Shown: piece after piece, positions 1-64,000 of the stretch | How the letters are laid out: each line of letters starts with the position of its first letter | How positions within the stretch are numbered: position 1 is the stretch's first letter | Assembly (NCBI RefSeq): GCF_001458435.1 | Contig: NZ_CYSF01000017.1 | Location: 62,001-126,000 of the forward strand | Source: Thalassovita mediterranea | GTDB taxonomy: Bacteria; Pseudomonadota; Alphaproteobacteria; Rhodobacterales; Rhodobacteraceae | Direction of reading: 5' to 3' | DNA: 64,000 bases | Made by a program: the position numbers and the translations under genes | The notes under the pieces: generated by a model | What the model was told of the DNA's origin: nothing | The model's database searches: none | The model's input: only the letters and a program-made list of their open reading frames with translations

Positions 1-1
1 A

Positions 2-196
2 GAAGAAATGTGTCAGCATCTGGCAGTAGACAGCCTGAAGTTCATCTCGCTCAACGGGCTTTACCGCGCGGTTGGCGAAGGTGACGGACGCAACAGTGCA
101 TGCCCGCAGTATTGCGATGCCTGCTTCAGCGGTGAATATCCGGTGGCACCCACCGACATGCTGCAAAAAGGGTTCAAGCTGAAAGCGGCCGAGTAA
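2..196 (+). CDS. purF: Amidophosphoribosyltransferase, C-terminal end (5' truncated by window edge)
   Basis: Only the last 64 residues are present and the frame is open to the window edge, so the true start lies outside. The tail contains the segments FISLNGLYRAVGEG and CPQYCDACFSGEYPV, which match the C-terminus of PurF. PurF transfers the amide nitrogen of glutamine to PRPP in the first step of de novo purine synthesis in the cytoplasm. A hairpin terminator follows directly, so this is the end of its transcription unit. The identification rests on the tail alone, but the pattern is distinctive. Confidence 0.85.
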   Translation, partial: EEMCQHLAVDSLKFISLNGLYRAVGEGDGRNSACPQYCDACFSGEYPVAPTDMLQKGFKLKAAE

Positions 197-226
197 GCCC
201 GCGATAGATAGCTAGAGTTTTACACA

Positions 227-256
227 AAACGGGGGCTTTGCGGCCCTCGTTTTTGT
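227..256 (+). terminator. Rho-independent terminator after purF
   Basis: The arms aaacgggggc (227-236) and gccctcgttt (243-252) pair with one wobble around a short loop and run into a T-rich tract. It lies 30 bases after the purF stop. Confidence 0.75.
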
Positions 257-352
257 TTTGCAGTCACCAATTCGCAAGACTTCATTCCCATACTGACCTC
301 ACCCGGCACGGTTCTTGCCGATGTGTGAATGTAGCGAGTGGAGTGTTGTTTG

Positions 353-637
353 ATGTCCCTGTCCGGTCGTGCCAACCCTAGTAAGGGTCACACCAGATCG
401 AAAGTCAGTGCGGCTGCGACGCAGCCTGATGCGCTGCCCTTTGGTCATGCGTCGCTGGTCGGTACGGTGCTGACACCGCGCGGTCCACGCGCTTATGTCC
501 ACCTCGGACAGGGACGCATTCACCGTGTCCGCCCCGGCGACCTGCTGGAAGGGGCAACCGTCAGTGCCATCCAAAACGGCGCCATCATCCTGAGCCGCGG
601 CAGCGACAGCCGCCGGATGACCTTGCCCAGCGGATGA
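353..637 (+). CDS. Small protein with PilP/GspC-like segment
   Basis: This 94-residue protein has a polar N-terminus of about 35 residues. A segment (LVGTVLTPRGPRAYVHLGQG, then VRPGDLLEGATVSAIQ) follows, resembling the small beta domain of PilP/GspC-type pilus and secretion proteins: a V-G-T-V opening, a G-x-G turn, then V-x-x-G-D and ending in I-L-S-R-G. No signal peptide or membrane segment is visible. The ATG at 353 is chosen because a GGAG-like site lies about 9 bases upstream; a GTG at 338 would add five residues. No pilus or secretion genes are nearby, so the role is unknown. Confidence 0.6.
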   Translation: MSLSGRANPSKGHTRSKVSAAATQPDALPFGHASLVGTVLTPRGPRAYVHLGQGRIHRVRPGDLLEGATVSAIQNGAIILSRGSDSRRMTLPSG

Positions 638-719
638 TCGCACCGTCTGCCCTTGCAGACCTCCCCCCCACATCCTACCCTGCGCCCGACCAAATCCAAT
701 TTACCGGAGCGCCGATACA

Positions 720-1295
720 ATGGCCCTGCTAGACCTTGATGCGCGATGGCGCCGTTTCAACGATCCAACGCGCCCTTGCCCCCTTTGGAACGGGCACTTT
801 TCCGGCATTTTCGACATCGGCTTTGAACATCCGGCCAGCTGGCCCCATGCACCGCGTGGGGATGAACCCTTTGCCAAGGTGGGCGATGACCAACTGACCG
901 CAGATCTGTGTCGTGTGGGTGATCAACGCTTTATCCGCGCGGTGATCTCGCTGGCCGTGCAGGGATCGGACGATGAGTGCCTGCACATCTCCCCTTGGGT
1001 AGAGGTCGCGCCAGAGGTGTTTTATGCCTACCTAGACAGTTTTGACGGCACCGCAGACACGCCGCCCGCGGATTGTGACGCTGTACTGACCAACCAACTG
1101 CCGGGCTTTGAGGCGGAAACAGAGGCGCCGCTGCCTGTCACTCTGCATTTCCCCAGCGCAGATGCCCGCCCAATGGCCATCAGCGCGGACTGCGATCTGG
1201 CCACCGCCCAAGAGAACGGGATCAGTTTCGACCAGCTGTTGGATATCTATGCAGCCTTCGGGCAGGACATCCGGCCGCATCTCGCGCAGGACTGA
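720..1295 (+). CDS. DUF2199 domain protein
   Basis: This 191-residue soluble protein matches the DUF2199 pattern. It has an N-terminal W-N-G-H-F-S-G-I-F-D segment, a central V-R-A-V-I-S-L region followed by C-L-H-I-S-P-W-V-E-V, and a C-terminal I-S-F-D-Q-L-L-D-I-Y-A helix. The family is widespread in bacteria and has no assigned function that I know. There is no signal peptide. It lies 82 bases after the previous gene and 46 before the next, on the same strand, so co-transcription is possible. The family call is from memory of the motif. Confidence 0.7.
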   Translation: MALLDLDARWRRFNDPTRPCPLWNGHFSGIFDIGFEHPASWPHAPRGDEPFAKVGDDQLTADLCRVGDQRFIRAVISLAVQGSDDECLHISPWVEVAPEVFYAYLDSFDGTADTPPADCDAVLTNQLPGFEAETEAPLPVTLHFPSADARPMAISADCDLATAQENGISFDQLLDIYAAFGQDIRPHLAQD

Positions 1296-1341
1296 CGGCT
1301 TCCCTCTTGACCTTGCCCCTAATTGATCGCACATCACCGTT

Positions 1342-1989
1342 ATGACACAGAAAATCGCACTTATCACCGGCGCGTCCCGCGGCCTTGGCGCAGGTCTGGC
1401 AGAAGCTTTGGCGCAGACCCACCATATCGTTGCCGTGGCCCGCACCACTGGCGCACTGGAAGAGCTGGACGACCGTATTCAGGCCGCTGGCGGTCAGGCG
1501 ACGCTTGCGCCAATGGACATCACCAATCCCGATGCAATGGCGCAGCTGTGCCGGTCGATCTATGACCGCTGGGGCAGTGTTGATCTGTGGGCCCACACCG
1601 CAATCCATGCCGCCCCGCTGGCACCGGCACAGTTCATTGATGCCAAGGATTGGGACAAATCCGTCAACATCAACGTCACCGCAACCGGTCGTCTGATCAC
1701 CTATGTCGCGCCCCTGCTGGGTGAGGCTGGTACAGCCCTGTTCTTTGAGGATCAGCGCGGCGGGCAGAAGTTCTTTGGTGCTTATGGTGCGACCAAATCG
1801 GCGCAGATGGATCTGGCACGATCTTGGGCTGCAGAAACGGCCAACACCGGACCCAAGGTGCATTTGCTGGCCCCGAAACCGCTGGCAACAGCAAACCGCG
1901 CCCGTTTCTTCCCCGGTGAACCGCGCGATGAACTGGCGGCCCCTGCCGAAGAGGCCAAGCGCCTGCTCGCAACGCTGGATCTGGGCTAA
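1342..1989 (+). CDS. Short-chain dehydrogenase/reductase (SDR) with altered serine position
   Basis: This 215-residue classical-size SDR begins with the nucleotide-binding motif TGASRGLGAGLAEAL (TGxxxGxG). It carries a Y-G-A-T-K tyrosine/lysine pair near residue 148. At the expected catalytic serine position, about 12 residues before the tyrosine, the sequence reads F-F-E-D-Q, so an acidic residue replaces serine. The usual N-A-G motif is also changed, to A-H-T-A. The cofactor fold is clear but the substrate is unknown, and the changes may mean reduced or altered catalysis. A terminator follows the stop codon. Confidence 0.8.
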   Translation: MTQKIALITGASRGLGAGLAEALAQTHHIVAVARTTGALEELDDRIQAAGGQATLAPMDITNPDAMAQLCRSIYDRWGSVDLWAHTAIHAAPLAPAQFIDAKDWDKSVNINVTATGRLITYVAPLLGEAGTALFFEDQRGGQKFFGAYGATKSAQMDLARSWAAETANTGPKVHLLAPKPLATANRARFFPGEPRDELAAPAEEAKRLLATLDLG

Positions 1990-2015
1990 ACACCTGTGAC
2001 AAGAGACACAATCGT

Positions 2016-2050
2016 CGCCGCGCTACAACAGCGCGGCGTCTTTGTTTTTG
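2016..2050 (+). terminator. Rho-independent terminator after SDR gene
   Basis: The perfect 9-base arms cgccgcgct and agcgcggcg flank a 5-base loop and are followed by a T-rich run. It separates the SDR gene from surE. Confidence 0.85.
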
Positions 2051-2139
2051 CCTCTTGGGCCAGTGCTTGCCCCAACGGGGCAGCTCGCCTAGTAAAGGCA
2101 GGACCGTAATTGGACGAAACAGGCAAAGGGGCTGGACCA

Positions 2140-2931
2140 TTGCGCATTCTGGTAACAAATGATGATGGCATCAACGCACCGGGTCTAGCCGTGCTGGAGG
2201 CGATTGCCGCTGAACTGGCTGGTCCCGAGGGCGAGGTTTGGACCGTTGCCCCCGCCTTTGAGCAATCGGGCGTTGGGCACTGCATCAGCTACACCCACCC
2301 AATGATGATCGCACAACTGGGCGAACGTCGCTTTGCCGCTGAGGGCAGCCCAGCCGACTGTGTGCTGGCAGGGCTGCACCATGTGATGAAAGACGCGCGT
2401 CCTGACCTGATCCTGTCGGGTGTCAACCGCGGCAACAACTCGGCTGAAAACGCGCTCTACTCCGGCACGCTGGGCGGCGCGATGGAGGGGGCGCTGCAAG
2501 GTCTGCCCGCCATCGCCCTGAGCCAATATCTGGGCCCAAAGAACTACACCGCCGACAATCAATTCGAAGCCGCCGCGGTACATGCGGTGCCGTTGCTGCG
2601 TCAGCTACTGGATCAGATGCCTGAGGGCGAAGAGGACTACCGTCTGTTTTTCAACGTGAACTTCCCCCCCTGCCCCGCTGCCGATGTCAAAGGCGTGCGC
2701 GTCGCGCCGCAGGGATACCGTCGCGGTCCGGGGTTTGCGGTAGAACCCCACACCTCCCCCACTGGGCGCCAATACCTTTGGGTGCGCGGCGGTGATCAGC
2801 GGCGCCCGGTGGCAGCCGGCACCGATGCGGCGGTGAACCTTGATGAATATATCTCCGTTACGCCGATGCGCGCGGATCTGACCGCCTATGATGCACTGGC
2901 CGATTTCAAGGCACTGGAACGGGGCGAATGA
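2140..2931 (+). CDS. surE: 5'/3'-nucleotidase SurE
   Basis: SurE is a metal-dependent nucleotidase acting on 5'- and 3'-nucleoside monophosphates. The family N-terminus [14 protein letters not shown] supplies the metal-binding aspartates, and [10 protein letters not shown] is the second signature. I start it at a TTG (2140), which gives the usual M-R-I-L-V-T-N opening with an AAAGGGG site about 8 bases upstream; a TTG at 2110 would add ten residues not usual for the family. The 263-residue length is normal. The stop codon overlaps the start of pcm by four bases (ATGA), so the two are translationally coupled. Confidence 0.93.
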
Positions 2932-3584
2932 ACGACGACGCAGACGATCCAGCCACCCGAAAGATGCAGTTCCTCTTTGCGCTGCGGTCCAAAGGTGTGA
3001 CCGATCAGCGGGTGCTGGGCGCGATGGAGAAGATCGACCGCGGCTTGTTCATCACCGGCCTGTTTTCCGGCCGCGCCTATGAGGATATGCCACTGCCCAT
3101 TGCCTGCGGCCAAACAATCAGCCAACCCTCGGTGGTTGGGCTGATGACGCAGGCGTTGCAGCTCTCTTCGCGCGACAAGGTGTTGGAGGTGGGCACAGGG
3201 TCTGGATATCAGGCAGCCGTTCTTAGCCAATTGGCCCGTCGGGTCTACACTGTGGATCGGCATCGTCGACTGGTCGGCGAAGCGCGCGATCGTTTTGAAA
3301 CCCTTGATCTGGCGAATGTAACCAGCATCTTGGGCGACGGCAGCTTTGGTCTGCCGGATCAGGCACCGTTTGATCGCATTCTGTTGACCGCCGCCGCCGA
3401 AGATCCGCCGCCGCCGCTCTTGGCGCAACTCAAAGTTGGCGGTATCATGGTGTTACCCGTCGGCCAATCGGATCATGTCCAGAGCCTGATCCGTGTCACC
3501 CGCCTCGAAACGGGATTTGATTATGAAGAATTGATGCCAGTGCGTTTTGTTCCACTGGTTGAAGGTCTGGGCCGAGAGGCCTAA
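2928..3584 (+). CDS. pcm: Protein-L-isoaspartate O-methyltransferase
   Basis: Pcm transfers a methyl group from S-adenosylmethionine to isoaspartyl residues, beginning repair of aged proteins in the cytoplasm. The protein has 218 residues. It shows the PCMT signature segments [13 protein letters not shown] and the SAM-binding [13 protein letters not shown]. It overlaps surE by four bases. The order surE-pcm followed by an NlpD-like gene is the same as in gammaproteobacteria, which supports all three calls. Confidence 0.95.
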
Positions 3585-3795
3585 ATAAGCGAAAACATGC
3601 GCAACCAGCGGGGCAAGACGGTAAAAAACTGCCCAAAGGTCATAAAACCGCCTAAGGCAACGTCCGACACAGCGAAACGGCCCAGCCCGCGCGTGCTATG
3701 ATGAAGACACCAAAGTGACAATGGCCAACCCCGACCAACAGGGGCAGCCAGAGGCAGCGCCAGACATGGCACCCGAGAAGGCAGAGGAACCAGAG

Positions 3796-5028
3796 ATGCC
3801 CACACTTCGCCCGTTCACACGGCCCCAGCTGACCCTCCTTGGCGGTGCATTCCTGCTGGCAGCCTGTTCGCAACCGCTGGATTTTGACCTGCGTGGCAAC
3901 TTCAACGAAGCGTTCAACACCGCCGATGCCGCCCAGAACATCACCGCCGATCGCCCGCGCCCCGATCAACGCGGCATCATCTCTTATCCCAACTATCAGG
4001 TGGCTGTGGCGCGCCGTGGCGACACGGTCAGCGATGTGGCCCAGCGCATTGGCGTGAATGCGCAGGATCTGGCCCGTCACAACGGATTGGAAACTTCCTC
4101 GCTGCTGCGTCCGGACGAGGTGCTGGCCCTGCCCCGTCGCGTATCAGAAACCGCAGGCGGTCCGATCCAGCCGCCTTCGGGTGTAGACATCGCCGCCCTT
4201 GCAGGTAGCGCGATCGATAATGCGTCGCCTCAGGGCGTGCAGACCTCTACCCTTGATCCGGTGCAACCTGCCGACAACAAAGATGCCAAGGCCGTTCTGC
4301 CCGGCGCGGATGCGCCGCAAACCGGCGTCGAACCTTTGCAACACCGCGTGGCGCGCGGCGAAACAGTATATACCATTTCCCGCCTCTACGGTGTCAGCGT
4401 GAAGTCGCTGGCCGAATGGAACGGTCTGGGCCCTGATTTTGCAATCCGCGAAGGCCAGTTCCTGCTGGTCCCCACCGCCTCAACCAGCGAAATCAAACCG
4501 CGCAACGCCGCGGCTTCGGGCAGCGTTCCAGGTCAGGGCACACCAACACCGACACCACCGTCTGCGTCAAAGCCATTGCCACGGGAAAAAACTGCAACCG
4601 CTGCACAGGCCCAATCGCAGCAAACGCAGGCCGCTCAGAAACGCGCACCCGATCTTGGGAAAACGCAATCGGCATCCTCTTCGCGGATGGGTTTTCCGGT
4701 AAACGGTTCGATCATTCGTGAATACAGCAAGGGCAAAAACGAAGGCATCGACATCTCTGCCGCGCCCGGCACGGCGATCAAGGCGGCCGCAAATGGCACC
4801 GTCGCCGCCATCACCGCCAGCGCCGACAAGGTGCCGATTGTTGTGGTGAAGCACCCCGACAATCTGCTGAGCGTCTACGCCAATGTTTCTGGCATCACCG
4901 TTAGCAAAGGCGACAGCGTCAAACGCGGCCAAACCATTGCCAAGATCCGGTCAGGTGAAAGCAACTACGTACATTTTGAGGTGCGTAAGGGGTTCAACAG
5001 TGTCGACCCGATGCCCTACCTGAACTGA
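3796..5028 (+). CDS. nlpD: NlpD-like lipoprotein with two LysM domains and a degenerate LytM domain
   Basis: A hydrophobic leader ends in the lipobox L-A-A-C, so the protein is probably a lipoprotein. Two LysM segments follow, near residues 70-115 (V-A-R-R-G-D-T-V-S-D-V-A) and 185-230 (V-A-R-G-E-T-V-Y-T-I-S-R-L-Y-G). A Pro/Gln/Ala-rich linker leads to a C-terminal LytM (M23) domain. The first zinc histidine of that domain is replaced (N-E-G-I-D-I) and the first His of the second motif also looks lost. This matches NlpD proteins that activate cell-wall amidases instead of cutting peptidoglycan. The ATG at 3796 is chosen because an AGAGGA site precedes it and the signal peptide follows at once; an upstream ATG (3715) would bury the leader. 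Confidence 0.88.
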   Translation: MPTLRPFTRPQLTLLGGAFLLAACSQPLDFDLRGNFNEAFNTADAAQNITADRPRPDQRGIISYPNYQVAVARRGDTVSDVAQRIGVNAQDLARHNGLETSSLLRPDEVLALPRRVSETAGGPIQPPSGVDIAALAGSAIDNASPQGVQTSTLDPVQPADNKDAKAVLPGADAPQTGVEPLQHRVARGETVYTISRLYGVSVKSLAEWNGLGPDFAIREGQFLLVPTASTSEIKPRNAAASGSVPGQGTPTPTPPSASKPLPREKTATAAQAQSQQTQAAQKRAPDLGKTQSASSSRMGFPVNGSIIREYSKGKNEGIDISAAPGTAIKAAANGTVAAITASADKVPIVVVKHPDNLLSVYANVSGITVSKGDSVKRGQTIAKIRSGESNYVHFEVRKGFNSVDPMPYLN

Positions 5029-5050
5029 TCAACCGCCAACCCAATGCTCG

Positions 5051-5078
5051 AAAAGCCGCCCCGAACTGGGCGGCTTTT
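5051..5078. terminator. Bidirectional hairpin terminator
   Basis: The perfect 11-base arms aaaagccgccc and gggcggctttt flank the loop gaact. The hairpin sits between two convergent genes and can serve both strands. Confidence 0.85.
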
Positions 5079-5089
5079 CTGTTATCTGA

Positions 5090-5422
5090 TCAGGCGGCTT
5101 TGGCTGCATAACTGCCCAACAGCGTGCAATGCTCAACCCCCTCTTCCATCGCCTCTGGATCAAACACCATGTGGCTGAAATACTGCCCCACCGCCTCTGA
5201 ACCTTCGGCCTGCTCCATCACCGCATCCGCATGGGCGCGGCTTTCCCACAGCACGACGTCTAAGAAACTACCGTCCCCCTTGCGCACCAGATCACGGCGC
5301 AAAAACCCCGGCTGGTGATCCAGAAAAGCGGTTTGAAAATGTGTTGAGGCCGCCAGCAGATCCGCTTCTGTGCTGCCTTCTGCCAAGGTGATCGAAGCCA
5401 GCTCCAATACAGAATGTGTCAT
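5090..5422 (-). CDS. Small protein resembling an antibiotic-biosynthesis-monooxygenase (ABM) dimeric barrel
   Basis: The 110-residue sequence (L-E-L-A-S-I-T-L-A-E-G-S start, Q-P-G-F-L-R-R-D-L-V near residue 40, D-V-V-L-W-E-S-R-A-H-A-D-A after it) has the strand-helix-strand pattern of ABM-type dimeric alpha-beta barrels. These serve as heme-degrading or small-molecule-modifying enzymes, or as stress proteins. No specific substrate can be named. It is divergent from a WYL-type regulator across a 97-base gap holding a small palindrome, so it is the likely target of that regulator. Confidence 0.6.
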   Translation of the reverse strand: MTHSVLELASITLAEGSTEADLLAASTHFQTAFLDHQPGFLRRDLVRKGDGSFLDVVLWESRAHADAVMEQAEGSEAVGQYFSHMVFDPEAMEEGVEHCTLLGSYAAKAA

Positions 5423-5488
5423 GTGTCTTTCCTTCTTTCAGTAACAATGTCCAAGTGACAGGGGCCACTAAATCAGCAAAGGTGTCAG

Positions 5489-5501
5489 AATATGGCATAT
5501 T
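5489..5501. promoter_or_regulatory. Palindrome in divergent promoter, candidate operator
   Basis: The 13-base sequence aatatggcatatt is a perfect inverted repeat around a central base. It lies 19 bases before the WYL-regulator start in the gap shared with the divergent ABM-like gene. A role as the regulator's binding site is inference. Confidence 0.35.
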
Positions 5502-5519
5502 TGATCCTAGGCTTAGTGC

Positions 5520-6248
5520 ATGAAAATTCGATCCCGACTGGACCGGCTTGACCGACTGGAAAGCTGGCTGAAATCAGATGACACCCTGCTGCTCAGCGAT
5601 GCGGCGGAGGAACTGGGCGTGTCCCTGCGCACCATTCACCGTGATCTGGACCTGCTGCGCGATCGCGGTGTGCCGATAGAAAGCGATCGCGGACGTGGGG
5701 GTGGCGTGCGTGTATCACGCGGCTGGGGAATTGGGCGCATTTCCCTCACCCGGATGGAGGCGCTGGATCTGCTGGTTGGAATTGCACTCAATGATATTGC
5801 TGCACCGCACCTGCGCATGGGGCGTAGCAGGACGATCCAGCGCAAGATCCTCTCTAGCTTCTCAGCGCAGGATCAGCAGCGGATCCGCGAAATGCGCCAA
5901 CGCATTCGGATCGGCGGGCGCGCTTCGGCCGAGATGGAGCAATCGCTACAGGATGCGTCTGATCAGGTGGGCGATGCGATCAAAGAGGGATTTGCGCTGG
6001 GGAAGGTGCTGTCCCTCACCTATCGCGATCGCGAAGGGGCACAGACCGCACGACTGTTTGAGCCGCATTTCCTCGTGCTTAATCAACCTGTTTGGTACGC
6101 GGTCGGTTGGGACCATCTGCGCGATGCGCCACGTACCCTGCGCACAGACCGGATGCAGGACGCGCGCGTGACCGACGACAGTTTTACCCCCCGCCCATGG
6201 GATGACTTCGCGGCCACCCAAGACGGCAATCCAACCCGCGAGGCGTAA
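5520..6248 (+). CDS. YafY/DeoR-type transcriptional regulator with WYL domain
   Basis: The 242-residue protein starts with a DeoR/HTH_11-like helix-turn-helix (residues about 5-60, including L-S-D-A-A-E-E-L-G-V-S-L-R-T-I-H-R-D-L). A linker follows, then a C-terminal WYL-type effector region (residues about 140-225, F-L-V-L-N-Q-P-V-W-Y-A-V-G-W). Such regulators usually control a divergently transcribed small enzyme gene, as found here. The ligand is unknown. Confidence 0.82.
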   Translation: MKIRSRLDRLDRLESWLKSDDTLLLSDAAEELGVSLRTIHRDLDLLRDRGVPIESDRGRGGGVRVSRGWGIGRISLTRMEALDLLVGIALNDIAAPHLRMGRSRTIQRKILSSFSAQDQQRIREMRQRIRIGGRASAEMEQSLQDASDQVGDAIKEGFALGKVLSLTYRDREGAQTARLFEPHFLVLNQPVWYAVGWDHLRDAPRTLRTDRMQDARVTDDSFTPRPWDDFAATQDGNPTREA

Positions 6249-6257
6249 GTTCTACCC

Positions 6258-7499
6258 TCAAGGGTAGGCGCGGGCCAATGTCTGCTCGGCGCGGGCGATC
6301 ACCTCGGCGTCGGATAATCCCGCCAGATCACGCGCGGGCTGCGCCCCGTTGAAGGCCATGATCACTGGCTCCCCCAGATAAGGGTAGAGGTTGAGCCACT
6401 GGTTAAACTGCCCCTGCGGCAGGCCGTTTTCAGGTGTGGCAATCCAGGTGACATCACGGTCCCAGAACACATGGTCATAGCGCAGATAGACCTTGTCCAG
6501 CACGCCCATACCCAACACCTCAATCGCGTGTTGCTTCGCACGCGGCAGCGGTGGGGTGAAGGCAATCCGCCCCTTTTTCAATACGCCCAGCGGCACGGTG
6601 ACGACCACGGCGTCGAAGCTCTGCTGCCTGCCTTGCGTATTCGTGACCTGCACCACGTCGCCACCATAATCAATCGCACTCACAACGCGGCTCAGCTGCA
6701 GGTTCATGTCTGGGGTTAACACGTCAAACAGCTGCGCATAACCCTTTGGAAACACCACATCATCGCCGTCATAATCCAGATCCCGCCAATAGGCCAAGGC
6801 GTTGATCTCACTCAGATCCGCGCCTGCATCATGTTGGATTGATAGAACATTTTGCAACCAAAGTGGTACTTCGTCATCTGGGATCGCACGCCCACCGGCG
6901 CCGCGGGTGATATAGCTGTCCGTTGTGACAACGGTTTCTGCCCCAACCTCCGCCGCCAGTTCCATCAGCGGGTTGCCATCACGCCCATGCACCCAGCTGG
7001 CCCCTAGATCCAACGGCAGGCCCAACCGCTGTTCGGTCCAAATCCGGCCACCAATGCGATCGCGCGCCTCAAGCACCGTGACATCATCACCTTCGCGCGT
7101 CAGCAGCTCAGCCGCTGCCAAGCCGCTGATCCCTGCCCCGATAATGCCGACCGCCCGTCTGCGCGATGTGGCCCCGGACTGAGCGGCAACCGCGCGCGCG
7201 GCAAAGACACCGCTTTCATAGGCCGCATGTACAGTGCTGTTATAATTCGGGTGCGTCGCCTCGCCAGCAAAGAAAAGCCGCCCATCAACCGTTTCCGCCA
7301 ACTGCTTGTGATCGCGCCGCCACGCGCCCTGAGCCAGAAAAGAATAGGACCCATAGCTATATGGATCGCGTGACCAATTGGTGCGCAGATAGCCGGTGGC
7401 GGTCCGTCCTTGCTGTCCGGTAGCAGCCAATGGAGTGAAGCCGGCAGCCAGCGCTGCGAGGGAAGATGCCAAAAACCGTCTGCGATCCAACTTCTTCAC
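6258..7499 (-). CDS. Tat-exported FAD-dependent amine oxidase with circularly permuted sequence order
   Basis: The first 30 residues form a twin-arginine signal (D-R-R-R-F-L-A-S-S-L-A-A-L-A-A-G). Residues 36-105 correspond to the normal C-terminus of the flavin amine oxidase family: N-W-S-R-D-P-Y-S-Y-G-S-Y-S, then F-F-A-G-E-A-T-H-P and S-T-V-H-A-A-Y-E-S-G. Only after this come the usual N-terminal FAD motif G-I-I-G-A-G-I-S-G (118-126), the R-I-G-G-R-I-W segment, and the rest of the enzyme. The protein then ends at A-R-A-Y-P, just where the moved segment would normally continue. The order is therefore circularly permuted in one uninterrupted frame. It starts at a GTG with a weak ribosome site. 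Oxidation of amines or amino acids in the periplasm is inferred from the family; the substrate is unknown. Confidence 0.85.
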   Translation of the reverse strand: MKKLDRRRFLASSLAALAAGFTPLAATGQQGRTATGYLRTNWSRDPYSYGSYSFLAQGAWRRDHKQLAETVDGRLFFAGEATHPNYNSTVHAAYESGVFAARAVAAQSGATSRRRAVGIIGAGISGLAAAELLTREGDDVTVLEARDRIGGRIWTEQRLGLPLDLGASWVHGRDGNPLMELAAEVGAETVVTTDSYITRGAGGRAIPDDEVPLWLQNVLSIQHDAGADLSEINALAYWRDLDYDGDDVVFPKGYAQLFDVLTPDMNLQLSRVVSAIDYGGDVVQVTNTQGRQQSFDAVVVTVPLGVLKKGRIAFTPPLPRAKQHAIEVLGMGVLDKVYLRYDHVFWDRDVTWIATPENGLPQGQFNQWLNLYPYLGEPVIMAFNGAQPARDLAGLSDAEVIARAEQTLARAYP

Positions 7500-7585
7500 C
7501 TCAGCAATGCAAAAAGAACTCTTTCAACAACTTAACCCGCTTTCGTGCATCCGGCCAAGTGTCACTATCGGCGAGGTTTCGGGCA

Positions 7586-7615
7586 AGAAAAAAGCCCCCG
7601 AAAATCGGAGGCTTT
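7586..7615 (-). terminator. Terminator downstream of the DEAD-box helicase gene
   Basis: On the minus strand aaagcctccga pairs with tcgggggcttt (one mismatch) around a short loop, followed by a T run. It lies about 25 bases beyond the helicase stop codon. Confidence 0.75.
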
Positions 7616-7639
7616 CCATCGTTTCTATCGCGATAAAGC

Positions 7640-9148
7640 TTAGCCCGCGCGGCGTTCGTCGAAGCTGAGCGCGATAAAGCTGGGCAGATGATCGCCCATG
7701 CCAACAACAGTGTTGCGGCCACCTTTGTGATGATGCTTACCACCACGGTTGCCACGCTCGTTGCGCCCGTCATTGCGGTTGTCATTACGGCCTTCGTTGC
7801 GGTTCTCTTGACGACCCTCGGCGCGGGCTTCGTTGCGATCTTCGCGACGATCATCACGGCGGTCCTGACGGTCCTCATTGCGGCGACGGCCACGGCCCTT
7901 GGGCTTCTCTTCAGACACCGCTTCAACGGGGGCTTCGGCCTGCGCCTCGGGCGCGGCCTCTTCGACCTTGTCCTTACGGCGGCGGGTCGGTTTCACATCC
8001 TTGATCGGGTTGTCCAGACGCGGGATTTCCTGTTTCACCAGCGCCTCAACATCGGCGAGGTTCTTTTCATCACGCGGCACACACAGGGTGATTGCAGTGC
8101 CTTCGCGACCTGCACGACCGGTCCGGCCGATGCGGTGCACGTAATCCTCGGCATGGCCGGGAACGTCAAAGTTGAACACGTGGCTTACGCTGGGAATATC
8201 CAGACCACGGGCGGCCACGTCGGAGGCGACGAGGAATTTCAACTTGCCATCGCGGTAGGCTTCCAGCGTTTTCATCCGTTGGCTCTGGTCCAGATCGCCG
8301 TGGATCGCTGCGGCGTCATAACCATATTTGCGCATCGACTTGGCGGTGATGTCCACGTCCGTCTTGCGGTTACAGAAGATGATGGCGTTGGTCAGCTTCT
8401 CACCTTCGGCGTCGATCAGCGCGCGCAGCAGACGGCGTTTTTCGCTGCCTTCGCGGTCCTTGCGGCTGGCTTTGAACATCACCACGCTCTGGGTGATGGT
8501 TTCCGAGGTGGTGGCCTGACGGGCAATCTCAATCCGTTCGGGCGCGGAGAGGAACGTGTTGGTGATCCGCTCAATCTCGGGCGCCATGGTGGCGGAGAAG
8601 AACAGCGTCTGGCGTGTAAACGGCGTCAGCGAGAAGATGCGTTCGATGTCGGGGATGAACCCCATATCGAGCATCCGGTCCGCTTCGTCCACAACCATGA
8701 TCTGCACACCTGTCAGTAGCAGCTTGCCGCGCTCAAAATGGTCCAGCAGACGGCCGGGGGTGGCGATCAGAACGTCAACACCACGGTCGATCAGCGCCTC
8801 TTGCTCCTTGAAGGAAACGCCACCGATCAGCAGCGCTTTGGTCAGCTTCAGGTGTTTGGTGTAGGTGTCGAAGTTTTCGGCAACCTGCGCGGCCAGTTCG
8901 CGCGTCGGGCACAGAACCAGCGAGCGTGGCATGCGTGCGCGGGCACGGCCACGCGCCAGAAGCGAGATCATCGGCAGGGTGAAGCTGGCGGTTTTGCCGG
9001 TGCCGGTCTGGGCAATCCCCAGAACATCGCGCCCTTCCAAGGCGGGGGGAATCGCCCCAGCCTGAATAGGGGTCGGGCTTTCATAGCCGGCCTCTTCTAC
9101 AGCCTTCAAAACCTTCGGAGCGAGCTTCAGATCACTAAATTTTGTCAT
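7640..9148 (-). CDS. DEAD-box ATP-dependent RNA helicase
   Basis: The 502-residue protein has all helicase motifs in order: Q motif P-T-P-I-Q, Walker A A-Q-T-G-T-G-K-T, P-T-R-E-L, D-E-A-D, S-A-T, then the second domain ending in H-R-I-G-R-T-G-R. It unwinds structured RNA, as RhlE/DeaD-type enzymes do in ribosome assembly and cold adaptation. The last 110 residues are disordered and very rich in Arg, Asn, Asp and Gly (N-R-N-E-G-R-N-D type repeats), probably an RNA-binding tail. I start it at the ATG at 9148, which gives M-T-K-F-S-D-L; longer frames run into the promoter region. A small hairpin sits just upstream of this start. Confidence 0.93.
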   Translation of the reverse strand: MTKFSDLKLAPKVLKAVEEAGYESPTPIQAGAIPPALEGRDVLGIAQTGTGKTASFTLPMISLLARGRARARMPRSLVLCPTRELAAQVAENFDTYTKHLKLTKALLIGGVSFKEQEALIDRGVDVLIATPGRLLDHFERGKLLLTGVQIMVVDEADRMLDMGFIPDIERIFSLTPFTRQTLFFSATMAPEIERITNTFLSAPERIEIARQATTSETITQSVVMFKASRKDREGSEKRRLLRALIDAEGEKLTNAIIFCNRKTDVDITAKSMRKYGYDAAAIHGDLDQSQRMKTLEAYRDGKLKFLVASDVAARGLDIPSVSHVFNFDVPGHAEDYVHRIGRTGRAGREGTAITLCVPRDEKNLADVEALVKQEIPRLDNPIKDVKPTRRRKDKVEEAAPEAQAEAPVEAVSEEKPKGRGRRRNEDRQDRRDDRREDRNEARAEGRQENRNEGRNDNRNDGRNERGNRGGKHHHKGGRNTVVGMGDHLPSFIALSFDERRAG

Positions 9149-9153
9149 ACGTA

Positions 9154-9168
9154 TCCGTTTTTTACGGA
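9154..9168 (-). promoter_or_regulatory. Hairpin over the translation start of the DEAD-box helicase gene
   Basis: The transcript reads tccgt-aaaaa-acgga, a 5-base stem that includes the only purine-rich sequence (acgga) before the start codon. It could hide the ribosome site, as in temperature-responsive leaders. The regulatory role is inference. Confidence 0.35.
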
Positions 9169-9248
9169 CACAACGGGCCCGCAGCAGCGTCAGTGGATCG
9201 GCCCTTATGGCACAGCGACAATGCGTCGCTTGATCCGTTGTGTGGCGG

Positions 9249-9277
9249 GGTTTAGCGCAAAGCCCGCCTTGGGTCAA
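9249..9277 (-). promoter_or_regulatory. Candidate sigma-70 promoter for the DEAD-box helicase gene
   Basis: On the minus strand TTGACC (9277-9272), a 17-base spacer and TAAACC (9254-9249) match a housekeeping promoter. It would give a leader of roughly 90 bases, including a perfect hairpin agcgac-gcatt-gtcgct and the start-proximal hairpin. Confidence 0.4.
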
Positions 9278-9361
9278 TGAAAGCGCGTTTTTACCTGATG
9301 TTACGGGTCGGGCTGTGTCCCGCCTGCCCGTTTGGCCAGTCACGTTAGGAATTAGCTAGGA

Positions 9362-10339
9362 TCAGTAGTCGGGGAAATGGCGTCTGCGTTTGGCGTCCAG
9401 ATCCAGATCGGCGGTCATATGCAGCCCCTTCGCGCTGAGCCGCGCAATCAAATCCGGATCGGCCGCGCAGACCGTATCATAGAACCGCCGCAGCGCTGCC
9501 TCGCCCCCGTCGGCATAGATGCCTGAGAGAAGATCGTGCAGGCTAACGCCCCCCTCTTCCACCGGTTTGTTAGGGCGCAATTCACTGCGGTAACTGCCCT
9601 TGTCCAAGCGGAAGTGAAAGGCGGTGTAAAAGTGATCCCAACTGCCCGCATGACAATGTAGCAACCTAAGGTCAGGCAGTTCCTGTTGCTGCGGGTTCAT
9701 ATCCTCACCGATCCAGACGTTATGGATCTGCACCTTCATCCCCTCAACGCCGGTGCGATAGAACATTTTTCCCGCCACATGGCTGAGGAACCCACCGTTT
9801 AGGTGGGTGCCGTAATCTGGATAGATCTCTTCTGTCTCGGCACGACGCTGGGCAGCGGGGATCGACATCCCCTTGAAATCGTGCTGAGGACCGCCATCCA
9901 AGGGCGCCAGCGCCTCCCACGGGCGTATGCGGGCGCATTGGCAATCATCGGACAGGCCAGTCAGAACATCCGCGACCGTATGTTTATCCTGCGCAACCGT
10001 GGGCCAGAGGAATTCGTCGACATCAATGTGGGTCAGCCAATCCACCTGCCCCGTGGCGCGGCGATAGACGTGTTTGGCGTTTTCAAACTGGCGCGACTGG
10101 TGTTTTGCGCGCCGTTTGAACCCACGCTTTTGCCAATAGGCATCATCCGTGATCAGCGGCCGCACCTTGGGATGAGCGGACAGCAGATCAAACGCGGCGC
10201 GGTGATCGACGCTGTCGTCATCCAAATAAATAAACAGCCGATGCGCCCCAAGATCCAGATGATGGGCGCAGAAGTTCAGCACCTCCTCGACAGGGGCCTT
10301 AATCGTGGAAACGAGACCCCAAGTCTTGCGCCCGCTCAT
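9362..10339 (-). CDS. Glycosyltransferase family 2-like protein
   Basis: The 325-residue protein has the Glyco_tranf_2_4 pattern: K-A-P-V-E-E-V-L-N-F-C-A-H-H-L-D-L-G-A near the N-terminus, the metal-binding H-I-D-V-D-E-F-L at about 105-112, and a G-G-F-L-S-H-V-A-G-K-M-F segment. It is clearly related to the C-terminal half of the next gene upstream, which shares H-I/V-D-V-D-E-F-L and the H-x-A-G/A-S-W histidine region. The four-base overlap (ATGA) with that gene indicates coupled translation. It probably adds sugars to a cell-surface polymer; donor and acceptor are unknown. Confidence 0.85.
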   Translation of the reverse strand: MSGRKTWGLVSTIKAPVEEVLNFCAHHLDLGAHRLFIYLDDDSVDHRAAFDLLSAHPKVRPLITDDAYWQKRGFKRRAKHQSRQFENAKHVYRRATGQVDWLTHIDVDEFLWPTVAQDKHTVADVLTGLSDDCQCARIRPWEALAPLDGGPQHDFKGMSIPAAQRRAETEEIYPDYGTHLNGGFLSHVAGKMFYRTGVEGMKVQIHNVWIGEDMNPQQQELPDLRLLHCHAGSWDHFYTAFHFRLDKGSYRSELRPNKPVEEGGVSLHDLLSGIYADGGEAALRRFYDTVCAADPDLIARLSAKGLHMTADLDLDAKRRRHFPDY

Positions 10340-12126
10340 CCCAGATACACCTTTGCCTCATTGCCGAAAATGCGCACCATGCGCTCTGGCAAATGCAGCG
10401 GGTAGTCGATCAGCATATTATAGCGCGCCAACGCTGCGCGCTGTTCTGGCCCGCCGCCGTTCACTTCGTTGTAGAAATCGCGCAACCCATCTTCGCCGCC
10501 CTCTTCCAGCACCAGATCAATCACATCTCCCAGCTGCAACCGATCATTGTCCTCAGCCCGCTGATAAGACCCACGGGTCAGGCGAAACTCTAGCATTTTG
10601 CGGAACTGGGGCCAGCTGGCAGCATGGGCGTGACCGATATAACTGCCGGTCATATTGGTGATGTTTTCCACCTGCGCCGCCTGCCAGTGACAGGCGTGAA
10701 TGCCAAAGCGCAACCCATCCAGACCAGTTCGCAAAAACAGCTTGCCCGAAATGTGGCCGATAAAGCCCCCGGGCAGATGGCTGCCCAGCGTTGAATAGAT
10801 ACGCCCCAGAACCTCGCGTTTATGGCCGGCGGCCAGATGGGTCAGCTTAAACGCCTCCCCACCATCTGGCCCGGGGGCTTCCAGTTGGTCAGCCGATTGC
10901 AGCATCAGGCCCAGATGATCCTCTGGCACCTCGGCCAGCATCTCTTCGATGGGTTTGCCGCCCTCGGGCAGCAAAAACTCATCCACGTCAACATGGCCCA
11001 ACCAATCGCAGTCGGTGCTGTTATAGGCCTGTGTTGCCACCCAGACCTGCCGCATTCGGTGGGTTTTCATCCGCGGTTTTTTCTGCGCGTTCCAATAGCT
11101 GTCATCGCAGGTCACGACCGTCACCTTGGGGTGGCGTTGCAGAATTTCTGCCGCCTCAGGGTTTGGATCATCCAGATAGATATGCAGATGATGCGCCCCA
11201 AGGTCGAGGTGATAGGCCGCAAAGGCCAAAACATCACGCGGTGCAGCTTTGATCAGGGAAACGATACCCCAGCGGCGGGTGTCGTTCTGACCAGATCGAC
11301 CTTCGGGCACTGGGGCGATGACCTTGCGCCTATCCGCTGGCACGGCGCGTTGCGGCTTGGCCTCTTTGCCTGCCTCCTGCCGCTGCTTGGCCTTACGGGC
11401 GCGCATGATGTGCAATCGACGAAACACGGTTTTATCGTCATCCACCAACAGCGTCAGCAACCGCTGCACCAAGGGCGCGATCACCGGATCCTCGCTGCCC
11501 TGCTGCCACAAACGGCCCAACATATTCACGTCGAGCCCACCGGCCCCGCCAACAGCAAAGGCATCCATTTCCATTGCCAAGGTCGGGCTAGAGCGTTTGC
11601 GCCACGGATGTGGCTGATCGGGCGTGACAGCGGCGAATAGGCGTTCTGTCTCATAAAGCTTCATCATGCCAAACAGCACCGACAGCGCATGGCCAACAGA
11701 CCGCTGCACCTCATTCGCGCCATGATCACCAAAGGTGGTCGCCGCCGACACCAGCCAGCGCGCGTCGAGGTAATCCATCAGGTAATCAGCCTCTTCGACC
11801 CAAAGCCGTTGGAACAAGGCGGCAGTATGAGATGGCTGCGCGCGGCGACGCAGGTGGGCGATTAGCAAACCGTGTAAATGCAGTAGCGCAGAACGACCTG
11901 CAAACTCCTCTGCGAGCGCACGATATTTACGGGCGTATCCGCTGCGGCTGTCACCCATTTCCGGTGCCTCCGCCAGCATGTACTGCTGTTTCAATGCAGC
12001 AAAATCCGTTTCGAGCGGCGCCAGCGCCTCCCCCTCATGATAGGTGAAGGGATCACGCCGCCCCTCCATCTGTGCCAGAATGGCTGGAAAGCCGCCGGGA
12101 TAGGTTGTTTTACGCTGCTCGCTCAT
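10336..12126 (-). CDS. Large glycosyltransferase family 2-like protein with N-terminal domain of unknown function
   Basis: The 596-residue protein has two parts. Residues 1 to about 270 form a helical region (L-R-R-R-A-Q-P-S-H-T, L-W-V-E-E-A-D-Y-L-M-D-Y-L) that I do not recognise. A basic linker (R-A-R-K-A-K-Q-R-Q-E) joins it to a glycosyltransferase domain with G-H-V-D-V-D-E-F-L and G-G-F-I-G-H-I-S-G-K-L-F, paralogous to the adjacent 325-residue enzyme. The ATG at 12126 is preferred to a TTG at 12162. The pair overlaps by four bases and is likely co-transcribed. The N-terminal region may dock the enzyme or act as a second activity. Confidence 0.82.
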   Translation of the reverse strand: MSEQRKTTYPGGFPAILAQMEGRRDPFTYHEGEALAPLETDFAALKQQYMLAEAPEMGDSRSGYARKYRALAEEFAGRSALLHLHGLLIAHLRRRAQPSHTAALFQRLWVEEADYLMDYLDARWLVSAATTFGDHGANEVQRSVGHALSVLFGMMKLYETERLFAAVTPDQPHPWRKRSSPTLAMEMDAFAVGGAGGLDVNMLGRLWQQGSEDPVIAPLVQRLLTLLVDDDKTVFRRLHIMRARKAKQRQEAGKEAKPQRAVPADRRKVIAPVPEGRSGQNDTRRWGIVSLIKAAPRDVLAFAAYHLDLGAHHLHIYLDDPNPEAAEILQRHPKVTVVTCDDSYWNAQKKPRMKTHRMRQVWVATQAYNSTDCDWLGHVDVDEFLLPEGGKPIEEMLAEVPEDHLGLMLQSADQLEAPGPDGGEAFKLTHLAAGHKREVLGRIYSTLGSHLPGGFIGHISGKLFLRTGLDGLRFGIHACHWQAAQVENITNMTGSYIGHAHAASWPQFRKMLEFRLTRGSYQRAEDNDRLQLGDVIDLVLEEGGEDGLRDFYNEVNGGGPEQRAALARYNMLIDYPLHLPERMVRIFGNEAKVYLG

Positions 12127-12165
12127 GGGTGGCAGAATGCCGTGCGCCGGTCGATACCGCAAGCA

Positions 12166-12792
12166 TCATTGCGCAGCGCTGGGATGCAACTGTGGCAGAT
12201 AACCCGCTGAAAGAACGGGCAGGATCGGTTTTGGGGTCAGCACGTTCACCACCCCCATCGGACGCGTCACTGGCGGGGCGTAGCCGCCGGGACGATAAGG
12301 CAAAGCGCGATCGCCATGGATCAGCGCAGGTTGCCCGCCCGCCAGCTGTATGAACGCACCATCCGGCAGCGATGATGCCTCGGCCTTATGGCGGACCTGT
12401 TCGCGATCGCGGGTCACACGCGCCGCATGCAGGCACTTGTCCACCTCCGGCGTCAGAACGCTGCCTGCGAGACATTGATGCCCATCGTGCCACGCCTCCA
12501 TAAACCGCGCCGCATCCGCACGGCGGCAATAGTGGCACGGTCGATGCCCAGCGGCCAATCCCACGGCTTCATCCAGAAAAAACAACGGCACCCAACCACG
12601 TTTGGGCTGCGGGCTTTGGTATTTGCCGCGCGGATGGGTCAACGTACAGATGATCCAATGGGGATGCGTCCAGCGCGAGGTTCCAAGAGATGCACCATCG
12701 AACCTTAGAATTCCGCGATTGCCGGTAAACATCCCGCGTTCGCTGGTTGCAACAATATCACCCGTGGGCAGAACTCTGTTTTGCAATGGCAA
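12166..12792 (-). CDS. Conserved-looking protein of unknown function with CxxC motif
   Basis: This 208-residue protein begins M-P-L-Q-N-R-V-L-P-T-G and has a tryptophan- and histidine-rich middle (W-T-H-P-H-W-I-I-C-T-L). The motif A-G-H-R-P-C-H-Y-C-R-R-A-D-A-A-R-F (near residues 80-97) looks like a metal site of the Ada-like R-P-C-x-x-C type. No signal peptide or membrane helix is visible. It overlaps the 3' end of the upstream GT8 gene by 35 bases in another frame, so they share a transcript. I do not recognise the family, and the metal-site reading is inference. Confidence 0.65.
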   Translation of the reverse strand: MPLQNRVLPTGDIVATSERGMFTGNRGILRFDGASLGTSRWTHPHWIICTLTHPRGKYQSPQPKRGWVPLFFLDEAVGLAAGHRPCHYCRRADAARFMEAWHDGHQCLAGSVLTPEVDKCLHAARVTRDREQVRHKAEASSLPDGAFIQLAGGQPALIHGDRALPYRPGGYAPPVTRPMGVVNVLTPKPILPVLSAGYLPQLHPSAAQ

Positions 12793-13723
12793 AGGAGGAC
12801 GTCCTTTTCAACTTGCGGCGCATCAGCCACCGTTCCAAACGCCAGCGTAACATCTTGGCAGGTGCCCGGCTAGCGCGCCATTTCCACCACGGCCACCAGG
12901 GTTTACGCATCCCCGCATAATGATAGATCGCCGCGTCATCCGCTGCGCCCTGGGCCGCCAGATAGCGCTGATACATGCCTTCGGGAATATTGCCGGTCAA
13001 ACGGTTCCAGCGCAGCGGCAAAAGCGTTTTTTCAGCACCATAGGTACGGTTTATGTGATCCTGATCCAGCAGCGGATATTGCGCGGCCTCTGCCACATTG
13101 CGCAACTGGGCATACCGCTCTTTGTCCGCGCGCATTGCGGCGCAATCAATCAACAGAACCCCGGTGTTGACGTAATGTGCGGGATCCCCCCAGGGCAGCG
13201 CGTTGTGAAATCCTGTAATGTCTTTCTGAGCGCGACGCAGATCGCGTGGCCTGATCACTTCGCCCAAGGCAGCACGATCCAACACATCGCTGTTCACTAG
13301 CTGGGGCAAATCGCGCGCTGCGGCGATCACATGCCCGAACATTTCCATCCGAAACAGCGGGCCCAGATCCTCCAACACCAGAATATCGGCATCCAGATAG
13401 AGAACGCGTTCTTCGATATAGTCCGGCAGGAAAATCCGTGCCAAAGATGTTGCAGTCAAATGCCCCGACGAAATCGCCATCAGGTCGTCACTACCCAGGC
13501 TAAAGGGCTGCACCCGCAACGTCGCCCGCGCAAAAAGCGAGGCGGTTTTTTCGATCAAGGCAATCTCGTCAGGTTTCAGATCCACCGCCAATAGCAGCAC
13601 ATCCGTCGTCCCGCCCCTGTGACGCAACAGCGAATGCAGGGTGACACACAGTTGTTCCACTAGCCCGCCGTCAATGGCAAAGGCGACTGTCATATGGTCT
13701 ATAGAAAAATCTGGGATCGTCAT
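12758..13723 (-). CDS. Glycosyltransferase family 8 protein
   Basis: The protein has 321 residues. The GT8 pattern is clear: an N-terminal V-A-F-A-I-D-G-G segment, the L-Y-L-D-A-D-I-L-V-L metal-binding DxD motif near residue 107, the N-T-G-V-L-L-I-D motif, and a late H-Y-A-G-M-R-K-P-W segment. It resembles lipopolysaccharide galactosyltransferase/glycogenin-type enzymes that retain the sugar configuration. The ATG at 13723 has an AGAAG site about 7 bases upstream; the longer GTG/TTG-type starts run into a terminator. The C-terminus is basic (R-L-E-R-W-L-M-R-R-K-L-K-R), possibly membrane-associating. Confidence 0.87.
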   Translation of the reverse strand: MTIPDFSIDHMTVAFAIDGGLVEQLCVTLHSLLRHRGGTTDVLLLAVDLKPDEIALIEKTASLFARATLRVQPFSLGSDDLMAISSGHLTATSLARIFLPDYIEERVLYLDADILVLEDLGPLFRMEMFGHVIAAARDLPQLVNSDVLDRAALGEVIRPRDLRRAQKDITGFHNALPWGDPAHYVNTGVLLIDCAAMRADKERYAQLRNVAEAAQYPLLDQDHINRTYGAEKTLLPLRWNRLTGNIPEGMYQRYLAAQGAADDAAIYHYAGMRKPWWPWWKWRASRAPAKMLRWRLERWLMRRKLKRTSSFAIAKQSSAHG

Positions 13724-13752
13724 GGAAATCTTCTTAAACACTCGTGAAACTA

Positions 13753-13786
13753 CAAAAAACACCGCCCTGCGATCAACAAAGCGGTG
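13753..13786 (-). terminator. Terminator between the DUF3299-like gene and the GT8 gene
   Basis: On the minus strand CACCGC pairs with GCGGTG around a 15-base loop and is followed by six T. It ends only about 30 bases before the GT8 start, leaving little room for a separate promoter. Confidence 0.55.
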
Positions 13787-13834
13787 ATTAACTAGGCCTT
13801 AACTGGGACACATATTGGCAATTCCGCTCAATAC

Positions 13835-14287
13835 TCAGTCAAAAGACACTGCGGTTGCGCGGGTCATGACCGCCGCCTGCCACGTTTCCGGATCACGCAC
13901 TGCCTGCACATCACCGCGCAGGGTGATCTTGCGGCTGGCGTCAAAACCGGGGATCGGATCGGCCAGCGTAACCTGCAAGGTCGCGCCATGATCGCCGCTG
14001 CCGCACAGCGGGCACAGGCCCATGTCCGAGACCAAGAGCAGTTCCTGCACCATTTCACCGGGGATCATCGGCACCGCATAACCGGTGATCTGAACATCGC
14101 TCAGACCCTGATCAATTTCGGCGGGAAGGGATTTTTTCACCTCATAGGTGGTTTCGGTAATCACCTCTTCGATCTCAATCTGATCGAGCAGTTCCCAAAC
14201 ATCCACCTGCGCCAAGGCCTGCGGTGCAGTGAAGGTCATTGTGGTGGCGCCAAGCGCGCTCATCATCGCGACGGAATTGGTTTTCAT
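13835..14287 (-). CDS. Secreted DUF3299-like protein
   Basis: This 150-residue protein has a signal peptide ending near A-L-A-Q (residue 27). The mature part carries I-T-G-Y-A-V-P-M-I-P-G-E and then C-P-L-C-G-S-G-D-H-G-A-T-L-Q-V, which fits the DUF3299 family of small periplasmic proteins with a conserved Cys pair after a G-Y-x-V/L-P motif. These are often linked to metal or membrane-protein genes, but the function is not established. It stands alone between two terminators. Confidence 0.65.
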   Translation of the reverse strand: MKTNSVAMMSALGATTMTFTAPQALAQVDVWELLDQIEIEEVITETTYEVKKSLPAEIDQGLSDVQITGYAVPMIPGEMVQELLLVSDMGLCPLCGSGDHGATLQVTLADPIPGFDASRKITLRGDVQAVRDPETWQAAVMTRATAVSFD

Positions 14288-14369
14288 GATGGCCCCCTAT
14301 GCCCTCACTCATGTCTTGGACGGACTTTAGCCACAGCACCCCAGCTTCGCCAAGGGGTTTGTGGCAGAA

Positions 14370-14401
14370 GAAAAAGGTCAGGCGATTTCCCGCCCGACCT
14401 T
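14370..14401 (-). terminator. Terminator downstream of prfC
   Basis: On the minus strand aaggtcgggcg pairs with cgcctgacctt (one mismatch) around a 6-base loop, followed by five T. It lies 21 bases after the prfC stop. Confidence 0.8.
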
Positions 14402-14421
14402 ATGAGTTTTGCAACGATGGC

Positions 14422-16029
14422 TTAAACCATCATCTCTTTCGTCGCCGACAGCGTGACATCGGGATAATCCCGTTCCACCCGATCAATGTCCCATTGCAGG
14501 CGGGTCAGGTAGACCACATCGCCGTCATGGTCATGCGCGATGTGCTGTTTGTTGGCGTTGACGAATTTATCAACCGCGTCCTTGTTACCATGCACCCAGC
14601 GGGCAGATGTGAACTGCGACTGATCAAAGCGGACCGGCAGCCCGTATTCCAGTTCAATCCGGCTGGCCAGAACCTCAAACTGCAGCGCACCCACAACGCC
14701 CACGACGAAGCCAGAGCCAAAACTGGGCTTGAACACCTTCGCAGCGCCCTCTTCGGCAAACTGCATCAGCGCCTTTTCAAGGTGCTTTGCCTTCATCGGA
14801 TCGCCCGCGCGCACACCTTGCAGCAATTCCGGCGCAAACGACGGAATGCCGGTGACGCGCAGCGCCTCACCTTCGGTCAGGGTATCGCCAATGCGCAGCT
14901 GGCCGTGGTTGGGGATACCGATGATGTCACCGGCCCAAGCCTCCTCTGCCAGTTCGCGGTCAGAAGCAAGGAACAGCACAGGGTTCGAGATCGCCATCGG
15001 CTTTTTGGTACGCACATGGGTCAGTTTCATGCCACGTTTGAAATGGCCCGAGGCCATGCGCACAAAGGCCACGCGGTCACGGTGTTTCGGGTCCATGTTG
15101 GCCTGCACTTTGAATACAAAGCCTGCAACCTTTTTTTCGTCCGGTGCCACCTGACGGGGCTGCGCGGACTGTGGCTGCGGCTCGGGACCGTACTGCCCGA
15201 TGCCGTTCATCAGTTCCTGCACCCCGAAAGAGTTGATCGCAGAACCGAACCAAATCGGGGTCATGTGCCCCTCTAGCACCGCTTGCGGGTCTAGGGCGGG
15301 CAGCAGTTCGCGCGCCATCTCCACCTCTTCGCGCAGTTGGTCGACCAGTTCAGCCGGCACATGCTGTTCAATCGCCGGATCGTCGAGGCCATTGATCGAA
15401 ATCGACTCGGCCACTTTGTTACGATCGGCGCGGTCCATCAGTTCCAGACGGTCGTTCAGCAGATCGTAACAGCCGATGAAATCACGCCCCACCCCGATGG
15501 GCCAAGAGGCCGGGGTCACATCAATGGCCAGGTTTTCCTGAATCTCATCAATGATTTCGAACGTGTCGCGGCTTTCGCGGTCCATCTTGTTACAAAACGT
15601 CAGGATCGGCAGGTCACGCAGACGGCAGACCTCAAACAGTTTCTGCGTCTGGCTTTCCACACCCTTTGCGCCGTCAATCACCATCACCGCCGCATCCACG
15701 GCAGTCAGCGTGCGGTACGTATCCTCGGAAAAGTCCGAGTGGCCGGGCGTATCCACAAGGTTGAAGCGGAACTGGCCAAAATCGAACGACATGGCCGAGG
15801 CGCTGACAGAAATGCCGCGATCCTTTTCCATCTGCATGAAGTCGGAACGGGTACGGCGCGCCTCACCCTTGGCACGCACCTGCCCCGCCATCTGGATCGC
15901 ACCGCCATAGAGCAGGAACTTCTCCGTCAGGGTGGTTTTACCGGCATCCGGGTGCGAGATGATCGCAAAGGTGCGACGACGCGCAATCTCGGGCGGCAGT
16001 TCGGGGCGGTTTGTAGCGTTATCCAACAT
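14422..16029 (-). CDS. prfC: Peptide chain release factor 3
   Basis: RF3 is a GTPase that removes RF1/RF2 from the ribosome after termination. The 535-residue protein has the G1 loop S-H-P-D-A-G-K-T-T-L-T-E-K, the G3 motif D-T-P-G-H-S-D-F and the G4 motif N-K-M-D-R-E. An F-x-K-A-L-M-Q-F-A-E-E-G-A-A-K region follows, of the kind that separates RF3 from elongation factor G. The ATG at 16029 is preferred to a GTG at 16050. The length is normal. Confidence 0.96.
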   Translation of the reverse strand: MLDNATNRPELPPEIARRRTFAIISHPDAGKTTLTEKFLLYGGAIQMAGQVRAKGEARRTRSDFMQMEKDRGISVSASAMSFDFGQFRFNLVDTPGHSDFSEDTYRTLTAVDAAVMVIDGAKGVESQTQKLFEVCRLRDLPILTFCNKMDRESRDTFEIIDEIQENLAIDVTPASWPIGVGRDFIGCYDLLNDRLELMDRADRNKVAESISINGLDDPAIEQHVPAELVDQLREEVEMARELLPALDPQAVLEGHMTPIWFGSAINSFGVQELMNGIGQYGPEPQPQSAQPRQVAPDEKKVAGFVFKVQANMDPKHRDRVAFVRMASGHFKRGMKLTHVRTKKPMAISNPVLFLASDRELAEEAWAGDIIGIPNHGQLRIGDTLTEGEALRVTGIPSFAPELLQGVRAGDPMKAKHLEKALMQFAEEGAAKVFKPSFGSGFVVGVVGALQFEVLASRIELEYGLPVRFDQSQFTSARWVHGNKDAVDKFVNANKQHIAHDHDGDVVYLTRLQWDIDRVERDYPDVTLSATKEMMV

Positions 16030-16086
16030 GGGCGCGATATAGCGGGGCACGGAGGCTGTGGCAATAAGACTTAGGGCCTGTGACGC

Positions 16087-17100
16087 TTAGCCGGTCGAGG
16101 CCCGACGCAGCAGTTGGGTCACATCGCCGTCGGGCAGATCGATCTTCGCCAGAGAGAAGTCCAGATAGCTGCGGTCGCAGTGACGCAGGGTGCCCGTTTC
16201 CAGACGCTTGGCCAGATCATCCGGCAGCGCAGGCGAGGTGCGCAGGTCTGCCAACAGGGTTTCTGCAGCGATGCCTTCTGCGTAGATGATTTGGTGATCA
16301 TCAAACAGCAGTTGGTAATATTCCACGAAGCCACCATCCAACTGCACCACAGTGCTACCATTGATCAGATCCCGTGCCTTGATCAGCACCTCGGCGCGAC
16401 CAGCGCCCAGCTCATCGGTGCGCTGATACACAAACAGACGGTGTTCGGGGCTGACGATCAGATCATCCGCGTTGTGCATTGTGCCAGCGCGGATCAAAAC
16501 GGGGGCGAATTCGCCCAGCGCCCGCACGGTGGATTGCCCCACCCAACGCAACACTTGTGGGCCATCATCACGGGTTAGCACGCGGTCGCCCACGCGCAAC
16601 TCCTCCACCCGGCGTTGTTCGCCGGTGGCCATCGTGATGCGGGTGCCTGCGGTAAAGCTGACACAGGCCACTTCGGCCAGTTTGGTATGCGCGCTTTCTT
16701 TATCGACACCGACCAGCGTCAGCTCGGCCTTGGGCACCAACGGCGACAGAGGCAGCGCATACACTTCGACAACGTGGCCTTTGGGGTCCACTTCGACAAG
16801 GACGAGAATTTCTGTGGTACGTCCGTCCGGCGACATGAATGTCAGGCAACAATCCAGATGCAGTGCCCCGCCAGGTGTGCCCATATCCGTGTTTCCAGCA
16901 ATACGAAACGCACCGCTGCGCCCCGGTACAACAGCCAGACGCGCAGACCGTGCGGCAACGCTAACCAGATAGGTATCATCCAGCACCAGTTCATCAGCAA
17001 AGGACAGCGGATCCCCCAGATTTGCCCCATGACTGACCTTCAACGCCGTGGAACGGTAGGCTGGCAGGCTGAATGTGGAATCGGGGGCGAAATCGTTCAT
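16087..17100 (-). CDS. Hint-domain (Hedgehog/intein-type) protein
   Basis: The protein has 337 residues. Residues about 1-140 are an all-beta N-terminal region. A Hint module follows (about 142-290), starting A-C-V-S-F-T-A-G-T-R-I and including V-E-E-L-R-V-G-D-R-V-L-T-R-D-D-G and the H-box S-P-E-H-R-L-F. This Hint_2 type is common in roseobacters, often attached to secreted or surface proteins, and can in principle cleave itself before the Cys. No signal peptide is visible. The start at 17100 (ATG) is uncertain; a GTG at 17127 gives nine more residues. Neither has a good ribosome site. Confidence 0.78.
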   Translation of the reverse strand: MNDFAPDSTFSLPAYRSTALKVSHGANLGDPLSFADELVLDDTYLVSVAARSARLAVVPGRSGAFRIAGNTDMGTPGGALHLDCCLTFMSPDGRTTEILVLVEVDPKGHVVEVYALPLSPLVPKAELTLVGVDKESAHTKLAEVACVSFTAGTRITMATGEQRRVEELRVGDRVLTRDDGPQVLRWVGQSTVRALGEFAPVLIRAGTMHNADDLIVSPEHRLFVYQRTDELGAGRAEVLIKARDLINGSTVVQLDGGFVEYYQLLFDDHQIIYAEGIAAETLLADLRTSPALPDDLAKRLETGTLRHCDRSYLDFSLAKIDLPDGDVTQLLRRASTG

Positions 17101-17127
17101 GATCGTCACTTTATTACCTTCACTCAC

Positions 17128-17401
17128 CGTCTAGGACGGTTAATTGGCGCTGATGCGCCGATACCTCACACGCCACGGTCACTGTGCAGCAAAAACGCGC
17201 AACTGCTGCAGGCGTTAACCGGATCGTCCTAAGCCTAAATACAGAATGCGGCAGAAATCGTCCAATCACGAGATGTTTTGGTGGCGATCCTCTGGCGATT
17301 TCCGATGCGCTGAATTCGTGCTGGCGATTGAAGGCCGATCCCGTCATAGTCCGTAACGGTCAACAGCGGCGCCATTTTATTGGCGCAAGGGAGAATTGGA
17401 T
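17128..17401. other. Divergent intergenic region
   Basis: This 274-base gap lies between the divergent Hint-domain and SDR genes. It must contain both promoters. I see a good ribosome site (aagggag, 17387-17393) for the SDR, but no clear -35/-10 pair, hairpin or small open frame that I can defend. Confidence 0.5.
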
Positions 17402-18181
17402 ATGGATCTCGGGATTTCTGGTAAACGTGCGCTGGTCTGCGCTTCGTCCAAAGGGCTGGGTCGGGGATGCGCCGAAGCACTGGCACAGGCTGGTGTCAAT
17501 CTGGTGATGAACGCCCGCGGCAGCGATGCGCTGGAAGCAACAGCCGCAGACATTCGGGCCACCTATGGCGTCGAAGTAACCACCGTTGCCGCCGACGTGA
17601 CGACCGCCGAAGGGCAAGCAAAAGTGCTGGAGGCCGCAGGTCAGGTTGACATTTTGGTCACCAACGCAGGTGGCCCGCCCCCGGGCATGTGGACCGATTG
17701 GGATCGTGATGATTTCATCAATGCGCTGGATGCCAACATGCTGGCCCCGATTGCGCTGATCAAGGCGCTGGTGCCCGGCATGATGGATCGCGGCTGGGGC
17801 CGTGTGGTCAACATCACCTCGGTTTCGGTCAAGGCACCGATTCCGGTTCTGGGCCTATCAAACGCCGCGCGCGCAGGCCTGACCGGCTATGTTGCAGGCA
17901 CCGCCCGTCAGGTGGCTGGCAAAGGTGTGACCATCAACAACCTACTGCCCGGCATTCACGCCACCGATCGTGCCGTTGCACTGGACACAGGCGTTAGCCA
18001 ACAGCAAGGCATTTCGATGGACGACGCCAAAGCCCAGCGCGCCGCCACTATCCCCGCTGGCCGCTACGGCACCGCGATGGAATTTGGCCAGACCTGCGCA
18101 TTTATGTGTTCGCAGCACGCGGGCTTTATGGTTGGGCAAAACGTGCTGCTGGACGGCGGCGCCTCCAATCAGGTGATGTAA
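17402..18181 (+). CDS. Atypical SDR lacking the Tyr/Lys catalytic pair (BKR-like)
   Basis: The 259-residue protein has the SDR fold signals: A-S-S-K-G-L-G-R-G-C in place of TGxxxGxG, N-A-G-G-P-P-P-G, and N-I-T-S-V-S-V. Where YxxxK should stand the sequence reads L-S-N-A-A-R. The tyrosine is gone and lysine is arginine. This fits the described subgroup of beta-ketoacyl-reductase-like SDRs with an imperfect cofactor motif and catalytic tetrad. The ATG at 17402 is chosen over a TTG at 17396 because an AAGGGAG site lies 8 bases upstream. It is followed after four bases by an AlkC-type gene, likely one operon. The function is unknown. Confidence 0.82.
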   Translation: MDLGISGKRALVCASSKGLGRGCAEALAQAGVNLVMNARGSDALEATAADIRATYGVEVTTVAADVTTAEGQAKVLEAAGQVDILVTNAGGPPPGMWTDWDRDDFINALDANMLAPIALIKALVPGMMDRGWGRVVNITSVSVKAPIPVLGLSNAARAGLTGYVAGTARQVAGKGVTINNLLPGIHATDRAVALDTGVSQQQGISMDDAKAQRAATIPAGRYGTAMEFGQTCAFMCSQHAGFMVGQNVLLDGGASNQVM

Positions 18182-18185
18182 CCCG

Positions 18186-19304
18186 ATGGCAGAGGCGTTC
18201 TCCCTGAAAGATCAGTTGTTCAACGCCGAAAAGGTCGCCTATCTGGGCGGCCTTTTTGCCTCTGCTTGGGACGGGTTTGATCCGGGACGTTTTCAGAAAG
18301 ATGTGATGGCAGAGCTGCCCGCGCTGGAACTGAAACAGCGCCAGCAATTGATCGGGCGCGTGCTTGGCGATCATCTGCCGCGCGATCTGCAGCGCTGTTT
18401 CGACATCATACAAACCGCCCTACCTGCGCCCTGTGATCCGGACCTTTCGGATGATGATTTTGGCGATTTCATCTTCGCACCCTTGGGCGATTTGATTGTC
18501 AGCCGCGGGCTCGACGCCCCAGCCGCCGCCCTGCCCCTGCTGGCCGAGGTGACAACGCGCTTTTCGATGGAATTTGCCCTGCGCCCCTTCCTCAACCACT
18601 GGCCGGAGGAGGTGTTTGCCGCCCTCGACACTTGGGTCACCGCCGACCACTATCACCTGCGCCGTCTGGTCAGCGAAGGCACCCGCCCGCGTCTGCCGTG
18701 GGGCGAAAAGGTGGCAATCGACCCGCTGCGCCCGCTGCCGTTGCTGGATCAACTACACAGTGATCCAACACGGTTTGTCACCCGATCTGTGGCCAACCAC
18801 CTAAACGACCTGTCACGCATCCATCCGCAGGACATGATGAACCGGCTGGAAACATGGAAAACACAAGCCGCGCAGCATGAGAAAGAACTGTTCTGGCTGA
18901 CCAAACACGCGCTGCGCACACTGGTGAAGGATGGCGACACGCGGGCTCTGGCGCAGCTTGGCTACCGTCAGGATGTGCCAATTGCGGCCACTCTCACCGC
19001 CTCTCCTGATCCCGTGCGTATTGGCGACGCGGTCACGCTGGACATTACACTGACCGCTGACAGCGCACTGCCGGTGCTGGTTGACTACGTAATGCACTTT
19101 GATCGCCCGAACGGCAAAACAGGGCGCAAGGTGCACAAACTGAAACAAACAGCGATCCGCGCGGGTGCGCCGCTACAATTGAGCAAAGCGCACAAACTGA
19201 AAGGCAATGCCAGCACCTTTACCCTGCATCCCGGGCCGCATCGGGTGGAACTACAGGTAAACGGCCGCATCCTGGCAGAGGCGCCGTTCGAACTGATCGC
19301 ATAA
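18186..19304 (+). CDS. AlkC-type 3-methyladenine DNA glycosylase with C-terminal Ig-like domain
   Basis: The 372-residue protein begins with an all-helical HEAT-repeat-like region (about 1-265) including T-R-S-V-A-N-H-L-N-D-L-S-R-I-H-P, as in AlkC/AlkD-superfamily alkylpurine glycosylases. The last 105 residues (T-A-S-P-D-P-V-R-I-G-D-A-V-T-L-D-I-T-L, H-P-G-P-H-R-V-E-L-Q-V-N-G-R) form an Ig-like beta domain, an arrangement known in AlkC. It would excise alkylated bases without flipping them. It follows an SDR by four bases. The AlkC assignment over AlkD rests on the Ig-like tail. Confidence 0.82.
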   Translation: MAEAFSLKDQLFNAEKVAYLGGLFASAWDGFDPGRFQKDVMAELPALELKQRQQLIGRVLGDHLPRDLQRCFDIIQTALPAPCDPDLSDDDFGDFIFAPLGDLIVSRGLDAPAAALPLLAEVTTRFSMEFALRPFLNHWPEEVFAALDTWVTADHYHLRRLVSEGTRPRLPWGEKVAIDPLRPLPLLDQLHSDPTRFVTRSVANHLNDLSRIHPQDMMNRLETWKTQAAQHEKELFWLTKHALRTLVKDGDTRALAQLGYRQDVPIAATLTASPDPVRIGDAVTLDITLTADSALPVLVDYVMHFDRPNGKTGRKVHKLKQTAIRAGAPLQLSKAHKLKGNASTFTLHPGPHRVELQVNGRILAEAPFELIA

Positions 19305-19310
19305 CGCAAA

Positions 19311-19342
19311 CGCCGAAACCTTCGGCGGAATGTTCACCGCCA
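19311..19342 (+). other. Two overlapping, mutually exclusive hairpins
   Basis: The arms cgccgaa and ttcggcg (19311-19327) form a perfect 7-base stem. The arms ggcgg and ccgcc (19324-19342) form a second stem that shares bases with the first. There is no T run. The region follows the AlkC stop and precedes the ArsM-like gene, so it may be an alternative-structure element or only an RNA 3' end. Confidence 0.35.
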
Positions 19343-19438
19343 ACCCACAATCGCGTGAACGACGCAACGCAGCGATTGCCCAGCATCGTGCATGTGCTTA
19401 TCCATTTTGACGACAACGTATTTCCGGGGAAGACCAAG

Positions 19439-20479
19439 ATGAAACATGAAAACGTCCAGGACTATTACGGCAAAGTTCTGCAAGGCAGCGACGACCTGCA
19501 AACAAACGCCTGCTGCACCCCCGATGAGATGCCGGAATACCTGAAAGACGTGCTGCGCAACGTGCATGATGAGGTGCTGATGCGCTACTACGGCTGCGGG
19601 CTGGTGATGCCTGACGGCCTAGAGGGCGCTCGCATCCTTGATCTGGGCTGTGGCGCGGGCCGTGACGTTTACGCGCTGGCGCAATTGGTTGGTCCGACCG
19701 GCTACGTTGTGGGTGTGGACATGACAGCCGAACAGCTAGCCGTGGCGCGCGAACATCAGGACTGGCACGCCGAAAAATTCGGCTATGCAAACGTCGAGTT
19801 TCACGAAGGCTACATTGAGAAACTGGATGAGCTGGGTCTGGAACCGGGCAGTTTTGACATCATCGTGTCGAACTGCGTGGTGAACCTATCCACCGACAAA
19901 CAGGCGGTTCTGGATGGCGCCTATCACCTGCTGAAACCGGGTGGGGAAATGTATTTCTCTGACGTTTATGCTGATCGCCGCGTGCCAAAGGCGATGGCAG
20001 AAGATGAGGTGCTGTATGGCGAATGCCTGTCTGGTGCGCTCTACTGGAATGACTTCCTGACCATTGCCAAGAACGCTGGCTTTGAGGATCCGCGTCTGGT
20101 CACCCACCGCCCGTTGACCATCGAAAACCCGGTGCTGGAACAACGCGTTGCACCGCTGTCCTTCACCTCCTCCACCTACCGTCTGTTCAAGCTGGAGGGG
20201 TTGGAACCCGCCTGTGAGGATTACGGTCAAGCGGTGATCTACAAGGGCACCCTGCCCACCGCACCCCATGCGTTCAAACTGGATGATCACCACATCATCG
20301 AGGCGGGCAAGGTTTTCCCTGTCTGTGGCAACACATGGATGATGCTGGCCGATACGCGCTTTGCCGAACACTTCACCTTCATTGGGGATTTCTCCACCCA
20401 CTACGGGATTTTTGAAGGTTGCGGCGGCGAAAGCCCCTTTAATGCCGACAACGGCAGCGACGCGGTCCCCTGCTGCTAA
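19439..20479 (+). CDS. ArsM-like SAM-dependent methyltransferase
   Basis: The 346-residue protein has the SAM-binding motif I-L-D-L-G-C-G-A-G-R-D-V near residue 66. The cysteines fit arsenite methyltransferases: N-A-C-C-T-P near residue 23, S-N-C-V-V-N-L-S near residue 146 and E-P-A-C near residue 262. There are extra cysteines at the very C-terminus (V-P-C-C). ArsM enzymes methylate As(III) to volatile or less toxic forms. No other ars gene is visible nearby, so the substrate could be another metalloid or thiol. The ATG at 19439 has a GGGGAAG site; a GTG further upstream is weaker. The next gene, an ABC ATPase, lies 131 bases on, past a strong hairpin. Confidence 0.72.
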   Translation: MKHENVQDYYGKVLQGSDDLQTNACCTPDEMPEYLKDVLRNVHDEVLMRYYGCGLVMPDGLEGARILDLGCGAGRDVYALAQLVGPTGYVVGVDMTAEQLAVAREHQDWHAEKFGYANVEFHEGYIEKLDELGLEPGSFDIIVSNCVVNLSTDKQAVLDGAYHLLKPGGEMYFSDVYADRRVPKAMAEDEVLYGECLSGALYWNDFLTIAKNAGFEDPRLVTHRPLTIENPVLEQRVAPLSFTSSTYRLFKLEGLEPACEDYGQAVIYKGTLPTAPHAFKLDDHHIIEAGKVFPVCGNTWMMLADTRFAEHFTFIGDFSTHYGIFEGCGGESPFNADNGSDAVPCC

Positions 20480-20530
20480 GCGTCGCGGGGGCCTGCAAGG
20501 TCCCTTGTCTGAAAGACGCACAGTTGTTAA

Positions 20531-20571
20531 GGGTCGGCAAAACCCGATGCTTTTAATCGGGAAGCCGACCC
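20531..20571 (+). other. Long interrupted hairpin between the methyltransferase and ABC ATPase genes
   Basis: The outer arms gggtcggc (20531-20538) and gccgaccc (20564-20571) and the inner arms cccgat (20543-20548) and atcggg (20556-20561) pair perfectly, with an AAAA/AA internal loop and a 7-base terminal loop. No T run follows, so it is not a classical terminator. It may be a protein-binding or RNA-processing element or a repeat-type palindrome. Confidence 0.5.
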
Positions 20572-20610
20572 CATAACACCGGCGCACCCGCGCCGCCACG
20601 AGGAAATCCC

Positions 20611-21717
20611 GTGTCCGCGACCACCATTCCCCCAGTTACTGCCCCGCGTCTGGAAATCCGCAACATGGTGCGCGCCTTTGGGGGCACCCGTGTGGTGGAT
20701 GACGTGTCGCTGAAGGTGATGCCGGGTCAGGTAACCTGCCTGCTAGGGCCATCCGGCTGTGGCAAATCCACCACCCTGCGCATGATCGCCGGCGTGGAAA
20801 TGCAGGACAGTGGCGAAATTTACGTCGATGGCCAGCTGATCTGCGACACGGTGTTCCGCATTCCGCCAGAACGCCGCCATATCGGGCTGATGTTTCAGGA
20901 TTTCGCCCTGTTTCCGCATCTGACCGTGGGGGACAATGTGGCCTTCGGCCTGTCTGGTTCCAAGGCGGAAAAGCGTGCGCGGGTAGAGGAACTGCTGGAC
21001 AAAGTCGGCCTGCGCCGCTTCATCGACGGCTACCCTTACCTGTTGTCGGGCGGCGAACAGCAACGTGTGGCACTGGCCCGCGCCCTTGCGCCGCGCCCCA
21101 AGATCATGCTGATGGATGAACCCTTCTCGGGCCTAGACAACCGGCTGCGCGACGATATCCGCGATCAAACACTGGAACTGCTAAAGGCCGAGGATGCCGC
21201 CGTTCTGCTGGTCACGCACGAACCCGAAGAGGCGATGCGCATGGCCGACGAAATTGCCCTGATGCGGCGCGGCAAGATCGTGCAGCAAGGCGCGCCCTAT
21301 AACATCTACAACGCCCCCAAGGACCGTCAGGCCGTCGCATTTTTCAGCGATATCAACGTGATCTGCGGTAAAGTTCAGGGCGCGCTGTGTGAAACACCCT
21401 TTGGTCAGTTTCTGGCGCCGGGTGTTGCAGATGGTGGTGAGGTGGACATCGTAATCCGCCCCCAGCACCTGAAAATCGAATTTGACCGCAACGGCAAAGG
21501 CCCCGAACCCACCCCACAAAACGGCGTTGCCGCCCGTGGCGAAGTTGTGCGCGCGCGCTTTATGGGATCGGAAAGTCTGGTGGAAATCCGCATGGATTAT
21601 GACGGATCGGTGCTGAAGGCGACGGTGCCCAACGTCTTCTTGCCGCAGGTGGGCCGCCCGCTGTGGCTGATGTTCCGCCGCGATCGCTGTTTCGTATTCC
21701 CGCGCGAATCTGCCTGA
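20611..21717 (+). CDS. Orphan ABC transporter ATP-binding protein, ferric/polyamine-importer type
   Basis: The 368-residue ATPase has Walker A G-P-S-G-C-G-K-S-T, signature L-S-G-G-E-Q-Q-R-V-A-L-A-R-A-L, Walker B I-M-L-M-D-E-P-F-S-G-L-D and the H-loop V-T-H-E-P. A C-terminal TOBE-like region (about 255-365, I-R-P-Q-H-L-K) follows. This is the FbpC/PotA class that powers import of iron(III) or polyamines. No permease or binding-protein gene is adjacent, so its partners are elsewhere or it is promiscuous. It starts at a GTG with an AGGAA site. tatA follows at 187 bases. Confidence 0.88.
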   Translation: MSATTIPPVTAPRLEIRNMVRAFGGTRVVDDVSLKVMPGQVTCLLGPSGCGKSTTLRMIAGVEMQDSGEIYVDGQLICDTVFRIPPERRHIGLMFQDFALFPHLTVGDNVAFGLSGSKAEKRARVEELLDKVGLRRFIDGYPYLLSGGEQQRVALARALAPRPKIMLMDEPFSGLDNRLRDDIRDQTLELLKAEDAAVLLVTHEPEEAMRMADEIALMRRGKIVQQGAPYNIYNAPKDRQAVAFFSDINVICGKVQGALCETPFGQFLAPGVADGGEVDIVIRPQHLKIEFDRNGKGPEPTPQNGVAARGEVVRARFMGSESLVEIRMDYDGSVLKATVPNVFLPQVGRPLWLMFRRDRCFVFPRESA

Positions 21718-21903
21718 GAGGGCAAATACCTCCGCATTATTGGGTAGACACCCCCCAAGAATTGCGTCCTCAGGTGCCGTAACGTCTAAAAATCGCCCCT
21801 ATGCGCGCATTGGTCCTTCCAAGAACACATCGCAGCTATTAGATACAGTAGGTGAATTTCGACGGCGCCGTTCAGCGACGCGCCGTATTAAGGGAGAACA
21901 CTC

Positions 21904-22116
21904 ATGCTGAACAATATCGGCCTTCCCGGCCTTCTTCTGATCGCCGTTGTCGTTCTGGTACTTTTCGGCCGTGGCAAGATCAGCTCGCTGATGGGCGAAG
22001 TGGGCAAAGGCATCACCTCGTTCAAAAAAGGCGTCAACGAAGGCAAGGCAGAACTGGAAGATCAGGCAGCCGCAGCCAAAGACGTGACCCCGGAGTCCGA
22101 CAAAGACAAGGTCTAA
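21904..22116 (+). CDS. tatA: Sec-independent protein translocase TatA
   Basis: The 70-residue protein has the short TatA hydrophobic segment ([13 protein letters not shown]) with the F-G-R-G-K motif after it, an amphipathic helix ([15 protein letters not shown]) and an acidic tail. TatA oligomers form the translocation element for folded twin-arginine substrates, such as the amine oxidase elsewhere in this window. tatB begins three bases after its stop, so tatABC is one operon. Confidence 0.95.
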
Positions 22117-22119
22117 GCC

Positions 22120-22566
22120 ATGTTCGATCTGGGCATGAGCGAACTGCTGATCATCGGCGTTGTGGCGTTGATTGTCGTAGGCCCCAAAGACCTGCCCGGG
22201 CTGTTCCGCTCGGTCGGGCAATTTGTGGGCAAAGCACGCGGTATGGCACGAGAGTTCAGCCGCGCAATGGAACAGGCTGCGGATGAGGCAGGCGTCAAGG
22301 ACGTGAGCCAAACCCTGAAAGCGGCCAGCAATCCTGCGCAATTCGGCATGGACAAGGTCAAAGAGGCAACTGACAGCCTGACCGACTGGTCCCCATCCGA
22401 AGGCAGTGAGCCCCTATCCGAAGACCGCGCCGAAGCGGCCCGCAAGATCCAAGAGGCAACCGCCGCCAAGGAACAGGCCCGTCGCGACGCCGAAGCTGCC
22501 GCCGCCGCTGCAGAAGCCGCAGCGTCGGAAGCACCAGCCGCTGAAGAGCCTAAAGAAAAGGGCTAA
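22120..22566 (+). CDS. tatB: Sec-independent protein translocase TatB
   Basis: The 148-residue protein starts with the TatB pattern [26 protein letters not shown]. An amphipathic helix and a long Ala/Glu-rich tail follow ([16 protein letters not shown]). TatB forms the substrate-receptor complex with TatC. It lies between tatA and tatC, with nine bases to tatC. Confidence 0.95.
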
Positions 22567-22575
22567 GGAACCGCC

Positions 22576-23493
22576 ATGAGCGACACGAAAGAGCTGGAAG
22601 ATTCCAGCGCCCCGCTGATTGAGCATCTGGCCGAACTGCGCACCCGTCTGATCCGGTCTGTGCTGGCCTTTGTTGTCGGTATGGTGATCTGCTTTACCTT
22701 TGGCGGTCAGCTGCTGGATTTCCTGCTGCAACCGATCGAAAAGACGATGCGCGCGCTGGGGAACCCCAATCCGGTGATGCAATACACCGCGCCGCAGGAA
22801 TACTTCTTTACCCTGATCCGCATCTCGATGGTGGGTGGTCTGGTGCTGTCCTTTCCGGTCATCGCCTACCAGCTGTGGCGCTTTGTGGCGCCGGGTCTGT
22901 ATAAGAACGAAAAATCCGCCTTCCTGCCCTTCCTGATCGCATCGCCTGCCCTGTTCCTGCTGGGTGCGGCGTTTTCGCATTATGTGGTGATCCCACTGGC
23001 GATGGCGTTTTTCCTGGGCTTTGCGGATTTCCCGTCCTTCGTGTCTGCCATTCTGGTGGGTGAAGAGATTGAGGGGTCATTGGAAACCGCGCGTCAGGGC
23101 ATCGACATCGTCTTTAACGGCAAGGTGAACGAAAGCCTCGACATCACGTTGAAGATGATCGTGGCCTTTGGTCTGTGTTTCCAGTTGCCTGTGCTGCTGA
23201 CCCTGATGGGCAAGGCCGGTCTGGCTTCCGCCGCTGGTCTGCGCAACACGCGGAAATACGCGGTTGTTGGCATCTTGACTGTCGCCGCACTGGTGACCCC
23301 GCCGGATGTGACCACGCAGTTGATCCTCTTCACTGTGGTTTACGGCCTCTATGAGATTTCGATCTTCCTTGTGGCCCGCGTGGAAACCAAACGCGAAGCT
23401 CAGCTGCGCGCCGAAGGTTACTACGATGACGAAGAAGAAGCCTATGATGATGCGGAACTGGAAGCGTCTGAACAGGACACTGAAAATAAGTAA
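22576..23493 (+). CDS. tatC: Sec-independent protein translocase TatC
   Basis: The 305-residue polytopic membrane protein has the TatC signature L-I-E-H-L-A-E-L-R-T-R-L-I near the N-terminus and A-P-Q-E-Y-F-F-T-L in the first periplasmic region, with the usual six membrane segments. A loop of about 30 residues in the middle (V-G-E-E-I-E-G-S-L-E-T-A-R-Q) is longer than in enteric TatC. The C-terminal tail is very acidic (Y-D-D-E-E-E-A-Y-D-D). TatC recognises the twin-arginine motif. Confidence 0.96.
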   Translation: MSDTKELEDSSAPLIEHLAELRTRLIRSVLAFVVGMVICFTFGGQLLDFLLQPIEKTMRALGNPNPVMQYTAPQEYFFTLIRISMVGGLVLSFPVIAYQLWRFVAPGLYKNEKSAFLPFLIASPALFLLGAAFSHYVVIPLAMAFFLGFADFPSFVSAILVGEEIEGSLETARQGIDIVFNGKVNESLDITLKMIVAFGLCFQLPVLLTLMGKAGLASAAGLRNTRKYAVVGILTVAALVTPPDVTTQLILFTVVYGLYEISIFLVARVETKREAQLRAEGYYDDEEEAYDDAELEASEQDTENK

Positions 23494-23511
23494 GTCGTTA
23501 GGGAATACCCC

Positions 23512-24351
23512 GTGAAAAAGACCGTTAAACGTATTGCAGAGGCGTTGGAGCGTATGGCTCCGGCGCCTCTTTCTGCACCTGACTTTGGCTCTGCCGATGC
23601 TTTTGTGTGGCATGTGGAGCCGGACCGTCTGGAACCGGTGGCCAAGGTAAACCGTGTGGACCTGTCGCTGCTGGTGGGTGTTGACCGCACCCGCGAAACG
23701 CTGCTGGCCAACACGCTGCAATTTGCCAAAGGGTTGCCTGCGAACAACGCCCTCCTCTGGGGGTCGCGTGGGATGGGCAAATCCTCCATCGTGAAGGCGA
23801 TCCATGCCGAGGTTCTGCGTCAGGGGCATGACCTGAAAATCGTGGAGCTGCAGCGTGAGGATCTGCCAAGCGTGTCGCGGCTAATGAACCTGCTACGCAC
23901 CTCTGATGCGCGGTTTCTGTTGTTCTGTGATGACCTGAGCTTTGGTCATGATGATCAGCACTATAAATCGCTGAAGGCTGTTCTGGACGGCGGTATCGAA
24001 GGGCGGCCTGAGAATGTGGTGTTCTATGCCACTTCCAACCGTCGTCACCTGATGCCACGCGATATGATTGAAAACGAACGCTCCAGCGCCATCAACCCCG
24101 CCGAGGCGGTGGAGGAAAAGGTGTCGCTGTCGGATCGTTTTGGTCTGTGGCTGGGCTTCCACCCCTGTTCGCAGGACGACTACCTCGACATGATCCGTGG
24201 CTACTGCAAGGCCTACGGGGTCGAGATTGACGAAGACACGCTTTGGGCAGAGGCCATCGAATGGCAGGCCACCCGTGGCGCGCGGTCGGGTCGCGTGGCC
24301 TGGCAGTATTTCACCGACCTCGCCGGGCGGCGTGGTGTGGCGATCAGCTAA
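23512..24351 (+). CDS. DUF815-family AAA-type ATPase
   Basis: The 279-residue protein has Walker A W-G-S-R-G-M-G-K-S-S-I near residue 85 and a Walker B-like L-L-F-C-D-D-L-S-F near residue 141, followed by D-G-G-I-E-G-R-P-E-N-V and A-T-S-N-R-R-H-L-M-P-R. This is the DUF815 family of predicted ATPases whose role is not settled. It starts at a GTG and follows tatC by 18 bases, so it may be in the tat operon. The segment N-P-A-E-A-V-E-E-K-V-S-L-S-D-R-F-G-L-W is a typical DUF815 stretch. Confidence 0.88.
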   Translation: MKKTVKRIAEALERMAPAPLSAPDFGSADAFVWHVEPDRLEPVAKVNRVDLSLLVGVDRTRETLLANTLQFAKGLPANNALLWGSRGMGKSSIVKAIHAEVLRQGHDLKIVELQREDLPSVSRLMNLLRTSDARFLLFCDDLSFGHDDQHYKSLKAVLDGGIEGRPENVVFYATSNRRHLMPRDMIENERSSAINPAEAVEEKVSLSDRFGLWLGFHPCSQDDYLDMIRGYCKAYGVEIDEDTLWAEAIEWQATRGARSGRVAWQYFTDLAGRRGVAIS

Positions 24352-24364
24352 TTAAGGAACCGGG

Positions 24365-24417
24365 GGCCAAATCTGACACAGATTTGGCCTTCGCCTTTTC
24401 TGGCAACAGAAAAGGCG
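24365..24417 (+). repeat. Two adjacent perfect 11-base hairpins
   Basis: Hairpin 1 is ggccaaatctg-aca-cagatttggcc (24365-24389). Hairpin 2 is cgccttttctg-gcaa-cagaaaaggcg (24392-24417), with a GNRA-type loop. They are two bases apart. The first is followed by a T-rich stretch, so it could terminate the DUF815 transcript. The second has no T run and sits 19 bases before the small membrane protein start. Confidence 0.6.
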
Positions 24418-24436
24418 CATCTCAGAGAACACATCT

Positions 24437-24652
24437 ATGCTCGATACAATTGTCGCTTTTTTATTTATTTTGATATTTTTCTACGCGGTCTATGCACTGT
24501 TCGCGCACATCGGTGACATGGCACGCAGACGCGGTCATAGTCCTTGGCCTTGGTGGATTATTTCTGTTCTTTGGTCACCCTTTGGATCCATAGCAATCTT
24601 GTGGCTGTTCTTTGAAATCAAGCCTAGTGATGGCTGGCGGCAGCTCCGCTAA
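24437..24652 (+). CDS. Small membrane protein of unknown function
   Basis: The 71-residue protein has a first hydrophobic segment (I-V-A-F-L-F-I-L-I-F-F-Y-A-V-Y-A-L-F) and a second (W-W-I-I-S-V-L-W-S-P-F-G-S-I-A-I-L-W-L-F-F). A basic stretch R-R-R-G-H-S-P-W-P lies between them. It is more AT-rich than its neighbours. It follows two strong hairpins and is closed by its own terminator, so it looks like a separate unit. No family is recognised. Confidence 0.55.
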   Translation: MLDTIVAFLFILIFFYAVYALFAHIGDMARRRGHSPWPWWIISVLWSPFGSIAILWLFFEIKPSDGWRQLR

Positions 24653-24655
24653 CAA

Positions 24656-24680
24656 AAAGGCGCCCCAAAGGGGCGCCTTT
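24656..24680. terminator. Bidirectional terminator
   Basis: The arms ggcgcccc and ggggcgcc flank an aaa loop, with A and T runs on either side. The hairpin separates the small membrane protein gene from the convergent RNase J gene. Confidence 0.88.
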
Positions 24681-24708
24681 CTCATTCTTTCAAAACCACT
24701 AGATCACA

Positions 24709-26379
24709 TCACGCCGACAGGCGGGAAATCACCACGGTGACCTCAGGCTTTTTGCCAATCTCGATCTGAGCACTGCGGCGGGTGATTTTGCGCAGCTCAT
24801 CTTCCAGCTTGTCGTCATCATCCAAGGTGCGCTGCGAGGCACGGCCCATGAACTGGCTCAGGTCCGCCTCCAGCACATCGACCAGCGGCGCGTTCGACTT
24901 GCCGGTTTCGGCCAGACCTTTCAGCTCGCACCACGGATCGCCCAGCGGTTCGTTGTCCTCATCCAGAATGACGGTGACCAGCACATGACCGTTCAGCGCC
25001 ATACGGATCCGGTCGCGCACAATGCCGTCCAGCGCGCCATATTGCACCGAGCCATCCAAATAGGTGCGGCCCGTATCAACAAAACCACAGACACGCGGCG
25101 CATCGCCGGACAGTTCCAGCATGGTGCCGTTCACCGCGATGGTGGAGGCATAGCCGTTGGTTTCCGCCAGCTTGCTGTGTTCGCGCAGATGACGGTGTTC
25201 GCCGTGCATAGGGATGACCATTTCGGGATGCACCAGCTTGTGCATCTCAATCAGATCGGGGCGGTTGGCGTGGCCCGACACGTGGTAGCGGCCCCCGTGA
25301 TCGTCAACCACATCCACACCCATTTCCGAAAACTGGTTCATGATGCGGATCACACCGCGTTCATTGCCCGGAATGGTCTTGGAGGAGAAGAGGAACAGAT
25401 CGCCCTCTTTCAGGCTGATACCGTGGTATTTGCCGTTCGCCAGCTGGGCCGAGGCCGCGCGGCGTTCGCCCTGCGATCCGGTCACCAGCAGCATCAAGTT
25501 TTCGCGCGGGATCTCACGCGCCTCTTCGACGCTGACCACTTTGGGGAAATCAGCCAGCACACCAGTGGTGATCGCCGCCTCAATCATGCGGCGCATGGCG
25601 CGGCCCATCAGGCAGATCGACCGCCCTGCCCGCACGCCGGCCTCAGCCAGTGTTTTCACCCGTGCGACGTTCGAGGCAAAGGTGGTTGCCACCACCATGC
25701 CAGGCGCCTCTGCCACCAGCGATGTGATCTCATCCCCGATCGATGCCTCAGAGCGGCCAGCGACGGGGCTGAACACGTTGGTACTGTCACAGATCAGCGC
25801 TTTGACGCCGTTCTTGGACACAGTGGCCCACAGATCGGGATCGTAGGCTTCGCCCACAACCGGCGTTTTATCCAGTTTGAAGTCACCGGTGTGGATCAAG
25901 CGGCCCTTTGGCGTGTCGATGATCAACGCCGAGCTTTCGGGGATCGAATGCGACATTGGCAGGAACGCCACTTCCATCTCACCTGCCTTGATGCTTTCGG
26001 GCAGTGGCGACACGGTACGTACCACGTCGTCGGAATAGCCATATTCGCGCAGCTTGTGGCGGGCGATATTGGCGGTGAACGCACGGGCGTAGATCGGCGC
26101 GCCCAGACGTTCGTACAGGTGGCCAACCGCGCCAACGTGGTCCTCATGTGCGTGGGTGATGAAGATAGCGTCAAGGCGATCCTTACGCTCCTCCAGCCAC
26201 GCGATATCGGGCAGGATCAGGTCCACACCCGGGGTGCCGTCCATATCCGGGAAGGTCACGCCCAGATCCACAAGGATCAAGCGCTCCTGATCCTCGGGGC
26301 CGTAGCCGTAGACGTAACAGTTCATTCCGATCTCACCCGCGCCACCGAGGGGGAGATAGATAAGGCGCTGGCTGCTCAT
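24709..26379 (-). CDS. rnj: Ribonuclease J
   Basis: The 556-residue metallo-beta-lactamase/beta-CASP RNase has the zinc motif H-A-H-E-D-H-V-G-A near residue 77, F-A-S-N-V-A-R and V-T-G-S-Q-G-E-R of the beta-CASP region, and H-V-S-G-H-A late in the catalytic part. RNase J combines endonuclease and 5' exonuclease activity in RNA turnover. It overlaps the upstream coaX by four bases, so it is translated from the birA-coaX-rnj transcript. Confidence 0.95.
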   Translation of the reverse strand: MSSQRLIYLPLGGAGEIGMNCYVYGYGPEDQERLILVDLGVTFPDMDGTPGVDLILPDIAWLEERKDRLDAIFITHAHEDHVGAVGHLYERLGAPIYARAFTANIARHKLREYGYSDDVVRTVSPLPESIKAGEMEVAFLPMSHSIPESSALIIDTPKGRLIHTGDFKLDKTPVVGEAYDPDLWATVSKNGVKALICDSTNVFSPVAGRSEASIGDEITSLVAEAPGMVVATTFASNVARVKTLAEAGVRAGRSICLMGRAMRRMIEAAITTGVLADFPKVVSVEEAREIPRENLMLLVTGSQGERRAASAQLANGKYHGISLKEGDLFLFSSKTIPGNERGVIRIMNQFSEMGVDVVDDHGGRYHVSGHANRPDLIEMHKLVHPEMVIPMHGEHRHLREHSKLAETNGYASTIAVNGTMLELSGDAPRVCGFVDTGRTYLDGSVQYGALDGIVRDRIRMALNGHVLVTVILDEDNEPLGDPWCELKGLAETGKSNAPLVDVLEADLSQFMGRASQRTLDDDDKLEDELRKITRRSAQIEIGKKPEVTVVISRLSA

Positions 26380-27155
26380 ATGTTGCCTTGGTCCTTGTTG
26401 TATTTGTGGATCACGGTCAGGCCGTGCATGGTCAGGTCATCTTCGATGGTGTCAAATAGGTGATCGCCCTTTTCAAACAAGGGCGCAAGGCCACCAGTGC
26501 CCACAACCTTCATCGGACGACCGTATTCTGCCTTGATTCGGCTGATGATGCCTTCGATCAGACCAGTATAGCCCCAGAAGACGCCAGATTGAATGCAGCC
26601 CACCGTATTGGTGCCAATAACGCGCTCAGGCTGGCTGACATCAACGTGCGGCAATGCCGCCGCGCCGGAGTGCAGCGCCTCAAGGCTGAGGTTCACACCG
26701 GGGGCGATCACGCCACCCACATAGGCGCCATCCTCTGCCACCACGTCAAAGTTGGTGGCGGTGCCGAAATCGACAACCACGGTATTGCCGCCATGGCGAT
26801 CATAGGCCGCAACCGCATTGGCCAGACGATCTGGCCCCGGCTGGGTGCCTTGATCAACGCGTGGTGCCACCGGCAACAGGCAGTCGGGCTTGCCCACCAC
26901 CAGCGGGCGACAGTTGAAGAAACGGTCAGTAAACACGCGCAGGTTCCACACCACGCGTGGCACGGTGGAGGAGATGATCACATCGGTGATATCTGCCTTG
27001 ATCCCATAGTGATTGATCAGCGTCGAATACCAGGTGAAATAGGCATCAGCAGTCCGTGCATGGTGGGTCGACGTGCGCAGGGTGCACAGGAACTCTGTCC
27101 CGTCCCAGATCGAAAACACGGTGTTGGTATTGCCGCAATCAATGGTCAGAAGCAT
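26376..27155 (-). CDS. coaX: Type III pantothenate kinase
   Basis: The 259-residue enzyme phosphorylates pantothenate in coenzyme A synthesis. It shows the ASKHA motifs D-C-G-N-T-N-T-V-F-S at the N-terminus, D-F-G-T-A-T-N-F-D near residue 130 and G-V-I-A-P-G-V-N-L-S just after. The order birA-coaX-rnj behind the nuo genes is typical of rhodobacteria. Confidence 0.95.
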   Translation of the reverse strand: MLLTIDCGNTNTVFSIWDGTEFLCTLRTSTHHARTADAYFTWYSTLINHYGIKADITDVIISSTVPRVVWNLRVFTDRFFNCRPLVVGKPDCLLPVAPRVDQGTQPGPDRLANAVAAYDRHGGNTVVVDFGTATNFDVVAEDGAYVGGVIAPGVNLSLEALHSGAAALPHVDVSQPERVIGTNTVGCIQSGVFWGYTGLIEGIISRIKAEYGRPMKVVGTGGLAPLFEKGDHLFDTIEDDLTMHGLTVIHKYNKDQGNI

Positions 27156-27174
27156 GAGGCCTCTCCCTACCCCT

Positions 27175-27960
27175 TTAGAAAAAAATCTCGGCCGCTGCGA
27201 TGGTCACGCGGCCCTTGGCGGTGGATAGGACAAGATTGCCTGCCACGTCCACCGTCTCAAACGTGCCGACCTGTTCGTCACGCAGCGTTCGTGCGGTGAT
27301 CACCTCACCCAGACGGGCGGCGCGGGCCAACCACAGGGTGCGGATCGGCTCAAACCCGTAGGTGGTAAACTGCGCCTCGTAATGGGCATAGGCACGGGCC
27401 AGCTCGGTCAGAAACTCATCCGGTGTGACCGCAGCGCCGGTTTCAGACAGTAGTGATACAGGCCGCAGAGCGCCCTCTTCCACCTGATCAGCGCCGGGCG
27501 CTGCCTTCAGGTTCACCCCAATGCCGATGCCGATGTGCATGACCTGCCCACCGGTGCCGACGCTTTCCAGCAGGATGCCCGCCACCTTGCCACCATTCAG
27601 CAGCACGTCATTGGGCCACTTCAGGCTCAACCCCTGCGGACGGCCTGTGACCGCCGCAAACGCATCGTACAGCGCCAGCGACGCCACGAAGGAGCGCAGC
27701 GCAACAACCTCTGGGCTTTCCTTGGGCTGCAGCACCAAAGTGGCGGCGAAGTTGCCCACAGGGTTCACCCAGGCACGCCCGCGCCGCCCCCGGCCCGCGG
27801 TTTGCTTCAGCGCCATGATCCATTCCGGCCCCGCCAGCTGCGGCGCCACGCGCGCCGCTTCGGCGTTGGTGCTGTCAATTTCTGCCAGCACACGGCGACC
27901 GTAGCCTGTAGGCCACCCATCCGGCAGCGCGCTTGCTGTGTGATCCAAACTGTCCTGCAT
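27175..27960 (-). CDS. birA: Biotin-[acetyl-CoA-carboxylase] ligase, monofunctional
   Basis: The 261-residue ligase has the biotin-binding G-R-G-R-R-G-R-A-W motif near residue 60 and K-W-P-N-D-V-L-L-N-G-G-K-V-A-G-I-L. There is no N-terminal DNA-binding domain, so it attaches biotin (for example to the MccA biotin domain coded in this window) without being a repressor. The ATG at 27960 is preferred to a GTG at 27969, which lies too close to the AAGG site. A terminator after nuoN lies about 70 bases upstream. Confidence 0.94.
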   Translation of the reverse strand: MQDSLDHTASALPDGWPTGYGRRVLAEIDSTNAEAARVAPQLAGPEWIMALKQTAGRGRRGRAWVNPVGNFAATLVLQPKESPEVVALRSFVASLALYDAFAAVTGRPQGLSLKWPNDVLLNGGKVAGILLESVGTGGQVMHIGIGIGVNLKAAPGADQVEEGALRPVSLLSETGAAVTPDEFLTELARAYAHYEAQFTTYGFEPIRTLWLARAARLGEVITARTLRDEQVGTFETVDVAGNLVLSTAKGRVTIAAAEIFF

Positions 27961-28026
27961 GTCAGGCACTGCCTTTCAATGTTCCCCAAATACTCCCGCC
28001 GGAGGCGGAAACCCTCATCCCTCTAA

Positions 28027-28060
28027 CGAAAAACGCGCATCAGGGCTACCCGATGCGCGT
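28027..28060 (-). terminator. Terminator at the end of the nuo operon
   Basis: On the minus strand acgcgcatc pairs perfectly with gatgcgcgt around a loop with an inner ggg/ccc stem, followed by five T. It lies about 30 bases after the nuoN stop. Confidence 0.82.
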
Positions 28061-28091
28061 CCTTATGATGTTAGCGCGTCAAAGGCGCGGA

Positions 28092-29540
28092 TCAGTTAAC
28101 CAGCGCGGCAGCCGCCGCTTCGGCCCAGGCTTCAACACCCAGCAGGTTGATGCCAGGCAGCCATGCCAGACCGATGATCGCAGCCGATGCCATCAGCAAG
28201 ACCCACAGAACAGGCGTGCCGGCCTTGTCCAGACCCTCTTCTGCCTCATCACCGAAATACATGTAGTAAACGATGCGCAGGTAGTAGAAGGCACCAATGA
28301 CCGAGGCCACAACACCCAGCGCCGCCAGCCAGATCAGGCCTGCCTCATAGGCGGCTTGCAGCACGTAGAACTTGCCGAAGAAACCCACCATCGGCGGCAC
28401 ACCTGCGAGGGAGAACAGCAGAACCAGCATCGCCAGCGCCTTGCCCGGTTCGCGTTTCGCATACATGTTCAGCGCATTGATGTCGGTCACCGGTTGGCCG
28501 TCTTTTTCCATCATCAGGATGAAAGAGAAGGTACCGATGTTCATGGTCACATAGATCACCATGTAAATCAGCAGCGCCTGCACGCCAAAGGCGGTGCCAG
28601 CGGCCAGACCCATCATCGCATACCCCATGTGGGCGATCGACGAATAGGCCATCAGACGTTTGATGTCGCGCTGACCAATTGCAGCAACTGCGCCAAGGAA
28701 CATCGACAAGAGCGACAGAACCGCAACCACCTGCTGCCAGTCGGCCACCACACCACCAAAGGCATCATGCAGCACACGGGCGAACAGTACGGTCGCCGCC
28801 ACTTTCGGTGCGGTGGCGAAGAAGGCGGTCACGGGGGTCGGCGCGCCCTCGTACACATCCGGGGTCCACATGTGGAACGGCACGGCGGAGATTTTGAAGG
28901 CAAGGCCAGAGATCACCAGCACCAGACCGAACAGCAGACCCAGAGAGGTGTGGCCGTGGCCTGCTGCCTCGATAATACCGGCAAACTGCGTGGTGCCGGA
29001 GAAGCCGTAAACCAGCGACGAACCGAACAGCAACAGACCCGAGCTGAGCGAGCCGAGGACGAAGTATTTCAGGCCCGCCTCGGTCGATTTCACGCTGTCA
29101 CGACGCAGCGACGCGATCACGTAGAGCGCCAGCGACTGCAGTTCCAGGCCAAGGTACAGCGCCATCAGGTCACCGGCGGAGACCATCACCATCATACCAA
29201 CAGCGGCCAGCGCCATCAGCATTGGGTATTCAAACCGCAGCATATCGCGACGCGACATGTAGTCCTGCCCCATCACCAGCACAGCCGCGCTGGAGAACAG
29301 GATCGCAACCTTGGCGAAACGGGAATAACCGTCGTCGTTGAACATGCCGTTAAAGGCGATGTGGTCACCGGATCCGGTGGCAACCCACAGGCCCAGCACA
29401 ACGAAGACAGCGGCAGTCACCCACGTCAGCAGCGGCGCCAGCCGGTCCTTGCCGGTGTAGACCGCAAACAACAGTGCGCCCATCGCGTAAACCGCCAGCA
29501 GGATTTCCGGCAGGATAATGTTCAGATCAGCCTGGATCAT
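28092..29540 (-). CDS. nuoN: NADH-quinone oxidoreductase subunit N
   Basis: The 482-residue polytopic membrane protein is the antiporter-like proton-pumping subunit N of complex I. It shows the family hallmarks [11 protein letters not shown], the lysine-bearing L-K-Y-F-V-L-G-S, and [10 protein letters not shown]. The last gene of the operon, it is 17 bases after nuoM. Confidence 0.97.
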
Positions 29541-29557
29541 CTCTCTCAGGGCTCCCG

Positions 29558-31126
29558 TTAGTGCGACTGGACCGCAGCGGTGGCAGCACTCGGTGCCTCC
29601 GCAAGGGCCAGTTCATAGTTTTGGATCAGCGCCTCTACCGAGGGACCGATGATGTCGAGGACCAGCGATGGGTAAACGCCCAAGAGCAGGGTCATCACGA
29701 CCAGCGGCGCAAAGATCGCGCGCTCACGGCCCGACATGTCGCTGATGGTCTTGAGGCTCTCCTTGATCAGGTCGCCCATCACCACGCGGCGGTAGAGCCA
29801 CAGCGCATAGGCCGCCGAGAAGATCACGCCAGAGGTCGCGATCGCCGCCACCCAGGTGTTGACCTGGAAAATGCCCATCAGCGTCAGGAATTCACCGACG
29901 AAGCCAGAGGTGCCCGGCAGGCCGACGTTGGCCATGGTGAAGAACATGAAGATCAACGCATAGGCCGGCATCCGGTTGACCAGACCACCGTAGGCGTCGA
30001 TCTCGCGGGTGTGCATGCGGTCGTAGATCACGCCCACACACAGGAACAGCGCACCCGAGATGAAGCCGTGGCTGATCATCTGGAAAATCGCACCGTCAAT
30101 GCCCTGCTGGTTGGCGGCAAAGATACCCATGGTCACATAGCCCATGTGTGCCACCGACGAATAGGCGATCAGCTTTTTCATGTCTTCCTGCACCAGTGCC
30201 ACAAGCGAGGTGTAGACAATCGCAATCGCCGACATCCACAGGATCAGCGGGGTCAGAACGTCCGACCCGATGGGGAACATCGGCAGGCTGAAACGCAGGA
30301 AACCGTAGCCGCCCATTTTCAGCAGGATTGCCGCCAGAACCACGGACCCCGCAGTCGGCGCCTGAACGTGGGCATCCGGCAGCCAGGTGTGCACTGGCCA
30401 CATCGGCATTTTCACCGCGAACGATGCAAAGAAGGCCAGGAACAGCAGCGTCTGCATACCACCGACAACGTGAATGCCCAGAATGTCGAAGCTTTCAGAA
30501 GCAAAGCTGTGCGTCATCAACGAGGTTGCTTCACCACAGGCCGCGATACAGGTGGTGCCTGCATCTACATACATGCCGACCATCGCCACCAGCATCAGAA
30601 CCGAACCGAGGAAGGTGTAGAGGAAGAACTTGAACGAGGCATAAATCCGGTTCGCACCGCCCCAGATACCGATGATCAGGAACATCGGGATCAGGCCTGC
30701 CTCAAAGAACAGGTAGAACAGCACCAGATCCAGCGCCATGAAGACGCCCAGCATCAGCGTTTCCAACAGGAGGAAGGCGATCATGTATTCCTTCACCCGT
30801 TTGGACACATCCCAGCTGGCCCAGATCACCAGTGGCATCATGAACGTGGTCAGCATCACAAACAGAACCGAGATGCCATCAACACCCAGACGGTATTTCA
30901 GGCCCAGCACCCAGTCGCGTTCTTCGACGAACTGGAAACCGGTGTTCTGTGGGTCAAATTCGGCCAGAATGAACAGCGACACCAGAAAGGTGACAACCGT
31001 GGTCACCAGCGCCACCCATTTGGCGTTGCGCTGTGCTGCGGCATTCGAACCGCGCAGGAAGATGGCCAGAATGACCGCCCCCAGCGTCGGAATGAATGTG
31101 ACCAGAGAGAGCAAACTGTCAGTCAT
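29558..31126 (-). CDS. nuoM: NADH-quinone oxidoreductase subunit M
   Basis: The 522-residue antiporter-like subunit contains [27 protein letters not shown] and [10 protein letters not shown], all typical of NuoM. It pumps protons in the membrane arm. Its start overlaps the nuoL stop by one base (TAATG). Confidence 0.97.
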
Positions 31127-33318
31127 TAGTGCGCCCCTCCGCTGAGCGTCATCCAGGTAATCAGTACGACGATGCCAACCACCATCGCAAAGGCATAAGT
31201 GAAGATGTAGCCGGACTGCGCCTTACCTGCGAGGCGGGTGAAGAAGGGCACGATGCCCATCGCCACACCATTGAGGAAGCCGTCAATCACGGTGCCGTCG
31301 CCGCGTTTCCACAGGAACCGGCCCAGTGCCTGGGCGGGTTTCACGAAAATGGCGTCGTAGATTTCGTCAAAGTACCACTTGTTCAGCAGGAACAGGTACA
31401 GCGGACGGTTCGCCGCCGCCACACGTGCAGGCATCGACGGGTTCCAGATGTAGAACCACAGTGCGACGATAAAGCCGGTCAGCATGGCGATGAACGGGCT
31501 GATCTTGACCCATTTGGGGACATAGTGCGCCTCGTTCAACACGTCGTTGTTGACGCCTGCATAGATCGCGCCCTCACCGGGTTTGCCGGCCAGTACGTAA
31601 TGCGGCTTGGCGTCTTTGCTGTGCCCGTCCTTGCTATGATCGTCCTTCGCCATGGCGTGATCGTCTTTGGTGTGATCGTCCTTCGCATGATCATCATGAC
31701 CGTCTTTGGCCATTGCGTGACCATCTTTGCCGTGCCCATCTTTACCATGATCGTCGTGGCCTTCGGCGTGATGTTCTTCGGCGTGGTAGGGAACGCCGAA
31801 CCATTGTGCGACCTTCTCAGTCTTGCCGAAGAAGACGTTATACCAGACCATACCGGCCAGAACCGCACCAATGGCCAGAACACCCAGCGGGATCAGCATG
31901 ACGGTCGGGCTTTCATGGGCGTGTTCGTGGGTGTGTTTGTCCCCACGCTGTTCACCGTAGAAGGTCAGGAACATCAGACGCCAGCTATAGAAAGAGGTGA
32001 ACAGCGCTGCGATCACCAGCATCCAGAAGGCGTAGCCGCCATTGGTGCCAGCATAAGCGGCCTCGATCACTGCATCCTTGGACAGGAAGCCTGCGAAACC
32101 AATGGTGGTCAGCGGAACGCCAACGCCAGTAATGGCCAGCGTACCGATCATCATCGCCCAGAAGGTCAGCGGCATCTTCTTGCGCAGGGCGCCGTAGTTG
32201 CGCATGTCCTGTTCGTGGTGCATGCCGTGGATCACGGAGCCCGCGCCAAGGAACAGCATAGCCTTGAAGAAGGCGTGAGTGAACAGGTGGAACATCGCGA
32301 CCGAGTAAACGCCAACACCCGCAGCCACAAACATGTAGCCCAGCTGCGAACAGGTCGAATAGGCGATCACACGTTTGATGTCGTTCTGCACCAGACCAAC
32401 AGTGGCGGCAAAGAACGCGGTGGTCGCGCCAAGGAAGGTGATGAAGGCCGTGGCCTCAGGCGCTAATTCCATCAGCGGCGACATGCGGCAGACAAGGAAC
32501 ACACCAGCGGTCACCATGGTGGCCGCGTGGATCAGTGCCGACACAGGTGTCGGGCCTTCCATCGCGTCAGGCAGCCAGGTGTGCAGCAGCAGCTGAGCTG
32601 ATTTACCCATCGCACCGATGAACAGCAGGAACGCCAGAAGGTTCGCCGCGTTCCAATCGCGCCACAGGAAGTGCAGGTTGGTTTCCGCCAGCTCGGGCGC
32701 CTTGTCGAAGATCGCTTCGAATTCAATGCTGCCGGTCAGCATGAACAGGCCAAAGATCCCCAGCGCAAAGCCGAAATCCCCCACGCGGTTCACAACAAAC
32801 GCTTTGATCGCTGCAGCGTTGGCCGAGGGTTTCTTGTAGTAAAAACCAATCAGCAGGTAGGACGCAACGCCCACACCTTCCCAGCCAAAGAACATCTGAA
32901 CAAGGTTGTCAGAGGTGACCAGCATCAGCATCGCAAAGGTAAAGAACGACAGGTAGGCAAAGAAACGTGCCTTGTAATGTTCGCCCTCTTTCCACGCGTG
33001 GTCATGCGCCATGTAGCCAAAGCTATAAAGGTGCACCAGCGCCGAGACCGAGGTTACAACAACCAGCATGATCGAGGTCAGGCGATCCAGACGGATCGAC
33101 CAAGCGGTCTGCAGGTCGCCGGAGTTGATGAAATCCAGAATATGGATGTGTTTCGCCATCGACGGGTCGTGGGTCAGGAACACAATCCAGCTGAGAAGTG
33201 CAGCAAGGAACAGCAGGCCAGTGGTCAGGACTTGCGCGCCCTTTTCACCGATATAGCGCCAGCCGAACCCGCCAATGAGCGCCCCGACGAGGGGCGCAAA
33301 GAGGATAATCTTTTCCAT
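31126..33318 (-). CDS. nuoL: NADH-quinone oxidoreductase subunit L with histidine-rich insertion
   Basis: The 730-residue subunit carries the NuoL motifs [16 protein letters not shown] and Y-S-T-C-S-Q-L-G-Y, and the end of the membrane arm. Between the main transmembrane block and the last helices (residues about 511-573) lies a region with 13 histidines in units such as G-H-D-D-H, K-D-G-H and A-M-A-K-D-D-H. This makes it over 100 residues longer than the enteric protein. The repeat is seen at DNA level as degenerate short units near 31610-31780. The insert could bind metal ions. Confidence 0.97.
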
Positions 33319-33323
33319 CTGGA

Positions 33324-33629
33324 TCAGCCTTTCATCACGTTGACGTCTTCCACAGCGATCGTGCCGCTGTTGCGGAAGAAGCAGACCAGGATCGCCAGAC
33401 CAATCGCTGCTTCAGCTGCCGCAACGGTCAGCACAAACAGCGTAAAGACCTGACCAACCAGATCGCCCAGGAAGCTGGAGAAAGCCACAAGGTTGATGTT
33501 CACCGACAGAAGCATCAATTCGATGCTCATCAGCAGAATGATGACGTTCTTCCGGTTCAGGAAGAGACCGAAGATGCCGATGACGAACAGCGCGGAGGCC
33601 ACCGTCAGGTAATGTTCTAGTCCAATCAT
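33324..33629 (-). CDS. nuoK: NADH-quinone oxidoreductase subunit K
   Basis: The 101-residue protein has three transmembrane helices and the conserved membrane glutamates ([14 protein letters not shown] and [11 protein letters not shown]). It lies five bases before nuoL. The gap to nuoJ is unusually long and holds several hairpins. Confidence 0.96.
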
Positions 33630-33783
33630 GTCAGTCCCTCGGGGTTTGCCCCATCGTCGTTTATTTCATCGCGCCCCGATCTTGGCTCGGGGCCTCTTAT
33701 TTTTAGCGCGTCTCTATACGCGCCCGTATCTTCTGCCCCTGCGGGCAAGGTGCCGGATCACCTCCGGCACGCGCGGGCGTGGG
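33630..33783 (-). other. Structured spacer between nuoJ and nuoK
   Basis: In 154 bases inside the operon there are three perfect stems: gccccga/tcggggc (33673-33693), tgccc/gggca (33734-33747) and gtgccgg/ccggcac (33750-33770). No open frame of note is present. The other nuo junctions overlap or are a few bases long, so this gap is exceptional and may be an RNA processing or stabilising site. Confidence 0.5.
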
Positions 33784-34392
33784 TTACAACCCCTGCCCCG
33801 GTTTCACGTCCTTCAGCTCCATCGCCTCAGTCGGATCGCGCCACATCTGGGCCAGAACGTTCTGGCGTTTGACGTGGGTGCGGTGGCGCAGGGTCAGGAC
33901 GATCGCACCGATCATCGCAACCAGCAGAACCAGACCCGACAGCTGGAACAGCAGGAAGTATTGGTCATACAGCAGCAAACCCAGCGCAGCGGTGTTCTGC
34001 ATATCCGCAGGCGCCACAGCCGCACGGTTTTCCAGCGCGTGTTCTGCGTAATCCCATGCGCCGTAGGCCAGACCGAATTGCATCAGCAGGACCACACCGA
34101 TCAGCAGTGCGATGGGCATGTATTTCGCCATCTCTGCCTTCAGCTCGGCGAAATCGACATCCAGCATCATCACCACAAACAGGAACAGAACCGCCACGGC
34201 GCCGACGTAAACGATGATCAGCAACATCGCGACGAATTCGGCACCCAGCAGCACGAACAGCCCTGCAGAGCTGAGGAAAGCCAGGATCAGCCACAGCACC
34301 GAATGCACCGGGTTACGGCTGATCACGGTGAACAGCCCGCCGGTCACGGCGCAGATGGCGAACAGGTAGAAAGCCAGCGCAGCAATCGTCAT
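33784..34392 (-). CDS. nuoJ: NADH-quinone oxidoreductase subunit J
   Basis: The 202-residue membrane protein has five hydrophobic segments, including [12 protein letters not shown] and the [16 protein letters not shown] motif of the third helix, which is the family hallmark. It overlaps the upstream CMD-family gene by four bases. Confidence 0.96.
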
Positions 34393-34811
34393 GTTTCTTT
34401 GTCCTCTTTGTCAGCCATGACTTCGCGGGCACATTCCATTGCCTTGGTCATGGCGGGTATGCCGGCAAACATCGACATCTGGGCGATGGTTTCGGCGATT
34501 TCGTCTTTGCTGGCCCCGGCTTCCAGTGCGTGGCGCACTGTCATCCTGAGACCCGTTTCATTCTGTGCGCCCTGCATGGTCAGACCGGCAAGGGTCAAAA
34601 GCAGGCGTGTCTTGGCGTCCAGCCCTGATTGGCTGAGGCCACGGCCAAAGATCATCTCCATGAAGTCTTTGGGCATGGTGGGCCACAGCGCCTCATATCC
34701 TTTGAACGCATCCTGCGGGCTGAAGTTTTCCAGCGCAGGGTTCATGGCTTTGGCCATCTGCTGCGCCTGCTTCATCATCATTTCAAAAGGATTGTTGGGG
34801 GTGTCGTTCAT
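34389..34811 (-). CDS. Carboxymuconolactone decarboxylase-family protein in the nuo operon
   Basis: The 140-residue protein has the CMD pattern: [13 protein letters not shown] near residue 65 and [20 protein letters not shown] near residue 100. The CxxC of AhpD-type members is absent, so peroxidase activity is unlikely. It overlaps genes on both sides by four bases (ATGA), so it is translated with complex I. Its role there is unknown. Confidence 0.8.
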
Positions 34812-35224
34812 TTAACGCCCTCCAAACGCGCCACCAGATCGGCCATCGCGTCATCCCATGCGGCACTATCGCCGCTATCGGCCCACAGTACGGCCATTTC
34901 GGACGCATCCCCGCTGATCCGCGCCAGTGCAACCAGTGCCATCGCGGGCAGGTCGTCATGTTCGGCCACCTGATCGGCGTGTTCGCCAACTGTTTCTGCA
35001 ACGTCGGATCCCAGATCACCACCGGCATCAAAGGCCAGCGCAACAATCTCTGCCGCAGCGCGGGCCGCCGATCCCATGTCGAGGTCGAGGTAATCCCCAG
35101 GCTCCAGATCTGCCACATCCTGAAGGGCAGCGCGTACAGCTTCTACGCCCGCGCCTGCATACTCCTCTTCGAGCCAGTCGAGAGCAGTATCGTCTTCAAA
35201 TGTGCCAACACCCATAGCGCCCAT
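34808..35224 (-). CDS. DUF4259 protein in the nuo operon
   Basis: The 138-residue acidic protein begins M-G-A-M-G-V-G-T-F-E-D-D-T-A-L-D-W-L, close to the DUF4259 opening M-G-A-W-G-x-G-x-F-x-N-D. The rest is Ala/Asp/Glu-rich. The ATG at 35224 has an AGAGAGGAAA site 7 bases upstream, better than the second ATG. It lies 26 bases after nuoI. The function is unknown. Confidence 0.75.
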   Translation of the reverse strand: MGAMGVGTFEDDTALDWLEEEYAGAGVEAVRAALQDVADLEPGDYLDLDMGSAARAAAEIVALAFDAGGDLGSDVAETVGEHADQVAEHDDLPAMALVALARISGDASEMAVLWADSGDSAAWDDAMADLVARLEGVK

Positions 35225-35250
35225 GGTCGTTTCCTCTCTCTGCCGTCGCG

Positions 35251-35745
35251 TTAGCGATACGGCGCGTCCAGTTCCAGATTGCGCGCGATCTCTGCTTCCC
35301 AGCGTTCACCGTTTTCCAGCAGTTTTGCCTTGTCATAGAACAGTTCTTCGCGGGTTTCGGTCGCAAACTCGAAGTTCGGGCCTTCGACAATTGCGTCTAC
35401 CGGACAGGCTTCTTGGCAGAAACCGCAGTAGATACATTTGGTCATGTCGATGTCATAGCGGGTGGTGCGGCGCGAACCGTCGTCGCGGGGTTCCGCGTCG
35501 ATGGTGATCGCCTGTGCCGGACAGATCGCTTCGCACAGTTTACAGGCGATGCAGCGCTCTTCGCCGTTGGGATACCGACGCAGCGCGTGTTCACCACGAA
35601 AACGTGGGCTAAGCGGGCCCTTTTCGTGTGGGTAGTTCAGGGTGGATTTGGGAGCAAAGAAATACTTCAGCCCCAGTTTGAACCCTTTGACGAAATCGCT
35701 CAGCAGAAAGTAGCCTGCGGCCCGTTTGTAATCAACGTTAGCCAT
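35251..35745 (-). CDS. nuoI: NADH-quinone oxidoreductase subunit I
   Basis: The 164-residue ferredoxin-like subunit has two 4Fe-4S motifs, [12 protein letters not shown] and [12 protein letters not shown], holding clusters N6a and N6b. It passes electrons from the NuoG side towards NuoB. It follows nuoH by three bases. Confidence 0.97.
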
Positions 35746-35748
35746 GGG

Positions 35749-36786
35749 TTAACCTCCAATCGCCCAGCGGGCATAGGCGCCGCCGAAAGCTTCGAATTTT
35801 GCAAGGAACGCGACCAAAACCACCCAGCCCAGCGACAGCGGCAGGAACACTTTCCAACCAATGCGCATCAGCTGGTCGTAGCGGTAACGCGGCGTGATCG
35901 CCTTCACCATTGCGAAGATAAAGAAGAAGAAGGCCATTTTCGCCACCATCCACAGCACACCATCCGGCAGGCCGGGGATCGGCGACAGCCAACCACCAAA
36001 GAACAACAGCGAAGTCAGCGCACACATCAGGAAGATGGCGATGTATTCACCGGCCATGAACAGCAGGAACGGGGTGGAGGAGTATTCCACCTGATAACCG
36101 GCCACCAGTTCGGATTCCGCTTCGGGCAGGTCGAACGGCGGGCGGTTGGTTTCCGCCAGACAACTGATGAAAAACAGGAACACCATCGGGAAGTGCGGCA
36201 GCCAGTACCAGCTGAAGAAGCCGTAATCGCCGTCCTGCGCACGTACGATGTCACCGAAGTTCATCGACCCGGTCGAGATGATGATGCCGATGATGATCAG
36301 CCCCAGCGATACCTCGTAGGAAATCATCTGTGCTGCCGACCGCAGCGAGCCGAGGAACGGGTATTTGGAGTTTGACGCCCAGCCGCCCATGATCACGCCG
36401 TAAACCTCTAGCGAGGAGATGGCGAAAACAAACAGGATCGCGACGTTGATGTCGCTCAGCACCCAGCCGTCGTTGAACGGGATCACCGCCCAGGCGAGGA
36501 TCGCCAGAACAAAGCTCATCAGCGGCGCGAGGAAGAAGACCGGCTTGTCCGCACCAGCGGGCACAACCACCTCTTTCATCACGTATTTCAGCGCATCCGC
36601 CACCGATTGCAGCAGGCCAAAGGCGCCCACCACGTTGGGGCCACGGCGCATCTGCACAGCGGCCCAGATCTTACGGTCGCCGTAAACCAGAAACAGCAGG
36701 GAGATCATCACAAAGGCCACAACGGCAAGACATTGCGCCACGATGATGACTGCTATTCCGAGGGGGGTGGTAAAAAACTCTGCCAT
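35749..36786 (-). CDS. nuoH: NADH-quinone oxidoreductase subunit H
   Basis: The 345-residue membrane subunit near the quinone site has [15 protein letters not shown] and [19 protein letters not shown], both hallmarks. The ATG at 36786 is chosen because GAGGACC lies just upstream and the mature pattern M-A-E-F-F-T begins there; a longer upstream frame would overlap the preceding gene. Confidence 0.97.
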
Positions 36787-36793
36787 TAGGTCC

Positions 36794-37194
36794 TCACACC
36801 GTCGGTATTGCGTTTTCGGCACAGGCCTCGACGACGGTTTCTGCGTCGATGGTGCGTGCGCCGCGCGGCAGGTCGGGGGAAATGGTGTAAACCGCATCCG
36901 CCCGCCACAGGCCGCCTTGTTGCTCTACATTCGTGCGGACGTGCCGCGCGAAACTATATCCACGGATCAGCGTATACTGCGCAGCGGCGCATTTCGCATA
37001 ATCCTCTACATGTCGTGGCCCTTCGCCGCCTTGCATAGCGACAACGAAGCTGACCAGATCCCCGTCCAGCAACCGCGTCTCAACCCCTTTGTAGACAGGG
37101 CGCGGGGCCTCTGCCTCAACCCGCGCGTCAGGCTGCGCCTGACAGGCGGCCACGGTCGAAACCGTGATCAGGGATATGAGCGCGGTGCGGATCA

Positions 37195-37195
<1 letters not shown>
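36794..37195 (-). CDS. Candidate lipoprotein between nuoG and nuoH
   Basis: The 133-residue protein starts with a short signal ([18 protein letters not shown]), a lipobox with Cys at residue 18. The mature part has a Cys pair (Y-A-K-C-A-A-A near residue 69 and V-V-E-A-C-A-E-N near the end) and no known motif. Its start overlaps the nuoG stop by one base, so it is translated with complex I. I do not recognise the family. Confidence 0.65.
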
Positions 37196-39213
<2,018 letters not shown>

Positions 39214-39219
39214 CTTGCC

Positions 39220-39630
39220 TCACTTAGCTTTCAACAGGACTCCAATCTGACTGCGCGCTGCGATCTCGGCATGGCCGAGGCTGCACAGGTCATCAGATTG
39301 AGCGGGGTCAAGCCCCTTGGATTTTACATAAGCCTCGCCACGACCGCGCATACGGTCCTTTTCGGCGCTGCTGTCTACATAGGCTTTGATCTCGTCGCGG
39401 CTGTAGCCGAGCGCCTTGGCGCGCGAACGCAACGAATTCAAGAAAGCCAAACCTTTTAGGGTGCGGGGTCTGATTTCGTCACATTCATCCGAAATCTCGA
39501 CCGCCAAGGCGACCCACAGCATGTTATCGTCAATTTCTGCCACCTCACGCAGATGCGGTTTCGGCGTGGCCGACGTGGCCAGCAAGACAGTGGTGACAAC
39601 AACAGTGGCAGCCAAGTTCGTCATACGCAT
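39220..39630 (-). CDS. DUF5333-like exported protein in the nuo operon
   Basis: The 136-residue protein begins with a hydrophobic signal (M-R-M-T-N-L-A-A-T-V-V-V-T-T-V-L-L-A) and continues L-R-E-V-A-E-I-D-D-N-M-L-W-V-A-L-A-V-E-I-S-D-E-C. Cysteines lie near residues 61 and 118, and an R-S-R-A-K-A-L-G-Y-S-R-D-E-I helix lies between them. It resembles the rhodobacterial DUF5333 proteins found with nuo genes. The ATG at 39630 has a GGAG site 7-8 bases upstream. The function is unknown; the name is from memory. Confidence 0.65.
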   Translation of the reverse strand: MRMTNLAATVVVTTVLLATSATPKPHLREVAEIDDNMLWVALAVEISDECDEIRPRTLKGLAFLNSLRSRAKALGYSRDEIKAYVDSSAEKDRMRGRGEAYVKSKGLDPAQSDDLCSLGHAEIAARSQIGVLLKAK

Positions 39631-39760
39631 GAAACATCTCCTTTGATCGCACGCGACATCGGGGCGCCGAAAACGGCCCCCGTCGCGGCAGAGATGCGGG
39701 CGCAGGGCTGTGTTATGCAATAACACGCTGCCCAAGCCGCTGATATGACGACACTTTTAA

Positions 39761-40105
39761 TCATACGTCGCAACGTCCTGTCAGGATCATTTTGCCGTTT
39801 TCCAGAACCAGTTCTGCATCCGGAACATCGGGGCCATGGGTCCAGACGACATCGGAATTGCCGAAGAATTCGACACAGTGCTTAGTGGCGCTGTAACGTC
39901 CCGCATCCCGCGCCGGGCCCAGCCCCTGCGCAACGCGATCTACAGTGATGCTAAAAGAGGTACGATCGCCACGATCCGAGGACAAACGCGTCGGAAAATA
40001 CTGACCGTCAAACAGCGTACGGTTCTTGGTGCTGGTCACGTTCCGTGCCCAGTCACATCCCGACAGCGCCATAGCGCCCATCAAACAGATCATTGCGATA
40101 CGCAT
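39761..40105 (-). CDS. Candidate lipoprotein between nuoF and nuoG
   Basis: The 114-residue protein starts M-R-I-A-M-I-C-L-M-G-A-M-A-L-S-G-C, a lipoprotein signal with Cys at residue 17. The mature part has T-K-H-C-V-E-F-F-G-N-S-D-V and ends in L-T-G-R-C-D-V, giving another Cys pair. It lies six bases after nuoF. No family is recognised. It is the second of three small lipoprotein genes in the operon. Confidence 0.62.
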   Translation of the reverse strand: MRIAMICLMGAMALSGCDWARNVTSTKNRTLFDGQYFPTRLSSDRGDRTSFSITVDRVAQGLGPARDAGRYSATKHCVEFFGNSDVVWTHGPDVPDAELVLENGKMILTGRCDV

Positions 40106-40111
40106 CTCAGA

Positions 40112-41410
40112 TCACTCCGCTGCAATGGCCGAACGACGACCGGTTTTCTGCGCCTTGATACGATCTTCGATCTCATCGCGGAAGTTGCGGATCAGACCCT
40201 GGATCGGCCACGCGGCCGCATCACCTAGTGCACAGATGGTGTGGCCTTCGACCTGTTTGGTCACATCCCACAGCATGTCGATCTCTTCGATCTCTGCTTC
40301 GCCTTTCACCAGACGATCCATCACACGCATCATCCAACCGGTGCCTTCACGGCACGGGGTACACTGACCGCAGCTTTCGTGTTTATAGAATTTGGCCAGA
40401 CGCCAGATCGCTTTGATGATGTCGGTCTGTTTGTCCATCACGATCACCGCCGCAGTCCCAAGGCCAGAGCCAAGGTCATTGCGCAGGTAATCGAAATCCA
40501 TGATCGCATCGCGCATGTTTTCACCGCGCACACAAGGAACGGACGAACCGCCGGGGATCACGGCCAAGAGGTTGTCCCAGCCGCCACGGATGCCACCGCA
40601 GTGTTTTTCAATCAGCTCTTCAAAGCTGATCGACATCGCCTCTTCAACCACACAGGGGTTGTTGACGTGGCCCGAGATCGCGAACAGCTTAGTGCCCGCG
40701 TTGTTCGGACGGCCAAAGCCCGCGAACCATTCAGGACCGCGACGCAGGATCGTCGGCACAACGGCGATTGATTCCACGTTGTTCACTGTGGTCGGGCACC
40801 CATAAAGGCCCGCGCCCGCCGGAAACGGCGGCTTCATGCGCGGCATACCTTTTTTGCCCTCAAGGCTTTCGATCAATGCGGTTTCTTCGCCGCAGATATA
40901 GGCCCCTGCCCCGTGGTGCAGATAGAGGTCGAAATCCCAGCCGGAACCCGCCGCGTTTTTACCGAGCAGACCCGCGTCGTATGCCTCATCAATCGCGACC
41001 TGCAGCGCCTCACGTTCACGGATGTATTCACCGCGAATGTAGATGTAGGCCGCATTTGCGTTCATCGCGAAGGACGCAATCAGCGCCCCTTCGATCAGCG
41101 TATGAGGATCATGGCGCATGATCTCGCGGTCTTTACAGGTGCCGGGTTCGGATTCATCAGCGTTGATCACCAGATAAGCCGGACGACCATCGCTTTCCTT
41201 CGGCATGAAGGACCATTTCAGACCAGTCGGGAAACCCGCGCCGCCACGACCGCGCAGACCCGATGCTTTCATCTGATCCACGATCCAATCGCGCCCCTTC
41301 TGGATGATGCCTGCGGTGCCATCCCAATGGCCACGCGCCTTGGCGCCGGCCAGGGTGCGTTCGTGCATCCCGTAGAGGTTTGTAAAGATACGGTCTTGAT
41401 CCTTCAGCAT
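40112..41410 (-). CDS. nuoF: NADH-quinone oxidoreductase subunit F
   Basis: The 432-residue NADH-binding subunit carries [14 protein letters not shown] (FMN/NADH site), [13 protein letters not shown] and the 4Fe-4S motif [12 protein letters not shown]. It takes hydride from NADH. It is preceded by a DUF5337-like gene at four bases. Confidence 0.97.
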
Positions 41411-41414
41411 CCCG

Positions 41415-41651
41415 TTACCCTTTGCTGTTCTGGTCGTTGCTTTGACGCAAGCGCCAGATTTGGAAAATCATCACGATGGCATAGATAAATCCCGCCAAGG
41501 CGATCAGATCGAACAAAGCGCGTGTGCGGTTCGGCAATTCCAATTGCCCGCCGACAAACGACGCGACGATCCAGAACACGGCCGTACCCGCGATCACCAG
41601 TGAGGTGACGCGACCCTTACGTGCCAGTTCTGCATCTTTTTGTTCGCTCAA
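41415..41651 (-). CDS. DUF5337-like small membrane protein in the nuo operon
   Basis: The 78-residue protein has two hydrophobic segments ([15 protein letters not shown] and [18 protein letters not shown]) with charged ends ([14 protein letters not shown]). This arrangement is seen in rhodobacterial nuo operons as DUF5337. Its role is unknown; assembly or anchoring of complex I is a guess from position. Confidence 0.7.
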
Positions 41652-41661
41652 CGTGTTACCC

Positions 41662-42747
41662 TCAGTCCTTCTTGGCCAGCTCTGCCGCCTGACCGATCCA
41701 ATCGTCGCGGGTGATCCGGCCTTTGAATTTCAGGCGGTTATCAACCCATTGGATTTCGGCATCAGTCCATTTGGCGATCTGGTCGAAGTGGTAAAAGCCC
41801 AATTCGTTCAGCGTCTGCTCCAGCTTGGGGCCAACACCGCTGATCTTTTTCAGATCATCCGCACCCTCGGCGCGGGCGGCGGTCAGAACCTCGGGCTCTG
41901 CCTCATCTACCTCGGCAGCGGCTTCAGCTTTGGGGTTCGCGGCTTTCGCCTCTGCCGCCTGTGCGTGAGCCGGTTTGGCAACCGGTGCAGGCTCCGCAAC
42001 CTTGGCCCCTGCAGGTGCGGCCACGGTCGACGCATCCTTGCCCTTCATCCACGGGGTCAGGATCGGCACTTCGGTGCCGTCGATACGCTTGACGGTTTCG
42101 CCCAGATCCACAGCCAGCTGTGCGGATGCGTTGTATTTCGTCTTGCCGCTGTCAAATTCCTTCAGCGAGGTCAGACCGGACAGCGGTTCAGAGGAGAAGC
42201 GGCCGTTCTGCGGACCGGGAACCGGCACCTTGCCTGCACGCAGTTCTGCCAGAATTTCGGCAAAACGCTCAGCGGTCAGATCTTCGTAGTAGTCTTTGCC
42301 GATCTGCACCATCGGAGCGTTCGAACAGGCACCGAGGCATTCCACCTCTTCCCAGGTGAACGCGCCATCCTCAGAAACGGTGAACGGCTTCTCTGCAATC
42401 TGGTCCTGACAGACCTTGATGAGATCCTCTGCGCCGCAGATCATGCACGACAGAGTGCCGCAGATCTGTACGTGCGCGATGGAGCCGGTCGGGGTCAGCT
42501 GGAACATGAAGTAGAAGGATGCCACCTCAAACGCGCGGATGTGGGCCATGCCCAGCATGTCAGCGACATATTCAATCGCCGGACGCGACAGCCAGCCTTC
42601 CTGTTCCTGCGCACGCCACAACAGCGGAATAACCGCCGACTGCGCCCGACCTGCGGGGTATTTGGTGATCTGTGCCTCAGCCCATTTCTGGTTCTCAGGC
42701 GTGAAAGCAAAGCTTTCTGGCTGGTCATGATAGAGACGGCGTAGCAT
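41662..42747 (-). CDS. nuoE: NADH-quinone oxidoreductase subunit E with helix-hairpin-helix extension
   Basis: The first 170 residues are the thioredoxin-like 2Fe-2S subunit ([13 protein letters not shown] and [12 protein letters not shown]). An Ala/Pro-rich linker (about 230-290) and a C-terminal domain follow, containing [19 protein letters not shown] and [14 protein letters not shown]. This is a helix-hairpin-helix-like module known from rhodobacterial proteins. With 361 residues it is about twice the enteric length. Confidence 0.95.
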
Positions 42748-43025
42748 CAGGCACAGGCTCCGGTCGTAAGTTTCACCCCGCCATCGTCAAGCTTTACAGC
42801 ATTGCCCTTGGCGAGTTCATATTCTGTTAGCCCAACCACCTGTTCGCGACTGAAGCCTGTTTGCAGCTCCACCGGCAGATAGTCGGATTCAACCCGCATC
42901 ACGCAGCCCACAGAGGCCACAGCGGTTTCATAAGCAAGGACGTCCTGTTGGCTCAGCCCCTGCGGCAGGCCGCAGGCGGCCAGCAGCGGGATCAATGCGG
43001 TGAGAGTGACGCCCTTCCTCAACAT
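42747..43025 (-). CDS. Candidate lipoprotein between nuoD and nuoE
   Basis: The 92-residue protein has the signal [18 protein letters not shown] with Cys at residue 18 and a mature part with G-C-V-M-R-V-E and a final T-T-G-A-C-A. It shares one base with each neighbour (nuoD stop, nuoE start). No known family. Confidence 0.62.
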
Positions 43026-44239
43026 CAGCGGTCAATCTCCCCGAACACCACGTCCATGGTGCCGATGATCGCGGCAACGTCGGCCAGTTGGTGGCCGGTT
43101 GCGACGTGATCCATCGCCTGCAGGTGCAGGAAACCCGGCGCGCGCAGTTTGGCGCGGTAGGGTTTGTTGCTGCCATCAGATTTGATGTAGACGCCAAATT
43201 CACCTTTGGGCGCCTCAACCGCTGCGTAAACCTCACCCTCGGGCACATGGAAGCCTTCGGTGTAGAGTTTGAAGTGGTGGATCAACGCCTCCATCGAGGT
43301 TTTCATATCCCCACGTTTCGGCGGGGTCAGCTTGCCACGGGCCAGCACGTCACCCGGGGTTTCGCGCAGTTTCACGATGGCCTGACGGATGATCGACACG
43401 GACTGCCGCATTTCCTCCATACGGCAGAGGTAACGGTCATAGCAGTCGCCGTTTTTGCCAACGGGGATCTGGAAGTCAAATTCGTCATAGCATTCATAGG
43501 GCTGCGAACGACGCAGATCCCATGCCAGACCAGATCCGCGCACCATCACGCCAGAGAAACCCCAATCAAGGATTTCCTGTTCGTTCACCACACCGATGTC
43601 AGCGTTACGCTGTTTAAAGATGCGGTTTTCGGTCAGCAGCCCGTCGATGTCGTCCAGCACGGCGGGAAATTCGATGCACCACTCTTCGATGTCGTCGATC
43701 AGGCTGTCGGTCAGATCCTGATGCACACCACCGGGGCGGAAGTAGTTGGCGTGCAGACGTGCGCCACAGGCACGTTCATAGAACACCATCAGCTTCTCAC
43801 GCTCCTCAAAACCCCACAGCGGCGGGGTCAGCGCGCCAACGTCCATCGCCTGCGTGGTCACGTTCAGCAGGTGGTTCAGCACGCGGCCAATTTCGCAGAA
43901 CAAAACGCGGATCAGCTGGGCGCGGCGGGGCACCTCAACACCGGTCAGTTTTTCGATCGCCAGACACCATGCGTGTTCCTGGTTCATCGGCGCCACGTAA
44001 TCGAGACGGTCGAGATACGGCAGGTTCTGCAGGTAGGTGCGGCTTTCCATCAGCTTTTCGGTGCCACGGTGCAACAGGCCGATGTGCGGGTCGCAACGCT
44101 CAACAATTTCGCCGTCCAGTTCCAGAACCAGACGCAGCACGCCGTGCGCCGCAGGGTGCTGCGGGCCGAAGTTGATGTTGAAGTTACGGATTTTCTGTTC
44201 GCCGGTCAGGGCGTCGTCGAAACCTTTGGAGCCGTCCAT
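43025..44239 (-). CDS. nuoD: NADH-quinone oxidoreductase subunit D
   Basis: The 404-residue subunit forms the quinone-binding site with NuoB and is related to the [NiFe] hydrogenase large subunit. It has [26 protein letters not shown] and a late V-F-G-E-I-D-R end. It overlaps nuoC by one base. Confidence 0.97.
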
Positions 44240-44856
44240 TATTTCGCCTCCCCTTTCTCGGAACCTTTTTCGTCACCGGGCAGGATGTAGTTTGCACCTT
44301 CCCACGGGCTCATGAAGTCAAACTGGCGGTATTCCTGAACCAGCTTCACCGGTTCATAAACCACACGCTTCAGCTCTTCGTCGTAGCGCACTTCGGTGTA
44401 ACCGGTGGTCGGGAAGTCCTTGCGCAGCGGGTAGCCACGGAAGCCGTAGTCGGTCAGGATCCGGCGCAGGTCCGGGTGACCGGAGAAGATGATGCCGAAC
44501 ATGTCAAACACCTCACGCTCGAACCAGTTGGCCGAGGAGTGGATCGACACGATCGAAGGCACCACATCTTCTTCGCGGATCGACACGCGCAGACGGATGC
44601 GGTGGTTCTGATACATCGACAGGAAGTGGTAGACGACGTCAAAACGCTTCGCCCGCTCGGGGTAGTCCACGGCGGTGATATCCACGAGGGTGGAGAACTT
44701 GCAGGTCGGGTCTGCCTTCAGGAAATCGACAAAGCCCGCGATGTTGGCTGGCGCCACATCAACGGTCAGTTCGCCGTAAGCAATATCCCAGCTCAGCACG
44801 CAATCGGGGCGCTTCAGCTCAAGGTGGCCGGCCAGATCTTTCAGAGCGTCACTCAT
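44239..44856 (-). CDS. nuoC: NADH-quinone oxidoreductase subunit C
   Basis: The 205-residue subunit has the Complex1_30kDa signature: [28 protein letters not shown] in order near residues 115-145. It is separate from nuoD here, unlike the enteric fused form. It lies 21 bases after nuoB. Confidence 0.96.
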
Positions 44857-44877
44857 GTTCTTATCCTTCCCCTCGCC

Positions 44878-45402
44878 TTAGCGTGCGATGGTGCCGGTGC
44901 GGCGGATTTTGCGTTGCAGCTGCATCAGACCATACAGCAGCGCCTCAGCGGTGGGCGGGCAGCCGGGCACGTAGATGTCCACGGGCACCACGCGGTCACA
45001 GCCGCGCACAACCGAATAGCTGTAGTGGTAATAGCCGCCGCCGTTGGCGCAGGACCCCATCGAGATCACGTAGCGCGGTTCCGGCATCTGATCATAAACC
45101 TTGCGCAGCGCGGGTGCCATTTTGTTGGTCAGCGTACCCGCAACGATCATCACGTCCGACTGACGCGGGGAGGCACGCGGCGCGATCCCGAAACGCTCAG
45201 CGTCATAACGCGGCATGGAGGTGTGCATCATCTCAACCGCGCAGCAGGCCAGACCAAAGGTCATCCAGTGCAGCGAACCAGTACGGCCCCAGTTGATCAG
45301 ATCCTCAGCCGTGGTCAGCAGAAACCCTTTGTCCTGCAGCTCGCGGTTCAGCTCCTGGGTGGCAACCTCACGGTCGAACCCGGCGGTGTTCTGTCCGGTC
45401 AT
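44878..45402 (-). CDS. nuoB: NADH-quinone oxidoreductase subunit B
   Basis: The 174-residue subunit holds cluster N2 with the motifs [11 protein letters not shown] and V-P-G-C-P-P, and M-G-S-C-A-N-G-G-G between them. The start at 45402 overlaps the nuoA stop (TGATG) and gives the usual M-T-G-Q-N-T opening. An ATG at 45411, with an AAAGGGG site about 9 bases upstream, would add three residues and is an alternative. Confidence 0.95.
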
Positions 45403-45767
45403 CACTCCCATTCCAGGGCCCCTTTCTTCCACTCATACGCAAAGCCTGCGGTCAGCACAGCGAGGAACACCATCATCGACCAGAAGCCGACCATCGAGAT
45501 GTCCTTGAACGCGACGGCCCAGGGGAACAGGAAGGCGATTTCCAGATCGAAGATGATGAACAGGATCGACACCAGATAAAAACGCACGTCGAATTTCATG
45601 CGCGCGTCATCAAAGGCGTTAAAACCACACTCGTAGGCAGAGACCTTTTCCGGGTCCGGATTGCGGACGGCCAGAACAACGGCGGCAAGAATAAGAACGA
45701 GGCCAAGAGCAATTGCGATGGCCAAAAAGACGAGGATGGGAAGGTATTCCCTCAGCATGTCTTCCAC
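45402..45767 (-). CDS. nuoA: NADH-quinone oxidoreductase subunit A
   Basis: The 121-residue three-helix membrane protein has [14 protein letters not shown] and [12 protein letters not shown], typical of alphaproteobacterial NuoA. I start it at a GTG (45767), which gives [10 protein letters not shown] as in relatives and has a near-perfect AAAGGAG site 6 bases upstream. An ATG at 45782 has no such site. This is the first gene of the operon. Confidence 0.94.
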
Positions 45768-46168
45768 TGTGGCTCCTTTCATGCGCGATCCGCGCAGTCA
45801 GTAGGCTGCTATATCTTTGGCACGGTTTACTCCCGCGAGGCCCTCAGGGTCAACCGAGTGCCGTTTTTTTCAGCCCAGTTAATAATGTCGTTTTTTCATG
45901 CCAGATATTCAGTATACCAATGCACACAACCCTTGTTTTAAAGGGGTCAGTTTCCCAAACTGCACCGACGGCACCCGAAATCAATTCCAACAAGCCAAGT
46001 TTTTGAGGAACATGTATTTCGCAGAAATGTTTCATTGTGGCGCTAACAGGCAACAATGCTGTTTCCCGACGCGAATCCTAAGAAATGGGAATCAGCCGAA
46101 ATCACCTCAATTCCGGCTGCTATAACACCGCTGTTCACCGTTATTTTACGTTGACCTTGGCCGTGTTT
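45768..46168 (-). other. Leader and promoter region of the nuo operon
   Basis: This 401-base stretch is clearly AT-richer than its surroundings. It contains two close copies of cgttttttca-type sequence (near 45863 and 45889), the AAAGGAG site of nuoA, and an extended -10 candidate. I found no protein frame or RNA gene in it. Confidence 0.5.
45911..45919 (-). promoter_or_regulatory. Candidate extended -10 promoter for nuoA
   Basis: The minus strand reads TGGTATACT, an extended -10 (TGn-TATACT) without a recognisable -35. It would start a leader of about 140 bases. Confidence 0.35.
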
Positions 46169-46963
46169 TTACCCCTGCGACTGCCAGCGGGGTTTACGCT
46201 TGTCAAAGAAAGCACCGATACCTTCGGGCGCCTCTGTTCCCTGCCAGCATTCGGCCAGTTGGTCGATGGTGTGGCTGATCACCGCATCATCAATCTGTGG
46301 CCCCAGCGTGCGCAGCAATGCCTTGGCCCGCGCCACCGCGCCGGGGGCGCAGTCGAGGTAGGGTGCCACCTCGGCCTCAATCGCGGCGTCCAGCTCTTCC
46401 GCAGGAACCGCCCGCGCCAAAAGACCAAGATCCACCGCCTCTGCCGCATCAAAACGGCGGGCAGACATAAAGACACGGCGCGCCCGTGCCTCGCCCATAC
46501 GGGCGCAAACATAGGGGCCGATCGTTGCGGGGATCAAACCCAGCCGCGTTTCCGTGAGCCCCATCAGCACTCTATCGGCGCCAATCGCCACATCGCACAC
46601 AGACGCCAGACCAACGCCACCGCCAAAGGCATTGCCCTGCACCCGCCCGATGAGCGGTTTCGGCAGGGTGTTGAGCGCCTGCAGCATATGGGCCAGCGTG
46701 CCCGCCTCGGCCTTGCGCACCTCTGGCGTAGCTTCAAACTGCTGGCGCATCCAACCCAGATCACCGCCTGCACAGAACGACGGCCCACGCGCCGCCAGCA
46801 CCACCACCCGCACGCTATCATCGCTGCCCAATTGATCGGCTGCCGCGTGCAATTCGGCAATCATCTGCGCCGACATCGCGTTGTGTTTCGCTTCACGCGC
46901 CAGCCAAAGTGTCGCCACCCCGCGCGCGTCGCGCTCAATCTCAATGGTTTCAAAATCGCTCAT
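46169..46963 (-). CDS. liuC: Crotonase-family enzyme, probable methylglutaconyl-CoA hydratase
   Basis: The 264-residue protein has the enoyl-CoA hydratase features G-P-S-F-C-A-G-G-D-L-G-W-M near residue 62 (oxyanion hole) and G-N-A-F-G-G-G-V-G-L-A-S-V-C-D near residue 112. As it closes a cluster with isovaleryl-CoA dehydrogenase, methylcrotonyl-CoA carboxylase and HMG-CoA lyase, hydration of 3-methylglutaconyl-CoA is the natural assignment. The motif alone shows only the family. Confidence 0.85.
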   Translation of the reverse strand: MSDFETIEIERDARGVATLWLAREAKHNAMSAQMIAELHAAADQLGSDDSVRVVVLAARGPSFCAGGDLGWMRQQFEATPEVRKAEAGTLAHMLQALNTLPKPLIGRVQGNAFGGGVGLASVCDVAIGADRVLMGLTETRLGLIPATIGPYVCARMGEARARRVFMSARRFDAAEAVDLGLLARAVPAEELDAAIEAEVAPYLDCAPGAVARAKALLRTLGPQIDDAVISHTIDQLAECWQGTEAPEGIGAFFDKRKPRWQSQG

Positions 46964-46985
46964 ACTGTTTCCCCTCCCCGCTTAT

Positions 46986-47870
46986 TCAATCCGCTTCAAT
47001 CCGCATCTGGCGCGCCATTTCAGCGGCTTGTTCGACCACATCCAGATCAAGACCTGTACTATAGCCAAGATCGGCCAGCCGCCGCGCCACCGCCTCGGTC
47101 GCGACATTACCTGCAGCCCCCGGCGCGTAAGGACACCCGCCAAGACCGCCGACGGCTGCATCGAATACACGTACACCCAGATCCAGTGATGCCTCGATGT
47201 TGCTCAACGCACGGCCTGATGTATCGTGATAATGGCCTGCCAGCTTACTGGCGGGGACAACCTGCAAAACAGCGTTGAGCATGGCTGTGATCTTCTCCGG
47301 TGTGGCCTGCCCAATTGTATCGCCAAGAGAGATCTCATAGCACCCCAATGCCAGCAGCGCTTCGGCGACGCGGGCAACCTCTGACGGATCAACGGCCCCA
47401 TCGTAGGGGCAATCAGTCACGCAGCTGACGTAGCCGCGCATCGGAATACCGGCTGCGCGCGCCGCTTCGGCCACGGGGACAAACCGCTCAATACTCTCTG
47501 CAATAGAGGCGTTGATATTGGCGCGCGAAAACCCCTCAGACGCAGATCCAAAAATCGCCACCTCATCCGCACCAGCCGCGACCGCGCCCTCAAAACCGCG
47601 CATGTTTGGGGTCAGGGCTGCATATGACACCCCGGGCGCGCGGGTGATACCGGCCAGCACATCTGCACTGTCGGCCATCTGCGGCACCCATTTGGGGCTG
47701 ACAAAACTGGCGATTTCGATGCGACGAAACCCAGCGCGGCTAAGGCAATCCACCAAAGCAACCTTTTCTGCGGTCGGGATCTGACGTTTTTCGTTCTGCA
47801 AACCGTCGCGGGGGCCCACTTCGAAAATCTCGACAGTGTTCCGGTCGGCGTTTGGCACAGTTTCAGACAT
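46986..47870 (-). CDS. hmgL: Hydroxymethylglutaryl-CoA lyase
   Basis: The 294-residue TIM-barrel enzyme splits HMG-CoA into acetyl-CoA and acetoacetate, the last step of leucine breakdown. It carries E-V-G-P-R-D-G-L-Q-N-E near the N-terminus and the catalytic cysteine motif G-G-C-P-Y-A-P-G-A-A-G-N near residue 240. The ATG at 47870 has a GAGG site and overlaps the upstream GST stop by eight bases. Confidence 0.95.
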   Translation of the reverse strand: MSETVPNADRNTVEIFEVGPRDGLQNEKRQIPTAEKVALVDCLSRAGFRRIEIASFVSPKWVPQMADSADVLAGITRAPGVSYAALTPNMRGFEGAVAAGADEVAIFGSASEGFSRANINASIAESIERFVPVAEAARAAGIPMRGYVSCVTDCPYDGAVDPSEVARVAEALLALGCYEISLGDTIGQATPEKITAMLNAVLQVVPASKLAGHYHDTSGRALSNIEASLDLGVRVFDAAVGGLGGCPYAPGAAGNVATEAVARRLADLGYSTGLDLDVVEQAAEMARQMRIEAD

Positions 47871-48528
47871 TCGGGACCTCATAAAACGCTTGTGTGTAAA
47901 TGCGGCGCGCGCCCTCTGGCGGCAGCGCCTTGGCAAAGGCGGGGCGTGTGATCAGGCGCGCGCGATACGCCGCGACATGGGGCAAGGCATCCAAATGCAC
48001 AAACCGCGGCGCCAGCCAGATCCCATAGCCCACAGCCACATCCGCCGCTGAAAACCCAGATGCCAGCAGATAATCCCGCCCATCCGAGAGCAGCTGTTCC
48101 AATCGGCCCAGCACCTTGGCCAGACGCTTGGTTTCCAGCCCCATCTGCGTCGGTGAACGCATCCAGGGTTCATAAAGCACGATATGCGCCTGGGTCAGGT
48201 TCGCCAGATGCTGTCCCAGCGTTTCGCCGTAATGCAGCAGATCCAGGTAGGCCATCCGCTCATCACTTTGCGGCGCGCGGCCCAAGCCCATGTCAGCGCA
48301 GCGTTCAGCCAGATATTCGACGATGGCCCCGCTTTCCAGCATCACCTGCCCGTCAATTTCCACCGCCGGCACCCGCCCCGCAGGGTGCAGCGCCAGATAG
48401 CTGTCAGAGCGCAGCGATTTGTCAAAGAAGTCATAGACCTGCAGCTCATATGGCAGGCCTAATTCCTCCAGCAACCACAGCACCCGCATTGAACGGGCCT
48501 CATGGGCGTGATGCAGGGTGATTTTCAT
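47863..48528 (-). CDS. Glutathione S-transferase (downstream copy)
   Basis: The 221-residue GST has a thioredoxin-like N-terminal half (V-L-W-L-L-E-E-L-G-L-P-Y, G-R-V-P-A-V-E-I-D-G, L-E-S-G-A-I-V-E-Y-L) and an all-helical C-terminal half with Y-L-L-A-S-G-F-S-A-A-D-V. It is a paralogue of the next gene upstream. It lies within the leucine-degradation operon; a role in that pathway is not established. Confidence 0.88.
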   Translation of the reverse strand: MKITLHHAHEARSMRVLWLLEELGLPYELQVYDFFDKSLRSDSYLALHPAGRVPAVEIDGQVMLESGAIVEYLAERCADMGLGRAPQSDERMAYLDLLHYGETLGQHLANLTQAHIVLYEPWMRSPTQMGLETKRLAKVLGRLEQLLSDGRDYLLASGFSAADVAVGYGIWLAPRFVHLDALPHVAAYRARLITRPAFAKALPPEGARRIYTQAFYEVPNV

Positions 48529-48534
48529 CTGTGT

Positions 48535-49209
48535 TTAAACCTCAGGCAGCGCGTAGAAATCGCGGGTGTAGAATTGCTGCACCCCCTCTAGCGCCTGTGC
48601 TTGCTGATAGGCCGCGCGTGCCGCCAGACGATCCTGATAGGCCGTCAGGTTGGGGAAGGCTGCGAAATCCACGTAATGCGCCGCCGCCCAGACGGTAAAG
48701 CCCATCATCACATCCGCCGCCGAAAACCCAGATGCCAGCAAATACGCGCGCCCATCCGCCAGCCGCGCCTCCAACGCCTTGAGCGCGATGGCGAGGCGTT
48801 TGGTTTCAATGCCCATCACCGGGATGGAGCGCATGGCGGGATCAGGTAGGAACAGGTGCTGCATGTTGAGGTTTTGAATGCCCGTGCCCAGCGTTTCTGC
48901 ATAGTGCAGCCATTGCAGCCACTCCGCCCGCTCTTCATTCCCGACTGCAGGCATAAGGCTATGGTCTGCACGGGTTTCGCACAGGTACTGCACCATTGCG
49001 CCACTTTCGACCAATGTGATGCCGTCAATTTCCAGCGCAGGCACCCGCCGCGCAGGTGACAGTGCCTTGAAACCGTCCTGTTGCAGCGATCCATCGGTGA
49101 TCTGATAGTCCACCAGATCCACATCGACGCCAAGTTCACACAGCAACCACAGGACACGGAACGACCGACTGCCAGCGATGGAGTGCAGGGTAGGTTTGGA
49201 TGTGGTCAT
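48535..49209 (-). CDS. Glutathione S-transferase (upstream copy)
   Basis: The 224-residue GST has V-L-W-L-L-C-E-L-G-V, R-V-P-A-L-E-I-D-G and Y-L-L-A-S-G-F-S-A-A-D-V, the last identical to the adjacent copy. The two probably arose by tandem duplication. The ATG at 49209 has an AAGGACGG site upstream; the longer start at 49245 is less likely. Substrate unknown. Confidence 0.87.
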   Translation of the reverse strand: MTTSKPTLHSIAGSRSFRVLWLLCELGVDVDLVDYQITDGSLQQDGFKALSPARRVPALEIDGITLVESGAMVQYLCETRADHSLMPAVGNEERAEWLQWLHYAETLGTGIQNLNMQHLFLPDPAMRSIPVMGIETKRLAIALKALEARLADGRAYLLASGFSAADVMMGFTVWAAAHYVDFAAFPNLTAYQDRLAARAAYQQAQALEGVQQFYTRDFYALPEV

Positions 49210-49338
49210 ATCAGCCGTCCTTCTACTGCGTTTTCTAATCGGCAATGTAACTTCGCTAATCGCGGCGCGATTGCGCCGCCCCTCGGAACGGCGCTCTGCA
49301 CCATATTTCTAACAACACTTACGCATTGCACAGCGCTC

Positions 49339-51273
49339 TCACGCTTCTTCCAACCGGATCAGCGCGGCCCCTGCCTCGACCTGATCACCGTCTGCGGCCA
49401 GCACTTCGGCGACGATGCCATCACGGGCGGCCAGCAGGGAATGTTCCATCTTCATCGCCTCCAGAATGGCCAGACGGTCGCCTTCTTTCACCTCTTGGCC
49501 TTGGCGGGCAAAGACCGCTTTGACCAGACCAGGCATCGGGGCTTCAATCACATTGCCATCCCCTGCCGCACCGCTGGCCTGATCCAAAGGATCAATTCGG
49601 GTGAAGCTGAGGCCATAGCCTGCAAAGACCGTGATCGCGTCCCCCGACAGCGCCACATCAGGCAGGCGTTTGCCTGCGGCCAGCCATTGGCCGTTCACGC
49701 GGGTGCAGATGACCTGCGCGCCCTCGATATCCCAGTGTTGCAGATCAGGACCGCGCACTTCCACCGTTGCGGTAAATGTTGCCTCACCCTCGCCCAACGT
49801 GACCGACTGATGCAGCGGCGCCCAGAGGGTGAAGCCGCTGTCCCACGCCGCCTGCTCTAGCCCAAGTGCGGCCTGCGCGGCGGCGGCCTTGTGCACGGGC
49901 GTCGCCTCGGGGGCTGCGACCAGCGCATCAATTTCCCGCGCGATCAGGCCGGTGTCCACATCCCCCGCAGCAAAGGCCGGATCGGCAGCCAACGCACCAA
50001 GGAAGGCAAGGTTCGTCACCGTCCCTGCCACCTGCGTCTGATCCAGTGCCGCCGACAGACGCGACAGCGCCGCCGCGCGGCTGGGACCATGCACGATCAC
50101 CTTGGCAATCATCGGGTCATACCACGGGCTGATGGTGTCCCCTGCCCGCACGCCACTGTCTGCCCGCGCCATCGCAGGGAAGCTCAGGTGGCTGAGCGTG
50201 CCTGTGGCGGGCAGGAAGCCCTTTGGCACATCCTCAGCATAAAGACGGGCTTCAAACGCGTGACCAATCAACGGGATCTGTTCCTGCGTCATTGGCAAAG
50301 CCTCGCCCGCAGCGACACGCAGCTGCCAGTCGACCAGATCAACACCGGTGACCAGTTCGGTCACGGGGTGTTCCACCTGCAAGCGGGTGTTCATTTCCAT
50401 AAACCAGAACCCATCCGGGCGCAGGCCGTTGGAACCATCAACGATAAACTCGACCGTTCCGGCGCCCTTGTACCCGATTGCCTCTGCCGCGCGGACAGCG
50501 GCATTCCCCATCGCGGCGCGCATCTCTTCGGTCATGCCCGGCGCGGGGGCTTCTTCGATCACCTTCTGGTGGCGGCGCTGGAGGGAGCAGTCGCGTTCAT
50601 ACAAATGCACGGCGCTGGTGCCATCGCCAAACACCTGCACCTCGATATGGCGGGGTTTCTGGATGTATTTCTCGATCAGGCAGTCAGGATTGCCAAAGGC
50701 GGTCTGCGCCTCGCCCTGCGCACTGGCCAAGGCATCGGCGAAATCGGCGGCATCCTCAACCAAACGCATGCCTTTACCACCGCCGCCAGCAACAGCCTTG
50801 ATCAGCACGGGATAGCCGATCTCCGCCGCTTGCTGGGCAAGGAAATCCGCATCCTGATTGGCGCCGTGATAGCCGGGCACAACGGGAACGCCCGCCTCTT
50901 CCATCAGGGCTTTGGCCGCGTCCTTCAGCCCCATCGCGCGAATGGCTGAGGCTGAGGGGCCGATGAAGGTCAGACCCGCCGCCTCGACCGCGTCAACAAA
51001 TTCGGGGTTCTCGCTGAGGAAGCCATAGCCCGGATGGATCGCCTGCGCGCCCGTTGCCTGCGCGACGGCAATGATTTCGTCGCCCAGCAGATAACTGTCT
51101 GCAGGTGCCGGGCCGGTGCCGATCAGCACCGCCTCATCCGCCATGGCCACATGTTTGGCCGCGGCATCCGCGGTGGAATAAACGGCGACGGTCTGCACCC
51201 CCAGAGAGCGGGCGGTTTCCATGACGCGACAGGCAATTTCGCCCCGGTTGGCGATCAGGATTTTGGTAAACAT
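49339..51273 (-). CDS. mccA: Methylcrotonyl-CoA carboxylase biotin-containing subunit
   Basis: The 644-residue protein has an N-terminal biotin carboxylase domain (K-I-L-I-A-N-R-G-E-I-A, ATP-grasp G-G-G-G-K-G-M-R, E-M-N-T-R-L-Q-V-E-H). A connecting region follows, then a C-terminal biotinyl domain with E-A-M-K-M-E-H. With mccB it carboxylates 3-methylcrotonyl-CoA. Position in the ivd cluster decides the substrate over propionyl-CoA. The ATG at 51273 has an AAGGACG site. Confidence 0.92.
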   Translation of the reverse strand: MFTKILIANRGEIACRVMETARSLGVQTVAVYSTADAAAKHVAMADEAVLIGTGPAPADSYLLGDEIIAVAQATGAQAIHPGYGFLSENPEFVDAVEAAGLTFIGPSASAIRAMGLKDAAKALMEEAGVPVVPGYHGANQDADFLAQQAAEIGYPVLIKAVAGGGGKGMRLVEDAADFADALASAQGEAQTAFGNPDCLIEKYIQKPRHIEVQVFGDGTSAVHLYERDCSLQRRHQKVIEEAPAPGMTEEMRAAMGNAAVRAAEAIGYKGAGTVEFIVDGSNGLRPDGFWFMEMNTRLQVEHPVTELVTGVDLVDWQLRVAAGEALPMTQEQIPLIGHAFEARLYAEDVPKGFLPATGTLSHLSFPAMARADSGVRAGDTISPWYDPMIAKVIVHGPSRAAALSRLSAALDQTQVAGTVTNLAFLGALAADPAFAAGDVDTGLIAREIDALVAAPEATPVHKAAAAQAALGLEQAAWDSGFTLWAPLHQSVTLGEGEATFTATVEVRGPDLQHWDIEGAQVICTRVNGQWLAAGKRLPDVALSGDAITVFAGYGLSFTRIDPLDQASGAAGDGNVIEAPMPGLVKAVFARQGQEVKEGDRLAILEAMKMEHSLLAARDGIVAEVLAADGDQVEAGAALIRLEEA

Positions 51274-51370
51274 ATACGGCGTCCTTTTTGGCAAAGGTCG
51301 GAGCGGGGGCTGCCTGCCCCCGGACCCCCGGGGATATTTCTGGAACAGTGAAAGAGGAAACAAGCTGTCA

Positions 51371-51661
51371 TCATGGCGCCTCTTCGACCCATGACTTCAA
51401 TACAGGCTTGTCGCCAGTATTAGGCCAATCAATCAAAATGGCCCCATAGGCAGGGACTTCCTTGCCTGTCAGGCAGCTTCGGGTCGAAACAGGTTGTCCA
51501 TCTGTCGAGTTGTTGCTCAACCCCAAGATACGGCTTTGGCGGCCATTGATCTTGATCGTCATACCCTCCTCAGGCATCCCTGTTATCTGCGTCAGCATCA
51601 CAACAAGGCCGTCTACTCCAGTGACCTGAAAGTGATCTGATATTTGTCCGCGAAACCGCAT
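51371..51661 (-). CDS. Unknown small protein between mccA and mccB
   Basis: The 96-residue protein contains V-D-G-L-V-V-M-L-T-Q-I-T-G-M-P, R-I-L-G-L-S-N-N-S-T-D-G and a tryptophan-containing end K-S-W-V-E-E-A-P. It has no signal peptide, membrane helix or known motif. It starts three bases after the mccB stop, so it is translated with the operon. I do not recognise it. Confidence 0.55.
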   Translation of the reverse strand: MRFRGQISDHFQVTGVDGLVVMLTQITGMPEEGMTIKINGRQSRILGLSNNSTDGQPVSTRSCLTGKEVPAYGAILIDWPNTGDKPVLKSWVEEAP

Positions 51662-51664
51662 CGC

Positions 51665-53269
51665 TTACATCCGGAACACGCCGAAGCGTGTCTCTTCGAT
51701 CGGGGCGTTCAGTGCGGCGGAGAGGGAAAGCGCCAGCACCTCGCGGGTTTTGCGCGGGTCGATGATGCCGTCATCCCACAGACGCGCCGAGGCGTAGAGC
51801 GGGTGGCTCTGCTCTTCGAACATGTCGATGGTGGGCTGTTTGAAGGCAGCTTCTTCCTCGGCTGACCACGTGCCGCCCTGACGTTCGATGCCATCGCGTT
51901 TGACCGTCGCCAAAACGCCCGCCGCCTGTTCGCCGCCCATGACCGAGATGCGGGAATTGGGCCATGTCCACAGGAAGCGCGGGGAATAGGCGCGGCCTGC
52001 CATGCCGTAGTTGCCAGCCCCGAAAGAGCCGCCAACCAGCATGGTGATTTTCGGCACTTTGGTCGAGGCCACCGCGGTCACCATTTTCGCGCCGTGACGG
52101 GCGATGCCTTCGTTTTCATACTTCCGGCCCACCATGAAACCGGTGATGTTTTGCAAGAACACCAACGGGATCTTACGCTGGCTGCACAGTTCAACAAAAT
52201 GCGCACCTTTTTGGGCGGCCTCGGAGAACAAGACGCCGTTGTTGGCGATGATGCCGACCGGGCAGCCTTTGATATGGGCAAAGCCGGTGACCAGCGTTTC
52301 ACCAAAACGCGGTTTGAATTCGTCAAAGCGTGATCCATCGACGGTGCGCGCGATCACCTCGCGGATGTCATAGGGGGTGCGCAGATCGCCGGGGACAACG
52401 CCGAAGATTTCCGACGGGTCATAGGCGGGTTCTTCGGGCGTGGCCCAATCCACGGTGGCGGGGCGGCGGCGGTTCAGGTGGCTGACGGCGCGGCGCGCCA
52501 GCGCCAGTGCATGTGCGTCATCTTCGGCCAAGTAATCCGCCACACCGGAAAGGCGCGTGTGAACATCACCGCCGCCCAGATCCTCGGCACTGACCACTTC
52601 ACCTGTTGCGGCCTTCACCAATGGCGGACCGGCGAGGAAGATGGTGCCTTGCTCTTTGACGATGATGGTCACATCCGACATCGCGGGCACATAGGCGCCG
52701 CCTGCGGTGCAGCTGCCCATCACCACGGCGATCTGGGGGATGCCCTTGGCCGACATATTGGCCTGATTGTAGAAAATCCGGCCAAAGTGGTCGCGATCAG
52801 GAAACACCTCATCCTGTTGCGGCAGGTTGGCGCCGCCGCTGTCCACCAGATAGATACAGGGGAGGTTGTTTTCCTCGGCAATCTCTTGCGCGCGCAGGTG
52901 TTTTTTCACCGTCATCGGGAAATACGTGCCGCCTTTGACGGTGGCGTCGTTGCAGACGATCATGCAGTCCACACCGCTGACCCGCCCAATGCCCGCGATC
53001 ACGCCCGCCGCAGGGGCCGCATTGTCGTACATGCCATATGCAGCTGTCGCGCCGACCTCTAGGAAGGGTGAGCCGGGATCGAGCAGGTCCGCAACACGGC
53101 GGCGCGGCAGCATCTTGCCACGCGCCTCATGGCGTTCGCGCGCCTTCTCCCCGCCACCCAAACGCGCCGCATCAGCGGCAGAGGTGATCTGGGCAAGTGC
53201 AGCCTCATGGGCGGCGACATTGGCTTTGAACCCGTCGGAGGATGGCAAAGCGTTGGATTTCAGTTTCAT
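51665..53269 (-). CDS. mccB: Methylcrotonyl-CoA carboxylase carboxyltransferase subunit
   Basis: The 534-residue carboxyltransferase has [28 protein letters not shown] and [16 protein letters not shown], which are the two acyl- and carboxybiotin-binding regions of this family. The ATG at 53269 has a GGAG site and overlaps the upstream gene's stop by four bases. Confidence 0.95.
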
Positions 53270-53796
53270 TGCAAGCTCCATTGCTCATTGGGGTTCAGCC
53301 CACGTTGAATGTGGAAAACGACACGTCTTTTGTTCCAATCCGCTAGCGCCTCTGCGTATCGGCACAGGACAGCCTGTGACACATTGGGCAGCCTTTGCGT
53401 GATGCACAGTTCTTGGGGCGAAGGCAGCTCCATCAGTGGCGGATTTATAGACTCTGGCACCGTCAGGTCCGCATAGGTTTGCAAATCACCTTCCAGCCAA
53501 GCGCTGACGCGCAGCAAACATGCCTCTGTCTGGCGCAACTCATATGCAATGTCGCAAAGGCGCTGAGATGTGGAAACACATAGTGCATCCATCGGGACGT
53601 GAGTTGGTACAGAAGGGACACGAGCAGTGCATTCGGCAAGATATCCTTCGACGTCGAACACCTGAGTCTCCGCAATCGCATCAGACGCGCTGCCAAGACC
53701 GCATGCCAGAATAACCCAACCCAGCATTGACCGGCACGGGTGGTTCCGCGGCCCCAAGAGATTGCGAATTGCGCCTATGGTCACCAGGCTCCTCAT
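53266..53796 (-). CDS. Unknown exported protein between acyl-CoA synthetase and mccB
   Basis: The 176-residue protein starts at an ATG (53796) with a strong GGGGGAG site; it shares four bases with the synthetase stop and four with the mccB start. The N-terminus is long (about 23 residues) before the hydrophobic stretch [15 protein letters not shown], followed by A-I-A-E. The mature part has six cysteines (for example E-C-T-A-R, A-L-C-V-S, R-L-C-D-I, E-A-C-L-L). It would therefore go to the periplasm, unlike its neighbours. No family recognised. Confidence 0.6.
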
Positions 53797-54512
53797 CCCA
53801 ACTCCCCCGCCGCACGCGCTTTCAGTTCCTTACGGATCACCTTGCCCGTGACAGTCATCGGCAGTTCGTCGAGGAAGGCAATCTCTCGCGGGTAGGCATG
53901 TTTGGCGATGCGGGCCTTGGCAAAATCCTGCAGTTCACGCGCCAGCGCATCAGAGGGCACGAAATCCGGTTTCAGCACGACATAGGCTTTCACGATCTCG
54001 GTGCGCAGCTCATCCGGTTTCCCAACCACCCCGACCGTCGCAACAGCGGGGTGTTTCAGCAGGCCATCCTCAATCTCACTGGGGCCGATCCGGTAACCGG
54101 CGGAGGTGATCACATCATCTTCCCGCCCCACGAAGCGCAGGAAATCCCCGTCCCAGATGCCGCGATCGCCGGTCAGCATCCAGTCGCCGCAGAACTTGGC
54201 CGCTGTTTCATCTGGACGGTTCCAATAGCCCAGCATCATCGAGGCCGCGCCGCGTTTGATCGCCACCTCACCTTCGCCATCTGTCACCTGTCCCTGATCA
54301 TCAAGGATGGCAATGTCGAACCCCGGTGCGGGTTTACCGATGCAGCCCGGTCGCGCTTCAAATAGACTATCGGCGGATGAGGCTACCATATTGCATTCGG
54401 TCTGGCCGTAAAATTCATTGATTGCGACGCCAAAGGCCCCCTGCCCCCAGTCGAGCATTTCTGCACCAAGTGGTTCACCCCCGCTAGCAACCGTGCGTAG
54501 GCCCGCGATCAC
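53793..54512 (-). pseudogene. 3' part of a split acyl-CoA synthetase gene
   Basis: The 239-residue frame starts at a GTG (54512) and holds the C-terminal part of an AMP-forming acyl-CoA synthetase: F-Y-G-Q-T-E-C-N, L-T-G-D-R-G, R-E-D-D-V-I-T-S-A-G-Y-R-I-G-P and the catalytic-lysine end T-V-T-G-K-V-I-R-K-E-L. It was separated from the 5' part by a 68-bp tandem duplication. The GTG overlaps the stop of the 5' part (GTGA) and is preceded by a GAGGGGG sequence, so separate translation is possible. Lacking the P-loop, it cannot act alone. Confidence 0.85.
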
Positions 54513-54595
54513 GGCCCCCTCTGCCTTTCTGCACCAAGTGGTTCACCCCCGCTAGCAACCGTGCGTAGGCCCGCGATCACGGCCCCCTCTGCCTT
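54458..54595. repeat. Perfect 68-bp tandem duplication
   Basis: Bases 54458-54527 reappear identically at 54526-54595, an offset of 68 bases. As 68 is not a multiple of three, the duplication shifts the reading frame of the acyl-CoA synthetase gene. Each copy encodes the E-G-A-V-I-A-G-L-R-T-V-A-S-G-G segment. Confidence 0.95.
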
Positions 54596-55429
54596 CAGCA
54601 TGCGCAGCGCGGTTGGGGGGAAGAAGACATTGCGCACCGATCCTTCGGCGATGATGCGCTGGCATTCATCGGTCGAAAACTTGGCCATACGTGCGGCGGC
54701 CACGGGCACGCCCAGCGCCAATCCCGGCATCAGCACATCAAACAGCCCGCCGATCCACGCCCAATCAGCAGGCGTCCAGATGCAATCGCCCTCGGCGCCT
54801 AGAAAATCATGGCTCATCTCGACACCGGGCAGGTGGCCAATCAGCATCCGATGCGCGTGCAATGCCCCCTTGGGCGACCCTGTGGTGCCCGAGGTGTAGA
54901 TCAGCACGGCGGGATCTTCAGCCCCTGTGTCAACGGTTTCAAAGGGCTGATCAGACAGCGTGACGTCCTCGGCAACCAGCGCCTGACGATCCGCGTCCTT
55001 TAGCCATTCCGCCAGACCCTCGGTGCCTTCTGGATCCGCAACAACCACGGCAACGCCTGCATCCTCTAGGCGGGTCAGCAGCGCCTCAACCCCGAACAGT
55101 TTGAACAGCGGGATCGAAATGGCACCGATTTTCCAGCACGCAATATGCGCCGCTGCGGTCCATCCCGATTGGGTGCGCAACACGCCTACGCGGTCCCCAC
55201 GCGACACGCCACGTGCCACCAGTTGATGCGCCAGACTGTCCGCCATTTGGCGCAAACGACCGTAGGTGATCGCCTCTGCCGCGCCCGATGATACGTCACG
55301 GATCGCCACCCGATCAGGACTACGGGCCGCCCAGTCATCACACACCTGCGCGGCCATATTCAGGCGCTCGGGGACTTCCCACTGGAACCCCCGATATAGA
55401 ACGCCATAGCTGTCAACACGCGGCAACAT
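54509..55429 (-). pseudogene. 5' part of a split acyl-CoA synthetase gene
   Basis: The 306-residue frame has the AMP-binding P-loop Y-T-S-G-T-T-G-S-P-K-G near residue 181, W-T-P-A-D-W-A-W-I-G-G and F-F-P-P-T-A-L-R-M-L. It then meets a stop at E-R-Q-R-G-P because of the 68-bp duplication. Removing one repeat restores one continuous protein of about 530 residues with the downstream part. The intact enzyme would activate a short or branched acid to its CoA thioester using ATP, feeding the leucine/isovalerate pathway. The start (ATG 55429) lies four bases after ivd. Confidence 0.85.
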
Positions 55430-55433
55430 CGGC

Positions 55434-56597
55434 TTAGCGCATCGCATTCATCAGTTCGCGGCCCACCAACATCCGACGGATTTCCGAGGTGCCAGCGCCG
55501 ATCTCCATCAGTTTTGCATCGCGGAAGATGCGGGCCACCGGGCTGTCGGACAGGAAGCCCGCACCGCCAAAGGCCTGCACCGCCTGATGTGCCACAACCA
55601 TCGCCTCTTCGGAGGCATAGAGACAGCACGCCGCCGCATCCTGACGGGTCACTTCGCCACGATCACAGGCCTTGGCCACCTCATAGACATAGGCGCGGGC
55701 GGAATTCATCTTGGTATACATATCGGCGATCTTGCCCTGCATCAGCTGGAAATCCCCGATCGACTGACCGAACTGTTTGCGTTCGACCATGTAGGGCATC
55801 ACCTCATCCAGACAGGCGGCCATGATACCGGTGCCGATACCGGCCAGCACCACACGTTCATAATCCAGACCGGACATCAGCACGCGCACACCTTTGCCTT
55901 CTTCGCCCAGCACGTTTTCAAACGGCACCTCGACATTGTCAAAGATCAGCTCGGCCGTGTTGGACCCACGCATCCCCAGCTTGTCAAAATGCGGGCTGGT
56001 GGAAAAACCAGTCATGGATTTTTCGACGATAAAGGCGGTGATGCCTTTGGACCCTGCATCGGGATCAGTTTTGGCATAAACCACCAGTGTATCCGCGTCT
56101 GGGCCATTGGTGATCCAGTATTTGTTGCCGTTCAGCACATAGTAGCCGTTGCGCTTTTCCGCCTTCAGCTTCATCGACACCACGTCAGAGCCGGCTGAAG
56201 GTTCGGACATCGCCAGCGCACCCACATGTTCACCGCTGATCAGACCGGGCAGGTATTTCTGCCGCTGTTCGTCAGTGCCGTTCAGCTTGATCTGGTTCAC
56301 ACAAAGGTTCGAGTGCGCGCCGTAGGACAAAGACACAGAGGCAGAGGCGCGCGCCAGTTCCTCAACCACTATCACATGGGCCAGATAGGACATGCCAGCG
56401 CCGCCGAATTGTTCCGGCACGGTGACGCCCAATAGGCCCAGATCACCCATTTCGCGCCAGAGTTCGTTGGGAAATTCGTTCTTGGCATCCACCTCAGCCG
56501 CCAGCGGCTTGATCCGGTCCTGCGCAAACCGATGCACCATATCGCGCAGCGCGTTAACGTCTTCACCCAGATCGAAATTCATCACGGCATTGAACAT
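55434..56597 (-). CDS. ivd: Isovaleryl-CoA dehydrogenase
   Basis: The 387-residue flavoenzyme oxidises isovaleryl-CoA to 3-methylcrotonyl-CoA. It has [10 protein letters not shown], which is typical of this branch of acyl-CoA dehydrogenases, M-S-E-P-S-A-G-S-D and [11 protein letters not shown] with the likely catalytic Glu, and a C-terminal [11 protein letters not shown]. It is the first gene of the operon, with a GGAGGGG site, and has a promoter and palindrome upstream. Confidence 0.95.
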
Positions 56598-56618
56598 GAT
56601 CCCGCCCCTCCCCGGCGA

Positions 56619-56640
56619 TTAATGAACAGTTGTTCAATAA
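56619..56640. promoter_or_regulatory. 22-base palindromic operator upstream of ivd
   Basis: TGAACA-GT-TGTTCA (56623-56636) is a perfect inverted repeat, extended by TTA/TAA on the outer sides around one mismatched pair. It overlaps the candidate -10 and start-site region of ivd. Its form fits a TetR-type regulator site; no such gene is in the window. Confidence 0.55.
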
Positions 56641-56666
56641 ATGGCGCGAAAAACGAGTCGCGTCAA
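56638..56666 (-). promoter_or_regulatory. Candidate promoter of the leucine-degradation operon
   Basis: On the minus strand TTGACG (56666-56661), a 17-base spacer and CATTTA (56643-56638) precede ivd. The -35 is good and the -10 weak, as is common for regulated promoters. Confidence 0.45.
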
Positions 56667-56716
56667 GCCGCCCGTTCATTTGTGGTCCATTCGACGCCCC
56701 ATAGCGTCGCGACAAC

Positions 56717-56749
56717 ACAAAAAAGGGGACGGCCAGCACCATCCCCTTT
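56717..56749 (-). terminator. Terminator after the EF-hand gene
   Basis: On the minus strand aaagggga pairs with tcccctttt around a 12-base loop, followed by six T. It isolates the EF-hand gene from ivd. Confidence 0.75.
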
Positions 56750-56774
56750 CAGAGCCTTCATTCTTCAGATGGGA

Positions 56775-57662
56775 TCAGTTGTGAACCACTTCGCTCAGGC
56801 TCAACCGGCCATCGCGGTTTTCATCGTATTCCGCGATAAACACACGGGCACCTTGCAACGTGGTCAAATCCAAGTCTTCGCCGTCATCATGGCCCATAGC
56901 GGCCGTATCGGCGTCCCAATCGGCCTCCCACTTTTCCAGAGTCGCCTTGAGGGCGACGATACAGTCGACACTGGCACCCAGATCCTGCGTCAGTTCTTCG
57001 GGCACCAGTTGTTCCGCGGCGTTTTCATAAGCGATCACCTCATCCACCGTGACCAGACCATTGCCGTCCTCATCTGCCTCAAGGAAGGTTTCCACCGCCT
57101 CGCGCTGCATCACCGCCTCTAGTTCGTCGTAGGTGATAACCTTGTCGGCGTTGGCATCCATGTGCGCCATATCTTCGCGCAGCATATCCTTAACCGGGCG
57201 CGACATTTCAGCGGCCACTTCACTGCCAGCACAGACCTCAGGCACAGGCGGCATTGCGGGTTCATCGCCATAGTTGAATGCCAGATATTCGGTTTCAGTC
57301 ACCTGACCGTCACCATTGATGTCCAGTTCGGCAAACGCCACGCGAGCATCGGACGAGGCCTGCGCTGGCATACTGGCGCTGGCCAGATAGCCGCCTGCCA
57401 GCAAAAGCGCGGGCAAAGCCATGATGGAAACGCGGGTGGTGGTGTTTGACAGTAGGGTTTTCATTCTGGTGTCTCCTTTTGCAAAGGACACCCCACCAGC
57501 TGCCACAGACGCATCTGCCTGATCCTGCATCCCAATATCCTGGGCCACAAGGTCACGCAGATAGCCGCTCATCGTTTGACCATCTTGGGCCACACGACGC
57601 GCCAGATCCTGTTTCTGCTCGGGCGAGAGGCGAAATTCGATGCTTTCGGTTTTCTTGCTCAT
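56775..57662 (-). CDS. Ribbon-helix-helix / transmembrane / EF-hand protein
   Basis: The 295-residue frame has three parts. Residues about 7-44 (S-I-E-F-R-L-S-P-E-Q-K-Q-D-L, then M-S-G-Y-L-R-D-L-V-A) resemble a ribbon-helix-helix DNA-binding domain. Residues about 78-97 (V-S-I-M-A-L-P-A-L-L-L-A-G-G-Y) are hydrophobic and are followed by a possible signal-peptidase site A-Q-A (100-102). The rest has four EF-hand loops at about 114-125, 169-180, 197-208 and 280-291. An internal ATG (57464) has a strong AAAAGGAG site and would give a secreted EF-hand protein alone, so two products are possible. Whether the long or only the short form is made is not known. As a long form it would be a membrane-tethered DNA-binding protein with a calcium-binding periplasmic part. 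Confidence 0.75.
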   Translation of the reverse strand: MSKKTESIEFRLSPEQKQDLARRVAQDGQTMSGYLRDLVAQDIGMQDQADASVAAGGVSFAKGDTRMKTLLSNTTTRVSIMALPALLLAGGYLASASMPAQASSDARVAFAELDINGDGQVTETEYLAFNYGDEPAMPPVPEVCAGSEVAAEMSRPVKDMLREDMAHMDANADKVITYDELEAVMQREAVETFLEADEDGNGLVTVDEVIAYENAAEQLVPEELTQDLGASVDCIVALKATLEKWEADWDADTAAMGHDDGEDLDLTTLQGARVFIAEYDENRDGRLSLSEVVHN

Positions 57663-57795
57663 GCTATCAGAACCTTTCTTTATGCGGCGCCTGTCGTTCG
57701 TCATATCGTTCAAGAGGATATGGGACTGCGGATAGACTGCCGGGGTGTCTGCCAAATCACCTGACAATCCCGTCCCAAATTTTCCAATAAATCCG

Positions 57796-57850
57796 TGTCC
57801 GGCAAAAGGCATTTCGTGTCCGGACAACCGCAATTAAAGATGTCCGGACA
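57796..57850. repeat. Three TGTCCGG-type repeats upstream of the RHH/EF-hand gene
   Basis: The perfect palindrome TGTCCGGACA occurs at 57817-57826 and 57841-57850, and a partial copy TGTCCGGCAA at 57796-57805. The starts are 21 and 24 bases apart, about two helical turns. They lie in the 218-base gap before the gene, a likely operator array. Binding by the gene's own RHH domain is inference. Confidence 0.7.
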
Positions 57851-57880
57851 GTTTATGGCGCCTATTTTCTGGCGGTGGCG

Positions 57881-59095
57881 TTAATCCGCCTGTGTCTGCT
57901 GAAAGACCACCGACACCTCTTGGCGAATGATCCGTGCCAAGAGCGCGCAATCCTCAACAGAGAAAGTCAACGGTAGGCGCATATCCAGAATGCCGCGCAA
58001 CACGCGATCACTGGCGGGCATCGGCGCGCTGTCCACATAACGCCAACTGTCATAGCGGCTGGTGAAACCCGTCGGCTCCGCCCCGCCGAACCACTTCAGC
58101 TCGACCCCACGGGCAGCGCAGCGTTGCAGAACCGTGTTGATCGCATCATCCGACCAATCCAGCAGCAGAAACTGGATGGAGGAGCCGACGTAAACCTCTG
58201 CCTCTGGGCGCTGGATCACCGTCAGGCCGGGCGTGCCCTTCAGGCCCGCCTCCACCATACGGTAGCGTTCGTTCCAGCGATCAATCTGTCGGTTCAGGTC
58301 GCGCAGTTGTGGCCGCAAGATCGCCGCGCGCAGGTGATCCATCCGACCCGAGACGTTGGGTGTGTTATATTTCACCCCCTCAAACAACGCCGGATCGGGC
58401 GCCGCAAGGTGGCGATCGTAGAGCATGTAAGACCCCGACAACATCACCGCGCGCGCCATCACCTGCGGATCGTCACTGATCAGCAATCCGCCCTCGCCAG
58501 AATTCATATGCTTGTAGGTCTGCGTGGAATAGCAACCGATGATCCCATCCGTACCGCTCAACCGCCCGTTCCAGCGCGCGCCCATCGTGTGCGCGCAATC
58601 CTCAATCACGCGGATACTGTGGGCGTTACAGATCGCCATCAGCCGGTCCATGTCACACAGATGCCCGCGCATGTGGCTCAGCATCAGCACATCTGCCTGA
58701 TCTGCCTTGGCCACCAGATCCTCCAGATCAATTGTCAGATCCTCACTCACGCCGACAAACACTGGCACAGCGCCCACGGCAGCAATCGCGCCGGGCACAG
58801 GGGCCAGGGTGAAGGCATTGGTCAGCACCCTGTCACCGGGTTTTACATCCAGCGCCCTCAGCGCACAGCCCAGCGCATAGCCACCTGATGCCAAGGCGAG
58901 CGCGTATTTGCTGCCCATCGCGGCGGCAAATTCCTGCTCCAGCAGGGCAACTTCGCCCGCCTCACCCTCTGCGACGTTATAGCGGTGCAGCCGACCTGAC
59001 CGCATCACGGCGACCGCAGCTTCTATCGCCTGTTCAGGAATTGGCTCCTGCTGGGTGAAGTTGCCGGTAAAAACCTCGGACGCGTCAACGCTCAT
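57881..59095 (-). CDS. DegT/DnrJ/EryC1-family PLP aminotransferase
   Basis: The 404-residue protein has the sugar-aminotransferase pattern: A-L-A-S-G-G-Y-A-L near residue 67, V-I-E-D-C-A-H-T-M-G-A near residue 163, and the PLP-lysine region S-T-Q-T-Y-K-H-M-N-S-G-E-G-G-L. Family members usually aminate nucleotide sugars for surface glycans or antibiotics. No other sugar genes flank it. It overlaps the phosphoglycolate phosphatase gene upstream by four bases. Confidence 0.85.
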   Translation of the reverse strand: MSVDASEVFTGNFTQQEPIPEQAIEAAVAVMRSGRLHRYNVAEGEAGEVALLEQEFAAAMGSKYALALASGGYALGCALRALDVKPGDRVLTNAFTLAPVPGAIAAVGAVPVFVGVSEDLTIDLEDLVAKADQADVLMLSHMRGHLCDMDRLMAICNAHSIRVIEDCAHTMGARWNGRLSGTDGIIGCYSTQTYKHMNSGEGGLLISDDPQVMARAVMLSGSYMLYDRHLAAPDPALFEGVKYNTPNVSGRMDHLRAAILRPQLRDLNRQIDRWNERYRMVEAGLKGTPGLTVIQRPEAEVYVGSSIQFLLLDWSDDAINTVLQRCAARGVELKWFGGAEPTGFTSRYDSWRYVDSAPMPASDRVLRGILDMRLPLTFSVEDCALLARIIRQEVSVVFQQTQAD

Positions 59096-59775
59096 GCAGG
59101 CACCTCTGGATGACCGATCAAGCGTGCCACCTCATCCAGCAAATCATCATAGTGATCAACCAACCCTTCGGGCTGCAAATCAACCACTTCGCGCCCAGCT
59201 GGCCCGAAGGTCACAAGGATACACGGCACCCCCAGCGCAGCAGCGGTTTTGCGGTCGGTCACTGTGTCCCCGATCAATACGCAATGGGCCGGATCCCCCT
59301 GTGCCAGTTTCACCGCCTCAACCAAAGGGGCGGGATCGGGTTTGCGCACAGGCAACGTGTCCGCACCAACAAGGGAGGCAAATTCCGACCGCACCCCAAG
59401 GCGTGTCATCAATATCTCGGCCAGATGGACAGGCTTGTTGGTGCAAATACCCACCTTATAGCCAGCCGCCTTGAGCGTCCGAACAGCCGCCATTGTGCCG
59501 GGATACAGCGTTGTGTACCGGTCAATCGCACCTTCGTAGTGAACCAACAGCGAGGGATACCAACGATCCACCTCAGCCGTTATGTCCGCATGGCCCACAC
59601 GGGTCAGCCCGAGCGTCAGCATCGCGCGTCCGCCATTCACCGCGGTCGCCGCATCTGCCACCGGATCCAGCAGATCACCGTGCCCCATATCCCGAAAACA
59701 AGCATTTGCCGCAGCAATCAGATCGCCACTGGTGTCGGCAAGGGTGCCATCCAGATCAAAAATAACCGTTTTCAT
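59092..59775 (-). CDS. gph: Phosphoglycolate phosphatase-like HAD hydrolase
   Basis: The 227-residue HAD protein has F-D-L-D-G-T-L-A-D-T-S at the N-terminus, I-C-T-N-K-P near residue 107, K-P-D-P-A-P near residue 139 and the G-D-T-V-T-D-R motif. This is the Gph pattern; it would dephosphorylate 2-phosphoglycolate. The ATG at 59775 has a GAGGGG site, and a longer frame upstream is not needed. Substrate is inferred. Confidence 0.85.
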   Translation of the reverse strand: MKTVIFDLDGTLADTSGDLIAAANACFRDMGHGDLLDPVADAATAVNGGRAMLTLGLTRVGHADITAEVDRWYPSLLVHYEGAIDRYTTLYPGTMAAVRTLKAAGYKVGICTNKPVHLAEILMTRLGVRSEFASLVGADTLPVRKPDPAPLVEAVKLAQGDPAHCVLIGDTVTDRKTAAALGVPCILVTFGPAGREVVDLQPEGLVDHYDDLLDEVARLIGHPEVPA

Positions 59776-59936
59776 GAACACCATCCCCTCAAATTCTGGC
59801 AAATATCCGCGCAAGTCGTGCCATGTCATGTTGCAGCACGCAATGACAAGTGACCATTGGCTGGTTGCACCAGTTGTAGAACCCGATAAAACCAGCGCAA
59901 CACGAATTATAAGAATATCCGGAAATCGAGGACCGC

Positions 59937-61304
59937 ATGAGCACAGCACTTGTCATTTTGGCCGCAGGCATGGGCAGCCGCATGAATTCTGACTTGCCAA
60001 AGGTGCTGCACAAGATCGCAGGTGCCCCCCTGCTGGTCCACGCGATCACCTCTGGTGCCGCAGTGAACCCGTCGCGACTGGTTGTTGTCGCAGGGCATGG
60101 CGCCGATCAGGTGCGCAGCGCGGTCGAGGATTGGGCGCCCGAGGCAGAGGTTGTCATTCAGGCCGAACAGCTGGGCACCGGCCATGCGGTTTTACAGGCG
60201 CGTGAGGCGCTCGAGGGGTTTGAAGGTGACGTCATCGTCCTGTACGGCGACACCCCCTTCATTCAACCCGATACCATCGCCCGCATGGTTGAGGCACGCC
60301 AACAACATGACGTGGTTGTTCTGGGGTTCGAACCCGAAGATCCCGCCCGCTATGGCCGTCTGGTAATGGATGGCGACCAGCTGCAGCGCATCGTCGAATA
60401 CAAAGACGCGTCTGAAGCTGAACGTGCGATCACGCTGTGCAACTCCGGCCTTGTGGCGGCGGATGCTACGGTGCTGTTTGACCTGCTGGATCAGGTGGGC
60501 AACGACAATGCGGCGGGCGAATACTACCTGCCCGACATTGTGGCCATCGCCAAAGACCGCAATCTCAGCGCCACCGCTGTGACCTGCGATCCGTCCGAGA
60601 CGCTGGGCGTCAACTCGCGCACAGAACTGGCACAGGCAGAGGCCCTGTTTCAGGCCCGCGCCCGTGCAGAGGCGTTGGAAAACGGCGTGACGCTGCAGGC
60701 ACCGGAAACCGTGTTCTTTGCCCATGACACCTACGTGGGCCGCGATACGGTGGTTGAACCCAACGTGGTCTTCGGCCCCGGTGTGACCGTTGAGTCCGGC
60801 GCAGAAATTCGCGCCTTTTCTCACCTTGAAGGCTGCCACGTCAGCCAGGGCGCACAGGTCGGCCCCTACGCCCGCCTGCGCCCCGGTGCCGAACTGGCCG
60901 AAAAGGTGCGCATCGGCAACTTTGTCGAGGTGAAGAACGCTATTCTGGACGAAGGCGCCAAGGTCAATCACCTCAGCTACATTGGGGATGCCACCGTGGG
61001 CGCGGCGACCAACATTGGCGCGGGCACCATCACCTGCAACTATGATGGCGTGATGAAACATCGGACGGAGATTGGCAACCACGCCTTCATCGGGTCGAAC
61101 ACCATGCTGGTTGCGCCGGTGAAGGTCGGCAACCGTGCGATGACCGGCTCAGGATCGGTGATCACCAAAGACGTCGAAGCAGACGCGCTGGCCGTTTCGC
61201 GCGCCCGTCAGGAAAACAAAGCCGGCTTTGCCAGCAAACTCTACGACATGCTGGTCGCCAAAAAGGCCAAGCGCGACGCAGAAAAAAACAAGGAAAACCT
61301 GTAA
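59937..61304 (+). CDS. glmU: Bifunctional N-acetylglucosamine-1-phosphate uridyltransferase / glucosamine-1-phosphate acetyltransferase
   Basis: GlmU makes UDP-GlcNAc for cell wall and lipopolysaccharide. The 455-residue protein has the uridyltransferase motif L-A-A-G-M-G-S-R-M and P-K-V-L-H, and a C-terminal left-handed beta-helix with repeated hexapeptides (V-G-P-Y-A-R-L-R-P-G, I-G-A-G-T-I-T-C-N-Y-D-G). It is followed by glmS at one base. Confidence 0.97.
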   Translation: MSTALVILAAGMGSRMNSDLPKVLHKIAGAPLLVHAITSGAAVNPSRLVVVAGHGADQVRSAVEDWAPEAEVVIQAEQLGTGHAVLQAREALEGFEGDVIVLYGDTPFIQPDTIARMVEARQQHDVVVLGFEPEDPARYGRLVMDGDQLQRIVEYKDASEAERAITLCNSGLVAADATVLFDLLDQVGNDNAAGEYYLPDIVAIAKDRNLSATAVTCDPSETLGVNSRTELAQAEALFQARARAEALENGVTLQAPETVFFAHDTYVGRDTVVEPNVVFGPGVTVESGAEIRAFSHLEGCHVSQGAQVGPYARLRPGAELAEKVRIGNFVEVKNAILDEGAKVNHLSYIGDATVGAATNIGAGTITCNYDGVMKHRTEIGNHAFIGSNTMLVAPVKVGNRAMTGSGSVITKDVEADALAVSRARQENKAGFASKLYDMLVAKKAKRDAEKNKENL

Positions 61305-61305
61305 T

Positions 61306-63126
61306 ATGTGCGGCATTGTTGGAGTCCTCGGCAATCACGAAGCAGCCCCCATTCTGGTGGATGCGCTGAAACGTCTGGAATATCGCGGCTATGACAGCGC
61401 GGGTATCGCCACAGTACATGACGGCGCGCTGGATCGTCGTCGTGCAATGGGCAAGCTGGTGAACCTGTCAGACCTCTTGGTCCATGAACCGCTGGCGGGA
61501 AAATCCGGCATCGGTCACACCCGATGGGCCACCCACGGGGCACCTTCGATCACCAACGCGCACCCGCATCAGGCTGGCCCTGTTGCCGTGGTCCATAACG
61601 GGATTATCGAAAACTTCCGCGAGTTGCGCGAAGAATTGGCCGCCAAGGGGATCGGGTTTGTCACCGAAACCGACACCGAAACCATTGCGCTGCTGACCCA
61701 AGGTTTCATGGCCGACGGCCTTGCGCCCGTGGATGCGGCAGAGGCGACGCTGGCAAAGCTTGACGGCGCTTTCGCGCTGGCCTTCCTGTTTGAGGGCGAA
61801 GAAGACCTGATGGTCGCCGCCCGCAAAGGATCGCCCTTGGCCATCGGTCACGGTGAAGGCGAAATGTTCGTCGGCTCTGACGCTATTGCGCTGGCGCCAA
61901 TGACCAACAAAATCACCTATCTGGAAGAAGGTGACTGGGCGGTTCTGACCCGCACGTCGCTGGTGATCCGCGATGCACAGGGTGAATTGGCCAACCGCGA
62001 GATGCGCACCATCCAACTGGAAGATGCCCGCGTCGACAAAGGTGGTCACAAGCACTTCATGTCCAAAGAAATCGCCGAACAGCCCCGTGTGATCGGTGAG
62101 GCGGTGCGCCACTACCTCAGCGACGACGGTGCATCGGTCACGCTGCCGGATGATCTGGACTTTACCCAGATTGACCGCATGACCATGGTGGCCTGCGGCA
62201 CCGCCTATTACGCCTGTCTGACGGCGAAATACTGGTTTGAACAGCTGGCGCAGATGCCGGTTGAGGTCGATATCGCCTCGGAATTCCGCTACCGTGAACC
62301 GCCGATCCCGGCCCGTTCCGTCGCGCTGTTTGTCAGCCAATCCGGCGAAACCGCCGACACGCTGGCCGCGCTGCGCTATTGTGAGGGCAAAGCAGACAAG
62401 ATCCTGTCCGTTGTGAACGTCCCCGAAAGCTCCATCGCGCGCGAAAGCGATCTGGCTCTGCCGATTCTGGCAGGCACCGAAATTGGTGTTGCCTCGACCA
62501 AGGCGTTCACCTGCCAGCTGACTGTTTTGCTGTTGATGGCGCTAAAGGCCGCCGAGCAACGCGGCACGCTCAGCGCTGAACGGATCGCAGATCTCTTGTC
62601 CGGGTTGCGCGCCCTGCCCAGCACGCTGAACGCTGCTTTGGAACAGGAGCCACAGGTCGAAGCGGCTGCGCGCAAACTGGCAGAGGCCAGCGATGTCCTG
62701 TTCCTTGGCCGCGGGTTGATGTACCCACTGGCGCTGGAAGGCGCACTGAAACTCAAGGAAATCAGCTACATCCACGCCGAAGCCTACGCGTCCGGCGAAT
62801 TGAAACATGGCCCCATTGCACTGATCGACAAAAACCTGCCAGTGGTGGTTCTGGCACCGCGCGACGGCCTGTTTGATAAAACCGTGTCGAACATGCAGGA
62901 AGTTATGGCGCGTGCGGGCAAGGTGATGTTGATCAGTGACACCGACGGCGTGGCCGAGGCCGGCGCAGACGCGTGGCAATCGATTGCCATGCCAGCCATT
63001 GACCCCGTACTGGCCCCCATCCTATACGCAGTGCCTGCACAGCAGCTGGCCTATCACACAGCGGTCGCCAAAGGCACCGACGTGGACCAGCCGCGTAACC
63101 TAGCTAAATCGGTGACTGTTGAATGA
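61306..63126 (+). CDS. glmS: Glutamine-fructose-6-phosphate aminotransferase (isomerizing)
   Basis: GlmS makes glucosamine-6-phosphate, the precursor feeding GlmU. The 606-residue protein starts M-C-G-I-V-G with the catalytic Cys2 and has a class II glutamine amidotransferase domain. Two SIS sugar-isomerase domains follow (S-Q-S-G-E-T-A-D-T near residue 346), then the end K-S-V-T-V-E. The ATG at 61306 is directly behind glmU and gives the exact family start. No riboswitch-like leader fits in the one-base gap. Confidence 0.97.
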   Translation: MCGIVGVLGNHEAAPILVDALKRLEYRGYDSAGIATVHDGALDRRRAMGKLVNLSDLLVHEPLAGKSGIGHTRWATHGAPSITNAHPHQAGPVAVVHNGIIENFRELREELAAKGIGFVTETDTETIALLTQGFMADGLAPVDAAEATLAKLDGAFALAFLFEGEEDLMVAARKGSPLAIGHGEGEMFVGSDAIALAPMTNKITYLEEGDWAVLTRTSLVIRDAQGELANREMRTIQLEDARVDKGGHKHFMSKEIAEQPRVIGEAVRHYLSDDGASVTLPDDLDFTQIDRMTMVACGTAYYACLTAKYWFEQLAQMPVEVDIASEFRYREPPIPARSVALFVSQSGETADTLAALRYCEGKADKILSVVNVPESSIARESDLALPILAGTEIGVASTKAFTCQLTVLLLMALKAAEQRGTLSAERIADLLSGLRALPSTLNAALEQEPQVEAAARKLAEASDVLFLGRGLMYPLALEGALKLKEISYIHAEAYASGELKHGPIALIDKNLPVVVLAPRDGLFDKTVSNMQEVMARAGKVMLISDTDGVAEAGADAWQSIAMPAIDPVLAPILYAVPAQQLAYHTAVAKGTDVDQPRNLAKSVTVE

Positions 63127-63908
63127 CCTATGACGAGGCGCTGGCCGCGCTGAAATCCCATATTGAACCCGGCCGCGCCGAAGGCATGGCGGAGTATCAC
63201 AAGGTGCCGCGCGAATACCTTGGGGTGCCGAACCCTGTGCTGAATGATCTGGCCAAGGAATGGCGCAAAGGTCTGGATGTTGAGGGCCGCGTTGAACTGG
63301 CGCGTGCGCTGTGGGACAGCAACATCTTTGAATGCCGCGTGGTGGCAGCGAAACTGCTGACACAGGCACGTATCAAGGGCGATCAGCTGGTGTGGGATCT
63401 GATCAAATCATGGGTCGCGGACTTCGACAGCTGGGCGATTGCGGATCACGCGATGATGGCTGGTCAGAAACGTGTGGTTGCCGATCCCTCCCGTCTGGAT
63501 GAGGTCGAGGTTTGGACATCCTCCCCCGATCACTGGACCCGTCGTGCCGCGATGGTGATCACGCTACCGTGGACCAAGCAGAACAATCCCAAACCGCAGG
63601 ACCTAGAAGTCCGCGAGCGGGTGCTGACATGGGCCGCAGGTTATGTGAACGATCCCGAATGGTTCATCCAGAAATCCGTCGCTTGGTGGTTGCGTGACCT
63701 CAGCAAACACGACGCCGACCGCGTCATCGCCTTCCTGCGCGAACACGGCAAGATGATGAAGCCTTTTGCCCGCAAAGAGGCGGGCAAGCTGCTGCCCCCC
63801 AAACCCGAAGGCGCCGCCGCCAAACAGCCGCGTCCCGAGTGGGTGGAACAGGGCCCAGAGGAGGACGGGCCAGACGTCACCGACCTGCCGGATGAGCCGC
63901 TGAGCTAA
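63123..63908 (+). CDS. AlkD-type DNA alkylation repair glycosylase
   Basis: The 261-residue helical protein has F-D-S-W-A-I-A-D-H-A-M (the W..D pair of AlkD), W-T-R-R-A-A-M-V and Q-K-S-V-A-W-W-L-R-D-L-S, all AlkD features. It excises alkylated purines. It overlaps the glmS stop by four bases (ATGA). The last 40 residues are Pro/Glu-rich and extend beyond the fold. Confidence 0.88.
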   Translation: MTYDEALAALKSHIEPGRAEGMAEYHKVPREYLGVPNPVLNDLAKEWRKGLDVEGRVELARALWDSNIFECRVVAAKLLTQARIKGDQLVWDLIKSWVADFDSWAIADHAMMAGQKRVVADPSRLDEVEVWTSSPDHWTRRAAMVITLPWTKQNNPKPQDLEVRERVLTWAAGYVNDPEWFIQKSVAWWLRDLSKHDADRVIAFLREHGKMMKPFARKEAGKLLPPKPEGAAAKQPRPEWVEQGPEEDGPDVTDLPDEPLS

Positions 63909-63920
63909 CCGAGATACAAC

Positions 63921-63948
63921 AAAGCCCCGCCAGATCTGGTGGGGCTTT
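63921..63948. terminator. Bidirectional terminator after the AlkD-type gene
   Basis: The arms aaagccccgcca and tggtggggcttt pair with one wobble around a short loop, with A and T runs on either side. Confidence 0.82.
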
Positions 63949-63972
63949 CGTTTGTCGCGCCACGTGTCGCGC

Positions 63973-64000
63973 TTAGGTCATCACCATCACATAGCCAACG
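63973..64000 (-). CDS. Possible 3' end of a convergent gene (cut by window edge)
   Basis: On the minus strand a frame ending V-G-Y-V-M-V-M-T and a TAA runs in from the window edge. The bidirectional terminator just before it fits a convergent gene here. Nine codons are too few to identify it. Confidence 0.3.

Follow-up and report, generated by a model that had tools for sequence, protein, structure and literature searches.

A ribbon-helix-helix head fused to membrane-tethered EF-hands in Thalassovita mediterranea: a candidate self-contained regulator with a probable internal start

Related regulators and the gene in the window

Membrane-bound one-component regulators are widespread, few have been studied, and helix-turn-helix heads predominate among them (PMC10269533; Demey et al. 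2023). The TTRs, such as ToxR, CadC and TcpP, combine a DNA-binding domain with a membrane span and, in many cases, an outer domain. In co-component pairs such as ToxR-ToxS, TcpP-TcpH and VtrA-VtrC, a membrane regulator is accompanied by a second protein (PMC10269533). The main text of this survey mentions neither ribbon, RHH (ribbon-helix-helix), CopG nor EF-hand; its supplement may list RHH domains. RHH factors encoded near envelope-stress genes appear in the accessible part of PMC11237479 without fusions of the kind described here. The closest experimental precedent found is the Caulobacter protein CaBP (CCNA_02838), an alphaproteobacterial periplasmic EF-hand protein linked to gene regulation and to calcium limitation. 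It differs in that its circuit involves the sigma factor SigV, and the accessible part of the article makes no mention of ribbon-helix-helix (PMC13171946). A fusion of RHH and EF-hands was not found described in the literature searched, a search that most subscription journals lay outside.

The window, a stretch of 64,000 nucleotides of Thalassovita mediterranea DNA, contains one minus-strand frame (57662→56775) that is open for 295 codons and links an RHH head through a membrane segment to four canonical EF-hands. The initial annotation had read this in-frame combination from the letters, and the Pfam matches agree with it. The open frame and full-length fused homologs define the 295-aa long form (56775..57662, minus strand). 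Like the TTRs, the protein is predicted to contain a DNA-binding domain and a membrane region. Unlike them, it has an RHH head, a C-terminal domain of EF-hand or other type outside, its own gene as the sole target found and an internal start predicted to give a head-less form. A possible partner would come from the same gene through this internal start, in contrast to the co-component pairs. The head resembles NikA/MobC, CopG/Arc/MetJ and the antitoxins VapB and DinJ in sequence and expected fold; it differs from the matched RHH proteins in being tethered to the membrane with a sensor-like domain. The matched proteins are small and are not known to have a membrane span.

Upstream of 57662, the frame remains open as far as a TTG at 57833. 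Eleven of the 12 aligned proteins are taken to begin with the methionine that immediately precedes [S/T]KKT, and the upstream open stretch contains the proximal operator. The long start is thus likely 57662 rather than the TTG. A consensus scan found no sigma-70-type promoter before the gene. Directly 3′ of it, an intrinsic terminator with a 13-bp stem and a T tail (56721..56750, minus strand) was detected by hairpin scan and folding. Its hairpin folds at z -3.2; terminator-type sites number two by scan against 1.3 in shuffles, a count that is itself ordinary.

The gene stands by itself, flanked upstream by a DegT-family aminotransferase gene and downstream by an acyl-CoA dehydrogenase gene (Pfam). 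It is missing from all eight congeners examined, although in each of them the two flanking genes are present on a single contig. Pelagimonas and three Roseicyclus loci likewise have an acyl-CoA dehydrogenase-type gene within 6 kb; such a neighbour is shared by five loci, and synteny is otherwise lineage-specific. Because of this shared neighbour, loss in the congeners is judged at least as likely as recent gain here. Nearby, a minus-strand AMP-binding (acyl-CoA synthetase-like) gene contains a 68-bp tandem duplication (54455-54590, 99% identical, length no multiple of three), at which the gene breaks into the frames 54509-55447 and 53793-54512.

The search for RHH and EF-hand fusions that had been proposed returned eleven further full-length fused homologs from 394 family and 385 class genomes, a few of them common to both sets. 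The search profile was made from three fused proteins. With the window protein, 12 distinct proteins were obtained at E ≤ 1.1e-16, from nine genomes of the family set and five of the class set. After a gap, weaker matches begin at 4.3e-13; they are confined to the EF-hand part or, in a few cases, to the head, and many genomes encode EF-hand proteins that match the profile solely outside the head. The fused homologs are 27-42% identical and come from other genera and families; the most distant, L057, covers positions 2-211 of the 280 profile positions. A chance fusion or the loss of a stop codon was rejected because full-length fused homologs exist in other families.

When one genome per species was scanned with the 12-sequence alignment, 33 loci were obtained, including Pelagimonas, Roseicyclus, Cochlodiniinecator, Pelagibius, Nitratireductor, Marinicaulis, Caulobacter and one contig assigned to Woeseiaceae. 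The scan used one peptide pattern, which 122 stretches matched, and 33 passed the similarity test. The pattern admits serine, threonine or lysine at position 7, so these loci could not show other residues there; the later member set was collected by a profile HMM of the head and is free of this limit. A search with the head alone found strong matches (E ≤ 3.3e-14) in 5 of 385 class and 7 of 299 phylum genomes. All nine distinct ones continue into a membrane segment. Among the weaker head matches (E ≥ 1.3e-7), L069/L147, L159 and L187 were looked at; L069/L147 are MobC-like and without EF-hand. In the order of G581, another alphaproteobacterial order, family members occur in 68 of 200 genomes (one to four each, E ≤ 1e-8), one match having an internal stop, and the order of G986 has matches in 13 of 186 genomes.

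The first set comprises 35 members and the later set 87, after removal of two partial copies (L286+1608 of L319 and L272+1626 of L235). Both are non-redundant at 85% identity and phylogenetically non-independent. Counts over 120 genes combine the first set with the 85 later members long enough to scan. Three broken loci (L117, L119 and L121) are excluded from counts; they are decayed copies from Pseudovibrio and a Roseicyclus MAG with stop or frame breaks, and the operator is wholly or partly retained. A membrane segment follows the head in 84 of the 85. An RHH part encoded as a separate gene, which the initial annotation had named as speaking against its reading, is absent from the nine strong matches and these 84 members, and one case does exist: L239 is a bare head of 63 aa that ends at its own stop; its operator is of the family type, and no outer domain is evident in any of the frames. 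L244 consists of head and membrane segment only (80 aa). Both have Lys7 and an AT-centred site and may be decayed or reduced copies. L109, a full-length member, lies on a contig binned as gammaproteobacterial Woeseiaceae; transfer or misbinning is possible. The window gene is one of a large and apparently undescribed family of RHH membrane proteins.

Topology, outer domain and the proposed circuit

The hydrophobic membrane or signal segment covers aa 78-95 (57378..57431, minus strand) with a mean hydropathy of 1.75. Two family-wide patterns back the earlier assignment of DNA binding to the inside and of the EF-hands to the outside. Lysine and arginine are more frequent before the segment than after it in 106 of 120 genes, with the reverse in three, a positive-inside bias. 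Of 109 proteins of at least 120 aa, 105 have an even number of cysteines beyond aa 95 (none in 51, two in 49, four in five; the other four have one), a pattern expected if disulfides form outside the cytoplasm; the proteins with no outer cysteine, nearly half of the total, are uninformative here.

The four EF loops were located on the minus strand by Pfam and loop pattern: DINGDGQVTETE at aa 114 (57288..57323), DANADKVITYDE at aa 169 (57123..57158), DEDGNGLVTVDE at aa 197 (57039..57074) and DENRDGRLSLSE at aa 280 (56790..56825). Each of the four EF-hand stretches passes Pfam alone, and all loops are canonical calcium loops with D/N/E ligands. A fifth loop matched by regular expression at aa 248 (DWDADTAAMGHD) is probably spurious. 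The structure model of the window protein (22 sequences) has a mean pLDDT of 81 and EF block means of 66-97; the linker is poor. A structure search with this model gave 195 PDB matches at E ≤ 0.001, and the 50 listed are all calmodulin-like or contain calmodulin. Over the whole chain, the model agrees poorly with calmodulin (TM-scores 0.16-0.41, rmsd 8-17 Å over about 200 columns), so the likeness demonstrated is that of the EF-hands rather than of their arrangement.

The reading that fits the comparative data best, and which is considered probable, is a self-contained membrane regulator. In the long form, anchored in the inner membrane, the RHH head would face the cytoplasm and a calmodulin-like EF-hand domain the periplasm. 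Two long forms may pair as a homodimer, and their two-stranded ribbon (residues 7, 9 and 11) would bind the TGTCCGGACA sites 164-188 bp upstream of the own start. Binding there would most likely repress the own gene. Metal occupancy of the EF-hands outside, with calcium the probable ligand, may alter pairing or geometry and hence DNA binding; in this way, we infer, calcium could gate the regulator. A second, on average stronger, ribosome binding site in the same frame would yield a head-less short form. It would be exported, possibly cut at A-Q-A, and be periplasmic or secreted. The circuit may have this short form as its output, and the long form perhaps has it as a partner. The whole would act as negative feedback, with the own gene as the sole clear target and the exported EF-hand short form as the main product. 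The comparative evidence suggesting this circuit is the conserved fusion, the operator at the own gene, the covariation of head and operator, the internal start in two thirds of the genes and a C-terminal domain predicted to lie outside.

A wider reading is put forward tentatively, at somewhat less than even chances: one gene may be the whole homeostat, a sensor-repressor with its head-less exported twin, within a broad RHH class with exchangeable outer domains and a one-residue code. The twin would be both output and partner, pairing outside with the sensor and thereby removing its second DNA-binding half. In minimal members of about 110 aa with one loop, metal binding would be coupled directly to RHH pairing. 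Such members (L122, L230-L234, L243 and L249; L122 is from a Caulobacter sp.) have just one EF loop after the head and membrane segment, and they lack a canonical operator. With one loop each, an EF pair can form solely between two molecules, which suggests that metal binding is coupled to pairing; the missing operator counts against an unchanged transfer of the model to them.

It is rather unlikely that the EF-hands outside have a structural role or bind a metal other than calcium and that the membrane or a partner gives the signal instead. Calcium in sea water is normally high and steady, and a non-EF outer part stands under the same kind of head in 11 of 35 first-set members, while a regular expression found no EF loop in 25 of 85 later ones. 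Against this, all four loops of the window protein are canonical calcium loops, and EF-hands are the commonest outer domain (24 of 35 and 60 of 85 non-redundant members). In 11 of the 33 scan loci, a head and membrane segment of this kind are joined to an outer domain other than EF-hands. The model of one of these domains (L126) is a nine-stranded β-domain; a fold search with it gave nothing at E ≤ 0.001 and no convincing solved match. Members with such a domain (L120, L123-L132 and L173) have the same kind of head and operator, and 8 of 11 non-redundant ones have a cysteine pair.

If the self-contained regulator is real, it would be a candidate case of EF-hands directly controlling a bacterial transcription factor, and of a single gene that yields a receptor and its soluble counterpart through internal initiation. 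Sequence suffices to name the likely target (the gene's own promoter), the operator, the specificity residue and the likely class of ligand. The question of how an outside signal reaches DNA can thus be tested directly in one gene.

Probable internal start and the predicted exported form

The short form is predicted to start at an internal ATG (Met67, 57464) and to comprise 229 aa (56775..57464, minus strand), that is, a signal-peptide-like segment and the four EF-hands. A strong site before this ATG had been noted earlier and is indeed present: the Shine-Dalgarno (SD) stretch AAAAGGAG (57473..57480, minus strand) lies at the usual spacing before Met67. The family shares this signature. Within 16 codons before the hydrophobic core, an in-frame ATG occurs in 23 of 35 first-set and 57 of 85 later-set genes, 80 of 120 altogether; the two other frames together have seven and 17 in the same zones, 24 in total. 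Anti-SD energies of -4.3 kcal/mol or better were found at 22 of the 23 and 42 of the 57 internal ATGs. The mean profile (n = 80) has a sharp peak of -4.76 kcal/mol 13 bases before the ATG, and the long starts are weaker on average (-3.23 kcal/mol). Randomisation of synonymous codons never reached the observed mean (0 of 2000 for the first set; 0 of 500 in each set), so that codon choice does not by itself account for the SDs. Glycine codons in the zone of first-set genes are GGA in 15 of 16 cases, compared with 22 of 356 elsewhere in the same genes; the later set has no clear GGA bias (2 of 11). A trade-off between the SD strengths of the long and internal starts was not significant (p 0.13).

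The ATG window was chosen after viewing the first 12 genes. Where several ATGs lie in the zone, the one nearest to the membrane segment was taken for the main count and the one of lowest energy for some analyses. Part of the later-set work, including the glycine count, covered 87 of 89 members before the two partial copies were removed.

The in-frame excess of ATGs and the SD peak at initiation spacing suggest that most members probably produce both forms and nearly all produce the long one; two proteins appear to come from one bacterial gene. The initial annotation had proposed two products for the window gene, and the signature in 80 of 120 genes lends comparative support. The short form is not universal, since the zone has no internal ATG in 40 of 120 genes. 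These 40 genes bear on an improbable alternative, in which the long form alone is made, the SD-like stretch pauses the ribosome to aid membrane targeting and the methionine is incidental. An SD-like 8-mer of -5 kcal/mol or lower is present in 50% of them, compared with 64% of the 80 genes with the ATG, as a pausing signal would allow; pausing explains neither the 80 in-frame ATGs against 24 in the two other frames nor an SD peak exactly at initiation spacing.

Under the preferred two-form reading, export of the short form is plausible: a positive n-region, a hydrophobic core and a small-x-A site were seen in the window protein and across the 12 aligned proteins. The core of about 18 residues also fits an uncleaved anchor. 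The A-Q-A motif lies where it had been placed, after the membrane segment at aa 100-102 (57357..57365, minus strand), and its Ala102 is invariant across the 12 aligned proteins, window included. Signal peptidase I may possibly cleave there.

Head, operator and residue 7

The RHH head (aa 1-45, 57528..57662, minus strand) is defined by its match to PF21983 (NikA-like) and low dN. Searched alone (66 aa), it scores 29.5 bits, above the cut-off of 27; within the full protein, it scores 26.1 bits, just below. Most members are weakly recognised as RHH proteins, as five of 22 EF-type members match NikA-like and six RHH_1 at E ≤ 0.01. PDB profile matches of the head to RHH proteins are weak (E 0.005-0.06), and none of the five proteins submitted to NCBIfam scored above its cut-off. 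A NikA/MobC mobilisation gene was rejected: tblastn gave no match in 72,556 plasmid records, and the flanking genes encode an acyl-CoA dehydrogenase and a DegT-family aminotransferase. A type II antitoxin was rejected as well, with no toxin gene adjacent, metabolic flanking genes and a terminator of its own.

In six informative close pairs of relatives, which are mutually non-independent, head dN is 0.01-0.05 with dS of 0.2-1.0, and it is lowest or joint lowest in six of seven close pairs. The linker is more changeable than the head in five of the six informative pairs, with the SD-like stretch and ATG retained. In RHH structures, alternate ribbon residues face DNA; here these would be 7, 9 and 11. 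Residues 9 (Glu) and 11 (Arg) are invariant in an aligned set of 25 heads.

Upstream of the gene, sequence and conservation before relatives mark two TGTCCGGACA palindromes, a gene-proximal one (57817..57826) and, 24 bp from it, a gene-distal one (57841..57850); both lie 164-188 bp upstream of the long start. A half site GCCGGACACGGATT (57790..57803, minus strand) was recognised by sequence and comparison with relatives. The repeats had been noted earlier as possible binding sites, and the comparative evidence now links them to the head. The 10-mer occurs twice in the 3.43-Mb genome, both times before this gene. Among the first 12 proteins, TGTCCGGACA (10) or TGTCATGACA (two) is found 95-188 bp upstream of the long start. 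Matching sites before homologs rule out repeats that are local to this gene. Of 35 non-redundant members, 32 have the pattern [CT]GTCNNGAC[AG] no more than 200 bp upstream, irrespective of their outer domain; 300 rounds of dinucleotide shuffling gave a mean of 0.5 and a maximum of 3. The operator goes with the head rather than with the outer domain. Over 75 genes, the wider consensus is TGTC(CG/AT)GACACGAAA-like; about 21-30 bp beyond it, a second and weaker box follows.

The canonical pattern is absent from the searched stretch of L118, L122 and L174 of the 35 and of 31 of 87 later members, the siteless ones including Caulobacter-like minimal members. By eye, about a dozen of these 31 have a degenerate box ending in ACACGA. 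Beyond the family gene itself, a regulon search detected no surplus of sites. In 12 genomes, the 10-mer has 40 sites, 12 of them at the family gene, and a reversed control pattern has 48. The 14-mer TGTCNNGACACGAA was searched in 15 genomes: nine of its 12 sites are at family genes, and four genomes have none. The proposed model therefore has to accept a regulator that controls itself alone, which counts against it. An extra site in G061 (position 2179 of L114) is by no clear promoter. The 15-mer TGTCCGGACACGAAA matches nine stretches of viral contigs, a count without control comparison. In a literature search for the TGTCCGGACA string, the matches listed included p53 and other eukaryotic work, as far as the sources were accessible.

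Residue 7, a serine in the window protein (codon 57642..57644, minus strand; operator centre CG), covaries with the centre of the palindrome. In the first set, Lys7 goes with an AT centre in 11 of 11 genes and Ser, Thr or Gln7 with a CG centre in 20 of 20, 31 of 31 in total. Mutual information between residue 7 and the centre dinucleotide is 0.938 of 0.938 bits, and the next column (31) reaches 0.822. L131 has both centres; it was omitted from the 31 and scored as AT on the tree. The rule was fixed on the first set and later members were fetched afterwards; 37 of these, some of them repeats of the first set, were viewed before the formal held-out count. All held-out genes with an AT or CG centre obey it (8 of 8 Lys-AT, 35 of 35 non-Lys-CG, 43 of 43), the non-Lys residues also including Met, Phe and Ala. 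Other centres only are present in 13 of the 87 held-out members: an exception with Lys7 has a CT centre (L273), and in the remaining 12, residue 7 is S, T, M or V and the centre CT, CC, AG, AC or TC. When residue 7 is masked in the tree, the centre label changes five times (5-6 over bootstraps), always with residue 7; well-supported branches hold just one independent pair of these coupled changes.

The simplest reading, and a very probable one, is that the head binds its own operator. That another regulator binds there, with the head binding elsewhere or just tethering the chromosome to the membrane, is distinctly improbable: the lack of a regulon and the single-promoter location would also fit a membrane tether of the locus, and the covariation of residue 7 with the centre of the palindrome has no easy explanation if the head does not read the site. 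Tethering without regulation keeps some small probability. Very improbable is that the short form alone matters and the head is an in-frame leftover of an ordinary exported EF-hand protein, which the stronger internal ribosome binding site and the many EF-hand proteins matching outside the head would suit, given the low dN of the head, its covariation with the operator and the 40 of 120 genes that retain the fusion without an internal ATG in the zone.

Rarer residues occur at position 7 in members with altered left half sites before the common CACGA box, namely Arg7 (L260 and L301), Leu7 (L236 and L238) and Ala7 (L235 and L237); an example with Arg7 is ACGGACACGAA. These members may extend the one-residue code.
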